64,000 nt of DNA, taken from contig NZ_CP045571.1 of the NCBI RefSeq assembly GCF_009662475.1, positions 1,176,501 through 1,240,500 of the forward strand. Direction: 5' to 3'. The notes below the pieces were generated by a model. The model saw only the letters and a program-made list of their open reading frames with translations, had not been told where the DNA came from and made no database searches. Below, piece by piece: positions 1 through 64,000 of the stretch. Within the stretch, counting starts at the first letter, position 1. Each line of letters begins with the position of its first letter. The translations under genes were made by a program, and so were the position numbers. The DNA comes from Acidithiobacillus thiooxidans ATCC 19377 (GTDB taxonomy: Bacteria > Pseudomonadota > Gammaproteobacteria > Acidithiobacillales > Acidithiobacillaceae).

Positions 1-108
1 CGAGCGACTACTCTGCCGTGGAGAGAAACGGCTCCGTAAAACAGACCGTTCCTGACGCAGGGTTTCCGGTACGCCTGACAGGTTCTCGCCTGCCATCAAT
101 TCGGGCAT
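1..108 (-). CDS. glnD: Probable GlnD N-terminus (PII uridylyltransferase), cut by window edge
   Basis: Two bases after the map stop codon, on the same strand, an ATG opens a frame that stays open for 36 codons to the window edge. The peptide starts MPELMAGENLSGVPETLRQ and continues with an arginine-rich stretch (RSVLRSRF), like the LRxGRxxLxxRF segment at the start of GlnD. map-glnD adjacency is common in proteobacteria. GlnD uridylylates and de-uridylylates PII proteins in response to glutamine. None of the catalytic nucleotidyltransferase or HD motifs lie inside the window, so the name rests on context and a short N-terminal resemblance. Confidence 0.45.
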   Translation of the reverse strand, partial: MPELMAGENLSGVPETLRQERSVLRSRFSPRQSSRS

Positions 109-110
109 GT

Positions 111-920
111 TCAGATGGGATCGCCGGGGAGTTGGGTCAATACCTCGTAGCTGTCGTCGGTGACCAGAATGGTATGTTCCCATTGCGCCGAGGCACTGTG
201 ATCCTTGGTGACAATGGTCCAGCCGTCGGGTAAAGCCTTGATGTGACGTTTGCCGGCATTGATCATGGGTTCAATGGTAAACGTCATCCCTGCCACCAAC
301 TCCACGCCTTCGCCGGGGTTGCCGTAATGCAGCACCTGTGGTTCATCGTGAAATACCCGGCCGATGCCATGCCCGCAGAATTCCCGCACCACCGAGCAGT
401 GCTGGGCTTCAGCATAGATCTGAATTGCATGGCCGACATCGCCCAGGGTGGCGCCCGGTCGGACTTGCTCAATGCCCCGCACCATGGCCTCGTGGGCAAC
501 TTCCATTACTCTTCTGGAACGCAAGGGCACTTCGCCAACCGTAAACATTTTACTGCTATCGCCGTGGTAGCCATCCTTGATGACCGTCACATCAATGTTC
601 AGCATATCTCCATCTTTTAAAACCCGGTCGCCAGGAATACCGTGGCAGATGACGTGGTTGAGGGAAATACAGACCGATTTGGGGAAGGGTGGATATTCCG
701 GACTGGGCTGATAATTCAGCGGGGCAGGAATTCCCTGTAAATCGTTGACAATATAATCGTGACAAATCCGGTCCAATTCTCCGGTAGTGATTCCGGCTTT
801 GACATGAGGCCGAATCATGTTGAGCACCATGGCGGTCAAATGCCCGGCAGTACGCATTTTTACGACTTCTTCAGGGGTTTTGATGTTGCCCTGAGGGGGA
901 TTTTTTCGACGTTGTAACAT
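111..920 (-). CDS. map: Methionine aminopeptidase, type I
   Basis: Removes the initiator methionine from nascent proteins; cytosolic, two divalent metal ions. The 269-residue product is close to the usual ~265. The metal ligands of the pita-bread fold are visible in order: Asp in NIDVTVIKDGYHGDSSKMF, His in the CGHGIGRVFH segment, Glu in FTIEPM and Glu in QWEHTILVT. An in-frame ATG 57 bases further upstream would overlap sfsA. The start chosen here (MLQRRKNPP) has an AGGAGA ribosome site seven bases before it. It lies between sfsA (upstream) and a probable glnD (downstream), all reading leftwards. Confidence 0.93.
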   Translation of the reverse strand: MLQRRKNPPQGNIKTPEEVVKMRTAGHLTAMVLNMIRPHVKAGITTGELDRICHDYIVNDLQGIPAPLNYQPSPEYPPFPKSVCISLNHVICHGIPGDRVLKDGDMLNIDVTVIKDGYHGDSSKMFTVGEVPLRSRRVMEVAHEAMVRGIEQVRPGATLGDVGHAIQIYAEAQHCSVVREFCGHGIGRVFHDEPQVLHYGNPGEGVELVAGMTFTIEPMINAGKRHIKALPDGWTIVTKDHSASAQWEHTILVTDDSYEVLTQLPGDPI

Positions 921-948
921 GAGATTCTCCTGGGGCGACTCAAAGCGG

Positions 949-1647
949 CTAAAAAAGTAGCTGCTCTGCCGCATCAATGACTATTTTATCAGGACTGACC
1001 CGGGTTCGGTAGGCCAGTACTTCCACACCCGCCCTGCGCGCTTCCCGGAGCGCCTGTCCATAAGCCGGGTCCACTTGGTCGGCCGGGGCAAAACCCTGAC
1101 CATCTTCGCGGCCAATCAAAAAAAACATGACGGCGCGTCCACCGTTGGCTACGACCTCGCGGAGTGCATGCAGGTGGCGCAGGGCGCGGGTGCTGACCGC
1201 ATCGGGAAAACGGATGACGCCATCAGGATCGAGCAGGGTGCAGGATTTGACTTCGACATAGCAGGGTGGACGCTGGGGATTCTGCAAGAGGATATCTACC
1301 CGTTCATGGCTGCCATAGGGCACTTCGCGCCGCAGTTCGTCATAATTCTGCAGGGCGGGAATCTGCCCGTTGACAATGGCTTCGGCCACAATGTGATTGG
1401 GGCGCTGGGTATTGATGCATACCCAGCTGCTGCCACTCCAGTAAAGCTCCCAGGTCCAGGTCAGTTTGCGTTTGATGTTGTCACTGTGGGAAATGAGAAT
1501 GGCTTGCCCGGGTTCTGCGCAACTGCGCATGCTTCCCGAGTTGGGGCAATGTATGGTGATTTGCTCGCCGGTTTCGAGTTCGCAGTCCGCCAGGAAACGT
1601 TTGTAGCGACGAATCAGGGTGGCGGGGACCAGTTCCGGTAAATTCAT
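949..1647 (-). CDS. sfsA: SfsA family DNA-binding/nuclease-like protein
   Basis: A 232-residue SfsA homologue (E. coli SfsA 234). The hallmark N-terminal segment is present: a short hydrophobic start MNLPELVPATLIRRYKRFLA, then HCPNSGSMRSCAEPG, and a restriction-nuclease-like core with Glu and Lys in YVEVKSCTL followed by FPDAVSTRALRHL. The family was named for a sugar-fermentation-stimulation phenotype with maltose genes; its real biochemical role is unclear. The longer frame adds MACAVRTAVGTT, which does not match the family, so the internal ATG is preferred. It reads into map with a 28-base gap and is probably cotranscribed. Confidence 0.88.
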   Translation of the reverse strand: MNLPELVPATLIRRYKRFLADCELETGEQITIHCPNSGSMRSCAEPGQAILISHSDNIKRKLTWTWELYWSGSSWVCINTQRPNHIVAEAIVNGQIPALQNYDELRREVPYGSHERVDILLQNPQRPPCYVEVKSCTLLDPDGVIRFPDAVSTRALRHLHALREVVANGGRAVMFFLIGREDGQGFAPADQVDPAYGQALREARRAGVEVLAYRTRVSPDKIVIDAAEQLLF

Positions 1648-1723
1648 CGTTGTGCCGACAGCCGTCCTGACGGCGCAGGCCAAAGTCGCAGAAAAGCCTC
1701 CAGAACAACTATCGGGTCAATAT

Positions 1724-2674
1724 TCATAGGGGCAGCGTAACGCTTGTAGCCGGTGGATGCCAGAATGGTGTCTTGCCCCGTGCCTCCGCCAGCGCCCAGT
1801 TGCGCCACTGTTCAGCGGATGCGCCGTGGAGTTCGGCGGGGGTGTCCCAACCCAGCAGGCCCAGGGTTGTTTCCCAGCCTTGTCCGGGGCTTCCTGTCCA
1901 GGCCGGGCTCTGACTGCTTTTGGAAAGCTTGCTGCCATCGGCATTGCAGAGGAGTGGCAGGTGCCCATATTCTGTCCGGGGCAGGTGCAGGAGGCTTTGC
2001 AAATAGCGCTGGACTCCAGTAAACGTGCGTAAGTCGCCTCCACGGATGACCTCGCTCACGCCCTGTGCGCCGTCATCGACCACGCAAGCCAGTAGATAAG
2101 CAAAATAATTATCGGCGCGGAGCAGAACTGGATCTCCCTGTTCGGGAGGCGTGTTCTGAAGGCCGTGAAAACGATCTTTCCAGACGGGAAACTGTTGGGG
2201 AACGCGCAGTCGCCAGGAGCGTGCTGTTCGACCTGCTGCCAGTCCATGGCGGCAGGTGCCGGGATAATTGCCGCCGTGCTGGCGGATTTCTTGTCGCGTA
2301 CAGGCGCAGGGGTAGGCATCACCTTCCTTTATCAAATGGTCCAAGGCTTGTTGATAATAATCATGACGTTGAGACTGCCAGCAGATTGGGCCATCCCAAT
2401 CAAGGCCGAGTGCTTCCAGCTGACGCAAAATCGTGTCCGCAGCTCCGGGCCGCACCCGGTCCCCGTCCACATCTTCCATACGCAGCAGCCAAAGCCCACT
2501 CTGACTGCGCGCGCTGAGATAGCTGCCAATGGCTGCAATCAGCGAACCGGCATGCAGGGGACCACTGGGGGAGGGCGCAAAGCGCCCCACGACCGGCTTT
2601 TTCCGGGCCTGTGCTTGGGGCATTATTGGTGGCGAAAGACTGGACATGGCTTGATGAATGCGCGCTGATTCCAA
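1724..2674 (-). CDS. gluQ: Glutamyl-Q tRNA(Asp) synthetase
   Basis: A GluRS paralogue without anticodon-binding domain that attaches glutamate to the queuosine base of tRNA(Asp). The class I signatures are seen: the HIGH-like GPLHAGS after GRFAPSPSG near the N-terminus, and the KMSKS-like DGSKLSKS near residue 235. Cysteines of the family zinc site appear as CACT and later YPGTC. The 316-residue length counts a TTG start; ATGs at 2647 (MSSLSPPIM) and 2623 (MPQAQARKK) are alternatives and none has a convincing ribosome site, so the 5' end is uncertain by up to 17 codons. Stands upstream of sfsA on the same strand. Confidence 0.9.
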   Translation of the reverse strand: MESARIHQAMSSLSPPIMPQAQARKKPVVGRFAPSPSGPLHAGSLIAAIGSYLSARSQSGLWLLRMEDVDGDRVRPGAADTILRQLEALGLDWDGPICWQSQRHDYYQQALDHLIKEGDAYPCACTRQEIRQHGGNYPGTCRHGLAAGRTARSWRLRVPQQFPVWKDRFHGLQNTPPEQGDPVLLRADNYFAYLLACVVDDGAQGVSEVIRGGDLRTFTGVQRYLQSLLHLPRTEYGHLPLLCNADGSKLSKSSQSPAWTGSPGQGWETTLGLLGWDTPAELHGASAEQWRNWALAEARGKTPFWHPPATSVTLPL

Positions 2675-2804
2675 AAGGTGTAAAACATTTCCGTTGACTA
2701 TGGTTTATTTCGGTTTGCTGTACAATCAGGCCGGTACTTGGAGATCAGACCCGGCATCATGAAAGTGCTGCTTAGGCGTGGACCAGTTTAAAAACGGAGC
2801 ATTC

Positions 2805-3827
2805 ATGGCGGTTGGAGAATTTGCACTCATTGAGCAGTTGCAAGGCAGGCTGGGTGGCGGCGGGAAGGGGGTGCTCCTGGGAATGGGAGATGATGCAGCT
2901 TGGCTGGATCCGGCGGGACAGTCGCTGGTGACCAGCATGGATACACTGGTTGCTGGCCGCCATTTTTTCGCCGATGTGGATCCTGCCGATCTGGGCTGGA
3001 AAGCCCTGGCCGTGAATCTCAGCGATCTGGCCGCCATGGGGGCGCAGCCGCGTTGGTGCCTGCTCAGTCTGGCTTTGCCGATGCGTGCGGAAGGCTATTC
3101 GCCCTGGTTGGAAGCATTTGCCGAGGGTTGGCATACTCTGGCTGAGAGCACTGGCGTGGCGCTGGTCGGTGGAGACACGGTCGCAACAGATGGTCCGCTG
3201 ACTTTGACTGTTACCGTATTGGGCGTAGCGGAGCAGGGTATCATGCGGCGCGATGCCGCCCGTCCCGGTGATCTGATCTGGGTGACCGGGACACTGGGAG
3301 ATGCGGCAGCCGCCCTGGATCTGGCTTTTGTGGCACGTGGCCTGCCGGGCTATGATTTTGCCGGTCCGGCGACGCAGGCCCAAGCACTGGAAGCCCGGCG
3401 CTTGCGTCCGCTCCCGCGCCTGGACTTCGGCCGGGCGGCACAGGCTGCCGGAGTGGCCTGCGCTCTGGACTGTTCTGATGGTTTTCTGGCTGATCTCGAT
3501 CATATCCTCAAGGCCTCCGGGCTGCGGGCCCGGGTTGATCTTGAGCATCTGCCCCTTAGTCCGGCTTTGCGTGATTGCATTGATCAGGACTTGGTACGCT
3601 GGCAACGCTGGCCTCTGACTGGTGGAGATGATTATGAACTGATTTTTTGTGCGCCACCGTCGCTGACCCCGGCATTGCTGAATATCGCGCATAGCTGTGC
3701 TCTGCCAATAACCGCAGTGGGGCAGATTTTGCCAGCAGACTCGCAACCCACTGAGTCTGTAGATATTTACTGGCAGGAGCGGCCTTTGGCACTGCCGGGC
3801 ATACGGGGTCACCAACATGTTTTCTAG
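2805..3827 (+). CDS. thiL: Thiamine-monophosphate kinase
   Basis: Phosphorylates thiamine monophosphate to the active cofactor thiamine diphosphate using ATP. The 340-residue protein has the AIRS/PurM-like fold motifs: the Mg/ATP loop GMGDDAAWL near residue 26, SMDTLVAGRHFF, NLSDLAAMGA, GGDTV in the middle, CALDCSDGFLADLDHI, and TGGDDYELIF near the C-terminus. Start chosen at MAVGEFALIEQL, preceded by GGAG; an upstream in-frame ATG adds nine residues that do not fit the family. It overlaps pgpA by 11 bases. Together with the TPP-riboswitch-controlled thiC elsewhere in the window it belongs to thiamine biosynthesis. Confidence 0.93.
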   Translation: MAVGEFALIEQLQGRLGGGGKGVLLGMGDDAAWLDPAGQSLVTSMDTLVAGRHFFADVDPADLGWKALAVNLSDLAAMGAQPRWCLLSLALPMRAEGYSPWLEAFAEGWHTLAESTGVALVGGDTVATDGPLTLTVTVLGVAEQGIMRRDAARPGDLIWVTGTLGDAAAALDLAFVARGLPGYDFAGPATQAQALEARRLRPLPRLDFGRAAQAAGVACALDCSDGFLADLDHILKASGLRARVDLEHLPLSPALRDCIDQDLVRWQRWPLTGGDDYELIFCAPPSLTPALLNIAHSCALPITAVGQILPADSQPTESVDIYWQERPLALPGIRGHQHVF

Positions 3828-4305
3828 GCCCTGGTATCACTGGCTGGCTTTTGGTGGAGGCAGTGGCCTATCGCCCATTCTGCCGGGAACCATGGGTACC
3901 ATTGCGGCTGTTCCTTTTTACTTGCTGCTGGTTTTACTGCTGCACAATCTGTGGATATATGCTGCTGTCCTTTTGCTCATGATCGCTGTGGGTCCCCGGC
4001 TTTGTGGTCAGACTGCCGAAGACCTGCGTCACGGTGCAGCCGGCAAGCGTGCCCTTGACCCACCCGCCATTGTCTGGGATGAATGGGTGGGTCTGTTGAT
4101 GACCCTGTACTGGATACCGTTCAGTTGGGCAGCCTTGGGCATCGGTTTTTTGCTGTTCCGTTTTTTCGATATGCTCAAACCCTGGCCCATTTCCTGGTTG
4201 GATCGACATATTCATGGTGGAACGGGCATTATGCTGGATGACATGGCGGCAGCGATTCCGGCTTGGCTGATTTTACAGGGGCTGCGAGCGATGGGTTGGT
4301 TATGA
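3817..4305 (+). CDS. pgpA: Phosphatidylglycerophosphatase A
   Basis: Dephosphorylates phosphatidylglycerol phosphate to phosphatidylglycerol in the inner membrane. 162 residues, the family length. The conserved N-terminal block GGGSGLSPILPGTMGT, the acidic DPPAIVWDEWVG motif and FRFFDMLKPWPI with a following GIMLDDMAA motif are all present, with several hydrophobic segments between them. It begins inside the 3' end of thiL and ends with an ATGA overlap on the next gene, so thiL, pgpA and the CinA-type gene form one translationally coupled unit. Confidence 0.92.
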   Translation: MFSRPWYHWLAFGGGSGLSPILPGTMGTIAAVPFYLLLVLLLHNLWIYAAVLLLMIAVGPRLCGQTAEDLRHGAAGKRALDPPAIVWDEWVGLLMTLYWIPFSWAALGIGFLLFRFFDMLKPWPISWLDRHIHGGTGIMLDDMAAAIPAWLILQGLRAMGWL

Positions 4306-5147
4306 ACAGCGGCGAATTACTGCATATTTTTTTGCCCATGCGGCCAGCGGTGTTGCCCGATGCTCAGCGCCTGGAAGCCTGGGCCTTAAGGAGTGGAGTG
4401 CGTGCGCGCATCGAGCTGACCGCTGTCCTGCCCGATATAGAGGGCGCGGCACTGGGCATCGGCGCTTTTGCCAACGCCGCTGCCTGGAAAGTCATTCCGC
4501 AGCGTGCCTTGGTCCCGGCTGGCGACTGGCAGGGTCTGCGCGATTGGGCTGAGCATTATTTACCACCTTGTCCACAAAGTTTCAGTCACTTTAGCGATCA
4601 GAGTCAGGGCACAGAAATTTTACCCGGTGAATTCTGGCTTCAGGAAAAAACATCGGACGCTTTTGATTTGTCCATGGCGCCACCAGAATGGGCACTGTTG
4701 CAACATTGCTCCAAAGCAGGTGGGCCGCGTTTGGCCCTGGCCGAATCCTGCACCGGTGGCGGCCTCGCAGCCCGGATTACCGCTTTATCGGGATCATCGG
4801 CGCTTTTGCAGCACGGTATAGTGACATATAGCAATACTGCCAAGCGCCACTTTCTTGGTGTACAGGCAAAAACCCTGATGCGCTATGGGGCGGTATCCGA
4901 AGAGACGGCTCTGGAAATGCTCAATGGTCTCCTGCGCGAAGCCGATCTGGGCGTGGCGATTACGGGTATCGCCGGTCCGGGCGGGGCGGTGCCGGGCAAG
5001 CCGGTTGGCACGGTCTGTATTGCCTGGGGACAGCGCAATGGTCAACAACAGGTTCGTACCTGCCATTTTCGCGGTGATCGCTGGAACGTACAGTATGCAT
5101 CCGGATCGTTGGCATTGGGTGGTCTGCTGGGTTTGCTGTGTGGATGA
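4302..5147 (+). CDS. CinA C-terminal-type nicotinamide-nucleotide amidase with an unrecognised N-terminal half
   Basis: The C-terminal ~155 residues are a PncC/CinA amidohydrolase domain: [54 protein letters not shown] and [10 protein letters not shown]. It deamidates NMN to NaMN in pyridine nucleotide recycling. The first ~125 residues ([18 protein letters not shown] onward) do not show the MoCF/COG1058 domain of full-length CinA, and I do not recognise them. ATG overlaps the pgpA stop as ATGA. The gene precedes recA, as cinA does in many bacteria, but the N-terminus makes it a different architecture from classical CinA. Confidence 0.85.
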
Positions 5148-5166
5148 AAGTTTTATCCCGGGCGTC

Positions 5167-5195
5167 TTTGCCCATTCCGGTTGCTCAGGTAGAAT
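5167..5195 (+). promoter_or_regulatory. Candidate sigma-70-type promoter for recA
   Basis: TTTGCC (5167-5172) and TAGAAT (5190-5195) are separated by exactly 17 bases, 119 bases before the recA start codon. I see no CTG-N10-CAG LexA-type box between the preceding gene and recA. Four copies of ATGCCCG lie downstream of the -10 box, inside the predicted leader. Confidence 0.4.
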
Positions 5196-5313
5196 GCCCG
5201 GAAATATAGATTGGATAACCCGGGTCGGTCGATGCCCGGATGCCCGGAGCAGGCCGCTGCAAAAACGGGTTATGCCCGAGTGGAATACTCTTCTCAATTC
5301 AGAAAAGGACAAC

Positions 5314-6354
5314 ATGATGGATGATCAACGCAGCAAGGCCCTCTCGGCCGCTTTGTCCCAGATTGACAAGCAGTTTGGAAAAGGTGCAGTGATGCGCCTG
5401 GGTGACCACAACGCCATCAAGGACATTGCCGTTTACTCCACCGGCTCCTTGGGTCTGGATTTGGCTTTGGGGGTTGGCGGTCTGCCAAGAGGTCGGGTGG
5501 TTGAAATTTATGGACCCGAATCTTCCGGTAAAACCACACTGACCCTGCATGCCATTGCCAGTTGTCAGCAAGCTGGAGGCACTGCCGCTTTTATTGATGC
5601 CGAACATGCTCTGGATCCCGGCTATGCCCACAAGCTTGGGGTTGATCTCGAAAATCTGCTGGTTTCCCAGCCGGATACCGGCGAACAGGCCCTGGAAATC
5701 GCCGACATGCTGGTGCGTTCCGGCGCCGTGGACCTGATTGTGGTGGACTCGGTAGCTGCCCTGACGCCCAAGGCGGAAATTGAAGGCGATATGGGCGACT
5801 CGCACGTTGGCCTCCAGGCGCGTTTGATGAGTCAGGCCCTGCGCAAGCTCACCGCCAATATTTCCCGAACCAATACTCTGGTGATTTTCATCAATCAGAT
5901 CCGCATGAAGATCGGGGTCATGTATGGCAGTCCGGAAACCACGACCGGTGGGAATGCCCTGAAGTTCTATGCTTCCGTACGCCTCGATATTCGCCGGATT
6001 GGTGCCATCAAAAAAGGTGACGAGGTCATGGGCAATGATACCCGGGTCAAAGTCGTCAAAAACAAGGTGGCTCCGCCTTTTCGCGAAGCCGAGTTTGCCA
6101 TTTATTACGGGGAGGGTATTTCCCGTCTTTCGGAGTTGGTGGACCTGGGTGTCAAGTTTGAAATTGTTGAAAAAAGCGGAGCCTGGTACTCCTATCAGGG
6201 CGAACGCATTGGTCAGGGTAAGGATAATGCCCGCCAATATCTCAAGGAGCACCAGGAATTGGCCACGAGAATCGAGCAACAGGTCCGTGCTGCTGCGGCC
6301 GGTAATCCGCTGGCCTTTACGGATGATGTGGTGGAGCCTGCGGCAGTCGAATAA
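5314..6354 (+). CDS. recA: Recombinase RecA
   Basis: DNA-strand-exchange ATPase for homologous recombination and SOS co-protease activity. 346 residues. Visible motifs: Walker [10 protein letters not shown] near residue 67, [12 protein letters not shown], Walker [11 protein letters not shown], loop L1/L2 region [26 protein letters not shown] with [19 protein letters not shown]. The start at [10 protein letters not shown] has AAAGGA six bases upstream; the frame is open much further upstream, but that extension overlaps the CinA-type gene and has no family similarity. recX follows with no gap. Confidence 0.97.
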
Positions 6355-6828
6355 TTGGCCGGTCGTTCTCCTGTCGATCCCATGACCGTTGCCCTGCGCC
6401 TGCTGGCGCGCAGGGAGTACAGTCGCAAGGAGTTGCAGGACAAACTGCTGCACGCGGGCTTTGATAACTTGCAGGTACATATGGTCCTCGACAGCCTCAA
6501 GGCATCCGGTTATCAGGATGACCAGCGTTACTTGGAAATGTTGACCCGCACCCGGCTGCGCCAGGGACATGGTCCCTTACGCCTGCGTCAGGATTTACAG
6601 CGGGCAGGGGTTGATGTTAAAGAGCAGGATGCTGCGGCAGTGCAAAGTGTCAACTGGCAGGTACAGGCGCAGGCCGCCTACCGCAAGCGCTTTGGCGATA
6701 CGGCACCCGAAGATGCCCGTGAATATGCGCGACGCGCACGGTTTTTGGCGGGAAGGGGATTTTTGCCCGAACAGATACGACGCGTACTGGCGGATCCGGG
6801 CAAAAATGCGGATGATTTTAACGACTAG
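6355..6828 (+). CDS. recX: Regulatory protein RecX
   Basis: Small helical protein that binds RecA filaments and limits recombinase activity. 157 residues, normal for RecX. The N-terminal repeat signature is clear: [26 protein letters not shown], then [42 protein letters not shown]. The third helical repeat ends [16 protein letters not shown]. It starts with TTG directly after the recA stop; an ATG at 6382 would still leave most of the family signature. Probably cotranscribed and translationally coupled with recA. Confidence 0.88.
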
Positions 6829-6853
6829 ATTTTTTATGGATGACGGAAGACCG

Positions 6854-9487
6854 ATGCAAGCGCAAGCCATTCGCCAAGCTTTTCTGGATTATTTTGTGGA
6901 ACAGGGTCATCAGATTGTGCCCTCCAGTTCGCTGATTCCCCGCAATGATCCGACCTTACTGTTTACCAATGCCGGTATGGTTCCTTTCAAGGACGTGTTC
7001 CTGGGTCTGGAGCAACGTCCCTACCAGCGCGCTGTTTCTTCCCAGCGCTGCATGCGGGCGGGCGGAAAACATAATGACCTGGAAAACGTGGGTTATACGG
7101 CTCGCCATCATACCTTTTTCGAAATGCTCGGCAATTTTTCCTTCGGGGATTATTTCAAGCGCGAAGTCATTGGCTTCGCTTGGCGATTTCTGACAGAAAA
7201 ACTGAGGCTTCCGGCGGCTAAGCTCTGGATTACGGTTTATGAAGAAGACGACGAAGCCGCTCAGATCTGGATCAATGAAATGGGTATTGATCCAGCGCGC
7301 ATTTCCCGTTGTGGCGCGAAAGACAATTTCTGGAGTATGGGAGATACCGGTCCTTGCGGTCCTTGCTCGGAAATTTTTTATGACCACGGCCCGGATGTTC
7401 CGGGAGGCCCTCCCGGTAGCCCTGAAGAAGACGGGGATCGTTATATTGAAATCTGGAATCTGGTTTTCATGCAGTACGACCGCGACAGCAGTGGGAAACT
7501 GACCCCGCTCCCCAAACCTTCCGTGGATACCGGCATGGGTCTGGAACGTCTCGCGGCCGTTCTGCAGGGTGTCCACAATAATTACGACACGGATCTATTC
7601 AAGCCCTTGATTGCGGCAGCGGCCGCAATTTCCGGCACAACCTATGGTCAGGATGCCACAACGGATACCAGTCTGCGGGTACTCGCCGATCATATTCGTG
7701 CCTGCAGTTTTCTGATTACGGACGGTGTACTGCCGGCTAATGAAGGGCGAGGTTATGTTCTGCGGCGCATCATTCGGCGGGCGGTCCGGCATGGTCGCAA
7801 GTTGGGCATGGAAAACGTGTTTTTTCATAAACTGGTTGCGCCACTGGTACGCGAAATGGGGACGGCCTTTCCTGAACTGGCTCAGGCACAGCGTGATGTA
7901 GAACGTGCTTTGGAGCGTGAGGAAACCCGTTTCCGGGAAACTTTGGAACGTGGCCTGAGTCTGCTGGAAGACGCCATTTCCGGATTGCCCGCTGATGCGG
8001 CCATCCCTGGTGAGATTATCTTCCGATTGGCCGATACCTATGGTTTCCCTGTCGATTTAACTGCCGACATCGCCCGCGAAAGAAACCTGCGCATGGACAT
8101 GGAAGGCTATGAAGTAGCCATGAGTGAACAGCGTAATCGTTCCCGCGCCGCCTGGAGCGGCAGTGGCGAAGTCAAAACCGAGCGGATTTATCACGACCTC
8201 GCCATGCGTCTTGCCGCTACTCAATTTACGGGTTATTCCCAATGTGTGGGTGAGGGAAAAGTGCTGGCGCTGTTGCGTGATGGCGAAGAAGTAGCTTTTC
8301 TTGACGCCGGGGACAAGGGCATCGTGATTCTCGATCAGACCCCTTTTTATGGAGAATCGGGCGGGCAGTCGGGTGATCGCGGCGAATTACAGTCCGAAAA
8401 TGCCGTATTTCTGGTGAATGATACCCAAAAGCCCATGGGCAGTTTGCATGTGCATGTGGGTGTGCTGCAGTCGGGTCGCCTCCAGACAGGAGATATCCTG
8501 CTGTCCAGCGTGGATGAGTTGGCCCGGCGGGCGACCGCTGCACATCATTCTGCCACCCATCTGCTGCATGCCGCTTTGCGCAACATTCTCGGTTCTCATG
8601 TCCAGCAGAAAGGTTCGCTGGTCAATCCGGAGCGGCTGCGCTTTGATTTCAGCCATCCTGAACCCCTGACTTCGGCGCAGTTGCAGGAGATAGAGCGCAG
8701 CGTTAATGCGGTGATTCGTGAAAATTACGCTGCTGATACGCAAGTTCTGCCCATTGCCGAAGCCCAGGCTCTGGGCGCCATGGCGCTGTTCGGTGAAAAG
8801 TACGGTGATGAAGTCCGCGTCGTGCGCATGGGCGACTTTTCACTGGAACTTTGTGGTGGCACGCATGTGCAGGCGCTCGGGGATATGGGGGTTTTCAAGA
8901 TTCTCAGCGAAAGTGGCGTAGCGGCGGGTATTCGTCGTATTGAAGCCGTAGCCGGAGCGGCGGCTCTGGAGCTTATCCAGCGCGATGAACAACGTCTGCA
9001 GGCCGCAGCCAGCTTGCTCAAAGTGGCACCAGCAGATCTGGATCAGCGTCTGGCTCAGACCCTTGAGCGTCTGCGTCAACTCGAAAAAGAACTGGAAAAA
9101 ATCAAGCGGGATGAAGCAGCACGGGCTGGCGCAGATCTCGCTGCCCGAAGTGAAGAGGTGGCTGGTGTGCCGGTTCTCATCAGCCGTCTGGAGGGTATGG
9201 ATGGTAAGGCCTTGCGTGATGCGCTGGATCGTCTGCGCAGTCAGCTTCCCGAAGCCGTGATTGTCCTGGCTGGAGTTGAAGGGGAAAAAGTGGCCTTGAT
9301 TGCTGCTGTTGCGAAAACCCTGGCTGGCCGGATTCACGCGGGTGATCTGGTGAATGTGGTAGCTTTGCCGCTGGGTGGTAAAGGTGGCGGCCGACCCGAC
9401 ATGGCCCAGGCTGGTGCCGGTAATCCGGCGGCACTGGATGATGCGCTCCAGGCCGCCCGCGATTGGGTCAGAAACAAGCTGGCCTAG
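6854..9487 (+). CDS. alaS: Alanyl-tRNA synthetase
   Basis: Class II synthetase charging tRNA(Ala). 877 residues, typical. Domains in order: catalytic core with [31 protein letters not shown] and [18 protein letters not shown]; tRNA-recognition region; editing domain with [12 protein letters not shown] and the zinc motif [13 protein letters not shown]; coiled coil around [14 protein letters not shown]; and a C-terminal C-Ala domain rich in Gly ([14 protein letters not shown]). Start chosen at [10 protein letters not shown], with GGAAG five bases ahead; an ATG 18 bases upstream is the alternative. recA-recX-alaS is a conserved order in gammaproteobacteria. Confidence 0.97.
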
Positions 9488-10140
9488 TGGTTGCCCTGCC
9501 AGGGCTGGCCGTTGCCCTGATTCTGATGTCCACGGTCCGGTTTTGAACCTGGCTGCCCGCGACCCCGCCCCGGACCATTATCGGGACGACCATGTCCGGG
9601 GGCTGGACGCTGAATGGGTTGCGGGCGCTGTTGCATCTGCGGACGATGGGGATGCTGAAACTGTGGACCACCGGGACGCCCCGGTTGCGGCCGCTGCTGC
9701 GGCCCTGGCATGGGCCTTTCTGCCGGACGGAAATGCCGCCAATGCGGGTCTCGGGAATAGCGGCCAGCATCTCTTTGGACGCGCTGCCAATCGCGATGAT
9801 TCCAGCGCCGCAATGCGGGCGGCGGAGCCGCTATGGGGCGCCACGGACCACGATAGCCCGGACCCGACCACCAGCGGTTGCCGTAATAATAATAGTAGTT
9901 GGAGCCCTGATAAAAAATGGGTTGCGAAGCGCCATAGGCCGCATAAACACCCAGATTGCTCAGCCAGACCATCAAGGGCGGCGCCGTAAGAATGGCTGGG
10001 GGGTATCCAGGTGCCGCATACACTGGCTGGGTTCCTACATTGAGTTGTATATCTACGGGGCCAGCAAAGGCCGCACTACTCAATCCCAGTCCCGCCAGCA
10101 CGGCGCTGGTCAAAAGACTTTTTATCCACAATTTTTTCAT
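9484..10140 (-). CDS. Secreted P/Q/R/H-rich low-complexity protein of unknown function
   Basis: 218 residues. A clean Sec signal peptide is seen ([10 protein letters not shown], hydrophobic core, cleavage near SSAAFA-GP). A short region with tyrosine/tryptophan runs ([17 protein letters not shown]) is followed by ~100 residues dominated by Pro, Gln, Arg, His and Gly. It is likely periplasmic or outer-surface; I recognise no enzymatic domain. It converges on alaS and shares a CTAG with it: TAG is the stop codon on both strands. The GAGG ribosome site sits nine bases before the ATG used; an ATG three codons earlier is possible. Confidence 0.7.
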
Positions 10141-10301
10141 GATTATCATCCTCTCCGAAAAATCTTCAAAATGCGACTACATGGTACAGGACAAGATTTT
10201 TGCGCTATGCTTTTGCCTGTGAAATACAGATTAAGGTGTGTTGTCCCATGAATCGAGATGTAAAATGTAAATTTTTGTTTATCAGGTTACGGTGATAACC
10301 G

Positions 10302-10853
10302 GTGCCTGAAGTCGCCGAACTGGAAAAACTCCTGCAGAAAGTAGCGCTTGCTGATCAGCAAGCCTTTCGTGATTTTTACGATGCTACGGCTGCGCATCTG
10401 TTTCCCGTTGCTTTGCGTATTTTAAGAGAGCAGGGCCGTGCGGCCGATTGTTTACAGGATGCGTTTGTGAAAATCTGGTTAAAGGCGGGAGAATATCAAG
10501 CGGGTCGGGGCGCTCCCATGGCTTGGGCAGCGGCAATTGTCCGCTATCAGGCTATTGATGAATTAAGACGGCTTCCGAAAGACCAGCCAGGTTGGGAAGA
10601 CGAAAACTGGGAGCAGTGGGGGGAACGGGAATTTCCTGCTGACCCCCGGATGGCTTCGGAAAAGCAACTTTTATTGGATTGCCTTGAACAACTTCCCAGC
10701 GATCAAAGGCAGGCTATTTCCCAGGCTTTTTATCGCGCAGCCAGTTACGACGAAGTGGCGCGCTTTGCTGGTGAAGCTTTGGGTACGGTCAAAAGCTGGA
10801 TTCGTCGGGGACTTTTAAGTTTGAGAGACTGTTTGCATCATGAATCTGAATAA
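10302..10853 (+). CDS. ECF-type RNA polymerase sigma factor
   Basis: 183 residues with sigma-70 region 2 (AFRDFYDATAAHLFPVALRILRE, then AADCLQDAFVKIWLKAGEY) and region 4 (LLLDCLEQLPSDQRQAISQAFYR, helix-turn-helix YDEVARFAGEALGTVKSWIRRGL). Extracytoplasmic-function sigma factors redirect RNA polymerase to stress or envelope promoters. It starts with GTG and its last 14 bases overlap the anti-sigma gene, the usual coupling for such pairs. The RskA-like partner and sequence suggest an ECF19/SigK-like type. The ferritin-like gene downstream is the likely target. Confidence 0.88.
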   Translation: MPEVAELEKLLQKVALADQQAFRDFYDATAAHLFPVALRILREQGRAADCLQDAFVKIWLKAGEYQAGRGAPMAWAAAIVRYQAIDELRRLPKDQPGWEDENWEQWGEREFPADPRMASEKQLLLDCLEQLPSDQRQAISQAFYRAASYDEVARFAGEALGTVKSWIRRGLLSLRDCLHHESE

Positions 10854-11541
10854 GTGGCCAAAGCTTGCGGACCTGCTCGCAGGTTCCTACGTACTGGGAA
10901 CCTTGCGCGGGCGGGCAAGGCTGCGTTTTGCCCACATGCTGCGCTCTCGTCCCTGGTTGGCTGCTCGGGTGGCAGAGTGGGAGGACACCCTGATGCCTTA
11001 CAGTCTGCAGGAGCCACCCATCGCGCCCCCGCATTCGGTCTGGCAAGGGGTTGTAGCAGAATTGCCAGCGCGTGCCGTTAACGCAGATATAGCCAGCCAT
11101 GTTTCCTGGTGGCAGAAACTCGGGCTGTGGCGCGCCATGTCGGCTGGCCTGGCGCTGGCACTGGTTCTTCTGCTGCTCTGGCCAGCACCGCCGCGTATGC
11201 CTTATATGGCGGTGTTGAACAATACATCAGGTCAGGCGGTGTGGATGCTGCGGGCCAATGATCATCACATGGCCTTGGTGACCATGCGCAGCATGTCTTT
11301 GCCTGCCGATAAATCCTTGCAGCTCTGGGCCATTGTTCCGGGTAAAAAGCCCATATCCATGGGGTTATTGCCGACCCATCCAGGACGCACACCGATATTG
11401 ATCACTCCAGACCATCTGGATATGCGCTCGGTTGCCCTGATTGCGGTGACCATGGAGCCAGAAGGCGGTTCGCCAACGGGCCAGCCGACCACGGCCATAT
11501 TATACAAGGCAGATATTTTATCGACGCATTTAAGTAGTTGA
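10840..11541 (+). CDS. Anti-sigma factor, RskA (anti-sigma-K) type
   Basis: 233 residues: a cytoplasmic N-terminal sigma-binding part (LADLLAGSYVLGTLRGRARLRF), one membrane helix around residues 98-118 (AMSAGLALALVLLLLWPA) and a periplasmic RskA C-terminal domain with the family motif LQLWAIVPGKKPISMGLLP and the ending VAVTMEPEGGSPTGQPTT-like IAVTMEPEGGSPTGQPT. It should sequester the ECF sigma factor at the membrane until a periplasmic signal leads to its release. The overlapping start inside the sigma gene supports a bicistronic sigma/anti-sigma unit. Confidence 0.85.
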   Translation: MNLNKWPKLADLLAGSYVLGTLRGRARLRFAHMLRSRPWLAARVAEWEDTLMPYSLQEPPIAPPHSVWQGVVAELPARAVNADIASHVSWWQKLGLWRAMSAGLALALVLLLLWPAPPRMPYMAVLNNTSGQAVWMLRANDHHMALVTMRSMSLPADKSLQLWAIVPGKKPISMGLLPTHPGRTPILITPDHLDMRSVALIAVTMEPEGGSPTGQPTTAILYKADILSTHLSS

Positions 11542-11561
11542 GTCTGTAATAATCATCTTGT

Positions 11562-11590
11562 TGCATCCAAGCATGGAGCGAATGCGTATT
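11562..11590 (+). promoter_or_regulatory. Candidate ECF-type promoter before the ferritin-like gene
   Basis: TGCATCC (11562-11568) and CGTATT (11585-11590) are separated by 16 bases and end 45 bases before the ferritin-like start codon. This -35/-10 style resembles ECF promoters rather than TTGACA/TATAAT. That the adjacent ECF factor uses it is an inference. Confidence 0.4.
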
Positions 11591-11635
11591 TAGTTGGGGA
11601 TGGCAATATTGCTGTCACGTACTCAGGAGAACGTC

Positions 11636-12250
11636 ATGAAAGAAATGGAAAATCAAGGTTTGGATCGTCGGGATTTTTTCAAAAAAAGTGCATTGTTCGG
11701 GTTGGGACTGGCTGCGGTCGGTAGTTTAACCATGCCCGCTTTGGCAGAAGCGGCGGCCATGCCCAAAGGCCCGAAGCATGATTTATATTTGCTGAACTTT
11801 GCCCTGAATGCGGAACATCAGGCCATTGCTGCTTATCAGGTCGGGGCCGAAAGCAAGCTGCTGGACCCGGCATTGCTTAAAGTAGCTCTGTCATTTCAGG
11901 CAGATCATGAAGCCCATGCGGCTATTCTTGCCGAAACCATCAAAAAGCTGGGTGGGACTCCGGTTACTCCGAAAGTCTCTCTGAAAGCGCCGATGACCGA
12001 ATTGGCCAGTAAGTGGGGATTTCCTCTGGATAAGCTGAAAAACCAGAATGATGTTCTGCATTTTGCGGCCGGTCTGGAGGTTGGTGCTGCCAAGGCCTAT
12101 CTGGGAACGGTGCCTGAGTTCAGTAATCCGGAACTGGCCCATGCAGCAGCCAATATTGAAGGAGATGAAGCCATGCATTTTGCGGTGTTGCGTAGTGCCC
12201 TGGGAGAATTCCCGGTGCCAGCAGCTTTCATCTCCGCCATGCCCAGTTAA
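11636..12250 (+). CDS. Tat-exported ferritin-like domain protein
   Basis: 204 residues. The N-terminus carries a twin-arginine signal (DRRDFFKKSALFGLGL) ending near ALAEAAA, which indicates export in folded, probably metal-loaded form. The mature part is a ferritin-like four-helix bundle with Glu/His pairs that could form a di-metal site: LNAEHQAIAAYQVG, ADHEAHAAILAETI, AAGLEVGAAKAYLG and IEGDEAMHFAVL. AGGAGA precedes the chosen ATG. It follows the ECF sigma/anti-sigma pair in the same direction, suggesting a periplasmic oxidative- or metal-stress response. Substrate and metal are unknown. Confidence 0.8.
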   Translation: MKEMENQGLDRRDFFKKSALFGLGLAAVGSLTMPALAEAAAMPKGPKHDLYLLNFALNAEHQAIAAYQVGAESKLLDPALLKVALSFQADHEAHAAILAETIKKLGGTPVTPKVSLKAPMTELASKWGFPLDKLKNQNDVLHFAAGLEVGAAKAYLGTVPEFSNPELAHAAANIEGDEAMHFAVLRSALGEFPVPAAFISAMPS

Positions 12251-12274
12251 CGTTTCATAACTTTATCGCAGCAG

Positions 12275-12307
12275 CCTGCATCCCTTGCCTAGTGATGCAG
12301 GTTTTTT
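12275..12307 (+). terminator. Rho-independent terminator after the ferritin-like gene
   Basis: Perfect 8-bp stem CCTGCATC / GATGCAGG with an 11-base loop, followed by TTTTTT. It begins 25 bases after the stop codon of the ferritin-like gene. Confidence 0.85.
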
Positions 12308-12376
12308 AAACGCCTTGAAATTAAGCTGAAAGTTGGCTAAAAGTATTGAACCATTCTAACGGTTCACAATCATCCT

Positions 12377-12455
12377 ATGCCGCATCACGGAAAAATAGTT
12401 GATGTATCGAAAAATTACAGCAGAAGATTATTAGGATTCTCTGTTTGGGTTTTTT
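12377..12455 (+). pseudogene. Severed first 26 codons of the GGDEF-EAL gene
   Basis: The ATG at 12377 opens MPHHGKIVDVSKNYSRR followed by the start of a hydrophobic helix (LLGFSVWV) and runs into the insertion sequence. If the element and one 8-bp target copy are removed, base 12455 joins 13766 in frame and the helix continues FFLLMALSWVLVGFYTW, a natural first transmembrane segment. This is therefore the original 5' end of the downstream GGDEF-EAL gene. No obvious ribosome site is visible before the ATG. Upstream, GAACC-N8-GGTTC is a small inverted repeat that could be an operator. Confidence 0.8.
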
Positions 12456-13757
12456 GGTTCCTCGTCATTTCAAGTGGGTAGCCTGAGATCCAGCTTACCC
12501 AAGATCAGGTAGGCCATATTGATAAAGTTCTTGTGGGTACGGTAACCCCGAGCTTTCGCCTTGGCGGATTGAATGAGGCTGTTAAAACCTTCCAGAATTC
12601 CATTGGTGATCTGGCTCTCAAACCAGTGGAGCACACCATCCCAATGATTCATGATGGTGTAGGCAACCTTGACGATAGGCGGCAGATCGCTGGTCTTGGC
12701 GTTTTCCAACCAGGCTTTCAAGAGGGTAGCACCCTGATGGCGATTCTTGATCGTGAAGATGTCCTGAAAGGTCAGGCGGAATTGGTAGGCCTGCGCCGTC
12801 TTGAGGTTCTGGTCTTTGAGTAATGCCTGCAGCTTTTCTTTCTGCTTCACCTTGAGTTTCCGTTCATTCTTGAGCCAGAGCCAGCGGGTCTTTTTGAGGT
12901 CTGGCTGGGTAAATGCTTCGCTCCTGCGTACCGCGTCCACGGCCTCGTTGACGAGCTTCATGAGGTGGAAACGATCAAAGGTCACCTGGGCGTTGGGAAG
13001 ATGCTCTTTAGCCCCTTTCTGGAAGGCGGGAGACAAGTCCATGCTGACGTCCGTGACAGCTTCTGCGCTGCCCCCATGGGCTTCAAGGTCTGTGGCAAAT
13101 CGCGCAAAAGTGGAGACGTCCTTACCGGGGGTGGCAAACAGCAGTCGCCTAGCTTCCAGATCTACGAAGAGCGTGATGTAGTCATGGCCGCGCCGACTGC
13201 TGGTTTCATCGACGCCGACGGCATGGACATGGGCCATATCCACTCTGGTACGGGCTTCGGGCACATAGTGGTCAATCACCCGCCACAGGAGCGTGTCGGT
13301 CTCGCCGATCAGGCGGGCTACTGTCAATACCGGCATCTCCCGCACCAGGGTCATGATCAGCGCTTCAAAGAGCAGGGTGAAACGCGAGCCTTCCCGCGCC
13401 CAGGGAACAGGGATCTGATGCACCCCATGTTCCGGGCACATCACACGGGGTACGCGGGCGTGGAGATAGGCTTCATGCTGAAAGAAATCCATGTGCCGCC
13501 AAGTATGTTCACGGGTGTCATGTACCGGACACTCCTCACCACAGACGGGGCAAGCAAAGCGACTGCCCTTGGGAAAGTTGATGTGCAGATCCAGGCGCTT
13601 CTCCTCCACTTGGAAGGTCACATCGTCCACCAACCACGGCGGTACCAACCCTAACGCGAGAGAAAACAGCTCTTCTGGGACCATCAGCTAACTCCTATTC
13701 GGGACACAACTGCTCCGCTGCATTGTAAACCCTACCCACTCGATCTGACGAAGAGCC
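12456..13757 (-). mobile_element. Complete ISL3-family insertion sequence (ISAfe1-like), 1302 bp
   Basis: Terminal inverted repeats of 26 bp lie at 12456-12481 and 13732-13757 and match at 21 positions, sharing the inner AGTGGGTAG. The element is flanked on both sides by GGTTTTTT (12448-12455 and 13758-13765), an 8-bp target duplication as expected for ISL3. One full-length transposase gene occupies almost the whole element. Family, size and host genus agree with what is known of ISAfe1; identity was not checked against a database. It interrupts a GGDEF-EAL gene. Confidence 0.93.
12470..13684 (-). CDS. tnp: ISL3-family transposase
   Basis: 404 residues, full length. N-terminal zinc-binding region with CPVCGEECPVHDTREHTWRH-type cysteines and histidines, a helix-turn-helix-like stretch, and a DDE catalytic core: VGVDETSSRRGHDYIT (first Asp), VTDVSMDLSPAFQ (second Asp) and the C-terminal ILEGFNSLIQSAKAKARGYR, where the catalytic Glu sits. 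The stop codon lies within the terminal inverted repeat. Intact appearance suggests a recent or still active element. Confidence 0.93.
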   Translation of the reverse strand: MVPEELFSLALGLVPPWLVDDVTFQVEEKRLDLHINFPKGSRFACPVCGEECPVHDTREHTWRHMDFFQHEAYLHARVPRVMCPEHGVHQIPVPWAREGSRFTLLFEALIMTLVREMPVLTVARLIGETDTLLWRVIDHYVPEARTRVDMAHVHAVGVDETSSRRGHDYITLFVDLEARRLLFATPGKDVSTFARFATDLEAHGGSAEAVTDVSMDLSPAFQKGAKEHLPNAQVTFDRFHLMKLVNEAVDAVRRSEAFTQPDLKKTRWLWLKNERKLKVKQKEKLQALLKDQNLKTAQAYQFRLTFQDIFTIKNRHQGATLLKAWLENAKTSDLPPIVKVAYTIMNHWDGVLHWFESQITNGILEGFNSLIQSAKAKARGYRTHKNFINMAYLILGKLDLRLPT

Positions 13758-13767
13758 GGTTTTTTTC

Positions 13768-16377
13768 TTGCTGATGGCTCTTTCCTGGGTGTTGGTTGGT
13801 TTTTATACTTGGGAGAAAGTCAGGGCTCAGGAAATTGCTAACCTACGAATATTGTCAGTTGCTCTTGCCCATAGTACATCGCAAAGTGTTTTTAATGTTC
13901 AGTCCTCCCTGGATTTGCTTGCGGACAGTCTTCGCAATATGTCGGCTGGTCGAGATTTGAATTTGTCTCACCGGTTAAAAAATTATCTGCAGGCACAGCC
14001 TGCAATCCAGAATATTACCGTGATGGATGACAAGGGACGGGTTCTTTCTGAAGCGTTCCGCAAAGATTATCCCGGTACGAACTCGTTGGCCATGCAAAAT
14101 GTCCATTATTTTTTTCTAAAAAGCGATTTTTATATCGGGTCTTTGTTTCCGGATATCCAGAAAAGGCTCTGGTATATTCCATTCAAACGTCTCGTACAAT
14201 TAAAAAATCATCAGGAGGTAACTGTAGTTGTATTGTTGCCTTTGGTTGATGGGACCTTCAAGTGCTGGATGGGCTACCCTTTGCAGGCACATACCGGGCT
14301 GTTTTTACTCAGGCGAGATGGTTATCTGGAGGCGCGTAATCCGCCACCGGACAAGACTTCTTTTACTATACGCCAAACCGGAATTGCTGCTCGCTACGTA
14401 GCTGCTCATACGCATTCGGCGGGTGGCGTTTATATGGGTTATTCAACAGCAGTAGGCCAATGGCGCCTCGGGGCGGTTGAAGACGTACCGAATTATCCGT
14501 TAGTGGCCGGAGCCAGTATCTTGCGCAGCACATTATGGGATATGTGGGCGCGCAGTATGATTGGTCCTTCATTGGTAATTGCCTTCTTGGCTTTATTGGG
14601 ATTGCTGGTTTATCGTTACCTAAGGTATTACACGGAACTCCAGGAAAAGCTTCGCAGTGATGCTGAAATGGCCATCTGGGAGGCCAAGGAGCGTGCTGAG
14701 GTTACTTTATCTTCTATTGGTGATGCAGTGATTACCACGGATACTCAGGCCCGTGTGACGGGTGCCAATTCAGTGGCTGAAAATTTACTGGGGAAGAAGA
14801 TTTCCGATATTCGCGGCGAGCCGCTAGATAATGTATTTAAAATCATCAATGAAACGACCCGAGAAACCGTTGCCAACCCTGTTCATCGGGTGCTTGATGA
14901 AGGGCGAATCATGGGACTTGCCAATCATACCACGCTGATCAGCGCAGATGGTCACGAATATGCCATTGAAGATTCGGCAGCCCCTATTCGTTCTCGTACC
15001 GGGCAAATACTGGGTGTGGTTCTGGTTTTTCATGACGTTTCTCAACGGCGGCAGTTAGCCGATCAGCTTGCCCATCAGGCCGGGCATGATGCTCTCACAC
15101 AATTGCCGAATAGACGCCTGTTTCAGCAACATCTGGAAGCTGCCTGTCAAGTGGGTCAGGGAGTAAATTCCTTTTTTGTGGCTATTTTGGATCTGGATGG
15201 GTTTAAACAAATCAATGATCTGTTTGGTCATGATAGTGGTGATGTGCTGCTTTGCGCTCTGGCGAAACGTATGGAGCTCATTTTTGGCAAGCAAAATATT
15301 ATCGCGCGTTTGGGTGGCGATGAATTTGGTCTGATCCTGTATAAGCCTCAGAAAATCAAAGAAATTGATGTTTTGCTCACGCAAGCCTTGGGGAAAATTA
15401 GTGAGCCGGTTGAAGTGCTGGGTAGTCTTGTGACGGTTTCGGCAACTATTGGTATCTCTTCTTTCCCTTCGGATGCTGATGATCCAGGACAGTTATTACG
15501 CTTGGCAGACCTAGCGATGTACGCCGCCAAGACCGCAGGACGAAATGGTTATGTGTTTTACAATGAAGCATTAGAAGCGAAACAGCAGCTTATCGCCGAA
15601 GGAATACATATGGCTGAGCAGGCGCTAGCGGAAAATCGTTTTGTTCTTTGGTATCAACCGCTGGTTGCTTTACATGGGCATGTACTGGGTGTGGAGGCCC
15701 TGTTACGTTTGGACACGGGTAGAGGAGAAGGTCTGCTCAATCCCAGTCATTTTTCCAGCGCATTGGATCATCCCTTGCTGGCGCGAAAAATCGGGCGTTT
15801 TGTGCTGGATGCGGCAGTGCATCAAGGAATGCTTTGGCGTAAGCAAGGCTTTTTCCTGCGGGTCGGTATCAATATTAGTGCCCGGCATCTTCTGGACTCG
15901 GATTTTATGCAGGATATTCATGCTATTTTAGCCCGGTATCCCGATTTTCCTCGGGACCTGATTGAACTGGAAGTAACAGAAAGTGCGCCGATGCTTGATT
16001 TTCCCTCAGCCATTACTACGTTGCAGGCGATTAATGCGTTGGGAATTCACATTGCCCTGGATGATTTTGGCACCGGGAATGCGTCACTAACCTATCTTCA
16101 GCGATTGCCAGCACAAACCATTAAAATCGATCAGAGTTTTGTGCGCGATATCCTTGTTGATAACAAAGATTTGACCATTGTTGCCGGAGTTGCTTCCACT
16201 GCGCAGGCATTGGGCCTGGAAATTGTGGCCGAAGGTGTAGAAAGCCTGGGGCATGCGCGCAAGCTCGCAGATCTGGGCGTAAATGTATTACAGGGTTTTG
16301 CCATAGCACAGCCTATGCCGGCTGAGGATGTTCTGAATTGGGTAGCGCATTATAAACCCATTCTTCGTGAGGATTGA
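13768..16377 (+). CDS. PAS-GGDEF-EAL cyclic-di-GMP protein, first 27 codons cut off by an insertion sequence
   Basis: The 869 codons left after IS insertion open with TTG; the intact protein would have had 896. Order: remainder of the first membrane helix, periplasmic sensor region of ~230 residues, second helix near 265-285 (SLVIAFLALLGLLVYRYL), coiled coil, PAS (~315-420, SSIGDAVITTDTQARVTGAN), GGDEF (LGGDEFG intact; no RxxD I-site at the usual place) and EAL (EALLR, NISARHL, ELEVTES, DDFGTG and AEGVES all present). Both synthesis and hydrolysis of c-di-GMP are therefore possible on paper. Without the IS-separated start it can be made only from the TTG or an internal start, probably at reduced level or without proper membrane insertion. 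Confidence 0.88.
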   Translation: MLMALSWVLVGFYTWEKVRAQEIANLRILSVALAHSTSQSVFNVQSSLDLLADSLRNMSAGRDLNLSHRLKNYLQAQPAIQNITVMDDKGRVLSEAFRKDYPGTNSLAMQNVHYFFLKSDFYIGSLFPDIQKRLWYIPFKRLVQLKNHQEVTVVVLLPLVDGTFKCWMGYPLQAHTGLFLLRRDGYLEARNPPPDKTSFTIRQTGIAARYVAAHTHSAGGVYMGYSTAVGQWRLGAVEDVPNYPLVAGASILRSTLWDMWARSMIGPSLVIAFLALLGLLVYRYLRYYTELQEKLRSDAEMAIWEAKERAEVTLSSIGDAVITTDTQARVTGANSVAENLLGKKISDIRGEPLDNVFKIINETTRETVANPVHRVLDEGRIMGLANHTTLISADGHEYAIEDSAAPIRSRTGQILGVVLVFHDVSQRRQLADQLAHQAGHDALTQLPNRRLFQQHLEAACQVGQGVNSFFVAILDLDGFKQINDLFGHDSGDVLLCALAKRMELIFGKQNIIARLGGDEFGLILYKPQKIKEIDVLLTQALGKISEPVEVLGSLVTVSATIGISSFPSDADDPGQLLRLADLAMYAAKTAGRNGYVFYNEALEAKQQLIAEGIHMAEQALAENRFVLWYQPLVALHGHVLGVEALLRLDTGRGEGLLNPSHFSSALDHPLLARKIGRFVLDAAVHQGMLWRKQGFFLRVGINISARHLLDSDFMQDIHAILARYPDFPRDLIELEVTESAPMLDFPSAITTLQAINALGIHIALDDFGTGNASLTYLQRLPAQTIKIDQSFVRDILVDNKDLTIVAGVASTAQALGLEIVAEGVESLGHARKLADLGVNVLQGFAIAQPMPAEDVLNWVAHYKPILRED

Positions 16378-16386
16378 TTATCCGTG

Positions 16387-17073
16387 TTAGCCGGGCGTCG
16401 TCGCTTTTAACTGCCATTGCGGCCAGATTGTCTGAGCCTGGCGATCCAGTATGGCTGCATAAATAATGGTATTGGTCAGTACGCTCTGGACATAATGGCG
16501 TGTTTGGCGGTAAGGAATATTGGCAGTAAAAATGGGACCCGCCCAGGGTCCTTGCGTGGGACCATCCCAACGACCCAGCCAGCGCTTGGGTGCTCCCGGG
16601 CCGGCGTTGTAAGCGGCTGCCGCGAGTAACTCTGATCCGCCAAAACTTTGCTGTTGCAGGCTGAGATAATTGGAACCCAGCACCAGATTTCCCCGGATGC
16701 TGTGCAGATCGGCATCGGCGGCGGCGGGAATGTGTGATTGCAACCATTCAGCAGTGGCAGGCATGACCTGCATCAGCCCTTGCGCACCAACATCCGAACG
16801 GATTCCAAAAGCAAAGCCCGATTCCTGGCGGATGAGACCCGCCAGAAAGGCCCGGCGCAATCCTGTCTGGTTGGCGGCACCGCTGATTTCATCAGCATAA
16901 GGGAGGACATAGCCCTGACGCCAGTCACCGCCATGGGGGATCAGGCTGCTGGCGTGAATGCCCAGTAACCAGGCCTGTTGCTGAAAAGCCATACGGGCTG
17001 TCGCCTTGATCTGGCCGGGAGTGGAGAGGGTACTCAGGTCATGATCCCACTCACTCAAGGCATCATAATACAA
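16387..17073 (-). pseudogene. slt: C-terminal (catalytic) part of an interrupted slt-type lytic transglycosylase
   Basis: 228 codons from the first in-frame TTG after the IS. Contains the whole SLT domain: AGLIRQESGFAFGIRSDVGA with the catalytic Glu, GLMQVMPATAEWLQ, GNLVLGSNYLSLQQQ and AAAYNAGPGAPKRWLGRW. The enzyme cleaves peptidoglycan glycan strands with formation of 1,6-anhydromuramic acid. No signal peptide remains on this fragment, so even if translated it would stay in the cytoplasm. The fragment joins in frame with the part at 18238-19530 when the IS630-type element is removed. It converges on the GGDEF-EAL gene with a 9-base gap. Confidence 0.85.
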
Positions 17074-17075
17074 GC

Positions 17076-18161
17076 CTAGTGTAGTGTTGCATTCTGTTTG
17101 CTGCTTAAATGGCTGTTGGCGCGAATGACTTTTTGCAGGATGTCGCGGGCGGTTTTGGTCCAGATGAAAGGTTTGGGATGGGTGTTGTGGTGGTCGATGT
17201 ACCCCTCAATGGCCTGGATGAGTTCAGGCACACTGGTGAACACCCCACGACGTAACCGCTGGGTCGTGATATCCCGAAAGAAACGCTCGACCATGTTGAG
17301 CCAGGATGCCGAAGTGGGCGTGAAGTGCATGTGAATACGCGGGTGCTTGTCGAGCCACGCCTGTACTACCGGGTGTTTATGGGTCGCATAGTTGTCGGCA
17401 ATCAGATGCAGAGCCTTGTCCCTGGGCGTCTGCCGATCAATTTTCTTCAGGAACTTCAGCCATTCCACATGGGTATGGCGCTGTTGACACTGTCCGATGA
17501 CCTGACCATCCAGCACGTTGAGGGCGGCAAACAAGGTCGTAGTGCCATTACGTTTGTAGTCGTGGGTCATCGTTTCTGCGCGGCCCTTTTTGAGGGGGAG
17601 TCCCGGTTGGGTCCGGTCCAGGGCCTGTACCTGACTTTTTTCATCCACGCAGAGCACCAAGGCATGCTCCGGGGGAGACATATACAACCCCACAATATCT
17701 TCCAGCTTTTCCACAAAATGCGGGTCACGTGACACCTTGAAACCACGCAGCAGATGAGGCTTGAGGCCATGCTTGCGCCAATGCCGTGACACACTGGCGG
17801 CACTGACACCCAGTTCTGCCGCCATCCTACGCGTACTCCAATGCGTCATCGCTTCCGGCTTACTCTGCGTGGTCAATTCTACCAGACGGGCCACATCCAC
17901 TTTCACCGGAGGGGCGCCGCGCGGTAAATCGCGTTCAATGCCCGACAAGCGGTGTTCCAGATAACGCTTGCGCCAACGTGCGACTTGCAGGCGATCCACC
18001 CCCAGGCGCTCCGCAATTTCTTTGTTCTGCAAGCCCTCTGCCGCCAGCAATATCATCCGTGCCCGTAATGACAAGCGGACACTGCTTAATCGGGAGGCGA
18101 CTATACGGGACAACTCGGACCGCTCTTCGCTGGTTAAAGTGACTGTGGGCGCAACTCGCAA
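17076..18161 (-). CDS. tnp: IS630-family transposase
   Basis: 361 residues. N-terminal helix-turn-helix (LQNKEIAERLGVDRLQVARW), a second HTH_29-type region (AELGVSAASVSRHWRKHGLKP) and an intact DDE core: ALVLCVDEKSQVQAL, ALHLIADNYATHKH and ASWLNMVERFFRDITTQ. The start is TTG (MRVAPTVTL); no in-frame ATG exists upstream before a stop. The TAG stop is formed at the junction with target DNA (CAC from the element, then TAG from the CTAG target). Apparently functional. Confidence 0.93.
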   Translation of the reverse strand: MRVAPTVTLTSEERSELSRIVASRLSSVRLSLRARMILLAAEGLQNKEIAERLGVDRLQVARWRKRYLEHRLSGIERDLPRGAPPVKVDVARLVELTTQSKPEAMTHWSTRRMAAELGVSAASVSRHWRKHGLKPHLLRGFKVSRDPHFVEKLEDIVGLYMSPPEHALVLCVDEKSQVQALDRTQPGLPLKKGRAETMTHDYKRNGTTTLFAALNVLDGQVIGQCQQRHTHVEWLKFLKKIDRQTPRDKALHLIADNYATHKHPVVQAWLDKHPRIHMHFTPTSASWLNMVERFFRDITTQRLRRGVFTSVPELIQAIEGYIDHHNTHPKPFIWTKTARDILQKVIRANSHLSSKQNATLH

Positions 18162-18243
18162 GGCTCGACTCCATTCATACCCTCAACATGGAGCTATTTT
18201 ATCATCATTAACCTTAAGGTTCACCAAGAATGCAACACTACAC
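17079..18243 (-). mobile_element. Complete IS630-family element inserted at TA/CTAG
   Basis: The two ends are perfect inverted repeats reading inwards GTGTAGTGTTGCATTCT, and the flanks are TA (17077-17078 and 18244-18245), the duplication typical of the IS630/Tc1-mariner group. Because the flanking bases read CTAG on both sides, a 4-bp CTAG duplication (element 17080-18242) describes the data equally well. Before insertion the target read AGCCTAGCTG. The element disrupts an slt-type gene. Confidence 0.92.
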
Positions 18244-19530
18244 TAGCTGATAGAGCTTGATGGCCGCCCGCTCAGGCGCAGTTTCTTGCAACACGGGTAG
18301 GGCAACATCTTCTGGTTCAGCAGCGGAATTCGTATTGAGATCCAGGGACTGTCCCAACGCTGCCATGGCTAACTGCCCATAATAAGTCCAGGGGGAAGCG
18401 AGGGTGCCGAGTTCTGCTTTCGCCTGCACCGTATGCCCCAGTTGCAGCATGGCTACGGCCTTCCAGAACTGCCACTGCCGTTGCTGGCTTTGCGGAGGAT
18501 TCATGAGGGTGACGGCATCGTTCACCATGGTCCAGCGTCCCACCCGAATAGCAGTCCGTACCATCCAGGCCAGCATTTCCGGCTGAGGATGAAACTGTGG
18601 GTCGGTGTTATAGGCCAACTGATACCAGCTTCCGGATTCGGGACGAAAAGTCTGGGTAGCTTGAAAAGCGCAGTTATACAGTACCCGTGCTTTTTGTGCC
18701 GCATTGAGGGTATGGATTTGCTGCACAAATTTTACAGTCTGCAGGGGGTGAATGGTTGCCAGGCGCAACAGGGCAAGTTCAAGAAGACGGGTTTGCGTCC
18801 CGGACCATGATCCCGTGCCGTTTTGCTGGATATGCGTTTGTATCCAGATATCGGGATGATCAATGGTGGCAGTCAGCTCTGTTCCAGCCTGACCATTCAG
18901 GTAAGGCGCAAAATGGCGCGCTTCAGAAAAAGCCGATGCTTCAAACATCTGCTGCAGTCGCTGCCAGAGTTGATCCTGGGTAATCAGACCTTGCTGCAGG
19001 CCGTCGCGGGCCATGGCATTACAGGAATGATTACTGGCCGGCGCGCTGCTCCACAGAAAGAAGGGAGAAACCACATTTTCATTTTGTAAGGCGGGATCAC
19101 GCAGGGCGTCACAGCGTAACTGGATGAGATCCGGCTTTTGCCCGGATTGGTAAACGCGGGTGAAGTTATTCCAGTCCTGTCGATGCGCCAGTTGGATCAA
19201 CCATTGCCGACGCAGCAGATGGTGGGCAACACCATCGGGAAAACGCGCGGAATATTGGAGATACTGCTCCTGGGTCAAGGTTTTAAGGCGGGGTTGTAAA
19301 GACCAGTAGCCTACCCAGGAACCCATATACGTATTTTCCAGTGCGGGAAGGGCCTCTGCAGCCGGCCTGTAATTACCTTGTGAAAAAGCCGTTGCGGCCG
19401 TTTGCAACAGGGATTCCTGCGCCGAACTAAGGGGAATATTGTCTGCATATGCACTGCCTGCTACGGCAAAAATGCAGGCCGCCCACAGCAATAATTTTTT
19501 CTTCACGATTGTTTTTTGAGGTGAAGCCAT
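18238..19530 (-). pseudogene. slt: N-terminal part of the interrupted slt-type lytic transglycosylase
   Basis: 430 codons, ending at a TAG inside the left end of the element after KLYQLV. Signal peptide MASPQKTIVKKKLLLWAACIFAVAGSAYA, then a helical superhelix (U and L domains of Slt70: repeated short helical pairs such as YWSLQPRLKTL, HLLRRQWLIQLAHRQDW). Joined to the distal fragment the sequence reads KLYQLGLYYDALSEW, the RAxELYxLGLxxEAxxEW junction typical of Slt70, giving a 658-residue protein (E. coli Slt70 645). The gene is most likely inactivated, as the fragment lacks the catalytic domain. Confidence 0.85.
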
Positions 19531-19874
19531 CGGCCGAGGTGTTTTGCAAGAGAGTGTGAACGTTGCGGATGATCTTTCGCCAGCGGACCAACATGCAAAT
19601 TCAGTGGTTCGCAGTGATCCTTGCCGTGGCAGATAACCCCATGGGAATCACAGTTTTCACCGGCTTTTTTCAAAATCTGCACCATTTTAGCCTCTGCTTC
19701 TGCTCCACAGCGACCATCATACTGGATCAGGACGAGGTGTTTCTCCGGTAGTACTTCTACATGCCCGCCCATTTCTTCAAAGACTTTAAGTTCTGCCAAT
19801 GCCGAGTCGGTCACCCCATGCAGGGCCCCACTGATGATGAAGCGGTCGCGACGCTGTTCTTCTTGCTGTTTCAT
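19503..19874 (-). CDS. Unknown 123-residue protein preceding slt
   Basis: Good AGGAAAA ribosome site ten bases before ATG. The protein has a compact alpha/beta-looking N-terminal half (FIISGALHGVTDSALAELKVFEEMGGHVEVLPEKHLVLIQYDG) followed by a region with three cysteines and several histidines (GENCDSHGVICHGKDHCEPLNLH). That spacing could bind metal, but no known motif matches. No signal peptide or membrane segment. It overlaps the slt start by 28 bases and is presumably cotranscribed with it. Function unknown. Confidence 0.6.
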   Translation of the reverse strand: MKQQEEQRRDRFIISGALHGVTDSALAELKVFEEMGGHVEVLPEKHLVLIQYDGRCGAEAEAKMVQILKKAGENCDSHGVICHGKDHCEPLNLHVGPLAKDHPQRSHSLAKHLGRWLHLKKQS

Positions 19875-20001
19875 GCTTTTTTCCTGCTATGTTAGAGACC
19901 ATTCAGCATGAATGTCCCGGAAATAATCTACATGCACCCCATTATAGTGCCATCTGGCGGTTTTGTCGGAAAGCTTTTAACCGGGATCCGGCAGCATAGC
20001 C

Positions 20002-23000
20002 TCAGCGCCGAATCTCTGGAAGCGGGGCGAGCAGGGAAGCCAGATCATCCGGGCCAAATTGCAGCTTGTCCTTACGCGCCTTATCGAGCACCCCGGAAGC
20101 TAATATGGCTTTTCTCTCCTGCAGCGCCAGGATTTTTTCTTCAATACTGCCCGCTACAATCATTTTGTAGACAAATACGCGCCGCTGCTGACCAATGCGA
20201 TGGGCACGGTCCGTGGCCTGATTCTCGGCAGCGGGATTCCACCACGGGTCGTAATGAATGACTGTATCGGCTGCTGTGAGGTTCAGGCCAACACCGCCAG
20301 CCTTGAGGCTGATCAGAAATAATGAAACCTCACCCCTTTGAAAACGATCAATCGGCGTTTTGCGGTCCTGGGTATTTCCGGTGAGCTGTACGTAGGGAAT
20401 ATGCATTTTATCCAGGCGTGTACTGATCAAGGCCAGCATTTCCGTGAACTGGGAGAACAGCAGAATCTGGCGACCTTCGGCAAGGAGTTCGGGGATCATC
20501 TCCATCAGCATGGCGAGTTTGGCGCTTTCCTGAACCTTGCGGGCCTTTTCACTTTTCAACAGGCGTGGATCGCAGCAAACCTGACGTAATTTGAGCATGG
20601 CGTCAAGAATCACAATCTGACTGCGCTGAAAGCCCTTGGCGGCAATTTCCTGGCGAATTCTTTCGTCCATGGCACTACGTACGGTTTCATACAGATCACG
20701 TTGCGCCCCTTCAATATCCACCGAACGAATAATGATGGTTTTTTCCGGAAGTTCTTGTGCTACTTCTTCTTTTTTGCGCCGCAGAATGAAGGGACGGACG
20801 CGTTTGGCCAGCAGGTTCAGACGCTCCACATCACCATGGCGTTCGATAGGGCCCCGCCAGATTTTTTGAAACGTGCGCAAATCACCCATAAAACCGGGCA
20901 GGAGAAAATCAAACTGCGCCCAGAGTTCACCCAGATGATTTTCCAGAGGGGTTCCAGTGAGCGCCAGGCGATGGGTGGTAGGTATTTCCCGAATCGCCTC
21001 GGCAGCGCGACTTTGGGCATTTTTAACCATCTGTGCTTCATCCAGAATCAGTAAATGGAACTGCTGGATTTTGAGTAGTTCAATGTCTCTCCAGACCAGC
21101 GGGTAAGTGGTCAGCACCAGGTCATGACGGGGTATTTCCGAAAACAGGTCCAGTCGCTCCTTACCGTGCAGTGACAACACCCGTAAATCGGGCGCAAAGC
21201 GTTCCGCTTCCTCCCGCCAGTTATGAATCAGCGACGTCGGCATAATAATCAGAGCGGGGTTCTGCAGGCGTCCGTTTTCTTTTTCCAGCAATAGGTGCGC
21301 GAGGGTCTGGGCGGTTTTGCCGAGCCCCATGTCATCAGCCAGAATGCCACCCAAATCATGCTCCCGCAGAAACTGCAGCCAGGCTAAACCTTCCTGCTGA
21401 TAGGGGCGCAGCGGCAAGGCAAAACCCCGGGGAGGTTCTACAGGGGGTATTTCGCCACTTTGTGGGAGGCGTTTACTGAGCCTGCGAATGGCTTCCATCC
21501 CCTCACTCCGCCATTGCTGACTATCGGTAATTTCGGCCAGTCGCGTGACGTCATAGGCAGAAACACGCATGGGTCCCGAAGCGCCAAGACTGAACAAGTC
21601 AATAAGTGTACCTACCAGTGGTTTGAGTCGGTGTGCAGCGGTTTGAATGGGAATTCCCGACGGGGTGTGCAAATGGATAGCTTCTTCATCGGGAATGCCA
21701 GTTAAGCCTCCGGGACTCAGCCAGCGTGGGTCACGGGCAAATAGCGCACCCAAAAGTGGAGCCAGCGCCAGCCTTTCGCCTTCGACGACGATGCCTACAT
21801 CCAGGCCGAGCCAGCCTTCTTCCTCACCGTCCACCTGCATATCCCAGGCATCAATATGCAAAAAATGATGGCGGAAGCCATCCGGCCAGTGGACTTCCCA
21901 ACCTGCGGCGCGCAAAGCCTCCACACCTTCATTCATGAAGGTATTCCAGTCTTTTTCACTGGCCAGTCCATAAATGGGCTGTGGCAGCAAGGAGAGGCTA
22001 TGAAAAAGACTGGCTTTGGCGACTTTCATGCCGGTATCCGCCAAAATTTTCAGCGCTTTTTTTTCTGCCTTGCGATCGCGTTGGACCTGCACAGTTTCGC
22101 CATTGGCGAGAGTCTGTGTTTCGCTGTCATCATCAATGGCAATATGCGCGGGCCCATAGATAAAACTCGGCTGCCCGTAATCAAACCGGCAATTGGGACT
22201 CCATTGGCCGGGATAATCCCGGTAGGCCTGCATCCCCATCAATGCCAGGGTGTCGCACCAAAGAGAAGGCTGGAGTGGCTCGGCAATGACCCGAAGATCC
22301 TTCACCGGATCGGCCACCGGCGCAGGCAGGTCGGGGGCCGATTCTTCCAGAATATTTCTTAACAGTGCGGCCTCCTGAATGTTGAGAGGTGGTGCCTGGA
22401 GAAGGTCCTTCAACAGCGAAGGTTTGATAGGGATGTCAATCGGACCGATTTCGAGATTTTCCGCATCCAGATACCAGGGCACGTCCAGGGTCAGCAAGGT
22501 TTGGGTGGGCGGTTCGGTTTCCAGAATGGGATGTTGTTCCGTACCCTTGAGGGTTTTCCAGAGTAATTTACCCGCACGAATATCGCCCATCCGCAATGGG
22601 GAGGAACCGGGTTTGTTCATAAACAGGCGTTCACTGGCAGCCAGTATGCCCAGAGCGGCACTACCATGGCGTGGGCCCAGCGTAAAATATCCGCTTCGGG
22701 GGGCGTAAACATCTTCAATGAGCAAACGGCGGATGACCATCTGATCCGCTGCATCCAGAAAACCGGGTGGACGGCGCAGGGCCGCTTCAAAATTGCTCCA
22801 GGGCGTGAGTTCGCTGCAAATACCCTGCTTGTTCAGGCGTGCTTTGAGACAATGCAGGGTGGGCACACGTTGCTGATGACCACGAATTTCCAGAATCCAG
22901 TGGAGTCGATAGGTGGTAGTGGGGATTCTGCGTGGTGGCGGATTCAGATGTGAGCGCAGTTCACCCAGCCATTGCATCACATGCGGCCTGGGGCTGTTGA

Positions 23001-23337
23001 CCGGCTGTGGGCTACCACGTTGGGCCAGATAAGCCAGTAACACGGCGGCGACATGTTTGCAGCGACTGCCAACGGGGCAGGTGCACAAACTGATAAGATG
23101 TCCCTGACTAAGATGAATATCCACATGATAAGGATTGCGGATGCTACCTTGCACCCATGCACTGAGCTCCGTGTCGGTTGGTCGTTCGAGATGACTGACC
23201 GCCTGTCGATAAGGCTGGGCCTTGCGGATTTCCAGGTCACCCAGCCACTGGCGGAGGATGTCGTAGTCATAGGTGTCCAGACTGGGTAGCGTTTGGTTGC
23301 CGCGATGCCAGTTCATCCAGTCGTCATTATTGGGCAT
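20002..23337 (-). CDS. SWIM-domain SNF2/Swi2-family DNA translocase
   Basis: 1111 residues. N-terminal SWIM zinc finger (CTCPVGSRCKH, residues ~85-95), a long middle region of the HepA/RapA-associated type, then the two RecA-like SNF2 lobes: ADDMGLGKTAQTLAHLLLE (Walker A), LLILDEAQMVKN (DEAQ box), LTGTPLENHLGELW, and in the second lobe LLFSQFTEML, LISLKAGGVGLNLTAADTVI and TDRAHRIGQQRRVFVYKMI. ATP-driven remodelling of nucleoprotein complexes is expected; the specific target is unknown. Start MPNNDDWMNW has AAGG before it; the frame extends 35 codons further without family similarity. Confidence 0.9.
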   Translation of the reverse strand: MPNNDDWMNWHRGNQTLPSLDTYDYDILRQWLGDLEIRKAQPYRQAVSHLERPTDTELSAWVQGSIRNPYHVDIHLSQGHLISLCTCPVGSRCKHVAAVLLAYLAQRGSPQPVNSPRPHVMQWLGELRSHLNPPPRRIPTTTYRLHWILEIRGHQQRVPTLHCLKARLNKQGICSELTPWSNFEAALRRPPGFLDAADQMVIRRLLIEDVYAPRSGYFTLGPRHGSAALGILAASERLFMNKPGSSPLRMGDIRAGKLLWKTLKGTEQHPILETEPPTQTLLTLDVPWYLDAENLEIGPIDIPIKPSLLKDLLQAPPLNIQEAALLRNILEESAPDLPAPVADPVKDLRVIAEPLQPSLWCDTLALMGMQAYRDYPGQWSPNCRFDYGQPSFIYGPAHIAIDDDSETQTLANGETVQVQRDRKAEKKALKILADTGMKVAKASLFHSLSLLPQPIYGLASEKDWNTFMNEGVEALRAAGWEVHWPDGFRHHFLHIDAWDMQVDGEEEGWLGLDVGIVVEGERLALAPLLGALFARDPRWLSPGGLTGIPDEEAIHLHTPSGIPIQTAAHRLKPLVGTLIDLFSLGASGPMRVSAYDVTRLAEITDSQQWRSEGMEAIRRLSKRLPQSGEIPPVEPPRGFALPLRPYQQEGLAWLQFLREHDLGGILADDMGLGKTAQTLAHLLLEKENGRLQNPALIIMPTSLIHNWREEAERFAPDLRVLSLHGKERLDLFSEIPRHDLVLTTYPLVWRDIELLKIQQFHLLILDEAQMVKNAQSRAAEAIREIPTTHRLALTGTPLENHLGELWAQFDFLLPGFMGDLRTFQKIWRGPIERHGDVERLNLLAKRVRPFILRRKKEEVAQELPEKTIIIRSVDIEGAQRDLYETVRSAMDERIRQEIAAKGFQRSQIVILDAMLKLRQVCCDPRLLKSEKARKVQESAKLAMLMEMIPELLAEGRQILLFSQFTEMLALISTRLDKMHIPYVQLTGNTQDRKTPIDRFQRGEVSLFLISLKAGGVGLNLTAADTVIHYDPWWNPAAENQATDRAHRIGQQRRVFVYKMIVAGSIEEKILALQERKAILASGVLDKARKDKLQFGPDDLASLLAPLPEIRR

Positions 23338-23493
23338 TGCCTTGCTTGGATATCCGTTGTGAATACTAATGGACCATGATACACAGCCTGTAGCCCTCTG
23401 GGAAAGTGTGCAAATTATCCATGCTAACTGCCTTTTTGGCATTTATCTGGTTATCATGACGTAAACACTGAACAGGATCGGAGGAGTAGGAAG

Positions 23494-24945
23494 ATGGCAG
23501 CATTTGGAACCAGTGGGTTAAGAGGCCTGGTCAGCGATTTAACCGATCAGCTGGTTTTTATCCATGTGCGGGCATTTCTTCGTTATCTCCGCGACATCGG
23601 CGAATATCAGAGCGGTGAGAAAGTGATTCTCGGCGGCGATTTAAGACCCAGTACCCCACGCATATTGACTGCCAGTTGGGCTGCGGTGCTGGCAGAGGAG
23701 GGCAAACCCCAATTTGCCGGTTATCTGCCCTCGCCGGCACTGGCTTTTGCCGGAATCTCGGCAGGAATCCCTTCGTTGATGGTAACCGGCAGTCATATTC
23801 CCTTCGATCGTAACGGCATCAAATTCAATCGTCCGCACGGCGAACTGATGAAGACCGACGAAGCTGGTATTCTCGCCCAGGACATGCAAGTTGCAGCGGG
23901 TTTATTTACCGAACAGGGTGCCTTGTTGCACCCGCCGCTGGTGCCGGATGCCGACCTGCATTATCTGCAAAACTACCAGAATAGATATCTGGATTTTTTT
24001 GGCAAGGAAAGTCTGGCAGGCTTGCGGCTCGGTGTGTATCAGCATTCTGGAGTGGCCCGGGATCTGCTGGTCGATATTTTGGTCGCTATGGGTGCGGAAG
24101 TATTGCCACTGGGCCGTTCTGCAGAATTTGTTTCATTGGATACGGAAGCGTTGCGCCCTGAAGATACCGTGTTTGCCCAACAGGCCGTGGCCGAGCATCA
24201 GCTGGATGCCTTACTGACGACAGATGGAGACGCTGATCGCCCCATGATTGCGGACACTACGGGGCGCTGGTGGCGCGGCGATGTGCTGGGTGTGCTTACA
24301 GCCCGGGCCCTGGGCGCACAAACTGTGGTGACCCCGGTCAGCAGTAATACTGCGCTGGAGTTATCGGGATTGTTCACGCGGATCCACCGTACCCGCATTG
24401 GTTCGCCTTATGTCATTGAAGCCATGCAGGCTGCTCTCGCTGCCGGTGAGGGGCCCGTAGTGGGTTATGAAGCCAACGGCGGATTCCTGCTGGGCAGTCC
24501 CCTGCAGCAGCATGGACAGACCTTGCAGCCGCTCCCAACCCGTGATGCCATTCTCCCCATGCTCACTGTTCTGACAGCGGCAAAACAGCAAGGTATTGCT
24601 CTTGCGACACTGTTGGACCATTTACCCCCGCGTTTTACCGCCAGTGACCGGCTGCAGGATTTTCCAACCCGGTTGAGTCAGCAGCATCTGGATGCTTTCA
24701 GGGGAACCGACAATGTCCTGAGTCTGGCAGCATTCAGCCAGACTTTTGGAAAAGTGGCAGGCCCGGCAGGCAGTCTGGATTATACCGACGGGGTGCGTGT
24801 GACTCTGGAAAATGGCACCATCATTCACTTGCGTCCTTCGGGAAATGCGCCGGAATTGCGATGTTACAGCGAAGCGGATTCGCCTGAAGAAGCCGAGCGC
24901 ATGTTGCGTGCTGCTTTGCAAATTATGCATGGCTGGCGGCATTAA
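23494..24945 (+). CDS. Alpha-D-phosphohexomutase (phosphomannomutase/phosphoglucomutase type)
   Basis: Interconverts hexose 1- and 6-phosphates for surface polysaccharide or glycogen precursors. 483 residues in the family's four domains: AAFGTSGLRG near the N-terminus, phosphoserine loop VTGSHIPFDRNGIKF, metal loop TTDGDADRPM, sugar-specificity loop GYEANGGFLLG and phosphate-binding LRPSGNAPELRCYSEA. The catalytic loop reads TGSHIP rather than the common TASHNP, and the sugar loop YEANGG differs from GEXSGH/GEESGG, so substrate cannot be assigned. Strong GGAGGAG ribosome site. Diverges from the SNF2 gene. Confidence 0.87.
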   Translation: MAAFGTSGLRGLVSDLTDQLVFIHVRAFLRYLRDIGEYQSGEKVILGGDLRPSTPRILTASWAAVLAEEGKPQFAGYLPSPALAFAGISAGIPSLMVTGSHIPFDRNGIKFNRPHGELMKTDEAGILAQDMQVAAGLFTEQGALLHPPLVPDADLHYLQNYQNRYLDFFGKESLAGLRLGVYQHSGVARDLLVDILVAMGAEVLPLGRSAEFVSLDTEALRPEDTVFAQQAVAEHQLDALLTTDGDADRPMIADTTGRWWRGDVLGVLTARALGAQTVVTPVSSNTALELSGLFTRIHRTRIGSPYVIEAMQAALAAGEGPVVGYEANGGFLLGSPLQQHGQTLQPLPTRDAILPMLTVLTAAKQQGIALATLLDHLPPRFTASDRLQDFPTRLSQQHLDAFRGTDNVLSLAAFSQTFGKVAGPAGSLDYTDGVRVTLENGTIIHLRPSGNAPELRCYSEADSPEEAERMLRAALQIMHGWRH

Positions 24946-25228
24946 CTTGTTGCCACGTCTTTCCCGGGCATGGTGGATCTATGCAGGAACCGGACTGATC
25001 ATTCTCGACCTGCTCCTGATGGTGCTGCGATATCTGGGGGTGGTTTTCAAAACCAATGCCGTAGCGGTGCTGGCGGTCCATCATGGGGTGGATGCGCAAG
25101 CCGGGAGCCTCCTGCATCTGGCCAATATTCTGAACATGGTGCGCTGGAAATGGATCGGAGGGATTTTGGTACTGGGTTTCCTCTTCCTGCTTATCGGTTT
25201 TTGGCGCTCTTTTTCCCGGCGTCGCTGA
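24929..25228 (+). CDS. Small two-helix membrane protein
   Basis: 99 residues starting [16 protein letters not shown], with two predicted membrane helices ([20 protein letters not shown] and [18 protein letters not shown]) and a basic C-terminus FSRRR. It starts inside the 3' end of the phosphomutase gene (17-base overlap) and its end overlaps the convergent ABC-F gene by 38 bases. No recognisable family. Coding status rests on frame continuity, hydrophobic pattern and tight spacing. Confidence 0.5.
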
Positions 25229-26816
25229 CGCTGATCTGGCTGAGTAGATAATCCTCATAACTGCCTTTGAAATCTTCAATGCCCTGAGCGGTGAATTCAA
25301 TAATGCGGGTCGCCAGGGAAGAGACAAACTCGCGATCATGGCTGACAAAAATCAGGGTTCCATCGAACTTTTCCAGCCCGTTGTTCAATGATTCGATGGA
25401 TTCCATATCCAGATGGTTGGTGGGTTCATCCAGAATCAGGACATTCGGTTTTTGCAGGGTAAGCTTGCCAAATAACATCCGGCCTTTTTCGCCACCCGAC
25501 AGCACCTTGACGGAGCGCCCGACCTGATCCTGACCGAAGAGCAGACGGCCGAGAACCCCACGAATAGCCTGATCATCGTCTTTTTCGCTGCGCCATTGGC
25601 ACATCCAGTCGAAAAGAGTCATGTCCTCCGCAAATTCCGGCGCATAATCCTGGGCGAAATAACCGATTTTGACATTTTCCGCCCATTTGATCACCCCGGC
25701 ATCCGGTTCCGTTTCACCTATCAGGCAGCGCAATAAAGTCGTTTTCCCCAGACCATTGGCACCGATAATCGCAATACGTTCACCTGCTTCAATATGCAGC
25801 CGCAGCTTCTGATAAAGGCGCAACTCACCGAAAGACTTTGATAAATCTTTGGCATCCAGGGCATAACGATACAACTTGCGCTCCTGCTGAAAAACCAGAT
25901 AGGGATTCTGGCGGCTGGAAGGTTTGACTTCTTCCAACTGGATTTTTTCAAGCTGACGGGCGCGGGAAGTGGCCTGTTTGGCTTTGGAGGCATTCGCCGA
26001 AAAACGGCTGACAAAACTTTGCAGTTCTGCCATTTTTTCCTTTTTCTTGTCGTTATCGGCCAGTAATTGATCCTTGACCAGCGTGGATGCGCGCATGTAG
26101 TCATCATAATTACCGGGATAAACACGCAGTTCGCCGTAATCCAGGTCGGCCATGTGGGTGCAAACACTATTTAAAAAATGCCGGTCATGGGAAATGATGA
26201 TGATGGTACTTTTGATGGTGCTCAGCAATTCTTCCAGCCACTGAATGGTATGAATATCCAGATTGTTGGTAGGTTCATCCAGGAGGAGGATATCAGGATC
26301 GGCAAATAAAGCCTGGGCCAAAAGCACGCGCAGTTTCCAGCCCGGCGCCACCTCCGACATCAGGCCGTCGTGCTGCTCCAGAGGAATGCCCACGCCAATA
26401 AGGAGTTCCCCGGCGCGAGCTTCAGCGGAATAACCGCCCAGTTCGGCAAAGTCACTTTCAATATGGGCTACCGCCATGCCATCTTCTTCATTCATTTCCG
26501 TCAGGGAATAGAGGCGATCGCGCTCCATTTTCACCTTCCAGAATTCGCCATGACCCATCATGACCGTATCCAGTACCGTATATTCTTCAAAGGCAAACTG
26601 ATCCTGGCGCAATTTGCCCAGCCGTTCGCCACTACTCAAGCTGACATTTCCGGCGCTGGGTTCGAGGTCGCCACCCAGGATTTTCATGAGAGTGGTCTTG
26701 CCACTACCGTTAGCTCCAATCAGACCGTAGCGGTTGCCGTCCCCGAAGTCCACGGACACGTTCTCGAACAATGGTTTTGAACCAAACTGCATGGTCAGTT
26801 GATGGGTACTGAGCAC
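25191..26816 (-). CDS. ybiT: ABC-F ATPase, YbiT type
   Basis: 541 residues; a cytosolic twin-ATPase of the ABC-F translation-factor family acting at the ribosomal E site. First cassette: [53 protein letters not shown]. Second: [41 protein letters not shown]. Between them is the charged P-site linker ([31 protein letters not shown]). The N-terminus [22 protein letters not shown] and C-terminal parts follow E. coli YbiT closely from memory. Start is GTG with GGAG seven bases before it; the frame runs 67 codons further upstream with no homology. Confidence 0.92.
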
Positions 26817-26912
26817 GGCATACTCCAATACGCAATAATGAATGGGAGCAATGATAGCACTGATCGGGATATAAGTGTCCTTGCCTGTGGGCATGCTGAA
26901 CAAATGGTCCGC

Positions 26913-26942
26913 TTGACAGCAATCAAGCCTATACCTTAGCTT
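26913..26942 (+). promoter_or_regulatory. Candidate promoter for the thiC leader
   Basis: TTGACA (26913-26918), a perfect -35, with TAGCTT at 26937-26942 (18-base spacer). It lies just before the TPP aptamer. The -10 is weak, so the assignment is tentative. Confidence 0.35.
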
Positions 26943-26956
26943 TACAAGTTGAACAA

Positions 26957-29001
<2,045 letters not shown>

Positions 29002-29005
29002 GTTC

Positions 29006-29200
29006 TAAAAAGGGCAGTTGCCATAGGTACTTTGCAGCGACTTTTGGCCTGCGCCGTTGTTGTTCTTGGCGAAATCCTGCGCCCGTCAGGAGAGCTGTTT
29101 GAGCCCGCAGGGCGAGTTCTCTCCTGACAGCAGGATGAGCCTTAGAACAACAGGCGAGGGACAACGGAGCAAAAAGTACCTATGGCAACTGCCCTTTTTA
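29006..29200. repeat. 195-bp palindromic, MITE-like element
   Basis: Perfect 28-base inverted repeats form the ends (29006-29033 and 29173-29200; outer bases TAAAAAGGGCAGTTGCC). Both ends finish in TA, compatible with a TA target duplication. The interior continues the palindrome imperfectly: GCC-TTGTTGTTCT, ATCCTGC and GTCAGGAGAG each recur in reverse complement, and the apex contains GCCC-GCA-GGGC. The RNA of either strand would fold into one long hairpin. It carries no credible gene. Its ends do not resemble those of either insertion sequence in this window. Confidence 0.85.
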
Positions 29201-29224
29201 GGTGGTGATCTGATTTTCTACAAT

Positions 29225-29253
29225 AAAAAAGCCCGGATAAACCGGGCTTTTTT
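29225..29253. terminator. Bidirectional Rho-independent terminator
   Basis: AAAAAAGCCCGG - ATAAA - CCGGGCTTTTTT: a 12-bp symmetrical stem including A and T tracts, so it can stop transcription from thiC on the plus strand and from the cytochrome bd operon on the minus strand. Confidence 0.9.
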
Positions 29254-29285
29254 GACCGGGACAAAGTCCCGATCACTGACTCGAC

Positions 29286-29375
29286 TCAGAACCGCTTGCG
29301 TGTATAAAAATACGCGATGACGGTGATGAAAAAATACACAATGGGCAAAAAGAAAATATAGTCTTCCAGATGCAT
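29286..29375 (-). CDS. 29-residue membrane peptide at the end of the cyd operon
   Basis: Reads MHLEDYIFFLPIVYFFITV then IAYFYTRKRF: one hydrophobic helix with a basic C-terminus, the topology of small oxidase subunits. GGGAG ribosome site eight bases before the ATG and a 12-base gap after the CydX-like gene. It does not match the CydX WYFxWxLG pattern or CydH as I remember them. Likely an accessory subunit or assembly factor of the neighbouring cytochrome bd; evidence is positional. Confidence 0.55.
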   Translation of the reverse strand: MHLEDYIFFLPIVYFFITVIAYFYTRKRF

Positions 29376-29387
29376 GGTCTAACTCCC

Positions 29388-29591
29388 TTAGTGTGAGTGT
29401 CCGGTTTTGTCCTGACTTTCCGCATCCTGTTTTTCATACATAACCGCACCGGCGACGGCGATCAGCACAATCATGGTCGTACCCACCAACCAGGCGAAAT
29501 ACCAGGGGCCATAGTCACCAGTGATGACTGCCAGAAACAGGGATAACGCCATGATGAGAGCCATCCCGACAAAAGTGAAAAGATTTTTCAT
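29388..29591 (-). CDS. CydX-like small subunit with an extra N-terminal membrane helix
   Basis: 67 residues with two hydrophobic helices. The second half, GPWYFAWLVGTTMIVLIAVA followed by VMYEKQ and a charged His-containing tail, resembles CydX/YbgT (WYFxWxLG... then Glu after the helix), the small subunit needed for stability of cytochrome bd. The first half (MKNLFTFVGMALIMALSLFLAVITGDY) is an additional helix not found in ordinary ~35-residue CydX. It follows cydB by 15 bases. Assignment as CydX-like is by motif resemblance. Confidence 0.6.
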   Translation of the reverse strand: MKNLFTFVGMALIMALSLFLAVITGDYGPWYFAWLVGTTMIVLIAVAGAVMYEKQDAESQDKTGHSH

Positions 29592-29606
29592 GACTGGGTT
29601 GCTCCC

Positions 29607-30740
29607 TTAATAAGCATGGTCATCGGCGGGGTTGGGCGGGTTGACCTTGCCGCGCATGACCCGAAAACACCAGGTGGTATAAGCCAAAATCGTGGGTACG
29701 AAAATGGCGGTGAAAATGGTCATCCAGATCAGGTTGTAACGACTTCCCGAAGCATTCCAGATAGTCAGACTTTGGTTGAGATTCTCAGACGAAGGCATCA
29801 GGAAAGGGAACATGGAAGTTGCTACCGTGCCTAAAATGCCAATCCAGGCAATGGCTCCCAACCACCAGCCGAGGATGGGTTTGTTGGCACGCAACATCAA
29901 TGCACCGAACAGCATCCCGGCAATGGCCAGCAACGGGATAATCCACAAAATGGGTTGTGCTGCATAATTATCCAGCCATGCACCAGAAACCGCATGCACC
30001 ACCTGACCACTGACGGCGTTGGCGGGCATTCCCGGATCACCGCTGATGAGGCTATACCCCGTCATGCCGGAAATCATGAAGCCACCAATGATAAACAGCA
30101 CAATGGCAATGATCCCTGCAGTGCTGGCGTAATTCCGGGCGCGGGAAGCAATGGGGTCGGTACCGCGCAGCATCAACATGGCCCCGCCCTGATATACCGA
30201 CATGCTGACCGCCAATAAGCCGCTCAGAATGGCAAAGGGGTTCAACAAATACCAGATGAAGGACTCCGTCTGATAATACTGACCATCCCAACCAAAATGA
30301 AAGCCGACGCCTTCGAGAATATTACCGATGGCTGCTCCATAAACAAACATGGGCAAAAAGCCGGAGACCAGGAAAACCCAGTCCCAGGAATCCCGCCACT
30401 TGCTGGCCGCCACTTTGGAGCGATATTCAAAAGCCACCGGACGTAAAATCATACTGAACAGCAGCAGGATCATGACAATGTAAAAAACTGAAAAAGAAGT
30501 GGCGTAAAGGGTTGGCCAGGCCGCAAAAATGGCCCCGCCGCCCAGAATAAACCAGACCTGATTACCGTCCCAATGGGGACCCACCACATTCAGGGCCTGA
30601 CGGCGCTCGCCGTCATTTTTGCCGACGAAGCGCAGCAGGGTACCAACACCCATGTCCATGCCCACCATGATGGCAAGGCCCATGAGCAGGACGCCCAGCA
30701 GCACCCACCACAATAGTTTAAGTCCAATATAGAGATCCAT
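29607..30740 (-). CDS. cydB: Cytochrome bd ubiquinol oxidase subunit II
   Basis: 377 residues, multi-pass membrane protein, length as in E. coli. Recognised by LKLLWWVLLGVLLMGLAIMVGMDMGVGTLL, GPHWDGNQVWFILGGGAIFAAWP, and FSMILRPVAFEYRSK. CydB pairs with CydA to hold the three haems and the proton and oxygen paths. It lies 12 bases behind cydA, and is followed by the CydX-like gene. Confidence 0.95.
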   Translation of the reverse strand: MDLYIGLKLLWWVLLGVLLMGLAIMVGMDMGVGTLLRFVGKNDGERRQALNVVGPHWDGNQVWFILGGGAIFAAWPTLYATSFSVFYIVMILLLFSMILRPVAFEYRSKVAASKWRDSWDWVFLVSGFLPMFVYGAAIGNILEGVGFHFGWDGQYYQTESFIWYLLNPFAILSGLLAVSMSVYQGGAMLMLRGTDPIASRARNYASTAGIIAIVLFIIGGFMISGMTGYSLISGDPGMPANAVSGQVVHAVSGAWLDNYAAQPILWIIPLLAIAGMLFGALMLRANKPILGWWLGAIAWIGILGTVATSMFPFLMPSSENLNQSLTIWNASGSRYNLIWMTIFTAIFVPTILAYTTWCFRVMRGKVNPPNPADDHAY

Positions 30741-30752
30741 TGTGTTGCCTCC

Positions 30753-32387
30753 TTATTTCTTGGCCAGACTGGGCTTGGCAAAAACGGGCTGACCGGCCAT
30801 ACCGCCCCCGGCAGGAGCCTTGTCATGACCATGATGGCTGGCTTGTGGGCCAAGACGCGCGTATTTGAACATCAGGTACATTTCTGCAGCGATGAACGAG
30901 CTGTAAAGCAGTACAAAACCGATCAGGGAGAAAATCATGTAGCCGACGCTGTGACTGGAAGCTGACACAAAGGTGGGCAACATATTGTAAACCGTCCAGG
31001 GTTGCCGACCATTTTCTGCCGTAATCCATCCAAATTCACAGGCAAACCAGGGTAATGGAATACTCCATAAGGCGACTTTCAGGAGCAGGGGATGCTTTTC
31101 CACCTCATTTTTGAGGCTGAAATAGGCGGCAAATGCAAAAATGGCGAGCATGATAAAGCCGAAAGCCACCATGATACGGAATGCCCAAAATTCTACCCAG
31201 ACATTGGGAACCGTTTCGTGAGCCGTTTTGTCCACGACGCTGGCGAGATTGCTGGCATCCACCTTTTTCAGGTCCTGATCAGGGGCGTACTGCATGGCCA
31301 GAAAGCCATAGCCCATGTCTGTCTGATACTGTTTGAAGGTCGCCAAAGCCTGCACGTTACTGTGGTCATGATTATATTCTTTCAGGGCAACCATGGCCTT
31401 GATGCCATTAACTACTTTGGGCTTGGCTTCATCCACCAATTGATGAATACCGGGGATGACGGTGTCCTCCGAGTGGGTAAGCAGAGGCGTCAGCACATAG
31501 GGAACACCAATTTCAAAAAGGTTTTTACCTGCAGCCTTATCCGGGAAAGCAATCAGATTCCAGGGTGCAGATGCCGTGTTGTAGTCTGTATTCCAGATGG
31601 CTTCCATGGCCGCCACTTTCATGGGTTGAGCCTTGGCGTCAATGAAGCCCAGTGCATCGCCCAGAGTCACCACACCAATGGTGGAAATCACTCCGAAAAC
31701 GGCAGCAATACGAAATGAACGCAGGGCAATATCCTTGCGCTTGTTGGTGAGCAGATAGAAGGCACTGATCCCCATGACAAACATGGATCCGGTCACAAAA
31801 CCGGCGATGGAGGTATGGACAAATTTTGCCTGAGCGTCTTCATTAAAAATCAACTGGACAAAGCTGCTGAATTCCAAGCGCATGGTATTGGGATCAAAGG
31901 TTCCGCCTCTGGGGTCCTGCATGAAGCCATTGGCGATCAGAATCCACAATGCGGAAAGGTTGGAGCCCAGCGCTACCAGATAGGTAACGACCAGATGGGC
32001 CTTGGCACTGATCCGGTCCCAGCCAAAAAACATGATGCCCACAAAGGTGGATTCCATGAAAAACGCCATCAGGCCTTCAATAGCCAGAGGCGTACCAAAA
32101 ATATCTCCGACGAAATGGGAGTACATGGACCAGTTGGTACCAAACTCAAATTCCATGGTCAGGCCCGTGGCCACACCCAATGCAAAATTGATGGCGAAAA
32201 GCTTGCCCCAGAACTGGGTCATTTCCTTGTAAATGGGTTTCCCCGTGATGACATAAACCGACTCCATGGTGGCCAGCAGAAATGACAGGCCCAGAGTCAG
32301 GGGTACAAACAGAAAGTGATACAGGGCTGTCAGCGCAAACTGCAGACGCGACAGCTCGACCACCGTGGGATTAATTAACATATCCAT
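30753..32387 (-). CDS. cydA: Cytochrome bd ubiquinol oxidase subunit I
   Basis: Quinol-oxidising haem subunit reducing O2 to water without proton pumping. 544 residues. The start MDMLINPTVVELSRLQF has AGGAGG six bases upstream. His24 in ALYHFLFVPLTLGLSFLLA corresponds to the high-spin haem b ligand; GWITAENGRQPWTVYNML is the conserved GRQPW block. A long Q-loop with KEYNHDHSNVQALATFKQYQ and MGYGFLAMQYAPD places it with the E. coli-type long-loop group rather than CIO. The C-terminal tail (SHHGHDKAPAGGG) is His/Gly-rich. The operon is led by a sigma-54-type promoter. Confidence 0.95.
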   Translation of the reverse strand: MDMLINPTVVELSRLQFALTALYHFLFVPLTLGLSFLLATMESVYVITGKPIYKEMTQFWGKLFAINFALGVATGLTMEFEFGTNWSMYSHFVGDIFGTPLAIEGLMAFFMESTFVGIMFFGWDRISAKAHLVVTYLVALGSNLSALWILIANGFMQDPRGGTFDPNTMRLEFSSFVQLIFNEDAQAKFVHTSIAGFVTGSMFVMGISAFYLLTNKRKDIALRSFRIAAVFGVISTIGVVTLGDALGFIDAKAQPMKVAAMEAIWNTDYNTASAPWNLIAFPDKAAGKNLFEIGVPYVLTPLLTHSEDTVIPGIHQLVDEAKPKVVNGIKAMVALKEYNHDHSNVQALATFKQYQTDMGYGFLAMQYAPDQDLKKVDASNLASVVDKTAHETVPNVWVEFWAFRIMVAFGFIMLAIFAFAAYFSLKNEVEKHPLLLKVALWSIPLPWFACEFGWITAENGRQPWTVYNMLPTFVSASSHSVGYMIFSLIGFVLLYSSFIAAEMYLMFKYARLGPQASHHGHDKAPAGGGMAGQPVFAKPSLAKK

Positions 32388-32397
32388 GAACATCCTC

Positions 32398-33123
32398 CTA
32401 CAAAGAAACCGGGTTGTTCCGGTCCGGCGTGTAACGGTGCACCTCTTCATCAGGTGATCCGGGTTTTTTTACTGCGTTACTGCTTTTACTGGTGCTATTG
32501 GTGAACAGGCGGGAATACTTTTGAAAAATTTCCCGATGTCCATTTTGGTTATGGAACCAGTTGTCTTTGCGGCGGACTTCTTCAATGCTCGTCAGGCGTC
32601 TTTCCTTGGTTTCGAGACCGGGGTATACCAGGGTTTCTCCTGGAAATGTCATTAATTGTTGAGTAATACTTTGATAAAGTACTCGCGTATCATCTGTGCT
32701 GGGGCAGGGCAGGGTGCTATTGACCAATAAGGTTTTTCCAGTAAACAGGCGATCCTCCCAATGGTAAGTGAGGGCGCAGGGACTTTGTCCGGGAGTATGC
32801 AAAACCTGCAGGCTTTCTTCGCCAAAATAAAGGCGATCGCCATGGCGCAAACGCAGATCAATCTGACTGTTTGTATTACTCTCATGAGCCAGCACCCGCG
32901 CCCCAGTGGCCGTCTTCAGCTCTTCTGCCGCACTCATCTGTTCGACCTCATGGTGGGTCTGCAATATGTACGTCAGGATGAGGCCCCGCTCCTGAATAAA
33001 TAGTGCGAAACTTTCCAAAAGCGCAGGCACCGGATCAATAATGACGGCTTCCCGAGTGACGGGATCACCCAGCAAATAGCTGAGTGCGCCTTTTTGGGAA
33101 TCACATAGTTGTCTAAAAATCAT
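32398..33123 (-). CDS. ETHE1-like metallo-beta-lactamase-fold protein lacking the usual metal ligands
   Basis: 241 residues. The frame of the persulfide dioxygenase/glyoxalase II group is recognisable: MIFRQLCDSQKGALSYLLGD, LHTPGQSPCALTYHWEDRLF, TGKTLLVNS and PGETLVYPGLETKERRLTS. Nevertheless the metal motif THxHxDH reads THHEVEQ (56-62), the later ligand His in TPGH is Gln113, the bridging Asp of GDTL is Lys130, and the His of YPGH is Leu170. Only one of the normal ligands remains. An additional ~50-residue polar C-terminus follows. First gene of the cyd operon, ten bases before cydA; a sensor, chaperone or redirected-metal role is open. Confidence 0.8.
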   Translation of the reverse strand: MIFRQLCDSQKGALSYLLGDPVTREAVIIDPVPALLESFALFIQERGLILTYILQTHHEVEQMSAAEELKTATGARVLAHESNTNSQIDLRLRHGDRLYFGEESLQVLHTPGQSPCALTYHWEDRLFTGKTLLVNSTLPCPSTDDTRVLYQSITQQLMTFPGETLVYPGLETKERRLTSIEEVRRKDNWFHNQNGHREIFQKYSRLFTNSTSKSSNAVKKPGSPDEEVHRYTPDRNNPVSL

Positions 33124-33162
33124 CTGCTCCACCGTCAGTTGCCACCGGACGTCAGAGCATCA

Positions 33163-33177
33163 GCAAACTCTGTGCCA
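33163..33177 (-). promoter_or_regulatory. Sigma-54 (-24/-12) promoter of the MBL-cydAB operon
   Basis: On the minus strand the sequence reads TGGCAC-AGAGT-TTGCT, a full match to the TGGCAC-N5-TTGCW consensus. Transcription would start near 33151, about 28 bases before the ATG of the MBL-fold gene. The divergent neighbour encodes a sigma-54-dependent activator. Confidence 0.85.
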
Positions 33178-33225
33178 TTTTCAGGAGTTTGTATGCGGAT
33201 ATCCTTTTTATGAAAAAACATCATT

Positions 33226-33247
33226 ATTTCAATGTAATATTTGAAAT
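33226..33247. promoter_or_regulatory. Inverted repeat in the cyd/activator intergenic region
   Basis: ATTTCAA (33226-33232) and TTGAAAT (33241-33247) with an 8-base spacer. About 50 bases upstream of the -24 box, where IHF or an activator could bind. Function not established. Confidence 0.35.
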
Positions 33248-33303
33248 TTGGGCGGTATATTTTTCTGAAGGCCTAGTGCCCCTGCAGCCGCACACCCGTA
33301 AAC

Positions 33304-33317
33304 TGTCAAAAATGACA
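33304..33317. promoter_or_regulatory. Candidate activator site TGTCA-N4-TGACA
   Basis: Perfect inverted repeat TGTCAAAAATGACA, centred about 135 bases upstream of the sigma-54 -24 box, the distance typical for enhancer-like sites. It also lies just before a weak promoter for the activator (TAGACG-N16-TACAAT, -10 at 33340-33345). GTCA...TGAC half-sites recall NorR binding sites, but this is a resemblance only. Confidence 0.45.
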
Positions 33318-33377
33318 TAGACGATTTGGCAGAGACTGCTACAATTGTCAGTGCGCAGGTGCTGCGGCGGGAGGTTT

Positions 33378-34709
33378 ATGACTGATTTACTGAAACAATT
33401 GCGACCTGAAATGACTTCATTACTGGATTGTTTTAGTACTCCGGCAGTACTTTTGTGCGCCGACTATACAGTATTGGCCGCCAATCAGGCCTACCGGCGC
33501 GCTTTTGGCGATGGCAAACCCCTGCAGGGTCGACGTTGTGCGGAAATTATGGCCGAGGCGGGGTTTGCCTGTCAGCAAAGTGGTAATCACTGTCCTCTGG
33601 ACAACTGTCAGCAGACGGGCGTGGATCAGCATGTAGTCCATTCCCATACCTCGGGAAATACCCAAATTGATTTGTACCCTATTCGTAATGAACGCGCCGA
33701 AGTCGTTTATTTTCTTGAATTGCTGAATGTGACCCCCGCAGACGCAACGCATGGGACACCGGCTATGGTCGGCCAATCGGAGGCCTGGCGGGAGGTAGTG
33801 CGCCTCATTCGACGGGTAGCTCCCGGTGATGCGGCAGTGCTCCTTCTGGGGGAATCCGGAACCGGCAAGGAACTGGCTGCAGCGGCGGTACATCAGGCCA
33901 GTCATCTCAGTCACGGACCCTTCATCACCGTCGATTGCTCCGGTTTGCCGGAAACACTTTTTGAAAGCGAATTGTTTGGTCATGAAAAAGGCGCATTTAC
34001 GGGTGCCCAGTCCCGAAAAACCGGTTTGGTTGAAGCCGCCAATGGGGGAACCTTGTTTCTGGACGAAGTGGGTGACATTCCTCTTAACCTTCAGGTGAAA
34101 TTGTTGCGGCTTCTGGAAACCGGCACGTTTCGCAGGGTAGGGGGGGTTGAACCGATTCGTTCCCGGTTTCGACTGATTTCAGCAACGCACCGTCATCTGG
34201 AAAAAATGGTCGCAGAGGAGCGTTTCCGTCAGGATCTTTATTATCGTATCAACACGTTCCCCATTGCTTTACCGGCGTTGCGGGATCGTCTGGATGATAT
34301 TCCCTTGCTGGCCGCAGCCATTTTGCAGCGCATCCCGGCAGCCAAGGGGCTGCAACTGCACGCTGATACTCTACAGTTGCTGGGTCAATACACTTTTCCG
34401 GGCAACATCCGCGAGTTGCGCAACATTCTTGAACGCGCGGCGCTGATGGCCGATGAACATTGGATACTCCCCCAGCATCTGCCCCTGGCCCTGCAAGAGC
34501 AAGGCACGCCGCCCAAACAGGATAATCATGCCAAAATTTCCGGCTTGGATGCCATTGTTCCCTTGGCTGATCTGGAGGCCCAGTATTTACGATGGGCGCG
34601 GAGTGCTTTTGGCGGGGATCGACGCAGTCTGGCCGCCCGGCTGGGTGTCAGTGAGCGCACCCTTTATCGTAAGCTGGATGCCTTGAAGGAAGCACATGGT
34701 CTTGAATGA
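33378..34709 (+). CDS. Sigma-54-dependent transcriptional activator with cysteine-rich PAS input domain
   Basis: 443 residues. N-terminal PAS-like region ([26 protein letters not shown]) carries four closely spaced cysteines, C-x10-C-x6-C-x4-C, around [16 protein letters not shown]+ domain: Walker [15 protein letters not shown], the sigma-54 contact loop GAFTGA in [12 protein letters not shown], Walker [13 protein letters not shown], arginine finger region [15 protein letters not shown]-terminal Fis-type helix-turn-helix [22 protein letters not shown] ribosome site. Divergent from the sigma-54-promoted cyd operon, its likely target; signal may be redox, NO or sulfane sulfur. Confidence 0.9.
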
Positions 34710-35379
34710 AAATATCTGGCCCGAAGGCTTGTGGATCCGAGCCGCAGCGCAGCAAGAGGCCCCCTGCATTATGTTGATGCATGGCCTGGGCGCATCCAAA
34801 GAAGACCTTGCTCCCCTCGCAGACTTTGTCGATCCGGAAAAACAGTTTCGATGGGTTCTCCCCGATGCTCCAGTACGTCCGGTCACTCTCAATGGCGGGC
34901 GGCCAATGCGGGCCTGGTATGATATTTATGGGCTGGGTCGGGATTCTGGCGAAGATGCAGCGGGAATGGAACACATGGCGACTCGCCTCGCTGCGCTGAT
35001 GGAGCATGAACAGCAGCAGGCAGGTACTCAACCCTTGATACTGGGCGGGTTTTCCCAGGGCGGGGCGATGGCGCTTTATTTGGCTTTTCATCATGCTTGT
35101 CCGGCGGCAGCTGTGCTGGCTTTCAGCGCCTATTTACCGCTTCGCCAGACGCTTCCTCAGTCCGCTCAGGTGACTCCGATTTTCTGGGGGCATGGTCGTT
35201 CCGATACCGTTCTGCCTTTGGAATATATGGAAATTGCCCGCGACATCATGGAATCCCTGGGGTACGCTCTCAGTACCCATATTTATCCCATGGATCATAG
35301 TATTTGTGCGGTAGAGCTTGTGGACGCACGGAAATTTTTGGACAGCATAGTCATGCAAGGAAATTTGAAAAAATCATGA
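34696..35379 (+). CDS. Carboxylesterase/phospholipase-type alpha/beta hydrolase
   Basis: 227 residues, matching the EstB/YpfH-like dienelactone-hydrolase subgroup. Oxyanion region [15 protein letters not shown], nucleophile elbow GGFSQGGAM with the catalytic Ser, Asp in [14 protein letters not shown] and His in [14 protein letters not shown]. No signal peptide, so cytosolic; substrate unknown. Its start overlaps the end of the activator gene by 14 bases and its stop overlaps the next start as ATGA, indicating cotranscription with both. Confidence 0.87.
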
Positions 35380-35852
35380 ATACCCTCTGGATTGAGCAGT
35401 TTGTACATATACTCGCGGTGATTGTCTGGATTGGCGGCCTGTTTTTTGTGACGATGGTGCTGGCCCCGACCCTGAAAAAAGAAATCACGCAGAACAGTAC
35501 GCGTATTGCCTTGATGCATGTGTTGCTGCGCCGTTTCTTTTTCTGGATGTTGCTCGCGGCTTTCCTGTTATTGCTCACGGGTTATAGCATGGTGTTCGTT
35601 TTCTACGGGGGATTTGCCGCTCTGACCATCCCCGAATGGATTATGGTGGTATTAGGCACGATCATGGTGATGATTGTTCTGCATACTTATTTTGCACCAC
35701 TCAAACGGCTGCGCCGGGCGGTACGTGATGAGGACTGGCAGGCGGGTTCGAAAGCCCTGGGTCAGGTGCGAATGCTGGCCAGCACCAATCTTGTGCTATC
35801 TTTTATTGTCATTCTGGTGGGGATATGGGGCGTGTTTGGCACGCCCTGGTGA
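35376..35852 (+). CDS. CopD-like four-helix membrane protein
   Basis: 158 residues, about four membrane helices. The opening WIEQFVHILAVIVWIGGLFFVTMVLAP matches the CopD/DUF2269-like pattern (His followed by WxGG), and a second His occurs in the third helix (IVLHTYFAPLKRL). Such proteins are linked to copper uptake or haem-dependent membrane electron transfer. Translationally coupled to the upstream esterase by ATGA. Family-level assignment only. Confidence 0.7.
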   Translation: MNTLWIEQFVHILAVIVWIGGLFFVTMVLAPTLKKEITQNSTRIALMHVLLRRFFFWMLLAAFLLLLTGYSMVFVFYGGFAALTIPEWIMVVLGTIMVMIVLHTYFAPLKRLRRAVRDEDWQAGSKALGQVRMLASTNLVLSFIVILVGIWGVFGTPW

Positions 35853-35872
35853 TAGTGGCTGAGTTTTGATGC

Positions 35873-37300
35873 CTAATCAGATGATTCCGCAGATCCAAAA
35901 ATCTGTTCTTCCAGTCCCCAGCGGGCTGCCAGTGTTTCGGTGGCGTTGACCAGTTCTTCGGCGCGGGATGGATGATTGACACGTATTTCGGCAATACGGC
36001 GCAGCGCTTCTTGGCGATCGCCACTGTTGGCGAGCAGATGAATCAGTTCTCCGGCATCCCGGCCAATAATTTCGCCGCCCAATAACTCACCACTATCCAT
36101 ATCAGCGAGCAGTCGCACGAAACCTGCCGTGTCATCCTGACCCAATGCCCTTGGCGAGGTTTCAAACGCCGCGAAGCCTACGGCTGGTTCATAACCTTGG
36201 TCTTCTGCTGTGTCATCATCCAGGCCAATGCGCGCCAGCTCTACCGCTGAATAAACCAGTTCCGGTACCCAGGCTGGATTCCGCTCCAGTTTTTCTTCAC
36301 TGAGCAGGTTGTGAATGATGATTTGGGCGTCGCTCAGAGCCTGATTGGCATTCATGATCGGGCCCACTACATCCCCAAGGGCAAAAATACCCGGTTCTGC
36401 GGTTTCCAGGTGTTCATCTGCTTGTACAAAGCCTTTTTCATCAAGTTCCACAGCCGTATTTTCCAGACCCAGGCCCTGGGTGAAAGCCTTACGCCCGGTT
36501 GCCAATAGTACCCAGTCGCCCTGTACGGATTGCCCGTCTTCTGCAAAAACCGTCACGCCCTGATCATCCTCGGCAATGCGTGCTACGCGAAAATGCTCTA
36601 CGGCCTTAATATCCAAGGCGTTGAGGGCGGCTTTCAGGGTATCCTTGGCTTGTGGTGAAAATTGGGTATGGGCCAGTGAGGCGGAGTTCACCAGCCATTG
36701 CACGTCTTTATCCAGCTGATCAAAAATATACGCAAACTCTGTGCCGATTACGCCGCCGCCAATCAGTATAACGCGCTTGCCCGCCGGAGCTCCGTCGTCA
36801 TAAAGCATGTCGCTGGTGAGCACTTTTCCAGGAATGGTCTGGATGCCCTCGGGAAGGGCAGGGGTGGATCCCGTAGCAATAATTGTGTACCGCGTTTGTA
36901 TCTGGCTGCTGCCAGTTGGGCCGTCAACGCTAATATGCCGGGCATCTACAAAGCTGCCGGTTCCTTCCAACAGTTGCACCCCCAGACGTTTGAGGTAATC
37001 CACGTAACTGTTGCGAACGGACTCGACTACCTGGTGCTGGTGTTCCCAGGCTTGAGCCATGTCTCCTTTCAGGTCAGTGCCGATGACACCGCGTTTGGCA
37101 AAATGCCGGCTTTGTTCAATCCATTTGGCCGTTTCGTGCCAATCTTTTTTGGGAACACAACCACGGTTGAGGCAGGTTCCGCCCCAGGTAGCACTTTCAA
37201 TAATGGCCACTTTTTGGCCACGTAAAGCCGCCAAAACTGCAGCACGATATCCGCCTGGTCCACTACCAATAATGGTGATATCTACTTGATAATTGCTCAT
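35873..37300 (-). CDS. lpdA: Dihydrolipoamide dehydrogenase-type flavoprotein
   Basis: 475 residues of the class I pyridine nucleotide-disulfide oxidoreductases. FAD motif IIGSGPGGYRAAVLAAL, redox-active disulfide GGTCLNRGCVPKK, NAD motif LIGGGVIGTEFAYI, second FAD motif GIFALGDVVG, and a dimerisation-domain His-Pro...Glu (VNHPSRAEEL) where E3 has HxHPTxSE. Reoxidises protein-bound dihydrolipoate with NAD. No 2-oxoacid dehydrogenase or sHdr genes are adjacent in this window, so the partner is open. AAGGATGG ribosome site. Confidence 0.88.
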   Translation of the reverse strand: MSNYQVDITIIGSGPGGYRAAVLAALRGQKVAIIESATWGGTCLNRGCVPKKDWHETAKWIEQSRHFAKRGVIGTDLKGDMAQAWEHQHQVVESVRNSYVDYLKRLGVQLLEGTGSFVDARHISVDGPTGSSQIQTRYTIIATGSTPALPEGIQTIPGKVLTSDMLYDDGAPAGKRVILIGGGVIGTEFAYIFDQLDKDVQWLVNSASLAHTQFSPQAKDTLKAALNALDIKAVEHFRVARIAEDDQGVTVFAEDGQSVQGDWVLLATGRKAFTQGLGLENTAVELDEKGFVQADEHLETAEPGIFALGDVVGPIMNANQALSDAQIIIHNLLSEEKLERNPAWVPELVYSAVELARIGLDDDTAEDQGYEPAVGFAAFETSPRALGQDDTAGFVRLLADMDSGELLGGEIIGRDAGELIHLLANSGDRQEALRRIAEIRVNHPSRAEELVNATETLAARWGLEEQIFGSAESSD

Positions 37301-37656
37301 AAGTCCATCCTTATCATTCGGTTGAAAAATATTTAAAAAGTAGTTTATGAAGTATTTTGCGGTAATAAAATTTCCTGTTGTTTTTCGGCGACGAGAAGGT
37401 TTTTGTTACGGTTACGGTTTGGTGTCGCGCAAAGTTGCATCAGTTTAACAGGAAATTTAGATAAATTAATACTTTCAGCGGGTTAGATCTTGTCCGCAAA
37501 ATTATTGATGAATGACGGCATTATCCATAGCATTTTTTATGGCTGATTTCGGCATTCTGCGTCGGGCAGAGGCGACAAAAATATCAGGGCATTCAAAAAA
37601 AGTAAATTATAAACATATAGTTAATATTTTGGTACAAGAATTGCTTAACAATCACC
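37301..37656. other. 356-bp AT-rich intergenic region between lpd and opgG
   Basis: Contains no credible gene. It holds a perfect 12-base inverted pair, AAATTTCCTGTT (37368-37379) and AACAGGAAATTT (37447-37458), 67 bases apart, a GGTTACGGTTACGGTTT near-repeat between them, and a sigma-54-like promoter at its right end. Both flanking genes point away from it, so it is a divergent control region. Confidence 0.7.
37630..37644 (+). promoter_or_regulatory. Sigma-54-like promoter directly before opgG
   Basis: TGGTAC-AAGAA-TTGCT, one base off the TGGCAC-N5-TTGCW consensus. Transcription would start around 37656, one base before the opgG ATG, implying a leaderless or internally started message. No ribosome site is visible before that ATG. 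Confidence 0.55.
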
Positions 37657-39192
37657 ATGAACTATTTATCTCATAATTATTCCTCCTTGAAGCTTGCTTC
37701 TGCTATTGCGCTCAGTCTGTCAGGCTGGGCCTTCAGCATTGCGGCGTCGGCGAATGATTTTAACATGCAGAACGTAGAGTCCAAGGCCCAGGCACTGGTA
37801 GACACGCATTATAATCCCAAGCCTTTGCCGATTCCTGCTTTTCTCAAAAATCTAAGCCCTGAACAGTACAGTCAGATTCAGGACACGAGACCTTTGTGGC
37901 AGAACGAGAATACGCCTTTTCAGGCACAATTTTACCTGCCCGGTTCCTGGTTTCATCAGCCTGAAGTCATCCGCGAAGTGGTCAATGGCAAGGTGCGACC
38001 CATCCCTTTTAATCTCGGAGACTTCAGTTTTGGTAATTTAAAGGTTCCCGCTGATCTGCCGAGTGACCTGGGTTATGCCGGATTCCGCTTGTTAGCGCCC
38101 CTGAATACGCCGCCGAACTATAACGAATTTATTTCCTTTTTGGGCGCAACCTACTTTCGTGCGGTGGGTAAACATGCCGTTTATGGCACTTCAGCACGCG
38201 GTCTGGGTATTGATACGGCCCAACCGTCTGGAGAAATATTCCCTTACTTCAAAGAGATCTGGCTGGAAAAGCCGCAAGCCGGTGCGCAGGATATGGTGGT
38301 TTATGCGCTTATGGACAGTCCAGTAGCCACAGGTGCTTACCGCTTCACCATCCAGACCGGTGACAGTACGAAGGTACAGGTGCAGGCCACCATATATTTG
38401 CGTAAACCCGTACAGGTGCTTGAACTGGCGCCTTTGACCAGCATGTACTGGCACGGTCATGGTCGTGGGATTATCGCCGGCGACTGGCATCCTGCACAGC
38501 ATGATTCCAGCGATCTGGTCATGGCCAATGGTAATGGCGAGTGGTTGACCCGTCCTATTGATAATCCCCTGCAAATTCAGGCTACGACCTACAGCATGGA
38601 TCACCCGGTAGGCTTCGGTCTGATTCAGGAAGATCGTGATTTTTCCGCCTATCAGGGTATTGAAACCCAATACCAGCGCCGTCCCAGTGTTTGGGTACAA
38701 CCGGTAGGAGACTGGGGAAAGGGTCAGGTACGTCTCGTTGAGCTGCCTACCAATAACCGGGACATGGACAATATTGATGTTTTCTGGGTTCCGGATCAGG
38801 AACCCGCTCCGAAAAAGCCCCTGCATTTTGCCTACAACTTGCGTTTCTTTCTGGATAACCATGGCCTGATTCCTTTGGCCCATCCCGTCGGAACCTATCT
38901 TGGCGATGACCCGAAAACCGCCGGAGCGCGTACGGTCGTTATTGATTTTGGCGGTGGTGCTCTGACGAAATTACCCGGGAATATGCCTGTTAAAGCCCAT
39001 CTCACGGCTGAAAACGGGGCTCAGATTTTGAGCCAAAAGCTGGAATGGGATGCTAAGGATCATTTTTGGCGGGTGATTGCAGTCATACAGCCGCAAACGG
39101 CTTCACCCAGTAATGTGCGTTGTTATTTAACCCTCGATAAGCAGGTTATGACCAATACCTGGACTTATCTTCTTCATGCGGCAAAGGAGTAG
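37657..39192 (+). CDS. opgG: Periplasmic glucan biosynthesis protein OpgG/OpgD family
   Basis: 511 residues. Sec signal (LKLASAIALSLSGWAFSIAASA), then the OpgG domain: DFNMQNVESKAQALVDTHY, FQAQFYLPGSWFHQPEVIREV, FISFLGATYFRAVGKHAVYGTSARGL, GSYRFTIQTG-like AYRFTIQTGDST and TSMYWHG. The protein works in the periplasm on backbone branching of osmoregulated periplasmic glucans. It heads an operon with an unknown gene, opgH and a Sel1 gene. The ATG used is the only plausible one before the signal peptide; a TTG at codon 10 is possible. Confidence 0.9.
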   Translation: MNYLSHNYSSLKLASAIALSLSGWAFSIAASANDFNMQNVESKAQALVDTHYNPKPLPIPAFLKNLSPEQYSQIQDTRPLWQNENTPFQAQFYLPGSWFHQPEVIREVVNGKVRPIPFNLGDFSFGNLKVPADLPSDLGYAGFRLLAPLNTPPNYNEFISFLGATYFRAVGKHAVYGTSARGLGIDTAQPSGEIFPYFKEIWLEKPQAGAQDMVVYALMDSPVATGAYRFTIQTGDSTKVQVQATIYLRKPVQVLELAPLTSMYWHGHGRGIIAGDWHPAQHDSSDLVMANGNGEWLTRPIDNPLQIQATTYSMDHPVGFGLIQEDRDFSAYQGIETQYQRRPSVWVQPVGDWGKGQVRLVELPTNNRDMDNIDVFWVPDQEPAPKKPLHFAYNLRFFLDNHGLIPLAHPVGTYLGDDPKTAGARTVVIDFGGGALTKLPGNMPVKAHLTAENGAQILSQKLEWDAKDHFWRVIAVIQPQTASPSNVRCYLTLDKQVMTNTWTYLLHAAKE

Positions 39193-39197
39193 GTGTA

Positions 39198-39701
39198 ATG
39201 TTTAAAGATGAATCAAGCTACAGCGTCAATCCTGCGGGTGAGTGGCTGGCAGGTTGTACAGCAGAGGCCCTGGTCGTCGCAAATAGCGCACCCGTTCTTG
39301 CTCGTATGGAGCGGTATATGGCGTATCTGGCGTTAACCGATGCCCAGCGTTTATGGATACGTGGTCAGGTGATCAGCCAATTGCAAGGCGTGGAAACCCA
39401 TCAGGATGCGCTTTATGCCCGGGCTTTTGCCAGCCTGCATCAGGCACTGGCGACTCTGGGAAATGGGGATGAGCTGGATGCCCGCCTCGATCTTTCCCTG
39501 CGCATGACTGCAAATGCGGCCCAGGATGCCCGGTCATGCCGTTGGCTACAGCAGCAGGTAGCGCCTGCCATTCAGCGCAGCAATATGGCCTCTCTTCCCA
39601 TGAATCGTTCCTGGCTGGCTGCCGCATCGCGCCTGTGGCAGACATTGTTTGGCCGCGGTAAGGTATTGACGAGCCGCCGTATTCTGACCGGAGAAGTCTG
39701 A
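39198..39701 (+). CDS. Unknown 167-residue protein between opgG and opgH
   Basis: Good AAAGGAGTAGG ribosome site, six bases after opgG. Soluble, mostly helical, Ala/Leu/Arg-rich (LTDAQRLWIRGQVISQLQG, ARLDLSLRMTANAAQDARSC), no signal peptide or membrane segment, basic C-terminus. E. coli OpgH has a cytoplasmic N-terminal domain of similar size that the OpgH encoded next lacks, so this could be that domain as a separate polypeptide. I see no sequence motif that proves it. Confidence 0.6.
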   Translation: MFKDESSYSVNPAGEWLAGCTAEALVVANSAPVLARMERYMAYLALTDAQRLWIRGQVISQLQGVETHQDALYARAFASLHQALATLGNGDELDARLDLSLRMTANAAQDARSCRWLQQQVAPAIQRSNMASLPMNRSWLAAASRLWQTLFGRGKVLTSRRILTGEV

Positions 39702-39702
39702 A

Positions 39703-41787
39703 TTGGCACGGGCTATGGCCCGGCAGTGGGAAACCATCAGCCGGTACCGACGTTATTGGTTAAGTGCTTTTATTATTTTGCCGGCCTGTAGTGCAGGCCT
39801 GATGCTGGATCAGGTTCTTGCCGATCGCTTGCCGCTCTGGTTGGAAATACCTACTCTCATCATATTTTCCATGCTGTTTGCCTGGATTTCTGCAGGCTTC
39901 TGGACAGCACTGGTTGGCTTTATTCTGCTGATGAGCGGGCGCACTGATACCGCCCCCGGTAGCCCCGAACTCCGCCTGGCTGAGCCCCTCCCACAGAATA
40001 AAGTGGCGATTCTCATGCCCATTTATAATGAAGAAGTGGAGCGGGTGGCTGCCGGGCTACAGGCCACTTTCAAATCCTTGCAGCGGGCTGGGGCCTTGGC
40101 CCATTTTGAGTTTTTTCTGCTCAGTGATACCCGCAATCCTGATGTCTGGTTACGTGAAGAACTGGTCTGGTCGGCGCTTTGTGAGTCGCTGGATGCTTTT
40201 GGCAAAATTCATTATCGAAGGCGACCAGTTAATAATAAAGCCAAAAGTGGCAATGTCGCTGATTTTTGCAGACGCTGGGGCCGCGCTTACGAATATATGG
40301 TAGTGCTGGACGCTGATAGTGTCATGAACGGTGAAACCCTCTATCGCATGCTGGAAATGATGGAAGGAAATCCGCAGGTCGGTATCATTCAGACCCAGCC
40401 GGTGGCCGTCAATCGGGAAACCTTATATGCCCGTCTGCAACAATTTGCGCAGCATCTGTATGGCCCGATTTTCAGCGCCGGATTGCGTTTCTGGCAGTTG
40501 GGTGACGGGCATTACATTGGTCATAATGCCATTTTGCGAACTGCCCCGTTCACCGAATTTTGCGCCTTACCCGTATTACCCGGTCGGCCTCCTCTGGGTG
40601 GACCCTTGCTCAGTCATGATTTTGTCGAAGCGGCACTGATGGCCAGAAATGGCTGGGAAGTGTGGTTTGTACCCAGTCTGTCAGGTAGTTATGAGGAAGT
40701 TCCTCCCACCCTGATTGATGATTTGAAACGGGATAGACGCTGGGCGCAGGGCAATCTGCAACATCTGCGTTTACTGGCCGGGGAGGGCTTGCGTTCTGCC
40801 CACCGCTTCCTTTTCATCAACGGGGCCATGTCTTTTCTGGCGGCACCGCTCTGGGGACTGTTTTTGATTCTTGGCGCGTTGGGTTCCCTGCATTGGGCTG
40901 GTGGAGGGAATGATGATACGGTCACCCCTTTTCATTGGGGAAGTGGCATTGATCCCTTACCGTTCTGGTTGTTTGGAGTGACGGCTGTTTTACTGCTTTC
41001 ACCCAAGTGGATGGCCGTTCTTTGGGTGGCCCGTCAGCCTGGTCGCCGCCAGCAGTTTGGGGGATTGTCTCATCTTATTCTGAGCATGCTGATCGAGAGT
41101 TTGTTTTCGGTTTTGATGGCCCCTATCCGGATGGCTTTTCATAGTCAGTTTGTCATTCAAACCCTCATGGGGAAGGGCGTACGTTGGGGGGCTCAGGTGC
41201 GTGGTGACCAGGAAACCAGCTGGTCAGTAGCCCTGCGTTTTTTTGGTTGGTGTTCGGCACTGGGGCTGGTGCTGGCAGTTGCTCTGTACCCCTTTTTGGG
41301 TTTCTGGCATTTTGTCTGGTTGGTTCCAATTTTGGGTGGTCTGGTCGCCGCCGTGCCTTTGGGCGCATGGACCAGTCGCCCTGGGCTGGGACGCTGGGCA
41401 CGCCAGCATCGCCTGTTTGTGATTCCCGAGGAGGTCATCGTCCCCGAAGAATTGCAGTCATTGGATAGTGACAGTGTGGCCTATCTTCCGCACATTGAGG
41501 GAGATGCTTTTGTGCAGGTCGTAGTTGATCCTCGCTTTAATGCCATTCACAGCGCCTTGCAGCGCAATCGCACCGGATTATGGCCGCGTGCTGCCAGTCT
41601 TTGCCACAAGGCTCTGGAAGAAGGCCCCCAGCAACTCAGTAATCGCGAGCGTAATATCCTCTTGAGTGATCGCAACTCCATGCTGTCTCTACACCGGGCT
41701 GTCTGGTCCATGAATGACCGGGAACGCTTGACGGCCTGGGGCGTGGAGAGTGACGATCAGGATCTGATCAATCAGGCAGGACAATAA
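39703..41787 (+). CDS. opgH: Glucosyltransferase OpgH (periplasmic glucan synthesis)
   Basis: 694 residues, shorter than E. coli OpgH (847) mainly because the N-terminal cytoplasmic region is missing. GT2 family membrane enzyme polymerising UDP-glucose. Two N-terminal helices (WLSAFIILPACSAGLMLDQV; IIFSMLFAWISAGFWTALVGF), catalytic domain with ILMPIYNEEVERV, VVLDADSVMNGETL, LSHDFVEAALMARNGW and LKRDRRWAQGNLQH, followed by about five C-terminal helices. Starts with TTG, GGAG nine bases earlier; ATG at 39715 is an alternative. Confidence 0.92.
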   Translation: MARAMARQWETISRYRRYWLSAFIILPACSAGLMLDQVLADRLPLWLEIPTLIIFSMLFAWISAGFWTALVGFILLMSGRTDTAPGSPELRLAEPLPQNKVAILMPIYNEEVERVAAGLQATFKSLQRAGALAHFEFFLLSDTRNPDVWLREELVWSALCESLDAFGKIHYRRRPVNNKAKSGNVADFCRRWGRAYEYMVVLDADSVMNGETLYRMLEMMEGNPQVGIIQTQPVAVNRETLYARLQQFAQHLYGPIFSAGLRFWQLGDGHYIGHNAILRTAPFTEFCALPVLPGRPPLGGPLLSHDFVEAALMARNGWEVWFVPSLSGSYEEVPPTLIDDLKRDRRWAQGNLQHLRLLAGEGLRSAHRFLFINGAMSFLAAPLWGLFLILGALGSLHWAGGGNDDTVTPFHWGSGIDPLPFWLFGVTAVLLLSPKWMAVLWVARQPGRRQQFGGLSHLILSMLIESLFSVLMAPIRMAFHSQFVIQTLMGKGVRWGAQVRGDQETSWSVALRFFGWCSALGLVLAVALYPFLGFWHFVWLVPILGGLVAAVPLGAWTSRPGLGRWARQHRLFVIPEEVIVPEELQSLDSDSVAYLPHIEGDAFVQVVVDPRFNAIHSALQRNRTGLWPRAASLCHKALEEGPQQLSNRERNILLSDRNSMLSLHRAVWSMNDRERLTAWGVESDDQDLINQAGQ

Positions 41788-41791
41788 CCCT

Positions 41792-42211
41792 ATGGCAAAA
41801 AATGGTGAAACCCTTGATCTCATGGCTTTGGCTGGCATCCGCAATGATCTGGATGATCTCCGCGCCCGTGCCCAGGCAGGAGATCCCGTAGCCCAGTTCA
41901 ATATGGGCGTGAAATACGCCGAAGGGTCTGAGGTCCCTCAGGATTATCAGGAAGCTGCGCGCTGGTATAGTGCAGCGGCAGACCAGAATGATGCACCCGC
42001 GCAATTCAATCTGGGCTTGCTGTTTTATCAAGGCCAGGGGCTGCGCAAGGATTTATCCTGCGCTTACGAGTTATTCAGTCTCGCCGCAGCGCAGGGTGAT
42101 ACGCGTGCCCAGGCCGGGATGACGGCGATTCTCGGTGAAGTCCCCACTGAACTCGCTGAGGAGCTCATTAAAAACTTTGGGCAGGGCGACCAGGGTGCCG
42201 CTACCCACTAA
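41792..42211 (+). CDS. Sel1-repeat (TPR-like) protein
   Basis: 139 residues, two to three Sel1-like repeats: AQAGDPVAQFNMGVKYAEGSEVPQDYQEAARWY, then AAADQNDAPAQFNLGLLFYQG and a shortened third LFSLAAAQGDTRAQAGM. No signal peptide. Such repeats mediate protein contacts. It follows opgH by four bases, so a role in the glucan-synthesis complex is possible, but nothing in the sequence shows a specific function. Confidence 0.8.
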   Translation: MAKNGETLDLMALAGIRNDLDDLRARAQAGDPVAQFNMGVKYAEGSEVPQDYQEAARWYSAAADQNDAPAQFNLGLLFYQGQGLRKDLSCAYELFSLAAAQGDTRAQAGMTAILGEVPTELAEELIKNFGQGDQGAATH

Positions 42212-42252
42212 GCTGAAAATGGCAAATCTACCAAGAGCTTTTAGTGGCTTAA

Positions 42253-42312
42253 GCGGGCAGCCTGATTGCCCCTGACAAGGCCTATTACCCATCAGGAAGT
42301 ATCCGAGCCCGC
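42253..42312. other. Nested inverted repeat between two convergent genes
   Basis: GCGGGC (42253-42258) pairs with GCCCGC (42307-42312), and inside it CCTGAT (42261-42266) pairs with ATCAGG (42291-42296). The structure lies between the Sel1 gene and the NDUFA9-like gene that converge here. No T-run follows directly, so it is not a classical intrinsic terminator. Confidence 0.4.
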
Positions 42313-42337
42313 CAGGCAAGGGTTGTTTGCTGCAGTT

Positions 42338-43381
42338 TTATCGGCGGTTACGGATTGCTGATAAGCGTTCGGTATGCTGACCTTTGCCGCCCAGATAAGT
42401 CGGTACGATACTTTCAATGGCTGTAGCCTGAATACCAAACACTTCCTGCAAATCCTTTTTGCTGGAAATGTTATCTACGGACAATGACTTCAAATTGTCA
42501 CGCGTCAGCACCTTGCCCGGCAGTTTTTCCATCAGTCCCGCTTGCAGGTTGCCCAATAAAGGACAGAGCGCAATCACCCTGCGATGCGTGCCAATCAGGC
42601 TTTGGGTATAAGCAATCAACTCACCCAGGGTATAGACCTTGGGACCGCAGAGATCAAAAGCCTTGCCATACGTTTTTTCGTCGTCTATGGACTGCACAAA
42701 TGCACTCACTACATCTTCAATCCACACCGGCTGCATTTTGGCCTCAGTGCCGGCCATGGGTAAAAAGAAAGGAATATTGCGCAGCAGTTGAGCAAAGCGA
42801 TTGAAGAAGCTGTCCCCTTCACCAAATATGATCGAAGGACGAAATGAAGTCACTTTAAGACCGCGTCCCCAGAGTAATTTCGGACCATTCAGATAATTGA
42901 AATAGCCGTTTTTGGCGCTGTTTTCGCCAGACTGACGGATGATTTCTTCACCGATACCTTTGGAGCGCAGGTAGGCACTGGGGGCAATGGGGTTGGCACC
43001 GAGGGCGCTCATATGCAGGAGCCGGGGAATGCCCAGATGTCCACAAAGATTAGCGACCAGACGGGGAAGCTCAATATGGTTTTTTTCAAAATCACCATGG
43101 CGTTCGGGCGGATAATCGGTGCGCCCCGGACGGTTTTCGTTAAGGATGCCCACCAGATTGATGACTACATCCCGTCCTTTCAGTTGTTGCTCCAGCGCAA
43201 TAGGGTTATGCACATTACATTCAACAACCTCGACCTGTGGCAGAACCAGCAGGTTTTCGCGGTTCCGCTCCCGATTGCGGGTCAGAATGCGAATCTGGTG
43301 CCCATCCTGACTGAGGTGCTCCGCCAGATGTCGGCCGACAAAACCCGTGCCACCAAGAATACAGATTTTATGTGTTGCCAT
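42338..43381 (-). CDS. NAD(P)-binding epimerase-like protein, NDUFA9/complex I-associated family
   Basis: 347 residues, atypical short-chain dehydrogenase. N-terminal nucleotide fold ICILGGTGFVGRHLAEHL, VVINLVGILNE, LLHMSALGAN, SAYLRSKGIGEEIIRQSG and FRPSIIFGEGDSFFNRFA. The usual Tyr-x-x-x-Lys appears as AYLRSKG. About 20 extra residues (SAKNGYFNYLNGPKLLWGRG) separate the helix from the FRPSIIFG strand. In bacteria these proteins are linked to quinone, lipid or respiratory functions; substrate unknown. Divergent from the DUF423 gene. Confidence 0.83.
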   Translation of the reverse strand: MATHKICILGGTGFVGRHLAEHLSQDGHQIRILTRNRERNRENLLVLPQVEVVECNVHNPIALEQQLKGRDVVINLVGILNENRPGRTDYPPERHGDFEKNHIELPRLVANLCGHLGIPRLLHMSALGANPIAPSAYLRSKGIGEEIIRQSGENSAKNGYFNYLNGPKLLWGRGLKVTSFRPSIIFGEGDSFFNRFAQLLRNIPFFLPMAGTEAKMQPVWIEDVVSAFVQSIDDEKTYGKAFDLCGPKVYTLGELIAYTQSLIGTHRRVIALCPLLGNLQAGLMEKLPGKVLTRDNLKSLSVDNISSKKDLQEVFGIQATAIESIVPTYLGGKGQHTERLSAIRNRR

Positions 43382-43452
43382 GAGCTTATACTCCTCCGCA
43401 AATTATCAGCCAGAGCATAGCACAGCTAGCCTGCCCCGATGCTGCAGAAAGT

Positions 43453-43482
43453 TTGAATCAGGGCATGAAGGTAGGCTATAAG
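43453..43482 (+). promoter_or_regulatory. Promoter for the DUF423 gene
   Basis: TTGAAT (43453-43458) and TATAAG (43477-43482), 18-base spacer, ending 77 bases before the start codon. Confidence 0.5.
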
Positions 43483-43558
43483 AGAATAGATTTGGCTGCA
43501 CATGGCTGTTGGGCGGGATATGCCCGGAAACTGCGAGGTACAGAACCAGGAGAAAGGA

Positions 43559-43981
43559 ATGGCGGAATGTGGTATTCAAAACGGTGCCCGCAGGGGAGGA
43601 CAAATTTCTGCGTTAGGTGCTTTGCTGGTGGGGCTGGCTATTATTGCCGGTGCGGCTGGTGACCATCTGGTTGCTGGGCAGGTGAGCAGGCAAAGTTTGC
43701 ATGTGTACGATATTGCCGTGCGTTTTCAGATTTATAATGCATTAGGCCTGGTTCTGCTGGGTATTTTGATTCGATTATGGGGTAAAGGAAGGCTACTTTG
43801 TGCTTCGGCATTGTTGATGGCTCTTGGTGTGCTTTTTTTCAGCGGGGGACTTTATTTGCTGGTCATTACCGGCCAGTCATTCTGGGCAATTTTTGCCCCT
43901 TTGGGTGGCACAGCGTGGATTGTCGCCTGGTTGCTCCTCGCTGTCGGCCTCTGGCGGGCATCCATGCAAGTGAAGGAATAA
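43559..43981 (+). CDS. DUF423 family membrane protein
   Basis: 140 residues with four hydrophobic helices. Family features: ALGALLVGLAIIAGAAGDHL near the N-terminus, HVYDIAVRFQIYNALGLVLLG, FFSGGLYLLVITG and a final helix AWIVAWLLLAVGLW following LGGTAW. AGGAGAAAGG precedes the ATG; the open frame is 19 codons longer but without family similarity. Function of DUF423 (YgdD-like) is unknown. Confidence 0.85.
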   Translation: MAECGIQNGARRGGQISALGALLVGLAIIAGAAGDHLVAGQVSRQSLHVYDIAVRFQIYNALGLVLLGILIRLWGKGRLLCASALLMALGVLFFSGGLYLLVITGQSFWAIFAPLGGTAWIVAWLLLAVGLWRASMQVKE

Positions 43982-43984
43982 TGT

Positions 43985-44374
43985 ATGCTTATTGCCAAAA
44001 ATGACGCTTATCATAAACAACTGGATTTTGCGGACGCTGAAATCGGTGACGTATTCTGGGTCGTCGAACATGTACCTTATAGTGGCACGATTAAAGGGGT
44101 TCAAAAATATACAGTCACTGAAATTCGCTCCAAACTGGTTATTTGTCAATCAGAATTGGCTAAGCCGATGAAAATAAAGCGGAGTACTTTGCAGGAAAAC
44201 TGTTACCTCGAAAATGATCCGTATTTTGCAGATATACAGAAAACCTTTGAAATCAGTAGTCAGGTAGAATGGGTTCGCAAATTGATCAAGGAGCATGAAA
44301 GCCGTGACTTTGATCAGGAAGTGGTTGACGCCGTTCTGGCATGGCAGCGCCGCGTGGAAATGCGACGGGAATAG
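43985..44374 (+). CDS. Unknown 129-residue soluble protein
   Basis: Begins three bases after the DUF423 stop. The first ~70 residues look beta-rich (IGDVFWVVEHVPYSGTIKG, YTVTEIRSKLVICQ), the last ~50 helical and charged (VEWVRKLIKEHESRDFDQEV). No signal peptide, membrane helix or recognised motif. Probably cotranscribed with DUF423. Its A+T content appears a little higher than its neighbours. Confidence 0.6.
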   Translation: MLIAKNDAYHKQLDFADAEIGDVFWVVEHVPYSGTIKGVQKYTVTEIRSKLVICQSELAKPMKIKRSTLQENCYLENDPYFADIQKTFEISSQVEWVRKLIKEHESRDFDQEVVDAVLAWQRRVEMRRE

Positions 44375-44449
44375 GCATTAGCAGGGCGCGGACCAAAGTT
44401 GCTGCAAAGCTTCCAGACCAACTGCCGTATTCAGGTTTGGGTGCAGAGG

Positions 44450-45991
44450 CTATTGTGGTACCTCCGGGCCATGATGTTCTTCGAGGGTTTTGCCATGGCC
44501 CTGGACCCGGAAGATCCAGGTCATTCCCAGGCCAAGCAGGCTCACCAGAATCATGAGCAGCAACACGGCTGAAAGGCCCCAGTTTGCCTGAATGAGTGGC
44601 AATAAAAACACACTGATGGTGGCGCCTATTTTGGCAATTGCAGCGGCAAATCCGGCACCAAAGGCGCGTACCTGGGTAGGATACATTTCGGTTGGTAAAA
44701 TGAAGGTGGTGGCATTGGGACCCATCGTCATGAATAAATTGAAAAGCATAAAGCCGCCGAGGATCATGTAATATTTTTGAATGACATTTTCTGCATGCTG
44801 ATGTGCAGCAATCAGCAGAAGAGTCATTCCCAGGATCATGCCGAAAAACCCGATGAGTTGCATATGAATGCGTCCCAGTTTGGGAACTGCCCAGAGCGAC
44901 AGCAGCGAACCCAGTAGCAGGAACAGGTCCACTTTGCCACTATCCAATGCGTTGCTGAGATCCCGTCCCAAGGAAGAGCTTAATGCGGGCAGATCGCTGC
45001 GCATACTGCCGAGCAGAATCGTGGTAAACAGGCCAATACCATAAGTAGCGATGTCCATAAAAAACCAGGGAAGGGTCACCAGCAGGGTCCGCCGACGATA
45101 TTCCGGGGCAAATAACGTCGCGATACCCAGGCGATGACCTGGCAGAATTTTGGCAACATGATGATGTTTTCTACCCAGGCGTTGGGCAATCTGCAGCAGT
45201 TGTTTTTTCTGGTCGGGTGCAAAGCGGGTGAGAATTTTGGCGGCCTGGGCATTGCGGCCATGTCCCATGCACCAGCGTACGCTTTCCGGCAGGCTCAGGC
45301 GGCCGATTAGATAGGGAAGCACCACCAGAATTTCTGCGGCCAGTAACCAACGCCAGGTATCATCGCCAGTCCGGGCATTTTGCAGCAGGAGAATGGCCAA
45401 GGCGACGCCCGCCAACATGCCGACGGACTGAATAGCGATGGAAGCAGCCATCATTCTGCCCCGGCGTCCCTGAGGCATGAATTCTGCCAGATAGCTGCTG
45501 GCGACTGGAAAGTCCATGCCGACACCGATACCCAGCAACAGTTCCGCCTGGGTCAGAATGGTGGCATTGGGTGCAAGTGCCGCTAATGTGGCGGCAATGA
45601 TCAACAAAATCATATCGCTGATCATGACCGGTTTGCGCCCCCAACGATCGGCAATATGTCCGCCCAACAGGGCACCGATGACGGTTCCCCCCATGAGCAT
45701 GGCAGCCACCATGCCGACACTGCTGGCAGGCATGTGCAGGCGGGGAATTACCAGTGGCAGGGTGACACCCAGCAAAAACATGGAAACCCCACTCAATAAA
45801 GTGCCCCCTGTGGACAAGGCCCAAATCCGATAGTGGATCAGCAACATCGGGCTGTTGTCGAGTATGGCGGTCATTGCGGCATGATCGGGATGAATAAGGT
45901 GCGAAGAATCCACAGGTGACGCAGTAGGGTTTTTTAATCCAGTGGCATTGGCAGTACTTGCGTGAATGTCGGCGCTTGGGTCTGGATTCAA
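44450..45991 (-). CDS. Major facilitator superfamily transporter (sugar/phosphate/organic acid type)
   Basis: 513 residues, 12 predicted helices with a ~45-residue N-terminal tail. Motif A appears between helices 2 and 3 (GGHIADRWGRKPVM), the helix-4/5 element GIGVGMDFPVASSYLAEFMPQGRRGRMM is typical for the sugar-porter/phosphate:H+ symporter branch, and ATTFILPTEMYPTQVRAFGAG is the matching signature in the second half. TTG start overlaps the gpmI stop as TTGA. Being cotranscribed with ppsA and gpmI suggests transport of a C3 or sugar compound, but the substrate is not determined. Confidence 0.85.
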   Translation of the reverse strand: MNPDPSADIHASTANATGLKNPTASPVDSSHLIHPDHAAMTAILDNSPMLLIHYRIWALSTGGTLLSGVSMFLLGVTLPLVIPRLHMPASSVGMVAAMLMGGTVIGALLGGHIADRWGRKPVMISDMILLIIAATLAALAPNATILTQAELLLGIGVGMDFPVASSYLAEFMPQGRRGRMMAASIAIQSVGMLAGVALAILLLQNARTGDDTWRWLLAAEILVVLPYLIGRLSLPESVRWCMGHGRNAQAAKILTRFAPDQKKQLLQIAQRLGRKHHHVAKILPGHRLGIATLFAPEYRRRTLLVTLPWFFMDIATYGIGLFTTILLGSMRSDLPALSSSLGRDLSNALDSGKVDLFLLLGSLLSLWAVPKLGRIHMQLIGFFGMILGMTLLLIAAHQHAENVIQKYYMILGGFMLFNLFMTMGPNATTFILPTEMYPTQVRAFGAGFAAAIAKIGATISVFLLPLIQANWGLSAVLLLMILVSLLGLGMTWIFRVQGHGKTLEEHHGPEVPQ

Positions 45992-47511
45992 CGCGGCTTG
46001 TCCCGGAGAATCAGGCTTTTCCCCGTCATTTCGGACGGCTGGGAAAGTCCCATGAGATCAAGAATCGTTGGCGCAATATCGGCGGTGCCCCGGCCAATTC
46101 CCAATTTTACACATTCGTGGCCAATCAGGAGCATGGGGACGGGATAGACCGTGTGCTGGGTATGAGGCTCACCGGTCACTGGATCCACCATTTCATCGCA
46201 ATTGCCGTGATCAGCCGTGAGGATGATTTTGAAACCGTGCTGAAGAGCTACCTGGGTAATCCGATGAAATTGGAGATCAAGCGTTTCTACCGCACGGAGA
46301 ATGGCCGGGATTTTGGCGGTATGACCGACCATGTCACCATTGGCAAAATTGACAATAACAAAGTGATATTGGTCGCTTTCCAGTGCTGCAATGATACGAT
46401 CTGCGACTTTTGCCGCACTCATTTCGGGCTGGAGATCATAGGTGGCTACCTGTGGCGATGGGATGATCTCGCGATCCTCCCCCGAAAAGGGTTCTTCGCG
46501 GCCACCGTTAAAAAAATAGGTGACATGCGCATATTTTTCTGTTTCTGCGCAGTGGAATTGTTGCAGGCCGGCGTCACTGATGACTTCCGCCAAAACTTTT
46601 GTCGGGATTTCCGGCGGGAACAGGACCGGAAAGGGATAGGCGTCATTGTAGGAAGTCATGCAAAGGGCGGTTCTGGCCTGTTCTGAACCGCGATCAAAAT
46701 GTTCAAATTCGGGCATGGCCACGGCGGCGCTCAGTTGCCGCATGCGGTCAGAGCGAAAGTTGAAAAAGAATACGGGTTCATCGGCGGCAATCCGGTTTTC
46801 CTGGGGTTTGCCGATGACGGTGGGTTGAATAAATTCATCTCCTTCCCCGCGTCGCCAGGCTTCCTGAACAGCCGATAGGGCGTTTGCTGACTGAAGTCCC
46901 TCACCTTTCAGCAAGGCGGCCCAGGCTTTTTGGGTGCGATCCCAATGACTGGCACGATCCATGGCGGTATAGCGGCCACAGATGCTGGCAATTTTGCCGC
47001 TGCCCAGTTCTTGCAGGCGCTTTTCCAGAATCTGGACGAAAACATCTGCACATTGCGGGGCGGTGTCCCGCCCATCCGTAATCATGTGGATAATCGGTTC
47101 TACACCTGCCTGTACCACCAGAGGGAGAATCTCCAGCAAATGGTCAATATGAGAATGCACACCGCCATCGGAGACCATCCCGACCAGATGCAGGCGCCGG
47201 GTATTTTGCAAAATATTTTGCCAATTCTGAATGCTGGAAAAACTGCCATCAGCCAGACTGTCCGATATGCGGACCATGTCCTGAAGCAGAATGCGCCCTG
47301 AACCCAAAGTCAAATGACCGACCTCTGAATTTCCAAATTGTCCGTCGGGCAGACCCACAGCCCGCCCGGATGCCTGCAGGGCGGTATGGGGGTGACTGGC
47401 AAAATAATGATCCAGATGCGGCGTGTGGGCCTGTGCCCAGCCGTTGTAGGCCCGATTGGGGTTCAGGCCGAAACCATCAAAAATGACTAACAGCACGGGT
47501 TGAATATTCAA
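45988..47511 (-). CDS. gpmI: 2,3-bisphosphoglycerate-independent phosphoglycerate mutase
   Basis: 507 residues; interconverts 3- and 2-phosphoglycerate using two Mn ions. Alkaline-phosphatase-fold motifs: LLVIFDGFGLNP, the catalytic-Ser region GQFGNSEVGHLTLGSGR, HIDHLLEILP, DGRDTAPQCA, FFNFRSDRMRQL, FANGDMVGHTA and LTADHGNCDEM. Starts with TTG that overlaps the ppsA stop (TTGA), so translation is coupled. Placed between PEP synthase and an MFS transporter: a gluconeogenic cluster. Confidence 0.95.
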   Translation of the reverse strand: MNIQPVLLVIFDGFGLNPNRAYNGWAQAHTPHLDHYFASHPHTALQASGRAVGLPDGQFGNSEVGHLTLGSGRILLQDMVRISDSLADGSFSSIQNWQNILQNTRRLHLVGMVSDGGVHSHIDHLLEILPLVVQAGVEPIIHMITDGRDTAPQCADVFVQILEKRLQELGSGKIASICGRYTAMDRASHWDRTQKAWAALLKGEGLQSANALSAVQEAWRRGEGDEFIQPTVIGKPQENRIAADEPVFFFNFRSDRMRQLSAAVAMPEFEHFDRGSEQARTALCMTSYNDAYPFPVLFPPEIPTKVLAEVISDAGLQQFHCAETEKYAHVTYFFNGGREEPFSGEDREIIPSPQVATYDLQPEMSAAKVADRIIAALESDQYHFVIVNFANGDMVGHTAKIPAILRAVETLDLQFHRITQVALQHGFKIILTADHGNCDEMVDPVTGEPHTQHTVYPVPMLLIGHECVKLGIGRGTADIAPTILDLMGLSQPSEMTGKSLILRDKPR

Positions 47512-49913
47512 GAGGCTTCTCGCTTTTCCAGTTCTAGAACATGCAGGGTGGTTTTCAGTACGGAATCCGGGTTGAGGCTCATGGATTCAATGCCAATATC
47601 GACAAGAAACTCAGCCATTTCCGGATAGTCTGAAGGCGCCTGACCACAAATACCAGAGTGGATACCATGCCGTTTACAGCCATCCACAGCGAGGCGGATC
47701 ATGGTTTTCACGCCTTCGTCGCGCTCGTCGTAGTCAAAGGCGACAATTTCCGAATCCCGATCAACCCCGAGAGTGAGTTGGGTGAGATCATTACTGCCAA
47801 TGGAGAATCCGTCAAAGCGCTGGGCAAACGCATCAATTAAAAGCACATTGTTGGGGACTTCGCACATGGCATAAATTTTCAGGCCATTTTCGCCGCGCTT
47901 CAGGCCAAATTCTGCCATTTGCGCAAGAACGCCGTCGGCTTCCTGCACGCGGCGTACAAAAGGCAGCATCAAAATGACATTATCCAGGCCCATGGTTTCT
48001 CGCACTCTTTTCATGGCCAGGCATTCCAGATGAAAACCTTCTTTGTACGCTGGATGTGCATAGCGGGAAGCACCGCGAAAGCCCAGCATGGGGTTGTCTT
48101 CTTTGGGTTCGAAGCCGCGACCTCCAAGCAATGAGGCATACTCGTTGCTTTTGAAATCAGACATACGGACCACTACCGGTTTGGGATAAAAAGCGGCAGC
48201 CAGGGTGCCGACGCCCTCTGATAGCCGTTCCACAAAAAAATCCTGGGGCTGCGTGTAGCCTTGGGTGAGCTTCGCCAGGGCCAGACGCTCCTGCGGGTCT
48301 TTGACCTTTTCCGGGTAGAGCAAAGCCATGGGGTGCGCCTTGATGGTATTGCTGATGATGAATTCCATCCGCGCCAGACCAATACCATCGCTGGGGAGAT
48401 TAGCCGTCTGGAAAGCAATTTCCGGGTTGCCCAGATTGATCATGATTTTGGTTTTGGGTCGGGGAAGTGCGGCCAGATCGGTATGCTGAACGGTAAATGG
48501 CAATTGACCCGCATAAATATTTCCCATATCGCCTTCCGCACAGGAAACTGTGACCGGCTCACCGTCGTGCAGTATTTCGGTGGCTGTTTCTGCGCCGACT
48601 ACCGCCGGTATCCCCAGTTCACGGGCAATGATGGCAGCGTGGCAGGTTCGTCCGCCGCGATTGGTGATCACCGCCGCTGCATTTTTCATGACCGGCTCCC
48701 AATCGGGCGTGGTGGTGTCTGCTACCAGTATTTCACCGGGGCGAAACTCGGCGAGATGTTCAAGACTACGAATAATCCGGACGGGTCCGGCAGCAATTTT
48801 ACTGCCCACGGCCCGGCCGCTGCCAAGACGTTTTCCGTGTTCACCCAGAATATACTCCTCCAGAATTTGTCCCTTCTTTTGCGAGGCAACGGTTTCCGGT
48901 CGGGCCTGCACCATGTAAATAGCCCCATCCAGTCCGTCTTTTGCCCACTCCATGTCCATGGGTCGGCTTTCGCCCATTTTCTGGCTGTAGTGATTTTCAA
49001 TTTTGATGGCGTAATCGGCGAGAATGAATATATCCTCATCCTTCAAACAAAAGCGTTCCTGTTCATCGAGATGTGTCGGTACATTGCGGGTCCCATGGCG
49101 GGTGTCTCCCTCGGTATAAATCATCTTGATTTTTTTGCTGCCGAGAACCCTGCGCAAAACTGCCTTTTTTCCCTTCTGGAAGGCGGGTTTGAAGGCATAA
49201 TATTCATCGGGATTGACGGTTCCCTGGACAACATTTTCACCCAGACCCCAGGATGCCGTAATAAAGACGGCATCTCTAAAACCAGTTTCAGTGTCCAGTG
49301 AAAACATGACGCCGCTGGTGGCGAGATCGGAGCGCACCATTTTCATGATGACAATCGATAGGGCCACCTTGAAATGATCAAAGCCCTGATCAACGCGATA
49401 ATGAATGGCCCGGTCGGTAAACAGGCTGGCAAAGCAGCGACGACAGGCATCCAGCAAAGCGGCCGCACCGGAAATGTTCAGATAAGTATCCTGCTGTCCA
49501 GCGAAACTGGCCGTAGGCAGGTCTTCTGCGGTGGCAGAAGAACGCACGGCCAAAGACAGCGTATCTCCGTATTCCTGACGTAATTGGGCGTAAGCGGCCA
49601 AAATTTCGGTTTGCAAATCTTCGGGAAGGGGCGCGCTATAGACAATTTCCCGAGCCTTGGCACCCCGTTTGGCCAGATCGCGAACATTATCGGGGTCGAG
49701 GCCGTCCAGTGCCTCATGCAGCTTTGACCAGGCACCGGCCTGATCCAGCAGATAGTGATAGGCGTCGCCGGTAATGGCAAAGCCGTTGGGTACTTTCACT
49801 CCCTGCGGCGTGAGTTGGCGATACATCTCTCCCAGAGAAGCGTTTTTACCACCGACCAAGGGCACATCTTCTATGCGAATTTCATTAAAAAAACGTATGT
49901 ATTTCGCAGTCAT
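47508..49913 (-). CDS. ppsA: Phosphoenolpyruvate synthase
   Basis: 801 residues; converts pyruvate + ATP to PEP + AMP + Pi. ATP-grasp N-terminal domain (PLVGGKNASLGEMYRQL, LAVRSSATAEDLPTASFAGQQ), phosphohistidine domain with the active His in GGRTCHAAIIARELGIPAVVG, and the PEP/pyruvate TIM barrel (NLGNPEIAFQTANLPSDGIGLARMEF; FSIGSNDLTQLTLGVDRDS; GICGQAPSDYPE with the catalytic Cys). First gene of the ppsA-gpmI-MFS operon. In an autotroph this provides PEP from pyruvate for biosynthesis. Confidence 0.96.
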   Translation of the reverse strand: MTAKYIRFFNEIRIEDVPLVGGKNASLGEMYRQLTPQGVKVPNGFAITGDAYHYLLDQAGAWSKLHEALDGLDPDNVRDLAKRGAKAREIVYSAPLPEDLQTEILAAYAQLRQEYGDTLSLAVRSSATAEDLPTASFAGQQDTYLNISGAAALLDACRRCFASLFTDRAIHYRVDQGFDHFKVALSIVIMKMVRSDLATSGVMFSLDTETGFRDAVFITASWGLGENVVQGTVNPDEYYAFKPAFQKGKKAVLRRVLGSKKIKMIYTEGDTRHGTRNVPTHLDEQERFCLKDEDIFILADYAIKIENHYSQKMGESRPMDMEWAKDGLDGAIYMVQARPETVASQKKGQILEEYILGEHGKRLGSGRAVGSKIAAGPVRIIRSLEHLAEFRPGEILVADTTTPDWEPVMKNAAAVITNRGGRTCHAAIIARELGIPAVVGAETATEILHDGEPVTVSCAEGDMGNIYAGQLPFTVQHTDLAALPRPKTKIMINLGNPEIAFQTANLPSDGIGLARMEFIISNTIKAHPMALLYPEKVKDPQERLALAKLTQGYTQPQDFFVERLSEGVGTLAAAFYPKPVVVRMSDFKSNEYASLLGGRGFEPKEDNPMLGFRGASRYAHPAYKEGFHLECLAMKRVRETMGLDNVILMLPFVRRVQEADGVLAQMAEFGLKRGENGLKIYAMCEVPNNVLLIDAFAQRFDGFSIGSNDLTQLTLGVDRDSEIVAFDYDERDEGVKTMIRLAVDGCKRHGIHSGICGQAPSDYPEMAEFLVDIGIESMSLNPDSVLKTTLHVLELEKREAS

Positions 49914-49936
49914 AAGATTTTCTCCAGATAAATCAG

Positions 49937-49965
49937 AGTAAACACTCTGAATAAAAGATAGTCAA
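49937..49965 (-). promoter_or_regulatory. Promoter of ppsA with overlapping palindrome
   Basis: Minus strand TTGACT (49965-49960), 17-base spacer, TTTACT (49942-49937). The -10 overlaps a perfect palindrome CAGAGT-N4-ACTCTG (49934-49949), a candidate operator about 20 bases before the start codon. Confidence 0.5.
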
Positions 49966-50078
49966 GGAAATGGCTGTGGACAAGCTGTTGCTTTTTATTG
50001 GAGGCACTCTGGTATGATTGCCGGAGCAATGGCGAAGGTCCTTAAAATGGATGTGGGCTATGTTTTCATGTCTGACGC

Positions 50079-50705
50079 ATGGCAAATTATGGAATTATAT
50101 CTTTGAAAAGAAATAGCCCAGACTCTGGTGCTGGTAGGGAAAATCTGTGGCCACCGGAGGCACGCTGGCTTCACGCCGGTATTGCTGTCGGTGTAACCAT
50201 TCAACTGTTTTCCTCCTTATGGATGACACCCGATTGGCAACACGCAGATTATGCCAGTTTCACGCAGTTACTGTTCAGCTTTCATGCCTGGGTGGGTTTG
50301 ACTACTGCACTTTTCCTGCTCTGGCAGTGGCTCTGGATTGCCACTTCCGCAAGGGTACGCCAGCAATTTTTTCCATTAACGGGTCCCTGGCAACCGGTTT
50401 TTAATGACCTTCGGTTACTTTTGCACGGAAAACTTCAATCTCCCGGCCCAGCTTCTAGACTTGCTGCCCTGATCCATGGGCTTGGTCTGCTTCTGGTCAG
50501 TTGGATGGCCCTTACCGGTACGATAATTTTTTTCTTTCTACCCCAGGGAGGTACGCCCCCTGGAGCGGTGCTGCAAACTCTGATCCCTTTGCATAAAGCT
50601 TTGTCCAATCTGGTATGGGCTTACTGGATTGGGCATGTGGGGATGTTTAGTGTGCATTTGCTGCGCCGCGATCGCATTCTTGATATTTTCCGTCTGGGTA
50701 GTTAG
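50079..50705 (+). CDS. Cytochrome b561-family membrane protein
   Basis: 208 residues, four membrane helices. Histidines fit a di-haem b561 arrangement: ARWLHAGIAVG, LLFSFHAWVGL, LAALIHGLGLLL and LIPLHKALSNLVW, with a further GHVGMFSVHLLRR. Likely shuttles electrons between quinol and a periplasmic acceptor. The first ~25 residues are polar and the start is uncertain (weak ribosome site). Stands alone between ppsA (divergent) and a SIMPL-domain gene. Confidence 0.82.
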   Translation: MANYGIISLKRNSPDSGAGRENLWPPEARWLHAGIAVGVTIQLFSSLWMTPDWQHADYASFTQLLFSFHAWVGLTTALFLLWQWLWIATSARVRQQFFPLTGPWQPVFNDLRLLLHGKLQSPGPASRLAALIHGLGLLLVSWMALTGTIIFFFLPQGGTPPGAVLQTLIPLHKALSNLVWAYWIGHVGMFSVHLLRRDRILDIFRLGS

Positions 50706-50762
50706 TTGTTAACACTGGCGAACGGGTGCATGCATCAGTCACTGAATGGAGCGAGAAACTAA

Positions 50763-51431
50763 ATGAAAAATGCAATGAAAATTTTACTGTGGGGATTATT
50801 CCCTGTTTCACTGGCGGCTTCAGCGGGTACGGCTGCCCAGGAAATAAATCTCAGCGTGCAACAAGCTTACCATGTGCCCAATACGCTCATGGTTGCGCAG
50901 TTGCAGGCCAGTGCCACCGGGCCAAATGCTGCAGATCTGGGGCAAAAAGTGAACGCAAAAATGCGTTGGGCCTTACAGCAGACGGGGAAAGCTGATCATG
51001 TCCAGGCGCAGACGATGAATTATCACACGCAACGTGATTATGTGGATGGTAAGCCCGATGGCTGGACCGTACAGCAGACTTTGCAGGTCAGCGCTCCACA
51101 ATCCTCCCGGCTGGATCAGCTCCTGGGAGATTTACAATCCCGTCTGGAGCTGGTTTCCATGCAGGCTGCCCCTACTGAAAGTGCCCGTGAAAGCGCTGCA
51201 ACAGCAGCAGCCCATCAGGCTATTCAGCGCTTTAAGCAGCGTGCGAATAACTTTTGCAAGGATTTTGGTTATGCGCAAAGCGTGCTGAATTCTGTACAGA
51301 TTAATACGTTACGCAGTTCTCCCGGGCCAGTGCTGATGATGGCGGCGCGTGCTCCCGTGGCCAGTGCGCCCGGTGAATCGGCGATGTCTGTGGAAGTTTC
51401 CGGTTCAGTGTGTTGTCTGAATGGACAGTGA
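50763..51431 (+). CDS. Periplasmic SIMPL-domain (DUF541) protein
   Basis: 222 residues, signal peptide MKNAMKILLWGLFPVSLAASAGTAA. The mature domain begins INLSVQQAYHVPNTLMVAQLQASATGPNAADL, the SIMPL pattern (beta strand, then Ala-rich helix with paired sampling of variants), and ends in a beta-rich VSGSVCCLNGQ. Has a central Ala-rich helix (ESARESAATAAAHQAIQRFK). Function of the family is unclear (oxidative-stress links in E. coli YggE). GAGAAAC-type ribosome site. Confidence 0.75.
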   Translation: MKNAMKILLWGLFPVSLAASAGTAAQEINLSVQQAYHVPNTLMVAQLQASATGPNAADLGQKVNAKMRWALQQTGKADHVQAQTMNYHTQRDYVDGKPDGWTVQQTLQVSAPQSSRLDQLLGDLQSRLELVSMQAAPTESARESAATAAAHQAIQRFKQRANNFCKDFGYAQSVLNSVQINTLRSSPGPVLMMAARAPVASAPGESAMSVEVSGSVCCLNGQ

Positions 51432-51450
51432 CGGGCTTTTTAGGCGATGA

Positions 51451-52110
51451 CTATCTTGTAATAACCGGATTGATGGCCGTATCTGCGCAGGAAGGAACAG
51501 GTGTTGACCAAATCACCCTGCCTTCCTTCAGGCTGCACCAGCCGCTCAGAACGGCGTTCAATGCCCGGGGATAAATTTCGTGTTCGGCAGCAAGAACTCT
51601 TGCCGCCAGCCTGGCCGGGTCGTCATCCGTATGGACAGGTACGGCAGCCTGAATGATGACCGGGCCGGCGTCCAGTTCCGGGATGACAAAATGGACGCTG
51701 GCACCGTGCCAGCAGACACCCTGAGCGATGGCGCGGGCATGGGTATGCAGACCGGGAAAGGCGGGCAGCAGGGAAGGGTGAATGTTGACCAGCCGTCCCA
51801 GATAGTGTTCTACAAAAGTATCTGTCAGTTGCCGCATGAAACCGGCAAGTACCACCAGATCCGGAGCGTAGCGGTCAACCTGCTGCTGCAGCGCAGTATC
51901 AAACTCGGCGCGACTGGGAAAGTCACGATGGTCTGTGACTTCGGTGGGGATACCTGCTGCCTGAGCCATCATCAGTCCTGGGGCTTCGGCCCGATTGCTG
52001 ATGACTGCGGCGATTTCCGCATCGGCTATTTGTCCGGTCTGACAGGCCCGCAGGATGCTTTGTAAATTGCTGCCGCGACCGGAAATCAGCAGCACCAGTT
52101 TTTTAGTCAA
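51451..52110 (-). CDS. purN: Phosphoribosylglycinamide formyltransferase
   Basis: 219 residues; transfers a formyl group from 10-formyl-THF to GAR in purine synthesis. [61 protein letters not shown] (catalytic Asn-x-His) and [17 protein letters not shown] with the final catalytic Asp. Overlaps purM by eight bases; the purMN pair is a conserved purine operon. Confidence 0.95.
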
Positions 52111-53140
52111 GAAAAACTACCCCGTTATCGGTCTGACGGAGGGCAAGCTGACCAATGACATACGCTTGCTCCCCGCTGGCCTGCAGGGATTCCAGAGCGT
52201 TTTGCCGGGATTCCCAGGGGACGATGGCGACCATGCCAATGCCGAGGTTGAATACCCGCCGCATTTCTTCGGTACTGACTTGACCTTGCTCCTGCAACCA
52301 CTGAAACAGCGTAGGGATTTGCCAACTTTGGGGGTTGATGTGGGCGCTCAGCTGGGCGGGCAGGGAGCGGGGCAGATTTTCGTTGAGTCCTCCGCCAGTA
52401 ATGTGAGCGAGAGCATGAACGCTGACGACCTTACGCAGATTCTGGATTGCCTGCACGTAAATCCGGGTGGGACGTAGCAGGAGTTCGACCAGGGCTTCGC
52501 CATTTAACTGAATATGCGCATGAGCACCACTGCGGACCAGAATTTCACGAATGAGGGAGTAGCCATTACTGTGGGCGCCGGATGAGGCGATGCCGATAAG
52601 GGCATCCCCTTCCTGACAGGCATCACTGCTCAATATTTCGTTTTTTTCGACGATGCCGACCGCGAAGCCCGCCAGGTCATAATGACCGCCGGGGTACATA
52701 CCGGGCATTTCGGCGGTTTCGCCGCCCAGTAGGGCACAGCCCGCCTGACGGCAGCCTTCGGCAATTCCGGTGATGACGGCTTCGGCTACCGCCGTGTCCA
52801 GTTGTCCGCAGGCGTAGTAATCCAAAAACCAGAGGGGTTCAGCGCCGGAAACCAGGATGTCGTTGACACACATGGCTACCAGATCAATGCCAATCCCATC
52901 ATGCTGCTGGGCTTCCAGGGCCAGCAGCAATTTGGTGCCGACGCCATCGGTTCCTGATACCAGTACCGGTTCGCGATAACCGGTGGGCAATTCAAAAAGT
53001 CCACCAAAGCCGCCAATACCGCCAAGCACTCCGGGGCGGTGGGTACTGCGGGCGAGGGGCTTGATCCGGTCAACCAGCGCATTTCCTGCGTCAATGTTGA
53101 CTCCTGCACTGCGATAGCTAAGCGGTTTGGGGCTGTCCAC
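52103..53140 (-). CDS. purM: Phosphoribosylformylglycinamidine cyclo-ligase
   Basis: 345 residues; makes AIR from FGAM with [85 protein letters not shown] and [14 protein letters not shown] are canonical. The start chosen is GTG (VDSPKPLSY) because an AGGAGGAA-like site (ACGGAGGAAC) lies immediately before it; the longer TTG start would place that site inside the coding region. Same ATP-binding fold as ThiL. Confidence 0.95.
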
Positions 53141-53194
53141 AGCAAGTTCCTCCGTCAATTTCGGGTCATGTTATGAGGGGGGCTGGCTGCTGTC

Positions 53195-53222
53195 AAAAGA
53201 AAAGAGCGGCCAGGCCGCTCTT
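53195..53222 (-). terminator. Rho-independent terminator of sodB
   Basis: Minus strand: AAGAGCGG - CCTGG - CCGCTCTT followed by TTCTTTT. Lies about 50 bases after the sodB stop and before purM. Confidence 0.8.
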
Positions 53223-53271
53223 CACTCAGACGCCACAAGTCATGGGGCGTCAGGGTTACCCCGCTAACCGA

Positions 53272-53889
53272 TCAGAAGCGCTTGAAAATCTGTCCGCTTC
53301 TGGCTGCCTGGAAGCGTGCTTCAATGACACTCCAGTTCATGTTTTTGTGGAGTGCTGCCAGGTAATCGCCACGCCCCAGGGCTTTCCAGTCAACCATGTA
53401 GGCATGTTCAAACACGTCTACAATAACCAGGGGGACAAAGCCACCAATGTTGCCATCTTCGTGTAACTGGACGAAATGGTTGTTGATCTGGCCGGTAGTC
53501 CCATCGTAATAGGCAATCGCCCAACCAATGCTGCGGCTTTTGGCTGCAGCCATGAGGTCTTCGTGCCAGGCTTCGGCGCTGCCGAACTGTTCGGTGACTG
53601 CAGCCTTGAAACCGGGGGCCTGATCCATACTGACGCCGGGTTTCATCTGGGCGAAGTAGTATTCATGCAAAACCATGCCATTGTATTCAAAACCAAAACG
53701 ACGACGACGGTCGGCATAGGTCAGGGAGGCGGTTTTGCCAGCTGCACGCATTTCTTCCAGTTCTTTGTGCAGGGCATTACTCTGGTTGACATAGCCGGTG
53801 TACAAGCCCCAGTGATCGTTGATCTGGGCGTCGGAAATGCCGTCAAGACCGCTGGGCTTCAATTCTTCACGTACTTTATATTCAGACAT
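53272..53889 (-). CDS. sodB: Iron/manganese superoxide dismutase, divergent group
   Basis: 205 residues. The usual metal region near the C-terminus is intact (VIVDVFEHAYMVDW with Asp and His), and NGMVLHEYYFAQM supplies another His. The first ligand His lies in INDHWGLYTGYVNQSNAL, where common SodB has HYGKHHQTYV; this shorter LYTGYV form is a recognised divergent subgroup, from memory. Converts superoxide to H2O2 and O2. AGGAGAG ribosome site. Followed by its own terminator. Confidence 0.88.
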   Translation of the reverse strand: MSEYKVREELKPSGLDGISDAQINDHWGLYTGYVNQSNALHKELEEMRAAGKTASLTYADRRRRFGFEYNGMVLHEYYFAQMKPGVSMDQAPGFKAAVTEQFGSAEAWHEDLMAAAKSRSIGWAIAYYDGTTGQINNHFVQLHEDGNIGGFVPLVIVDVFEHAYMVDWKALGRGDYLAALHKNMNWSVIEARFQAARSGQIFKRF

Positions 53890-53931
53890 TGCTTTACTCT
53901 CCTGCTGGTCGGTTGGGAATGAATCCCTGTG

Positions 53932-53960
53932 ATTGTAGTCAGTGGCAGGGATGGCTGCAA
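53932..53960 (-). promoter_or_regulatory. Promoter of sodB
   Basis: Minus strand TTGCAG-N17-TACAAT (-35 at 53960-53955, -10 at 53937-53932). Immediately upstream lies the perfect palindrome ACGACC-N4-GGTCGT (53961-53976), a candidate regulator site. Confidence 0.55.
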
Positions 53961-54145
53961 ACGACCTGCTGGTCGTCTGACGGTGCTGAAGCCTATTTGC
54001 AAGGTTTTATAGAGCAGGAAGGTAGATAAGAATCTGCTTGACAGCCAAGGGTCCCTTGCCTAGCTTCTGGAGTCATGCCAAGCCATGATAGTTTCCCCTG
54101 GGTAAGCCCTGAAGGCTTCCGATTTTTGTCGTTCAGGCGCTGCTG

Positions 54146-54865
54146 ATGCTCGCTAATGGCCAGATGCGCTTGCCTTTGGGGTTGCGAAGTGGCGCAACGC
54201 TTGATGATTTTTGTCCAGAACCCAACACTGCGGCATTGAATGCCGTGCGGAGTCTGCTGGTACGGCCTGCACCCATGTTTGTTCTTTATTTGTATGGCCC
54301 GGGAGGGGTTGGTAAAAGCCATTTATTACAGGGTGCTGCCCAAAGCGATGCAGGTTGGATACCTTATATTGAATGCGCCGAAATGATGCAGTCCTTTGTA
54401 GACCTGGCGCTCCCGGAAACTTTTTCCAGTCTGGTGGATGCGCCTTTGGTCTGTCTGGATAATGTGGACGCCTGGGCCGGTCAGGTGGATCAAGAAAAAT
54501 TTTTGTATGACCTTTACAATGAACGTTTTCATCGAGCCCGGCCTTTGCTGCTGGCGGGTCGGGAAGCATCCCGGCAACTCGTCTGGACGCTGCCGGATTG
54601 GGCGAGCCGGTTCAGTGCCTGTGTGCCAATGGCTCTGCAATTACCCGATGATCTACAGCGGCAGCATATTTTACAGACCATGGCCCGGCGTCGCGGCTTA
54701 CGCATGGACCGGGACGTTGCCCGGTATGTGCTACGCCATCAGTCGCGGGATATGGTCGTGCTGGAGTCCTTGCTGGAGATGCTGGATGCACGTAGCTGGG
54801 AGCAGCAACGCCAACTGACCATTCCATTTATTCGTCATTGTCTGGACAGGGAGGCGTCTTCGTGA
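54146..54865 (+). CDS. hda: DnaA-family regulatory protein Hda
   Basis: 239 residues, a short AAA+ protein that inactivates DnaA-ATP together with the sliding clamp. The N-terminus MRLPLGLRSGATLDDFCP contains the clamp-binding-like QMRLPL, followed by Walker A LYGPGGVGKSHLLQ, Walker B-like PLVCLDNVDAW, sensor region LLLAGREASRQLVW and LPDWASRFSACVPMALQLPDD. No DNA-binding domain IV. The start could also be the ATG six codons later. Its stop overlaps the YihY-type start as GTGA. Confidence 0.85.
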   Translation: MLANGQMRLPLGLRSGATLDDFCPEPNTAALNAVRSLLVRPAPMFVLYLYGPGGVGKSHLLQGAAQSDAGWIPYIECAEMMQSFVDLALPETFSSLVDAPLVCLDNVDAWAGQVDQEKFLYDLYNERFHRARPLLLAGREASRQLVWTLPDWASRFSACVPMALQLPDDLQRQHILQTMARRRGLRMDRDVARYVLRHQSRDMVVLESLLEMLDARSWEQQRQLTIPFIRHCLDREASS

Positions 54866-55794
54866 GCACCGATCAGAAAGAGGGCCAGCAGTGTTTTGGT
54901 AAAAAGGAAGATGGTCCGCGCCCGCTGCCTCATGCCCGTAGGGGATTTGTGCTTCGTTTTGGCTTTCGCTGGTATCGGGCCTGGCATGGCTTCTGGAAAG
55001 ATGACTGCATTGATCGGGCTGGTCTGCTGTCCTATACGACTTTATTCGGTTTGATTCCGCTGGCAGTGCTGGTATTCAGTATGTGGAATCTGGTGGGTTT
55101 CAGCGTGATGCATCGCACACAGGTGGATCGTCTGATATTGCGCAGCTTTGTTCCGCAGACGGGTTATACCATTCTTCATGAAGTGAATTTACTGGCCGCC
55201 AAGGGTGCCCAACTGGGGTTGCTGGGGGTAATCGGTTTGTCGTTGACGGCTGTGTTTCTGCTGCACGCGGTAGAGCGGCATCTGAACGCCATCTGGGGGG
55301 TTGCACCCCATTGCTGGTGGTGCCGGGTTTTGCGTTATCTCGCCATGCTGGTCGTGGCGCCCCTGAGTGTGGCCTTGCTCCTGCCCCTGCTGGGGCCTTT
55401 ACAACCCTTGTTAAAATATCTGGGGCATATTCCCGTGCTGCCGCCGTTTTTCAGTCATATTCTGACTTTTTTGGTGGTGACGGTGATGATGCTGCTGCTC
55501 TACAAGATTCTGCCGGCGGCAGCGCCGCGCTGGCGTGATGCGCTGCTGGGGGGTATGACGGTAGCCTTTTTGTTTGAGCTGGACAAATTCGGGCTATCCG
55601 CCTATTTGCGCTTCTCGACTTTTGAAACAGTTTACGGGGCTCTGGGCGCTTTTCCGGTGTTTCTGCTCTGGTTGTATATGGCCTGGGCCAGCATTTTATT
55701 CGGCGCGGAGATGGCTGAAGCGGGTGTTTATTCTAACCAGAACGCGCTCAACCCGGCTCATAAACCAGCCGCACCCGTGAAGACGGATAAATGA
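54862..55794 (+). CDS. YihY/virulence factor BrkB family membrane protein
   Basis: 310 residues with six predicted helices. Family signatures: AGLLSYTTLFGLIPLAVLVFSMW, AVFLLHAVERHLNAIWGV, LPAAAPRWRDALLGGMTVAFLFELDKFGLSAYL and YGALGAFPVFLLWLYMAWASILFGAEM. Function unsettled (formerly annotated RNase BN). GTG start chosen because GGGAGG lies six bases before it and it overlaps the hda stop. The 3' end overlaps the convergent phnF gene by 47 bases. Confidence 0.88.
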   Translation: MSTDQKEGQQCFGKKEDGPRPLPHARRGFVLRFGFRWYRAWHGFWKDDCIDRAGLLSYTTLFGLIPLAVLVFSMWNLVGFSVMHRTQVDRLILRSFVPQTGYTILHEVNLLAAKGAQLGLLGVIGLSLTAVFLLHAVERHLNAIWGVAPHCWWCRVLRYLAMLVVAPLSVALLLPLLGPLQPLLKYLGHIPVLPPFFSHILTFLVVTVMMLLLYKILPAAAPRWRDALLGGMTVAFLFELDKFGLSAYLRFSTFETVYGALGAFPVFLLWLYMAWASILFGAEMAEAGVYSNQNALNPAHKPAAPVKTDK

Positions 55795-56500
55795 CCGTTG
55801 AGAATTCTATGCCGACGCCGCTCGTGTCGACGTTGACGTTTTCGCAGACAAAAACGATTTCACCTTTTTCGACTTGCAGCAGCTCCCGCTCCTGGGGGCC
55901 GGACATGGCGGCCGAAATGGTGGAGCGCATGCGGGTATAATCCTGTATGCCATGCTGGCGCAGGGATTCAGTGATACCGCGTCCGGCGTGCAGATCATCC
56001 ACCAGGGCCAGCAGGGCTTCCCCGAAAAAAAGATGTCTGGCAATGGAAATGGGCTCTTCACCGACCCGGCCAAGGGTTTTGATCATGGCAACCTGGGAAT
56101 ATTCCGGGAAGACGCCATATTGCTGAATGCGCGCCAATTCAGGCAGCTCGGCCAGATTCAGTATGGCCGCTTCGAGAATGTCATTTTTGCCGGGTTTATT
56201 GTACTTTTTGACCCATTCCGAAAAGCGCGGCCTTTCGACCAGTTCATAGTCAAACACATGCTTGGCAACAAAACTGCCGCGACCATGCTGTATGCGCACT
56301 TTGCCCACGGCCGCGAGTTCCTGCAGGGCGCGGCGCATGGTGTGGCGATTGACTCCGTAAGCCTTGGCCAGATCCGCCTCGCCGGGCAGTTTCTGGTTTT
56401 CGACAAGTTCACCGGAATCTATGCGGGCCTGCAGATCATCGACAATTTGTTTCCAGATGGTGATTCCGGGGACGAACTGCACTTTGCTGGTGCTGATCAT
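55748..56500 (-). CDS. phnF: GntR/UTRA-family regulator PhnF
   Basis: 250 residues. Winged helix-turn-helix (WKQIVDDLQARIDSGELVENQKLPGEADLAKAYGVNRHTMRRALQELAAVGKVRIQHGRGSFVA) followed by a UTRA ligand-binding domain (PEYSQVAMIKTLGRVGEEPISIARHLF... YTRMRSTISAAMSGPQERELLQV). Located as last gene of the C-P lyase operon, it probably represses it and responds to a phosphonate or pathway intermediate. ATG overlaps the phnN stop as ATGA. Its tail overlaps the convergent YihY gene. Confidence 0.88.
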   Translation of the reverse strand: MISTSKVQFVPGITIWKQIVDDLQARIDSGELVENQKLPGEADLAKAYGVNRHTMRRALQELAAVGKVRIQHGRGSFVAKHVFDYELVERPRFSEWVKKYNKPGKNDILEAAILNLAELPELARIQQYGVFPEYSQVAMIKTLGRVGEEPISIARHLFFGEALLALVDDLHAGRGITESLRQHGIQDYTRMRSTISAAMSGPQERELLQVEKGEIVFVCENVNVDTSGVGIEFSTVIYPSSRVRLVYEPG

Positions 56501-57045
56501 GGGCGTTCCACCAAACCGATGAGGCTGTGCACACATTGTTTGATGGCCTCTTCCAGCAATCCATCATTACGGATGGTGGTCATGGGCAACTGCTCCGGCA
56601 GGGGAATGTGACGACGCAGGCGGTCGTTGATGGATGCAGCACTTTCACGATGGCGTTTTTCCAGGCGGCGGCGAATTTCCGAGGGCGAAGCGGTGATATA
56701 TAAAACATGTCCACCATGTTCCGCAAGCAGGTCATTCAATACCGTGCGCGAAACATTGGCAATGATGATCTGCACAGCGGCGTTTTGGGGCTGCAATTCC
56801 GACCGGGGCAGACCGTAGGATAGCTGGTGCGCGTCCCAGGTTTTGGCAAAATAACCGGATTCAGTGTGCTGTCTGAATGCTTCGGCACTGATGTTGATTT
56901 CTCCAGCCTGTGGAGTATTGCGGGTAACCATTCGCCGGGCGAAATAAAAACGTGGGTCATTTTTCAGTGTGGCTTCTGCGCCGCGAATAACTGAATCCTT
57001 GCCCGCACCGGAAGGACCCACTACCAGAACCAGCAGGGGCTTCAT
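56497..57045 (-). CDS. phnN: Ribose 1,5-bisphosphate phosphokinase
   Basis: 182 residues, guanylate-kinase-like fold. P-loop VVGPSGAGKDSVI, FARRMVTRNTPQAGEINIS, YGLPRSELQ. Phosphorylates ribose 1,5-bisphosphate to PRPP, returning the ribose carbon of the C-P lyase pathway to metabolism. Overlaps the DUF1045 gene by four bases and phnF by four. Confidence 0.93.
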   Translation of the reverse strand: MKPLLVLVVGPSGAGKDSVIRGAEATLKNDPRFYFARRMVTRNTPQAGEINISAEAFRQHTESGYFAKTWDAHQLSYGLPRSELQPQNAAVQIIIANVSRTVLNDLLAEHGGHVLYITASPSEIRRRLEKRHRESAASINDRLRRHIPLPEQLPMTTIRNDGLLEEAIKQCVHSLIGLVERP

Positions 57046-57728
57046 GATTTATTTTGGCGGGGGGCGGGTATCGCCGGAGCGAGGGGCAGGCGACGCAAAA
57101 GGGTGAAGGGTGCGTTCGGGTCTGTTTCACAGGCTAATGCGAGGCTCTGCAAGCGGCGTGGCCGCCAGGGGATGTCACCAAAATACTCTTTGGCGATTGT
57201 CAGCAAACGCGTGTCCGGTTGCTGGTCACTGAGCGTCATGTGAAAAACAAACTCTTCAAATACATATGGATAGCCCCATCGTTCCAGGTATTCTCGGTGC
57301 TGGGGAAGCTTTAACTTCTGGCTTCTTGCCGAAATTTCCTCGTCAGTGTAGGGCCGCCGCCAGGGTTCCAGGTTGCGCACGCAGGCATCTGCCAATGCGT
57401 GCAGTTCAGGACAGGGCTGGCTAAGACGCAGAGCAACAAAGCCTTCATCCTGAACCAATTGCAGGGGAGGCAGGAAAAAAGCCGGGGTATCTGCGAGCTG
57501 TTGCTCCAGCTTTGCGATCAGCTTATCCAGGTTACCCTGCAAGGGCATGGGCGCTTTGATGGTGGCATGGAAGCCATAACGACTGGCGCGTCGTGAAGCC
57601 TCTGCGAGGCCATGAATCGGGGGTCTTTGTCTTGCCTGCGCAGTTTCGGAATCCCAACCCAACCAATGGCTACCTGCTATCCACAGGGGATCATCGGCTT
57701 CTGGTACATAATAAATGGCGACACGCAT
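57042..57728 (-). CDS. DUF1045 2H-phosphoesterase-like phosphonate metabolism protein
   Basis: 228 residues. Two HxT motifs, FHATIKAPM and FHMTLSD, mark the 2H phosphoesterase fold. This family is regularly found in phn operons between phnM and phnN, where it may take over the cyclic-phosphate step done by PhnP elsewhere; no phnP is visible in this window. Start at MRVAIYYVPEADD, four bases after the phnM stop; the open frame continues upstream into phnM without similarity. Confidence 0.85.
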   Translation of the reverse strand: MRVAIYYVPEADDPLWIAGSHWLGWDSETAQARQRPPIHGLAEASRRASRYGFHATIKAPMPLQGNLDKLIAKLEQQLADTPAFFLPPLQLVQDEGFVALRLSQPCPELHALADACVRNLEPWRRPYTDEEISARSQKLKLPQHREYLERWGYPYVFEEFVFHMTLSDQQPDTRLLTIAKEYFGDIPWRPRRLQSLALACETDPNAPFTLLRRLPLAPAIPAPRQNKS

Positions 57729-57732
57729 GGAT

Positions 57733-58872
57733 TCAGGCAATTCTTTCACCGGCTTTCCAGACTGCACGCAATAAAGGATGGTTGTCGAAATCGCGCACCC
57801 GGAGCAGGTCGCCGCGCATGCCGATTTGCAGCGCGCCACGATCTTCCAGCCCGAGCATGCGCGCCGGGGCGAGGCTGACCATCTGCACCGCTTCAGGGAG
57901 CTTGATCAGGCTCATGCGGGTCAGAGCAAAGGCCGCTTCCAGCATGGCGTGGGGGACGTAGTCCGAGGCGAGCACATCCACCAGTCCGGCGGCAACCAGA
58001 TCGCGTACGGCGACATTGCCGGAATGGGAGCCACCGCGCACCACGTTGGGGGCACCTGCGACGGTGGCCATCCCCAGTTTTCTGGCTTCCTGTGCCGCTT
58101 CCAGGGTCACCGGGAATTCGGCAATGCGAATACCCTCTGCGGCGTTTCGGCGAACTTCTTCGGCGGTGCGGTCGTCATGGCTGGCGATTTGCAAACCCAT
58201 CCCGTGCAATTTTTCGAGAAGATAATGCCGATTGATCTCACTATGCATTTCCCGACGCTGCTGGGCTTCCACAATCATCTGGTCCAGTTCGGCCTCGCTG
58301 TATCCATCACCACGCCGTCCTTCGCGGAATTTGTCGAGATTGGCATGCTGGCCGACGCCGGGGGTGTGGTCCATGATGCTGATCATGTGAACCGGGGCCT
58401 GAGCCATTGCTGTTTCAAACAATTGCTGCATGTTGGGTGTCGGGAGTTCACAGCGCAGATGCAGCACATGGTCGGAACGTAATAACCCTTGTTCATCCAG
58501 AAAAGTAAGATCTACGACCGCATCGCGAAGGGTCTGGATACGCTGGCTTTCAAAGCCGGCATCTCCGACACAGAGGGCATCTGCCACAGTGGTGATGCCT
58601 GCGGCCGCACACTGGCTGTCATGGGCCAGAAAAGCGGAACGGGAAGGCCAGCGCACGTTGCTGCGCGGCTGTACCTGGCGTTCGAGATTGTCGGTGTGCA
58701 CATCCACCAGTCCGGGCAACAACCAGTCGCCCTGTCCGTCTTCACTGCCGGGTCGGGGATGCGGGTCTTGTTCCAGCGCTATGATTTTGCCGTTTTCATC
58801 CAGGGTCAGAGCGCCATGAACAATGCGATCTTCCAGAACCATACGGAAATTACTGAAGGTCAGGGTTTTCAT
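57733..58872 (-). CDS. phnM: Alpha-D-ribose 1-methylphosphonate 5-triphosphate diphosphatase
   Basis: 379 residues, amidohydrolase fold. Metal-binding LPGLVDVHTDNLER, long VHMISIMDHTPGVGQHANLDKF segment, IASHDDRTAEEV, and GAPNVVRGGSHSGNVAV plus LASDYVPHAMLEAAF. Removes pyrophosphate from the RPnTP intermediate before the C-P lyase step. Overlaps phnL by ATGA. Confidence 0.95.
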   Translation of the reverse strand: MKTLTFSNFRMVLEDRIVHGALTLDENGKIIALEQDPHPRPGSEDGQGDWLLPGLVDVHTDNLERQVQPRSNVRWPSRSAFLAHDSQCAAAGITTVADALCVGDAGFESQRIQTLRDAVVDLTFLDEQGLLRSDHVLHLRCELPTPNMQQLFETAMAQAPVHMISIMDHTPGVGQHANLDKFREGRRGDGYSEAELDQMIVEAQQRREMHSEINRHYLLEKLHGMGLQIASHDDRTAEEVRRNAAEGIRIAEFPVTLEAAQEARKLGMATVAGAPNVVRGGSHSGNVAVRDLVAAGLVDVLASDYVPHAMLEAAFALTRMSLIKLPEAVQMVSLAPARMLGLEDRGALQIGMRGDLLRVRDFDNHPLLRAVWKAGERIA

Positions 58873-59567
58873 GGGACAGGCTCCGAAAAGGATGGGATGG
58901 AATATTGGCGATCAGCCACCTGAGCGATAAAGTCGGGGTCGTGAAATGCCGCCAGCACCGCCCGACCGGTTTTTTTGGCTTGAAGAATCTTGTTTTTGAC
59001 CGCTGTAGCATTGCGACCATCCAGGGAAGCGGTCGGTTCATCGAGCAGAATCAGGGGGTGTTGACCGACAAAAGCTCTGGCCAGATTCACCCGTTGCTGT
59101 TCGCCCCCGGAAAAGGTGGCGGGAGGCAGGGCGTGCAGGTGTTGCGGCAGATTCAATTCCAGCAATATCTCAGTGGCGCGTTCCATGGCCGTTTGCGTAT
59201 CAATGCCCTGATCGGCCAGGGGTTGCGCGACCAGATCCAGGGTGGAGACTCTGGGAATGACCCGCAGAAACTGACTGGCATAAGCCATGACCTGTCGCCG
59301 CAACGCGATGATTTCGCGGGGGCTGCTTTGCAAAATATCCACCATACTCAGCCCGTTGCGCAGGCGGATGGCACCGGATTCTGCCCGATAATTCCCATAT
59401 ATTGTTCTCAGCAGGGATGATTTTCCACTACCTGAGGCGCCGACCAGCGCGACGCATTCACCGGCAGCAACGCTCAATTGTATATGGCGCAAAATAGGCA
59501 GATTCAAACCACCACGCAGATGCAACACAAATTTTTTGCTGAGTTTTTCAATTTCCAGAATATTCAT
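58869..59567 (-). CDS. phnL: C-P lyase ABC-type subunit PhnL
   Basis: 232 residues. Walker A LVGASGSGKSSLLRTIYGNY, signature FSGGEQQRVNLARAF, Walker B LILLDEPTASLDGRN. ABC-type ATPase of the C-P lyase machinery, not a membrane transporter component. Four-base overlaps with phnK and phnM. Confidence 0.95.
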   Translation of the reverse strand: MNILEIEKLSKKFVLHLRGGLNLPILRHIQLSVAAGECVALVGASGSGKSSLLRTIYGNYRAESGAIRLRNGLSMVDILQSSPREIIALRRQVMAYASQFLRVIPRVSTLDLVAQPLADQGIDTQTAMERATEILLELNLPQHLHALPPATFSGGEQQRVNLARAFVGQHPLILLDEPTASLDGRNATAVKNKILQAKKTGRAVLAAFHDPDFIAQVADRQYSIPSFSEPVP

Positions 59568-60346
59568 GCCGGGAGCACCGAACTGACCAAAAGTTGGGTG
59601 TAAGGATGTTGCGGATCATCCAGCACCTGATCGGCCAGCCCTTCTTCGATGATTTCGCCCTGACGCATGACCGCAATGCGCTGGGCGAGGAGGCGGGCTA
59701 CTGCCAGATCATGGGTAACCAGCACTACCGCCATATTTTCCGCAATAACCAGTTTGCGGAGCAGGTCCAGCAAGGCGGCCTGTACGGAAACATCCAGACC
59801 GCTGGTGGGTTCGTCCAGATAAAGCAGGGCGGGCTGGCTGATGAGTGTGCGGGCAATCTGCAGGCGCTGCAACATGCCGCCGGAAAAAGTTTCGGGTAAA
59901 TCATCCAGGCGGGTCGGATCAACTTCCACTTTTTGCAGCCAGTACAGGGCTTCCTCGCGCAATTGGCCATAATGGCGCAGGCCCATGATCATGCGTCTTT
60001 CGACGATATTGCCGCCGGCGCTGATTTCCATGCGCAGGGCATCGCGGGGATTCTGGCAGACAAAGCCCCAGGCCGTGCGTTGCAGATGCCGGAGTGTCTG
60101 TCTGCTGAGTGCAGAGACAGGACGCAAGCCCAGATCCGGAGTGCTGGCCTGTATTGCACCCTGAGTGGGCGACAAGGTGCCGTAAAAGAGGTTCAGCAAG
60201 GTGGATTTGCCCGAACCACTTTCGCCAACAATGGCCAGGACTTCGCCGGGATATAATTCCAGAGACACCTGACGAATCACTGGCTGCTTGCCAAAGTGAA
60301 AATACAGGTTTCGGGCGACCAGTGCAGGTTGGATGTTTACTGGCAT
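59564..60346 (-). CDS. phnK: C-P lyase ABC-type subunit PhnK
   Basis: 260 residues. Walker A IVGESGSGKSTLLNLFYG, signature FSGGMLQRLQIARTLI, Walker B LLYLDEPTSGLDV, and H-loop LVTHDLAVARLLA. Binds the PhnGHIJ core complex. The start MPVNIQPALVA lies inside the end of phnJ (10-base overlap). Confidence 0.95.
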   Translation of the reverse strand: MPVNIQPALVARNLYFHFGKQPVIRQVSLELYPGEVLAIVGESGSGKSTLLNLFYGTLSPTQGAIQASTPDLGLRPVSALSRQTLRHLQRTAWGFVCQNPRDALRMEISAGGNIVERRMIMGLRHYGQLREEALYWLQKVEVDPTRLDDLPETFSGGMLQRLQIARTLISQPALLYLDEPTSGLDVSVQAALLDLLRKLVIAENMAVVLVTHDLAVARLLAQRIAVMRQGEIIEEGLADQVLDDPQHPYTQLLVSSVLPA

Positions 60347-61164
60347 GATGGTCGCCCGCAATAGTCGGTGTCGGAACAGACAAACTGTCTTTTACCGCTG
60401 TCATCGAGAATGATTTCGTCCTTGTAGGAGCTGGTCGATCCACACAGCGCGCAGGGGGCTTGCGCCTGCAGCGGAGTAAAGGGGTAATCTTCAAAGGCCA
60501 GAGGCACGACGCGGGTATAAGGAGGAACGGCGTAGAGGCGTTTTTCGCGCCCGGCTCCGAATAGTTGCAGGGCAGGGTTCATGTGCATTTTCGGGACATC
60601 AAAAGCCGGAATGGGAGAGGGCGACATCAGGTACCGGTCATGCACCATGACCGGGTAATCATAGCCGATAGCCACGCGGCCATAGCGGGTAATGTGATCA
60701 TAAAGCTGTAAGTACATCAGGCTGTAATCGGCCATGGCGTGCAAAATCCGGGTTTCCGTGCGGCGTGGTTCCAGCTTGAAGAGCGGCTCAGGCATGGGGA
60801 CCTGATAGACGATGATCTGGTCGGCACGCAGTGCTGTTTCCGGGATCCGGTGGCGGGTCTGGATGATGCTGGCCTGCCGGGTGTCGGTCGTCGTGGCGAT
60901 TCCGGCTACGCTTTGGAAAAAATGCCGGATGGAAACGGCATTGGTGGTGTCATCGGCGCCCTGATCAATGACTTTGAGAATATCATCCTTCCCGATAATG
61001 GCGGCAGTTACCTGGATACCTCCGGTTCCCCAACCATAGGGCAGAGGCATTTCCCGGCTGGCAAAGGCAATCTGGTGACCGGGAATGGCAACGGCTTTGA
61101 GCAGACTGCGGCGGATGGCCCGTTTACTGTTTTCATCGAGATAGGCAAAGTTATAGGGCATCAT
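60337..61164 (-). CDS. phnJ: Carbon-phosphorus lyase catalytic subunit PhnJ
   Basis: 275 residues; a non-canonical radical-SAM enzyme that cleaves the C-P bond of ribosyl alkylphosphonates. N-terminal MPYNFAYLDENSKRAIRRSLLKAVAIPG, SREMPLPYGWGTGGIQVTA, and four C-terminal cysteines in CALCG...VCSDTDYCGRPSC holding the 4Fe-4S cluster and the catalytic thiol. 14-base overlap with phnI. Confidence 0.96.
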   Translation of the reverse strand: MMPYNFAYLDENSKRAIRRSLLKAVAIPGHQIAFASREMPLPYGWGTGGIQVTAAIIGKDDILKVIDQGADDTTNAVSIRHFFQSVAGIATTTDTRQASIIQTRHRIPETALRADQIIVYQVPMPEPLFKLEPRRTETRILHAMADYSLMYLQLYDHITRYGRVAIGYDYPVMVHDRYLMSPSPIPAFDVPKMHMNPALQLFGAGREKRLYAVPPYTRVVPLAFEDYPFTPLQAQAPCALCGSTSSYKDEIILDDSGKRQFVCSDTDYCGRPSCQ

Positions 61165-62257
61165 CGTGTTTTACCGTTGTGCCGGGCGATTGGGCGCGCA
61201 GAGCCCGTAATGTCGAAATTTCACTCTGAAAATCCACATGGTGGGGAAGTTTCAGATGTTCCACAAAACCGGTGGCTTCCACATTATCACAATGACTGAG
61301 CACAAATTCTTCATCCTGTGCGAGCGCGTCCACCTTTTCGCCAAGTTCCTGAGCGCGCAAGGCACGATCGAGCAATGCCATAGCGATGGCCTTGCGTTCA
61401 TTGTGTCCGAAAACCAGTCCGTAGCCTCGGGTAAAGGTGGCCGTGTCCGGTGAGTCTCCCTGAAACTGGTTGATCATCTGGCATTCTGTCATTTCTATGC
61501 TGCCGATGCAGAGGCTGAAGCCCAGTTCTGGCGGGCAGATTTCGACATTGACGGAGCCATGGCTTAATTCGGCAATAAAGGGATGGTTTTGCCCATAGCC
61601 GCGTTGGGTAGAGTAGGCCATGCCGAGCACAAAACCTTCATCCGCCCGCGCCAATGTTTGCAGGCGCTGGGCACGACTGGCAGGAAAACCGGGCGGGATT
61701 TGGGTGATGTCCCGATTTTCGGCATCTGCTGCTTCGGTAGAGCTCTTTTCAATCAGACCTTCTGTTTCGAGAAGTTCCATGACGCTGGTTTTGTTCAGAG
61801 TGGCTTTTGGAGGGATGCCGGAGGTGGCGGAGGCAGCTTCTGCTTCTTCCTGCGCGGGCAGGTTCTGAAAATAACCGAGCAGACGATGGGAGTAATCATA
61901 GGTGGCTCCGAGTTGCTGGCCGCCGGGAACGTCCTTGAAGGCAGCAGATATATGTCTTTGCAAATGGGCTTGGCCGAGATTAAGAGGAAGCGAATCCAGA
62001 AAACGACTTAATGTGGCGCGGTAGGCGCGGACGATAAATACCGCCTCGATACTGTCGCCCTGCGCTTGCAGAAGGGCTTTTGCGGCAATATCCCGGTCGT
62101 ACAGCGAGGCTTCGGCCATGATGCGATCAATGCTCAGATGCAGGTGCCGGGCGATTTGTGCCTGCAGGTCGTCAGGATTTGCTGCATTTCTTTCGGCAAC
62201 CATCTGATGGGCGGCGTGAATGGCCTGGGCACCTCCTTTGGCGGCTACATAGGACAT
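61151..62257 (-). CDS. phnI: C-P lyase subunit PhnI
   Basis: 368 residues. Begins MSYVAAKGGAQAIHAAHQM, typical for PhnI. Purine nucleosidase activity with PhnGHL transfers the phosphonate onto ribose triphosphate. Motifs seen: TPPDITR-like ITQIPPGFPASRAQRLQTLARADEGFVLGMAYSTQRGYGQNHPF, and CIGSIEMTECQMINQF. A long polar insertion (EEAEAASATSGIPPKATLNK) lies in the middle. Three bases after phnH. Confidence 0.95.
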   Translation of the reverse strand: MSYVAAKGGAQAIHAAHQMVAERNAANPDDLQAQIARHLHLSIDRIMAEASLYDRDIAAKALLQAQGDSIEAVFIVRAYRATLSRFLDSLPLNLGQAHLQRHISAAFKDVPGGQQLGATYDYSHRLLGYFQNLPAQEEAEAASATSGIPPKATLNKTSVMELLETEGLIEKSSTEAADAENRDITQIPPGFPASRAQRLQTLARADEGFVLGMAYSTQRGYGQNHPFIAELSHGSVNVEICPPELGFSLCIGSIEMTECQMINQFQGDSPDTATFTRGYGLVFGHNERKAIAMALLDRALRAQELGEKVDALAQDEEFVLSHCDNVEATGFVEHLKLPHHVDFQSEISTLRALRAQSPGTTVKHDDAL

Positions 62258-62260
62258 GAC

Positions 62261-62833
62261 TTAATTCTCCCTGTCTGCATGAATGCTGATGGAGCGGGGC
62301 AGGCAAAGACATTCATTCCTGCAGCATAAAATCAGATCTATCCCGCGAGGATAAAGGCCCTGCTGCTTATGCCAGAAGTTCACGAATCCGGGTGCGAGCC
62401 GGGGGGCGGCTGTCCGGCTGCTGGCAATGCCGGGACCAGTCAACTGCAGAGGCGCTCCATCGCTCAGGCTGTCCAGCTCCAGAATCAGGGTGGCGCCTTT
62501 TTCCGGTTCTTCTTCACTGCCAATATTCAGCAAGTTTTGATCCCAATCCCAGTGCTTACCCGTGCCAAGGGCAAATACAGCTTGTTCTGGTGAACTGATG
62601 GGGACCCGACAGTGCCTGAGTAGCCAGGGCGCTACAGATTCCGGCATCTGGAAAACGCTGATCGGACTGGCACCATCCAGCAGGCTCAGGCAAATAGCCG
62701 CACAGGCAGGAGATAAGGGGGCTGAAGACAGTCTGTCAGACCATTCTGCTGTGTCGAACGCAAAAGTTTTACCGGGTGCGGACATGGCATTTAACAGGGT
62801 TCTGAAAACCTGCTGATTTTGCCCGCTGTTCAT
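62261..62833 (-). CDS. phnH: C-P lyase subunit PhnH
   Basis: 190 residues. FRTLLNAMSAPGKTFAFD at the N-terminus, AAICLSLLDGASPISVF, LELDSLSDGAPLQLTGPGI and the ending GIDLILCCRNECLCLPRS fit PhnH. Structural core subunit of the PhnGHIJ complex. Overlaps phnG by four bases. Confidence 0.93.
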   Translation of the reverse strand: MNSGQNQQVFRTLLNAMSAPGKTFAFDTAEWSDRLSSAPLSPACAAICLSLLDGASPISVFQMPESVAPWLLRHCRVPISSPEQAVFALGTGKHWDWDQNLLNIGSEEEPEKGATLILELDSLSDGAPLQLTGPGIASSRTAAPRLAPGFVNFWHKQQGLYPRGIDLILCCRNECLCLPRSISIHADREN

Positions 62834-63306
62834 GCGCGCATGTTTTCCATGCTGAAAAACTGAACCTGGGTACGCTGCATTTTATCCACGACTGCCTGTT
62901 CATTGCGTAGGCGTTTTTGTTGCAAGGGCTGGATTGCCCGATGCCACAGATCTTGAAAACGGGCGGAATCTTGCAGCAAGGCATCCCAACGGGCGGCCCA
63001 CAATGCTCTTTCAGTTTCCTGCCCCAATATCCAGGAATATCCGGTATGGCCTTGGGTATCCTCCACCATACAGCGGGTGATGCTGCATTCTCCCACCGGA
63101 AAAGGTGACCCGTTTCCGGCAATGCGTCCGTAAATCATGATGCTGCCAAGTTCCGGGCCTGCCAATATCTGATAATTTGGCCAGCTTTTAACCATGGCTG
63201 AAATCATCTGGATATCCTCCAGGCTGGCTACCGCCAGTTCCCGCATCCAGTCTGGGCGTTGTGCTACTGAATGCGTGAGGGGTGTGGGGCTGTTGGGCAT
63301 ATCCAT
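62830..63306 (-). CDS. phnG: C-P lyase subunit PhnG
   Basis: 158 residues, first gene of the operon. RPDWMRELAVASLEDIQ, FPVGECSITRCMVE, GHTGYSWILGQETERALWAARWDALLQ are characteristic. Core subunit. Preceded by a clear promoter 24-52 bases before the start codon. Confidence 0.93.
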   Translation of the reverse strand: MDMPNSPTPLTHSVAQRPDWMRELAVASLEDIQMISAMVKSWPNYQILAGPELGSIMIYGRIAGNGSPFPVGECSITRCMVEDTQGHTGYSWILGQETERALWAARWDALLQDSARFQDLWHRAIQPLQQKRLRNEQAVVDKMQRTQVQFFSMENMRA

Positions 63307-63329
63307 CTTGATCTTGTATAGATGACTGG

Positions 63330-63358
63330 ATCATAACAGGCATAAGCTTGGCCGGCAA
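63330..63358 (-). promoter_or_regulatory. Promoter of the phn operon
   Basis: Minus strand TTGCCG (63358-63353), 17-base spacer, TATGAT (63335-63330). Predicted start of transcription near 63323, about 17 bases before phnG. PhnF would be expected to act here; no clear operator was identified. Confidence 0.6.
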
Positions 63359-63361
63359 TGA

Positions 63362-64000
63362 CTATGCTGCAGGTTGCAGAGCAGCTTCAGGGTCTGTTTC
63401 GCTGATTTCCTCCAGGCTACGATTTCCGGGTTCCAGGTTACGACCTAGGATCATGGTTACGATCAACCCGATGAGCGCTGTAAAAGCCAGTATCAACATA
63501 AGCCAGCCATCACCGACTGCGGCATGTACCGACGGCAGAAGGAAAACAGAAGTAGCTGCAGCAACGCGTGAGCATGCGGTAGCCAGACCATGTGCCGAAG
63601 CACGCAAATCGGTGGGAAACAATTCCACCGGTAAAAACCAGGTGGTGGATCCAGGCCCAAAATTATTGAAGAAGGTATAACCAAACAAGGTGATGGCCAG
63701 TAACCAGAGGGGCGGTTGTGCGACCAGCGCCACCAGCCCAAGCGTGCCTAAAAACAGCACATCCAGAGCAAAGCCAATATTCTGGGGCAAAAGACGACCA
63801 ATTTTGCGGGTGGTCAAGGCCAGAAGTGCAATTCCACCCAGCGCAACCAGATCAAAAATGACGTTCCACAGGAGGGCTGCGGTATGCGAATGCACGCCAA
63901 AACTGCCCAGCAGGGTAGGCAGATAAATAATCAGACCATATCCACTGATATCCATCATCATCCAGGGAATCAATATCAATAAGGTCCGGCGCATCCAGGC
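63362..64000 (-). CDS. MFS transporter, C-terminal half only (5' end beyond the window)
   Basis: The reading frame is open to the window edge, and the visible ~212 residues correspond to helices 7-12 of a transporter of the phosphate/organic-acid symporter branch. RRTLLILIPWMMMDISGYGL aligns with RRTLLVTLPWFFMDIATYGI in the middle of the other MFS protein of this window (44450-45991), and TTWFLPVELFPTDLRASAHG with TTFILPTEMYPTQVRAFGAG. Ends 55 bases before phnG on the same strand, so it may supply phosphonate or phosphate-related uptake. Confidence 0.8.
   Translation of the reverse strand, partial: AWMRRTLLILIPWMMMDISGYGLIIYLPTLLGSFGVHSHTAALLWNVIFDLVALGGIALLALTTRKIGRLLPQNIGFALDVLFLGTLGLVALVAQPPLWLLAITLFGYTFFNNFGPGSTTWFLPVELFPTDLRASAHGLATACSRVAAATSVFLLPSVHAAVGDGWLMLILAFTALIGLIVTMILGRNLEPGNRSLEEISETDPEAALQPAA

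Follow-up and report, generated by a model that had tools for sequence, protein, structure and literature searches.

A FisR-type activator and a degenerate persulfide dioxygenase relative at the sigma-54 cytochrome bd operon of Acidithiobacillus thiooxidans

The cytochrome bd operon of A. thiooxidans ATCC 19377 is probably governed by a sulfane-sulfur-responsive switch made of a FisR-type activator and sigma-54, and its first gene encodes a degenerate relative of persulfide dioxygenases (a pseudo-PDO) that may bind or carry persulfide. Comparison among related genomes establishes the operon, its -24/-12 promoter, a pair of upstream dyads, the FisR-type identity of the activator, the loss of the metal site from the pseudo-PDO and the purifying selection acting on it. 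Taken together, the activator type, the promoter and the dyads make sulfane-sulfur-responsive sigma-54 activation of the bd operon the best account of the locus.

The operon and its promoter region

Translation of the open reading frames at 29286-34709 of the window (the whole 64,000-nucleotide stretch that was analysed) returned the genes and the gene order of an earlier note on this DNA, and the Pfam and TIGR models agree with its list of an MBL-like protein, CydA, CydB, a CydX-like protein and a 29-residue peptide, all on the minus strand. CydA (30753..32387; Pfam, 543.7 bits) has subunit 1 of E. coli bd-II and bd-I as its nearest solved relatives (7ose and 6rko), and CydB (29607..30740) scores 311.1 bits with Pfam and 369.7 with TIGR00203, whose cut-off is 117.3. 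The CydX-like protein (29388..29591) passes the Pfam YbgT_YccB cut-off (26.8 against 26.2 bits) and stays under that of the CydX model TIGR02106 (26.4 against 31.6). With these three subunits the locus encodes a bd-type quinol oxidase of the E. coli CydABX kind, from which it differs by an extra N-terminal stretch on the CydX-like protein and by the added hydrophobic peptide, which ends in TRKRF (29286..29375). Both small proteins are present in 19/19 loci examined; in many of these the likely ATG of the peptide lies a few codons further upstream, giving about 33 residues. The peptide matched no Pfam family above its cut-off and no relative in a search of solved structures; it is possibly an extra bd subunit. 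Two start codons are corrected. The first gene most likely begins at ATG 33123 and not at GTG 33132, since GGAG lies just upstream and the resulting MIFRQ... is the shared N-terminus. For CydA, ATG 32387 is the most likely start, given a GGAGG 6 nt upstream.

The consensus promoter that the note had placed at the head of the operon is borne out. It reads TGGCACAGAGTTTGCT (33162..33177, minus strand; start site expected near 33151), with GG at -24, GC at -12 and the right spacing, and is the only match without mismatch to TGGCAC-N5-TTGCW in the window. At up to two mismatches the window holds 46 matches against a shuffle mean of 50.8; thus, the weight of the exact site comes from its place and its conservation. 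In this regard, a site matching 10-11 of 11 positions lies 46-55 nt before the start codon in 23/23 cyd-linked loci, which are related and do not represent 23 independent events (required: 9/11 or better within the final 110 nt upstream; mean of first-order resamples, 0.57). The rpoN gene is encoded in the same genome.

Upstream of the promoter lie two dyads on the minus strand that the first reading did not contain: CTGACAATTGTAGCAG (33336..33351), the left dyad of a putative activator site, conserved in alignments A4 and A5, and TGTCATTTTTGACA (33304..33317), 33 bp from it. A dyad of the form TGYCA-N4-TGRCA occurs within 320 nt upstream in all 23 cyd-linked loci (resample mean, 0.065), and a pair of dyads, 31-33 bp apart, is present in the window and in six further cyd-linked loci that were examined. 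By comparison, among 41 loci with an intact PDO the promoter was found in three and the dyad in one, and outside the order the dyad precedes one of six pseudo-PDO genes. The dyad alone is unspecific: with up to one mismatch it gives 33-60 sites per genome, against 14-28 for the reversed pattern (7 genomes).

The note took the system for a candidate undescribed one, a wording that work on the orthologous operon of A. ferrooxidans, whose first gene is AFE_0956, does not support. As set out in the passages of PMC5506826 on this operon (Moinier et al. 2017), its start sites were mapped, a sigma-54 and a second sigma-70 promoter were assigned, AFE_0957 was named as the predicted sigma-54 activator, and an IHF site was predicted; sigma-54 control of this operon was therefore already known. 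The published sigma-54 stretch sits in locus L044 just upstream of the pseudo-PDO gene, and the sigma-70 stretch inside the activator gene. The counterpart of the latter in the window (33666..33719, minus strand) also lies within the activator gene and matches at 43 of 54 bases, a similarity that coding conservation alone could explain. In the same passages AFE_0957 is not called FisR-type, AFE_0956 is not called a PDO relative and the term "metallo" does not occur. New here are the FisR-type identity of the activator, the conserved dyads, the pseudo-PDO nature of the first gene product and its family, and the paralogues before bo3 and petII-type operons. A full-text search for AFE_0956 or AFE_0957 gave one paper, shortened tags (for example in PMC7984328) going undetected, and a search joining Acidithiobacillus, "cytochrome bd" and "sigma-54" returned no paper, although PMC5506826 covers the subject in different terms; both absences therefore carry little weight.

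The activator and its candidate signal

The divergent gene (33378..34709, plus strand) encodes a sigma-54 activator, as the note had it, with a cysteine-bearing PAS-like N-domain, an AAA+ domain (Sigma54_activat, 226 bits) in which GAFTGA is visible and a Fis-type helix-turn-helix (HTH_8, 26.2 bits). By sequence, it is FisR-type. In a quick tree, 70 FisR-like rows split from 12 other own-genome activators with SH-aLRT 96, these 12 being the sole outgroup and the split L185 copy not being among the rows shown. Cys54, Cys65 and Cys72 are invariant in 11 aligned members of the order, and their spacing, C-x10-C-x6-C, is shared with FisR of Cupriavidus metallidurans; a literature search with three exact cysteine numbers gave only unrelated papers. 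All three cysteines occur in 51/52 distinct FisR-like sequences and in 0/12 of the other activators, a count that is not independent, since the model used to collect the FisR-like set already included these cysteines. Position 65 is Ser in the L133 copy. The locus parallels the FisR regulons of Cupriavidus and Acinetobacter in activator architecture, in having a divergent sigma-54 operon and in a PDO-related first gene, and differs from them in that this PDO lacks the metal site and that cydABX and the peptide replace sqr and others.

We propose that the activator would bind the two dyads, about 33 bp apart and roughly 110-190 bp upstream of the -24/-12 promoter. Modification of Cys54, Cys65 and Cys72 by sulfane sulfur (persulfide or polysulfide) would switch it on, and it would then activate transcription of pseudo-PDO-cydA-cydB-cydX-peptide by sigma-54 RNA polymerase. 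A build-up of reactive sulfur would in this way lead to production of a sulfide-tolerant bd-type oxidase. That sulfane sulfur is the signal is suggested by kinship with FisR. The sulfur link drawn in the earlier note stands in part: a FisR-type activator and a PDO-fold protein speak for it, whereas the degenerate protein alone, to which the note had appealed, does not show H2S or sulfane sulfur to be the signal.

The gene neighborhoods of FisR-like activators bear on this signal. An N-domain match at E ≤ 1e-6 was obtained in 73 of 369 genomes of the class. The surroundings of 19 such loci from outside the order were read: an SQR-like gene is present in 11 and bd-I-type cydAB in three (L167, L168 and L182); L173 and L175 combine distant cydAB-like genes with an SQR-like gene, and five loci have none of the SQR or cydAB references nearby. 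Hence, proximity of FisR and cydAB is not limited to Acidithiobacillus. Upstream of cydA at FisR-linked loci without a pseudo-PDO, a good -24/-12 match was found in L168 only (at -256), the same rule giving none upstream of cydA in L167 or L182.

The same switch could instead respond to another signal, with O2, NO, redox state or a bound metal reported by the three cysteines. The ties of the N-domain to sulfur are confined to its fold and its cysteines, and low O2 or NO is a common inducer of bd oxidases. The A. ferrooxidans operon is, moreover, tied to the redox regulator RegA, which was proposed to compete there with AFE_0957 or IHF; the action of RegA and of a second sigma-70 promoter on this operon, according to the same passages of PMC5506826, counts against our main reading as well. 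We nonetheless regard a non-sulfur signal as unlikely, given the SQR-like genes adjoining FisR-like genes in 11 of the 19 loci, the divergent arrangement in C. metallidurans CH34 of its FisR gene with an intact PDO-like and an SQR-like gene, and the descent of the pseudo-PDO from persulfide dioxygenases.

In favor of the sulfur reading, growth of A. ferrooxidans on sulfur gives higher cydAB levels than growth on Fe(II) (PMC2754497). AFE_0957, listed as a sigma-54 regulator gene, shows a decrease on S0 when afeI is overexpressed (PMC7984328). FisR of Acinetobacter baumannii responds to sulfide without the Cupriavidus cysteines, so the cysteines of the window activator do not prove its signal; its operon is pdo-sqr-tauE rather than cydAB, and A. 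baumannii cydAB is sulfide-induced yet lies outside that operon (PMC7315123).

A persulfide dioxygenase relative without its metal site

The first gene (32398..33123, minus strand) encodes a protein that the note called degenerate and ETHE1-like, and both terms are upheld. It scores 26.3 bits with Pfam Lactamase_B (cut-off 22.7) and is about 35-43% identical to intact homologues. Its structure model (pLDDT 82.7, with a low-confidence C-terminal tail at residues 191-241) has ETHE1 4ysb as its top fold match (TM 0.74/0.79). It thus shares the fold of ETHE1 and of the persulfide dioxygenase SDO of Acidithiobacillus, and differs from them in having lost metal-site residues and gained Cys116: at the seven metal-site positions (HxHxDH, H, D, H) it reads HEEQQKL, against HHDHHDH in 26/26 intact rows.

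A scan of named genomes gave 57 loci, of which 29 are degenerate, 26 intact and two broken or partial. Adding the window and dropping the frameshifted L089 gave 29 degenerate rows, which were set against the 26 intact ones. Left out of the alignment (A6) were L089, the broken or partial L134 and L135, and the remote L075, L166 and L182. None of the 29 degenerate rows keeps all seven metal-site residues, so that, judging from the alignment, degeneracy is a family-wide trait of pseudo-PDOs. Cys116 is present in 29/29 pseudo-PDO rows and in 0/37 intact rows, where the column holds Gly (26 rows) or, in 11 rows of another alignment, Gly (5), Glu (4) or Val (2); it is also missing from the remote degenerate copies L075 (Asp), L166 and L182 (the last two read by eye).

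The protein may still be an enzyme that relies on a different metal arrangement or on Cys116, sulfur transfer being one such activity. Two of the 29 rows (L112 and L116) keep H57-H113-D130, which we take to be the iron triad, as does L182 by eye, so "dead" is firm only for the other rows; the fixed Cys116 would also suit residual activity. Yet the triad is missing from 27/29 rows, among them every row from Acidithiobacillaceae, and residue 170 is His in 0/29. We consider residual catalysis improbable, and an active PDO in Acidithiobacillus is rejected on the lost metal-site residues.

Decay of the gene was likewise rejected as an explanation, because dN/dS is 0.085-0.181 in 10/11 pairs; the eleventh pair, at 0.367, is formed by the copies for which cydABX is either absent or not seen. 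This bears on whether promoter and degenerate gene are merely ordinary neighbors brought together by chance or decay, with no joint function. The higher ratio of the cyd-less pair and the frameshifted copy of A. concretivorus (L089) would fit such a reading, but the order, promoter and dyads are conserved in 23 loci and the remaining ratios are low, which makes it very improbable.

A careful tree of 65 rows places the origin of the pseudo-PDO among persulfide dioxygenases and needs two changes between the degenerate and intact states, although a single origin of the degenerate copies is not rejected (AU p 0.362). Because of long branches, the positions of L075, L166 and L182 are unsure.

Gene order, related operons and implications

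The note had proposed a survey of genomes for the same gene order. A match to the PDO-like protein at E ≤ 0.001 was found in 37/40 relatives, but many of these matches are to distant members of the family or to intact ones. The complete arrangement thiC / peptide-cydX-cydB-cydA-pseudo-PDO / activator-esterase-lpd was read in most of the larger regions around cyd-type copies, some contigs ending early. It recurs without close sequence in another family of the order (G025, L075), where activator, CydA and pseudo-PDO are 54%, 53% and 32% identical.

Parts of the module are separable, as the gene content of G005 indicates: FisR lies beside thiC, with no CydA match and no degenerate copy among its matches. 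Promoter, pseudo-PDO and activator are all retained in two MAGs (L086 and L087). The L087 pseudo-PDO gene is followed directly by thiC, and cydABX is missing; the L086 contig ends about 0.4 kb past the pseudo-PDO gene, with no cydA seen there. Of these two genomes, G002 (90% complete) has no CydA match at all, whereas G007 (85% complete, 5% contaminated) contains a partial CydA at another site and an additional activator locus. In G012 and G013 both cydA and the cyd-type copy are gone, while the activator is still found next to thiC and a cyo-type copy is present. From these cases, the activator persists where cyd is lost, and the pseudo-PDO has no strict tie to the one or the other.

Degenerate copies also stand before other operons. 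In six genomes, all of which have this FisR, one directly precedes cyoA-cyoB-cyoC (L032-L036 and L038), CyoA and CyoB being best matched by those models yet falling under the strict cut-offs. A sigma-54-like site with TGGA replacing TGGC lies 54-55 nt upstream in five of the six, and the dyad is likewise found in five; this suggests that part of the Acidithiobacillus cyo operons belongs to the same regulon. The L037 copy is followed by a petII-like set of cytochrome c, SDR and Rieske genes and has a LysR-type gene upstream. L031 is followed by a channel-like gene and transposase-like genes instead of pet genes, so the petII context is limited to L037; promoter and dyad are absent from both pet-linked copies. 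Further copies lie upstream of ccoN (668 bits in L106) in L106, L110, L112 and L116, at a gap of about 330-510 bp, and between FisR-like and SQR-like genes in L166.

This distribution could mean that the pseudo-PDO, instead of being a sulfur protein, serves the oxidase encoded with it as an accessory or assembly factor. The separate monophyletic copies before cyd, cyo and one petII-type operon, and the four upstream of ccoN, fit such a role. It would sit poorly, though, with the two MAGs, L087 having thiC in the place of cydABX and the L086 contig ending shortly after the gene, with the L166 copy, which precedes an SQR-like gene and no oxidase, and with the G025 copy (L075), which has lost much of its second half; the ccoN gap, too, makes a joint operon only putative there. 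We find an accessory role doubtful. Our favored guess is that the pseudo-PDO, a soluble ETHE1-fold protein, binds or carries persulfide and thereby either restrains FisR or handles sulfur in partnership with the oxidase.

Overall, a sulfane-sulfur-responsive FisR/sigma-54 regulon most likely covers respiratory oxidases in these bacteria. More speculatively, and as a tentative idea that we hold with much less assurance, pseudo-PDOs could constitute a new class of proteins that bind persulfide without catalysis. In this view, a PDO lineage of ancient origin would have swapped its iron site for Cys116 and been placed at the head of respiratory operons (bd, bo3 and one petII-type; elsewhere upstream of ccoN or an SQR-like gene), reading sulfane sulfur or delivering it to FisR or the electron-transport chain and thereby adjusting respiration to the sulfur load. 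If our reading is true, sulfane-sulfur sensing would be tied directly to the choice of terminal oxidase in sulfur-living organisms, the sigma-54 promoter previously mapped for cyd in A. ferrooxidans would gain a candidate signal, and a pseudoenzyme family would be defined in which loss of the metal site coincides with the gain of one fixed cysteine.

Neighbors of the activator gene and of the cyd operon

The gene for the FisR-type sigma-54 activator is followed by an esterase-like gene (window 34696-35379) and a gene for a small membrane protein (35304-35852). Both genes still accompany the activator gene at three loci that have lost cyd (L198, L199, and L200). On the far side of the cyd operon, a MITE-like element (29005-29201) sits between thiC and the operon. 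Its terminal inverted repeats are 29 nt long and perfect, and a search of the A. thiooxidans genome returned 42 matches to it, including a small number of fragments and matches of the element to itself.

Variant PDO-like genes in other genomes

In A. concretivorus ATCC 19703, the gene for the pseudo-PDO, the persulfide dioxygenase-fold protein with lost metal-site residues, is frameshifted (locus L089, about 10306-10311), and the downstream cydAB genes are intact; the frameshift is either a natural knock-out or a sequencing error. At another locus (L182, 4010-4882), a PDO-like gene lies 3' of a FisR-cydAB pair; by eye, its product has partly lost the HxHxDH motif and kept other ligands, possibly a separate degeneration. 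At L116, a pseudo-PDO gene lies near the beginning of a contig, on the upstream side of ccoN, and any FisR neighbor would fall off the contig.

A second FisR-like gene and the CydA family

The A. thiooxidans genome carries a second FisR-like gene (L185, C1:2846000-2865000, at 7058-9876 of that locus), interrupted by a 441-residue ORF that, judged by eye, looks like a transposase; the gene is unbroken in relatives (L202-L207). The E. coli-like CydA group of this genome is headed by the window copy only. Altogether, the genome holds eight CydA-family matches, indicating that bd-type oxidases are strongly multiplied in this organism.
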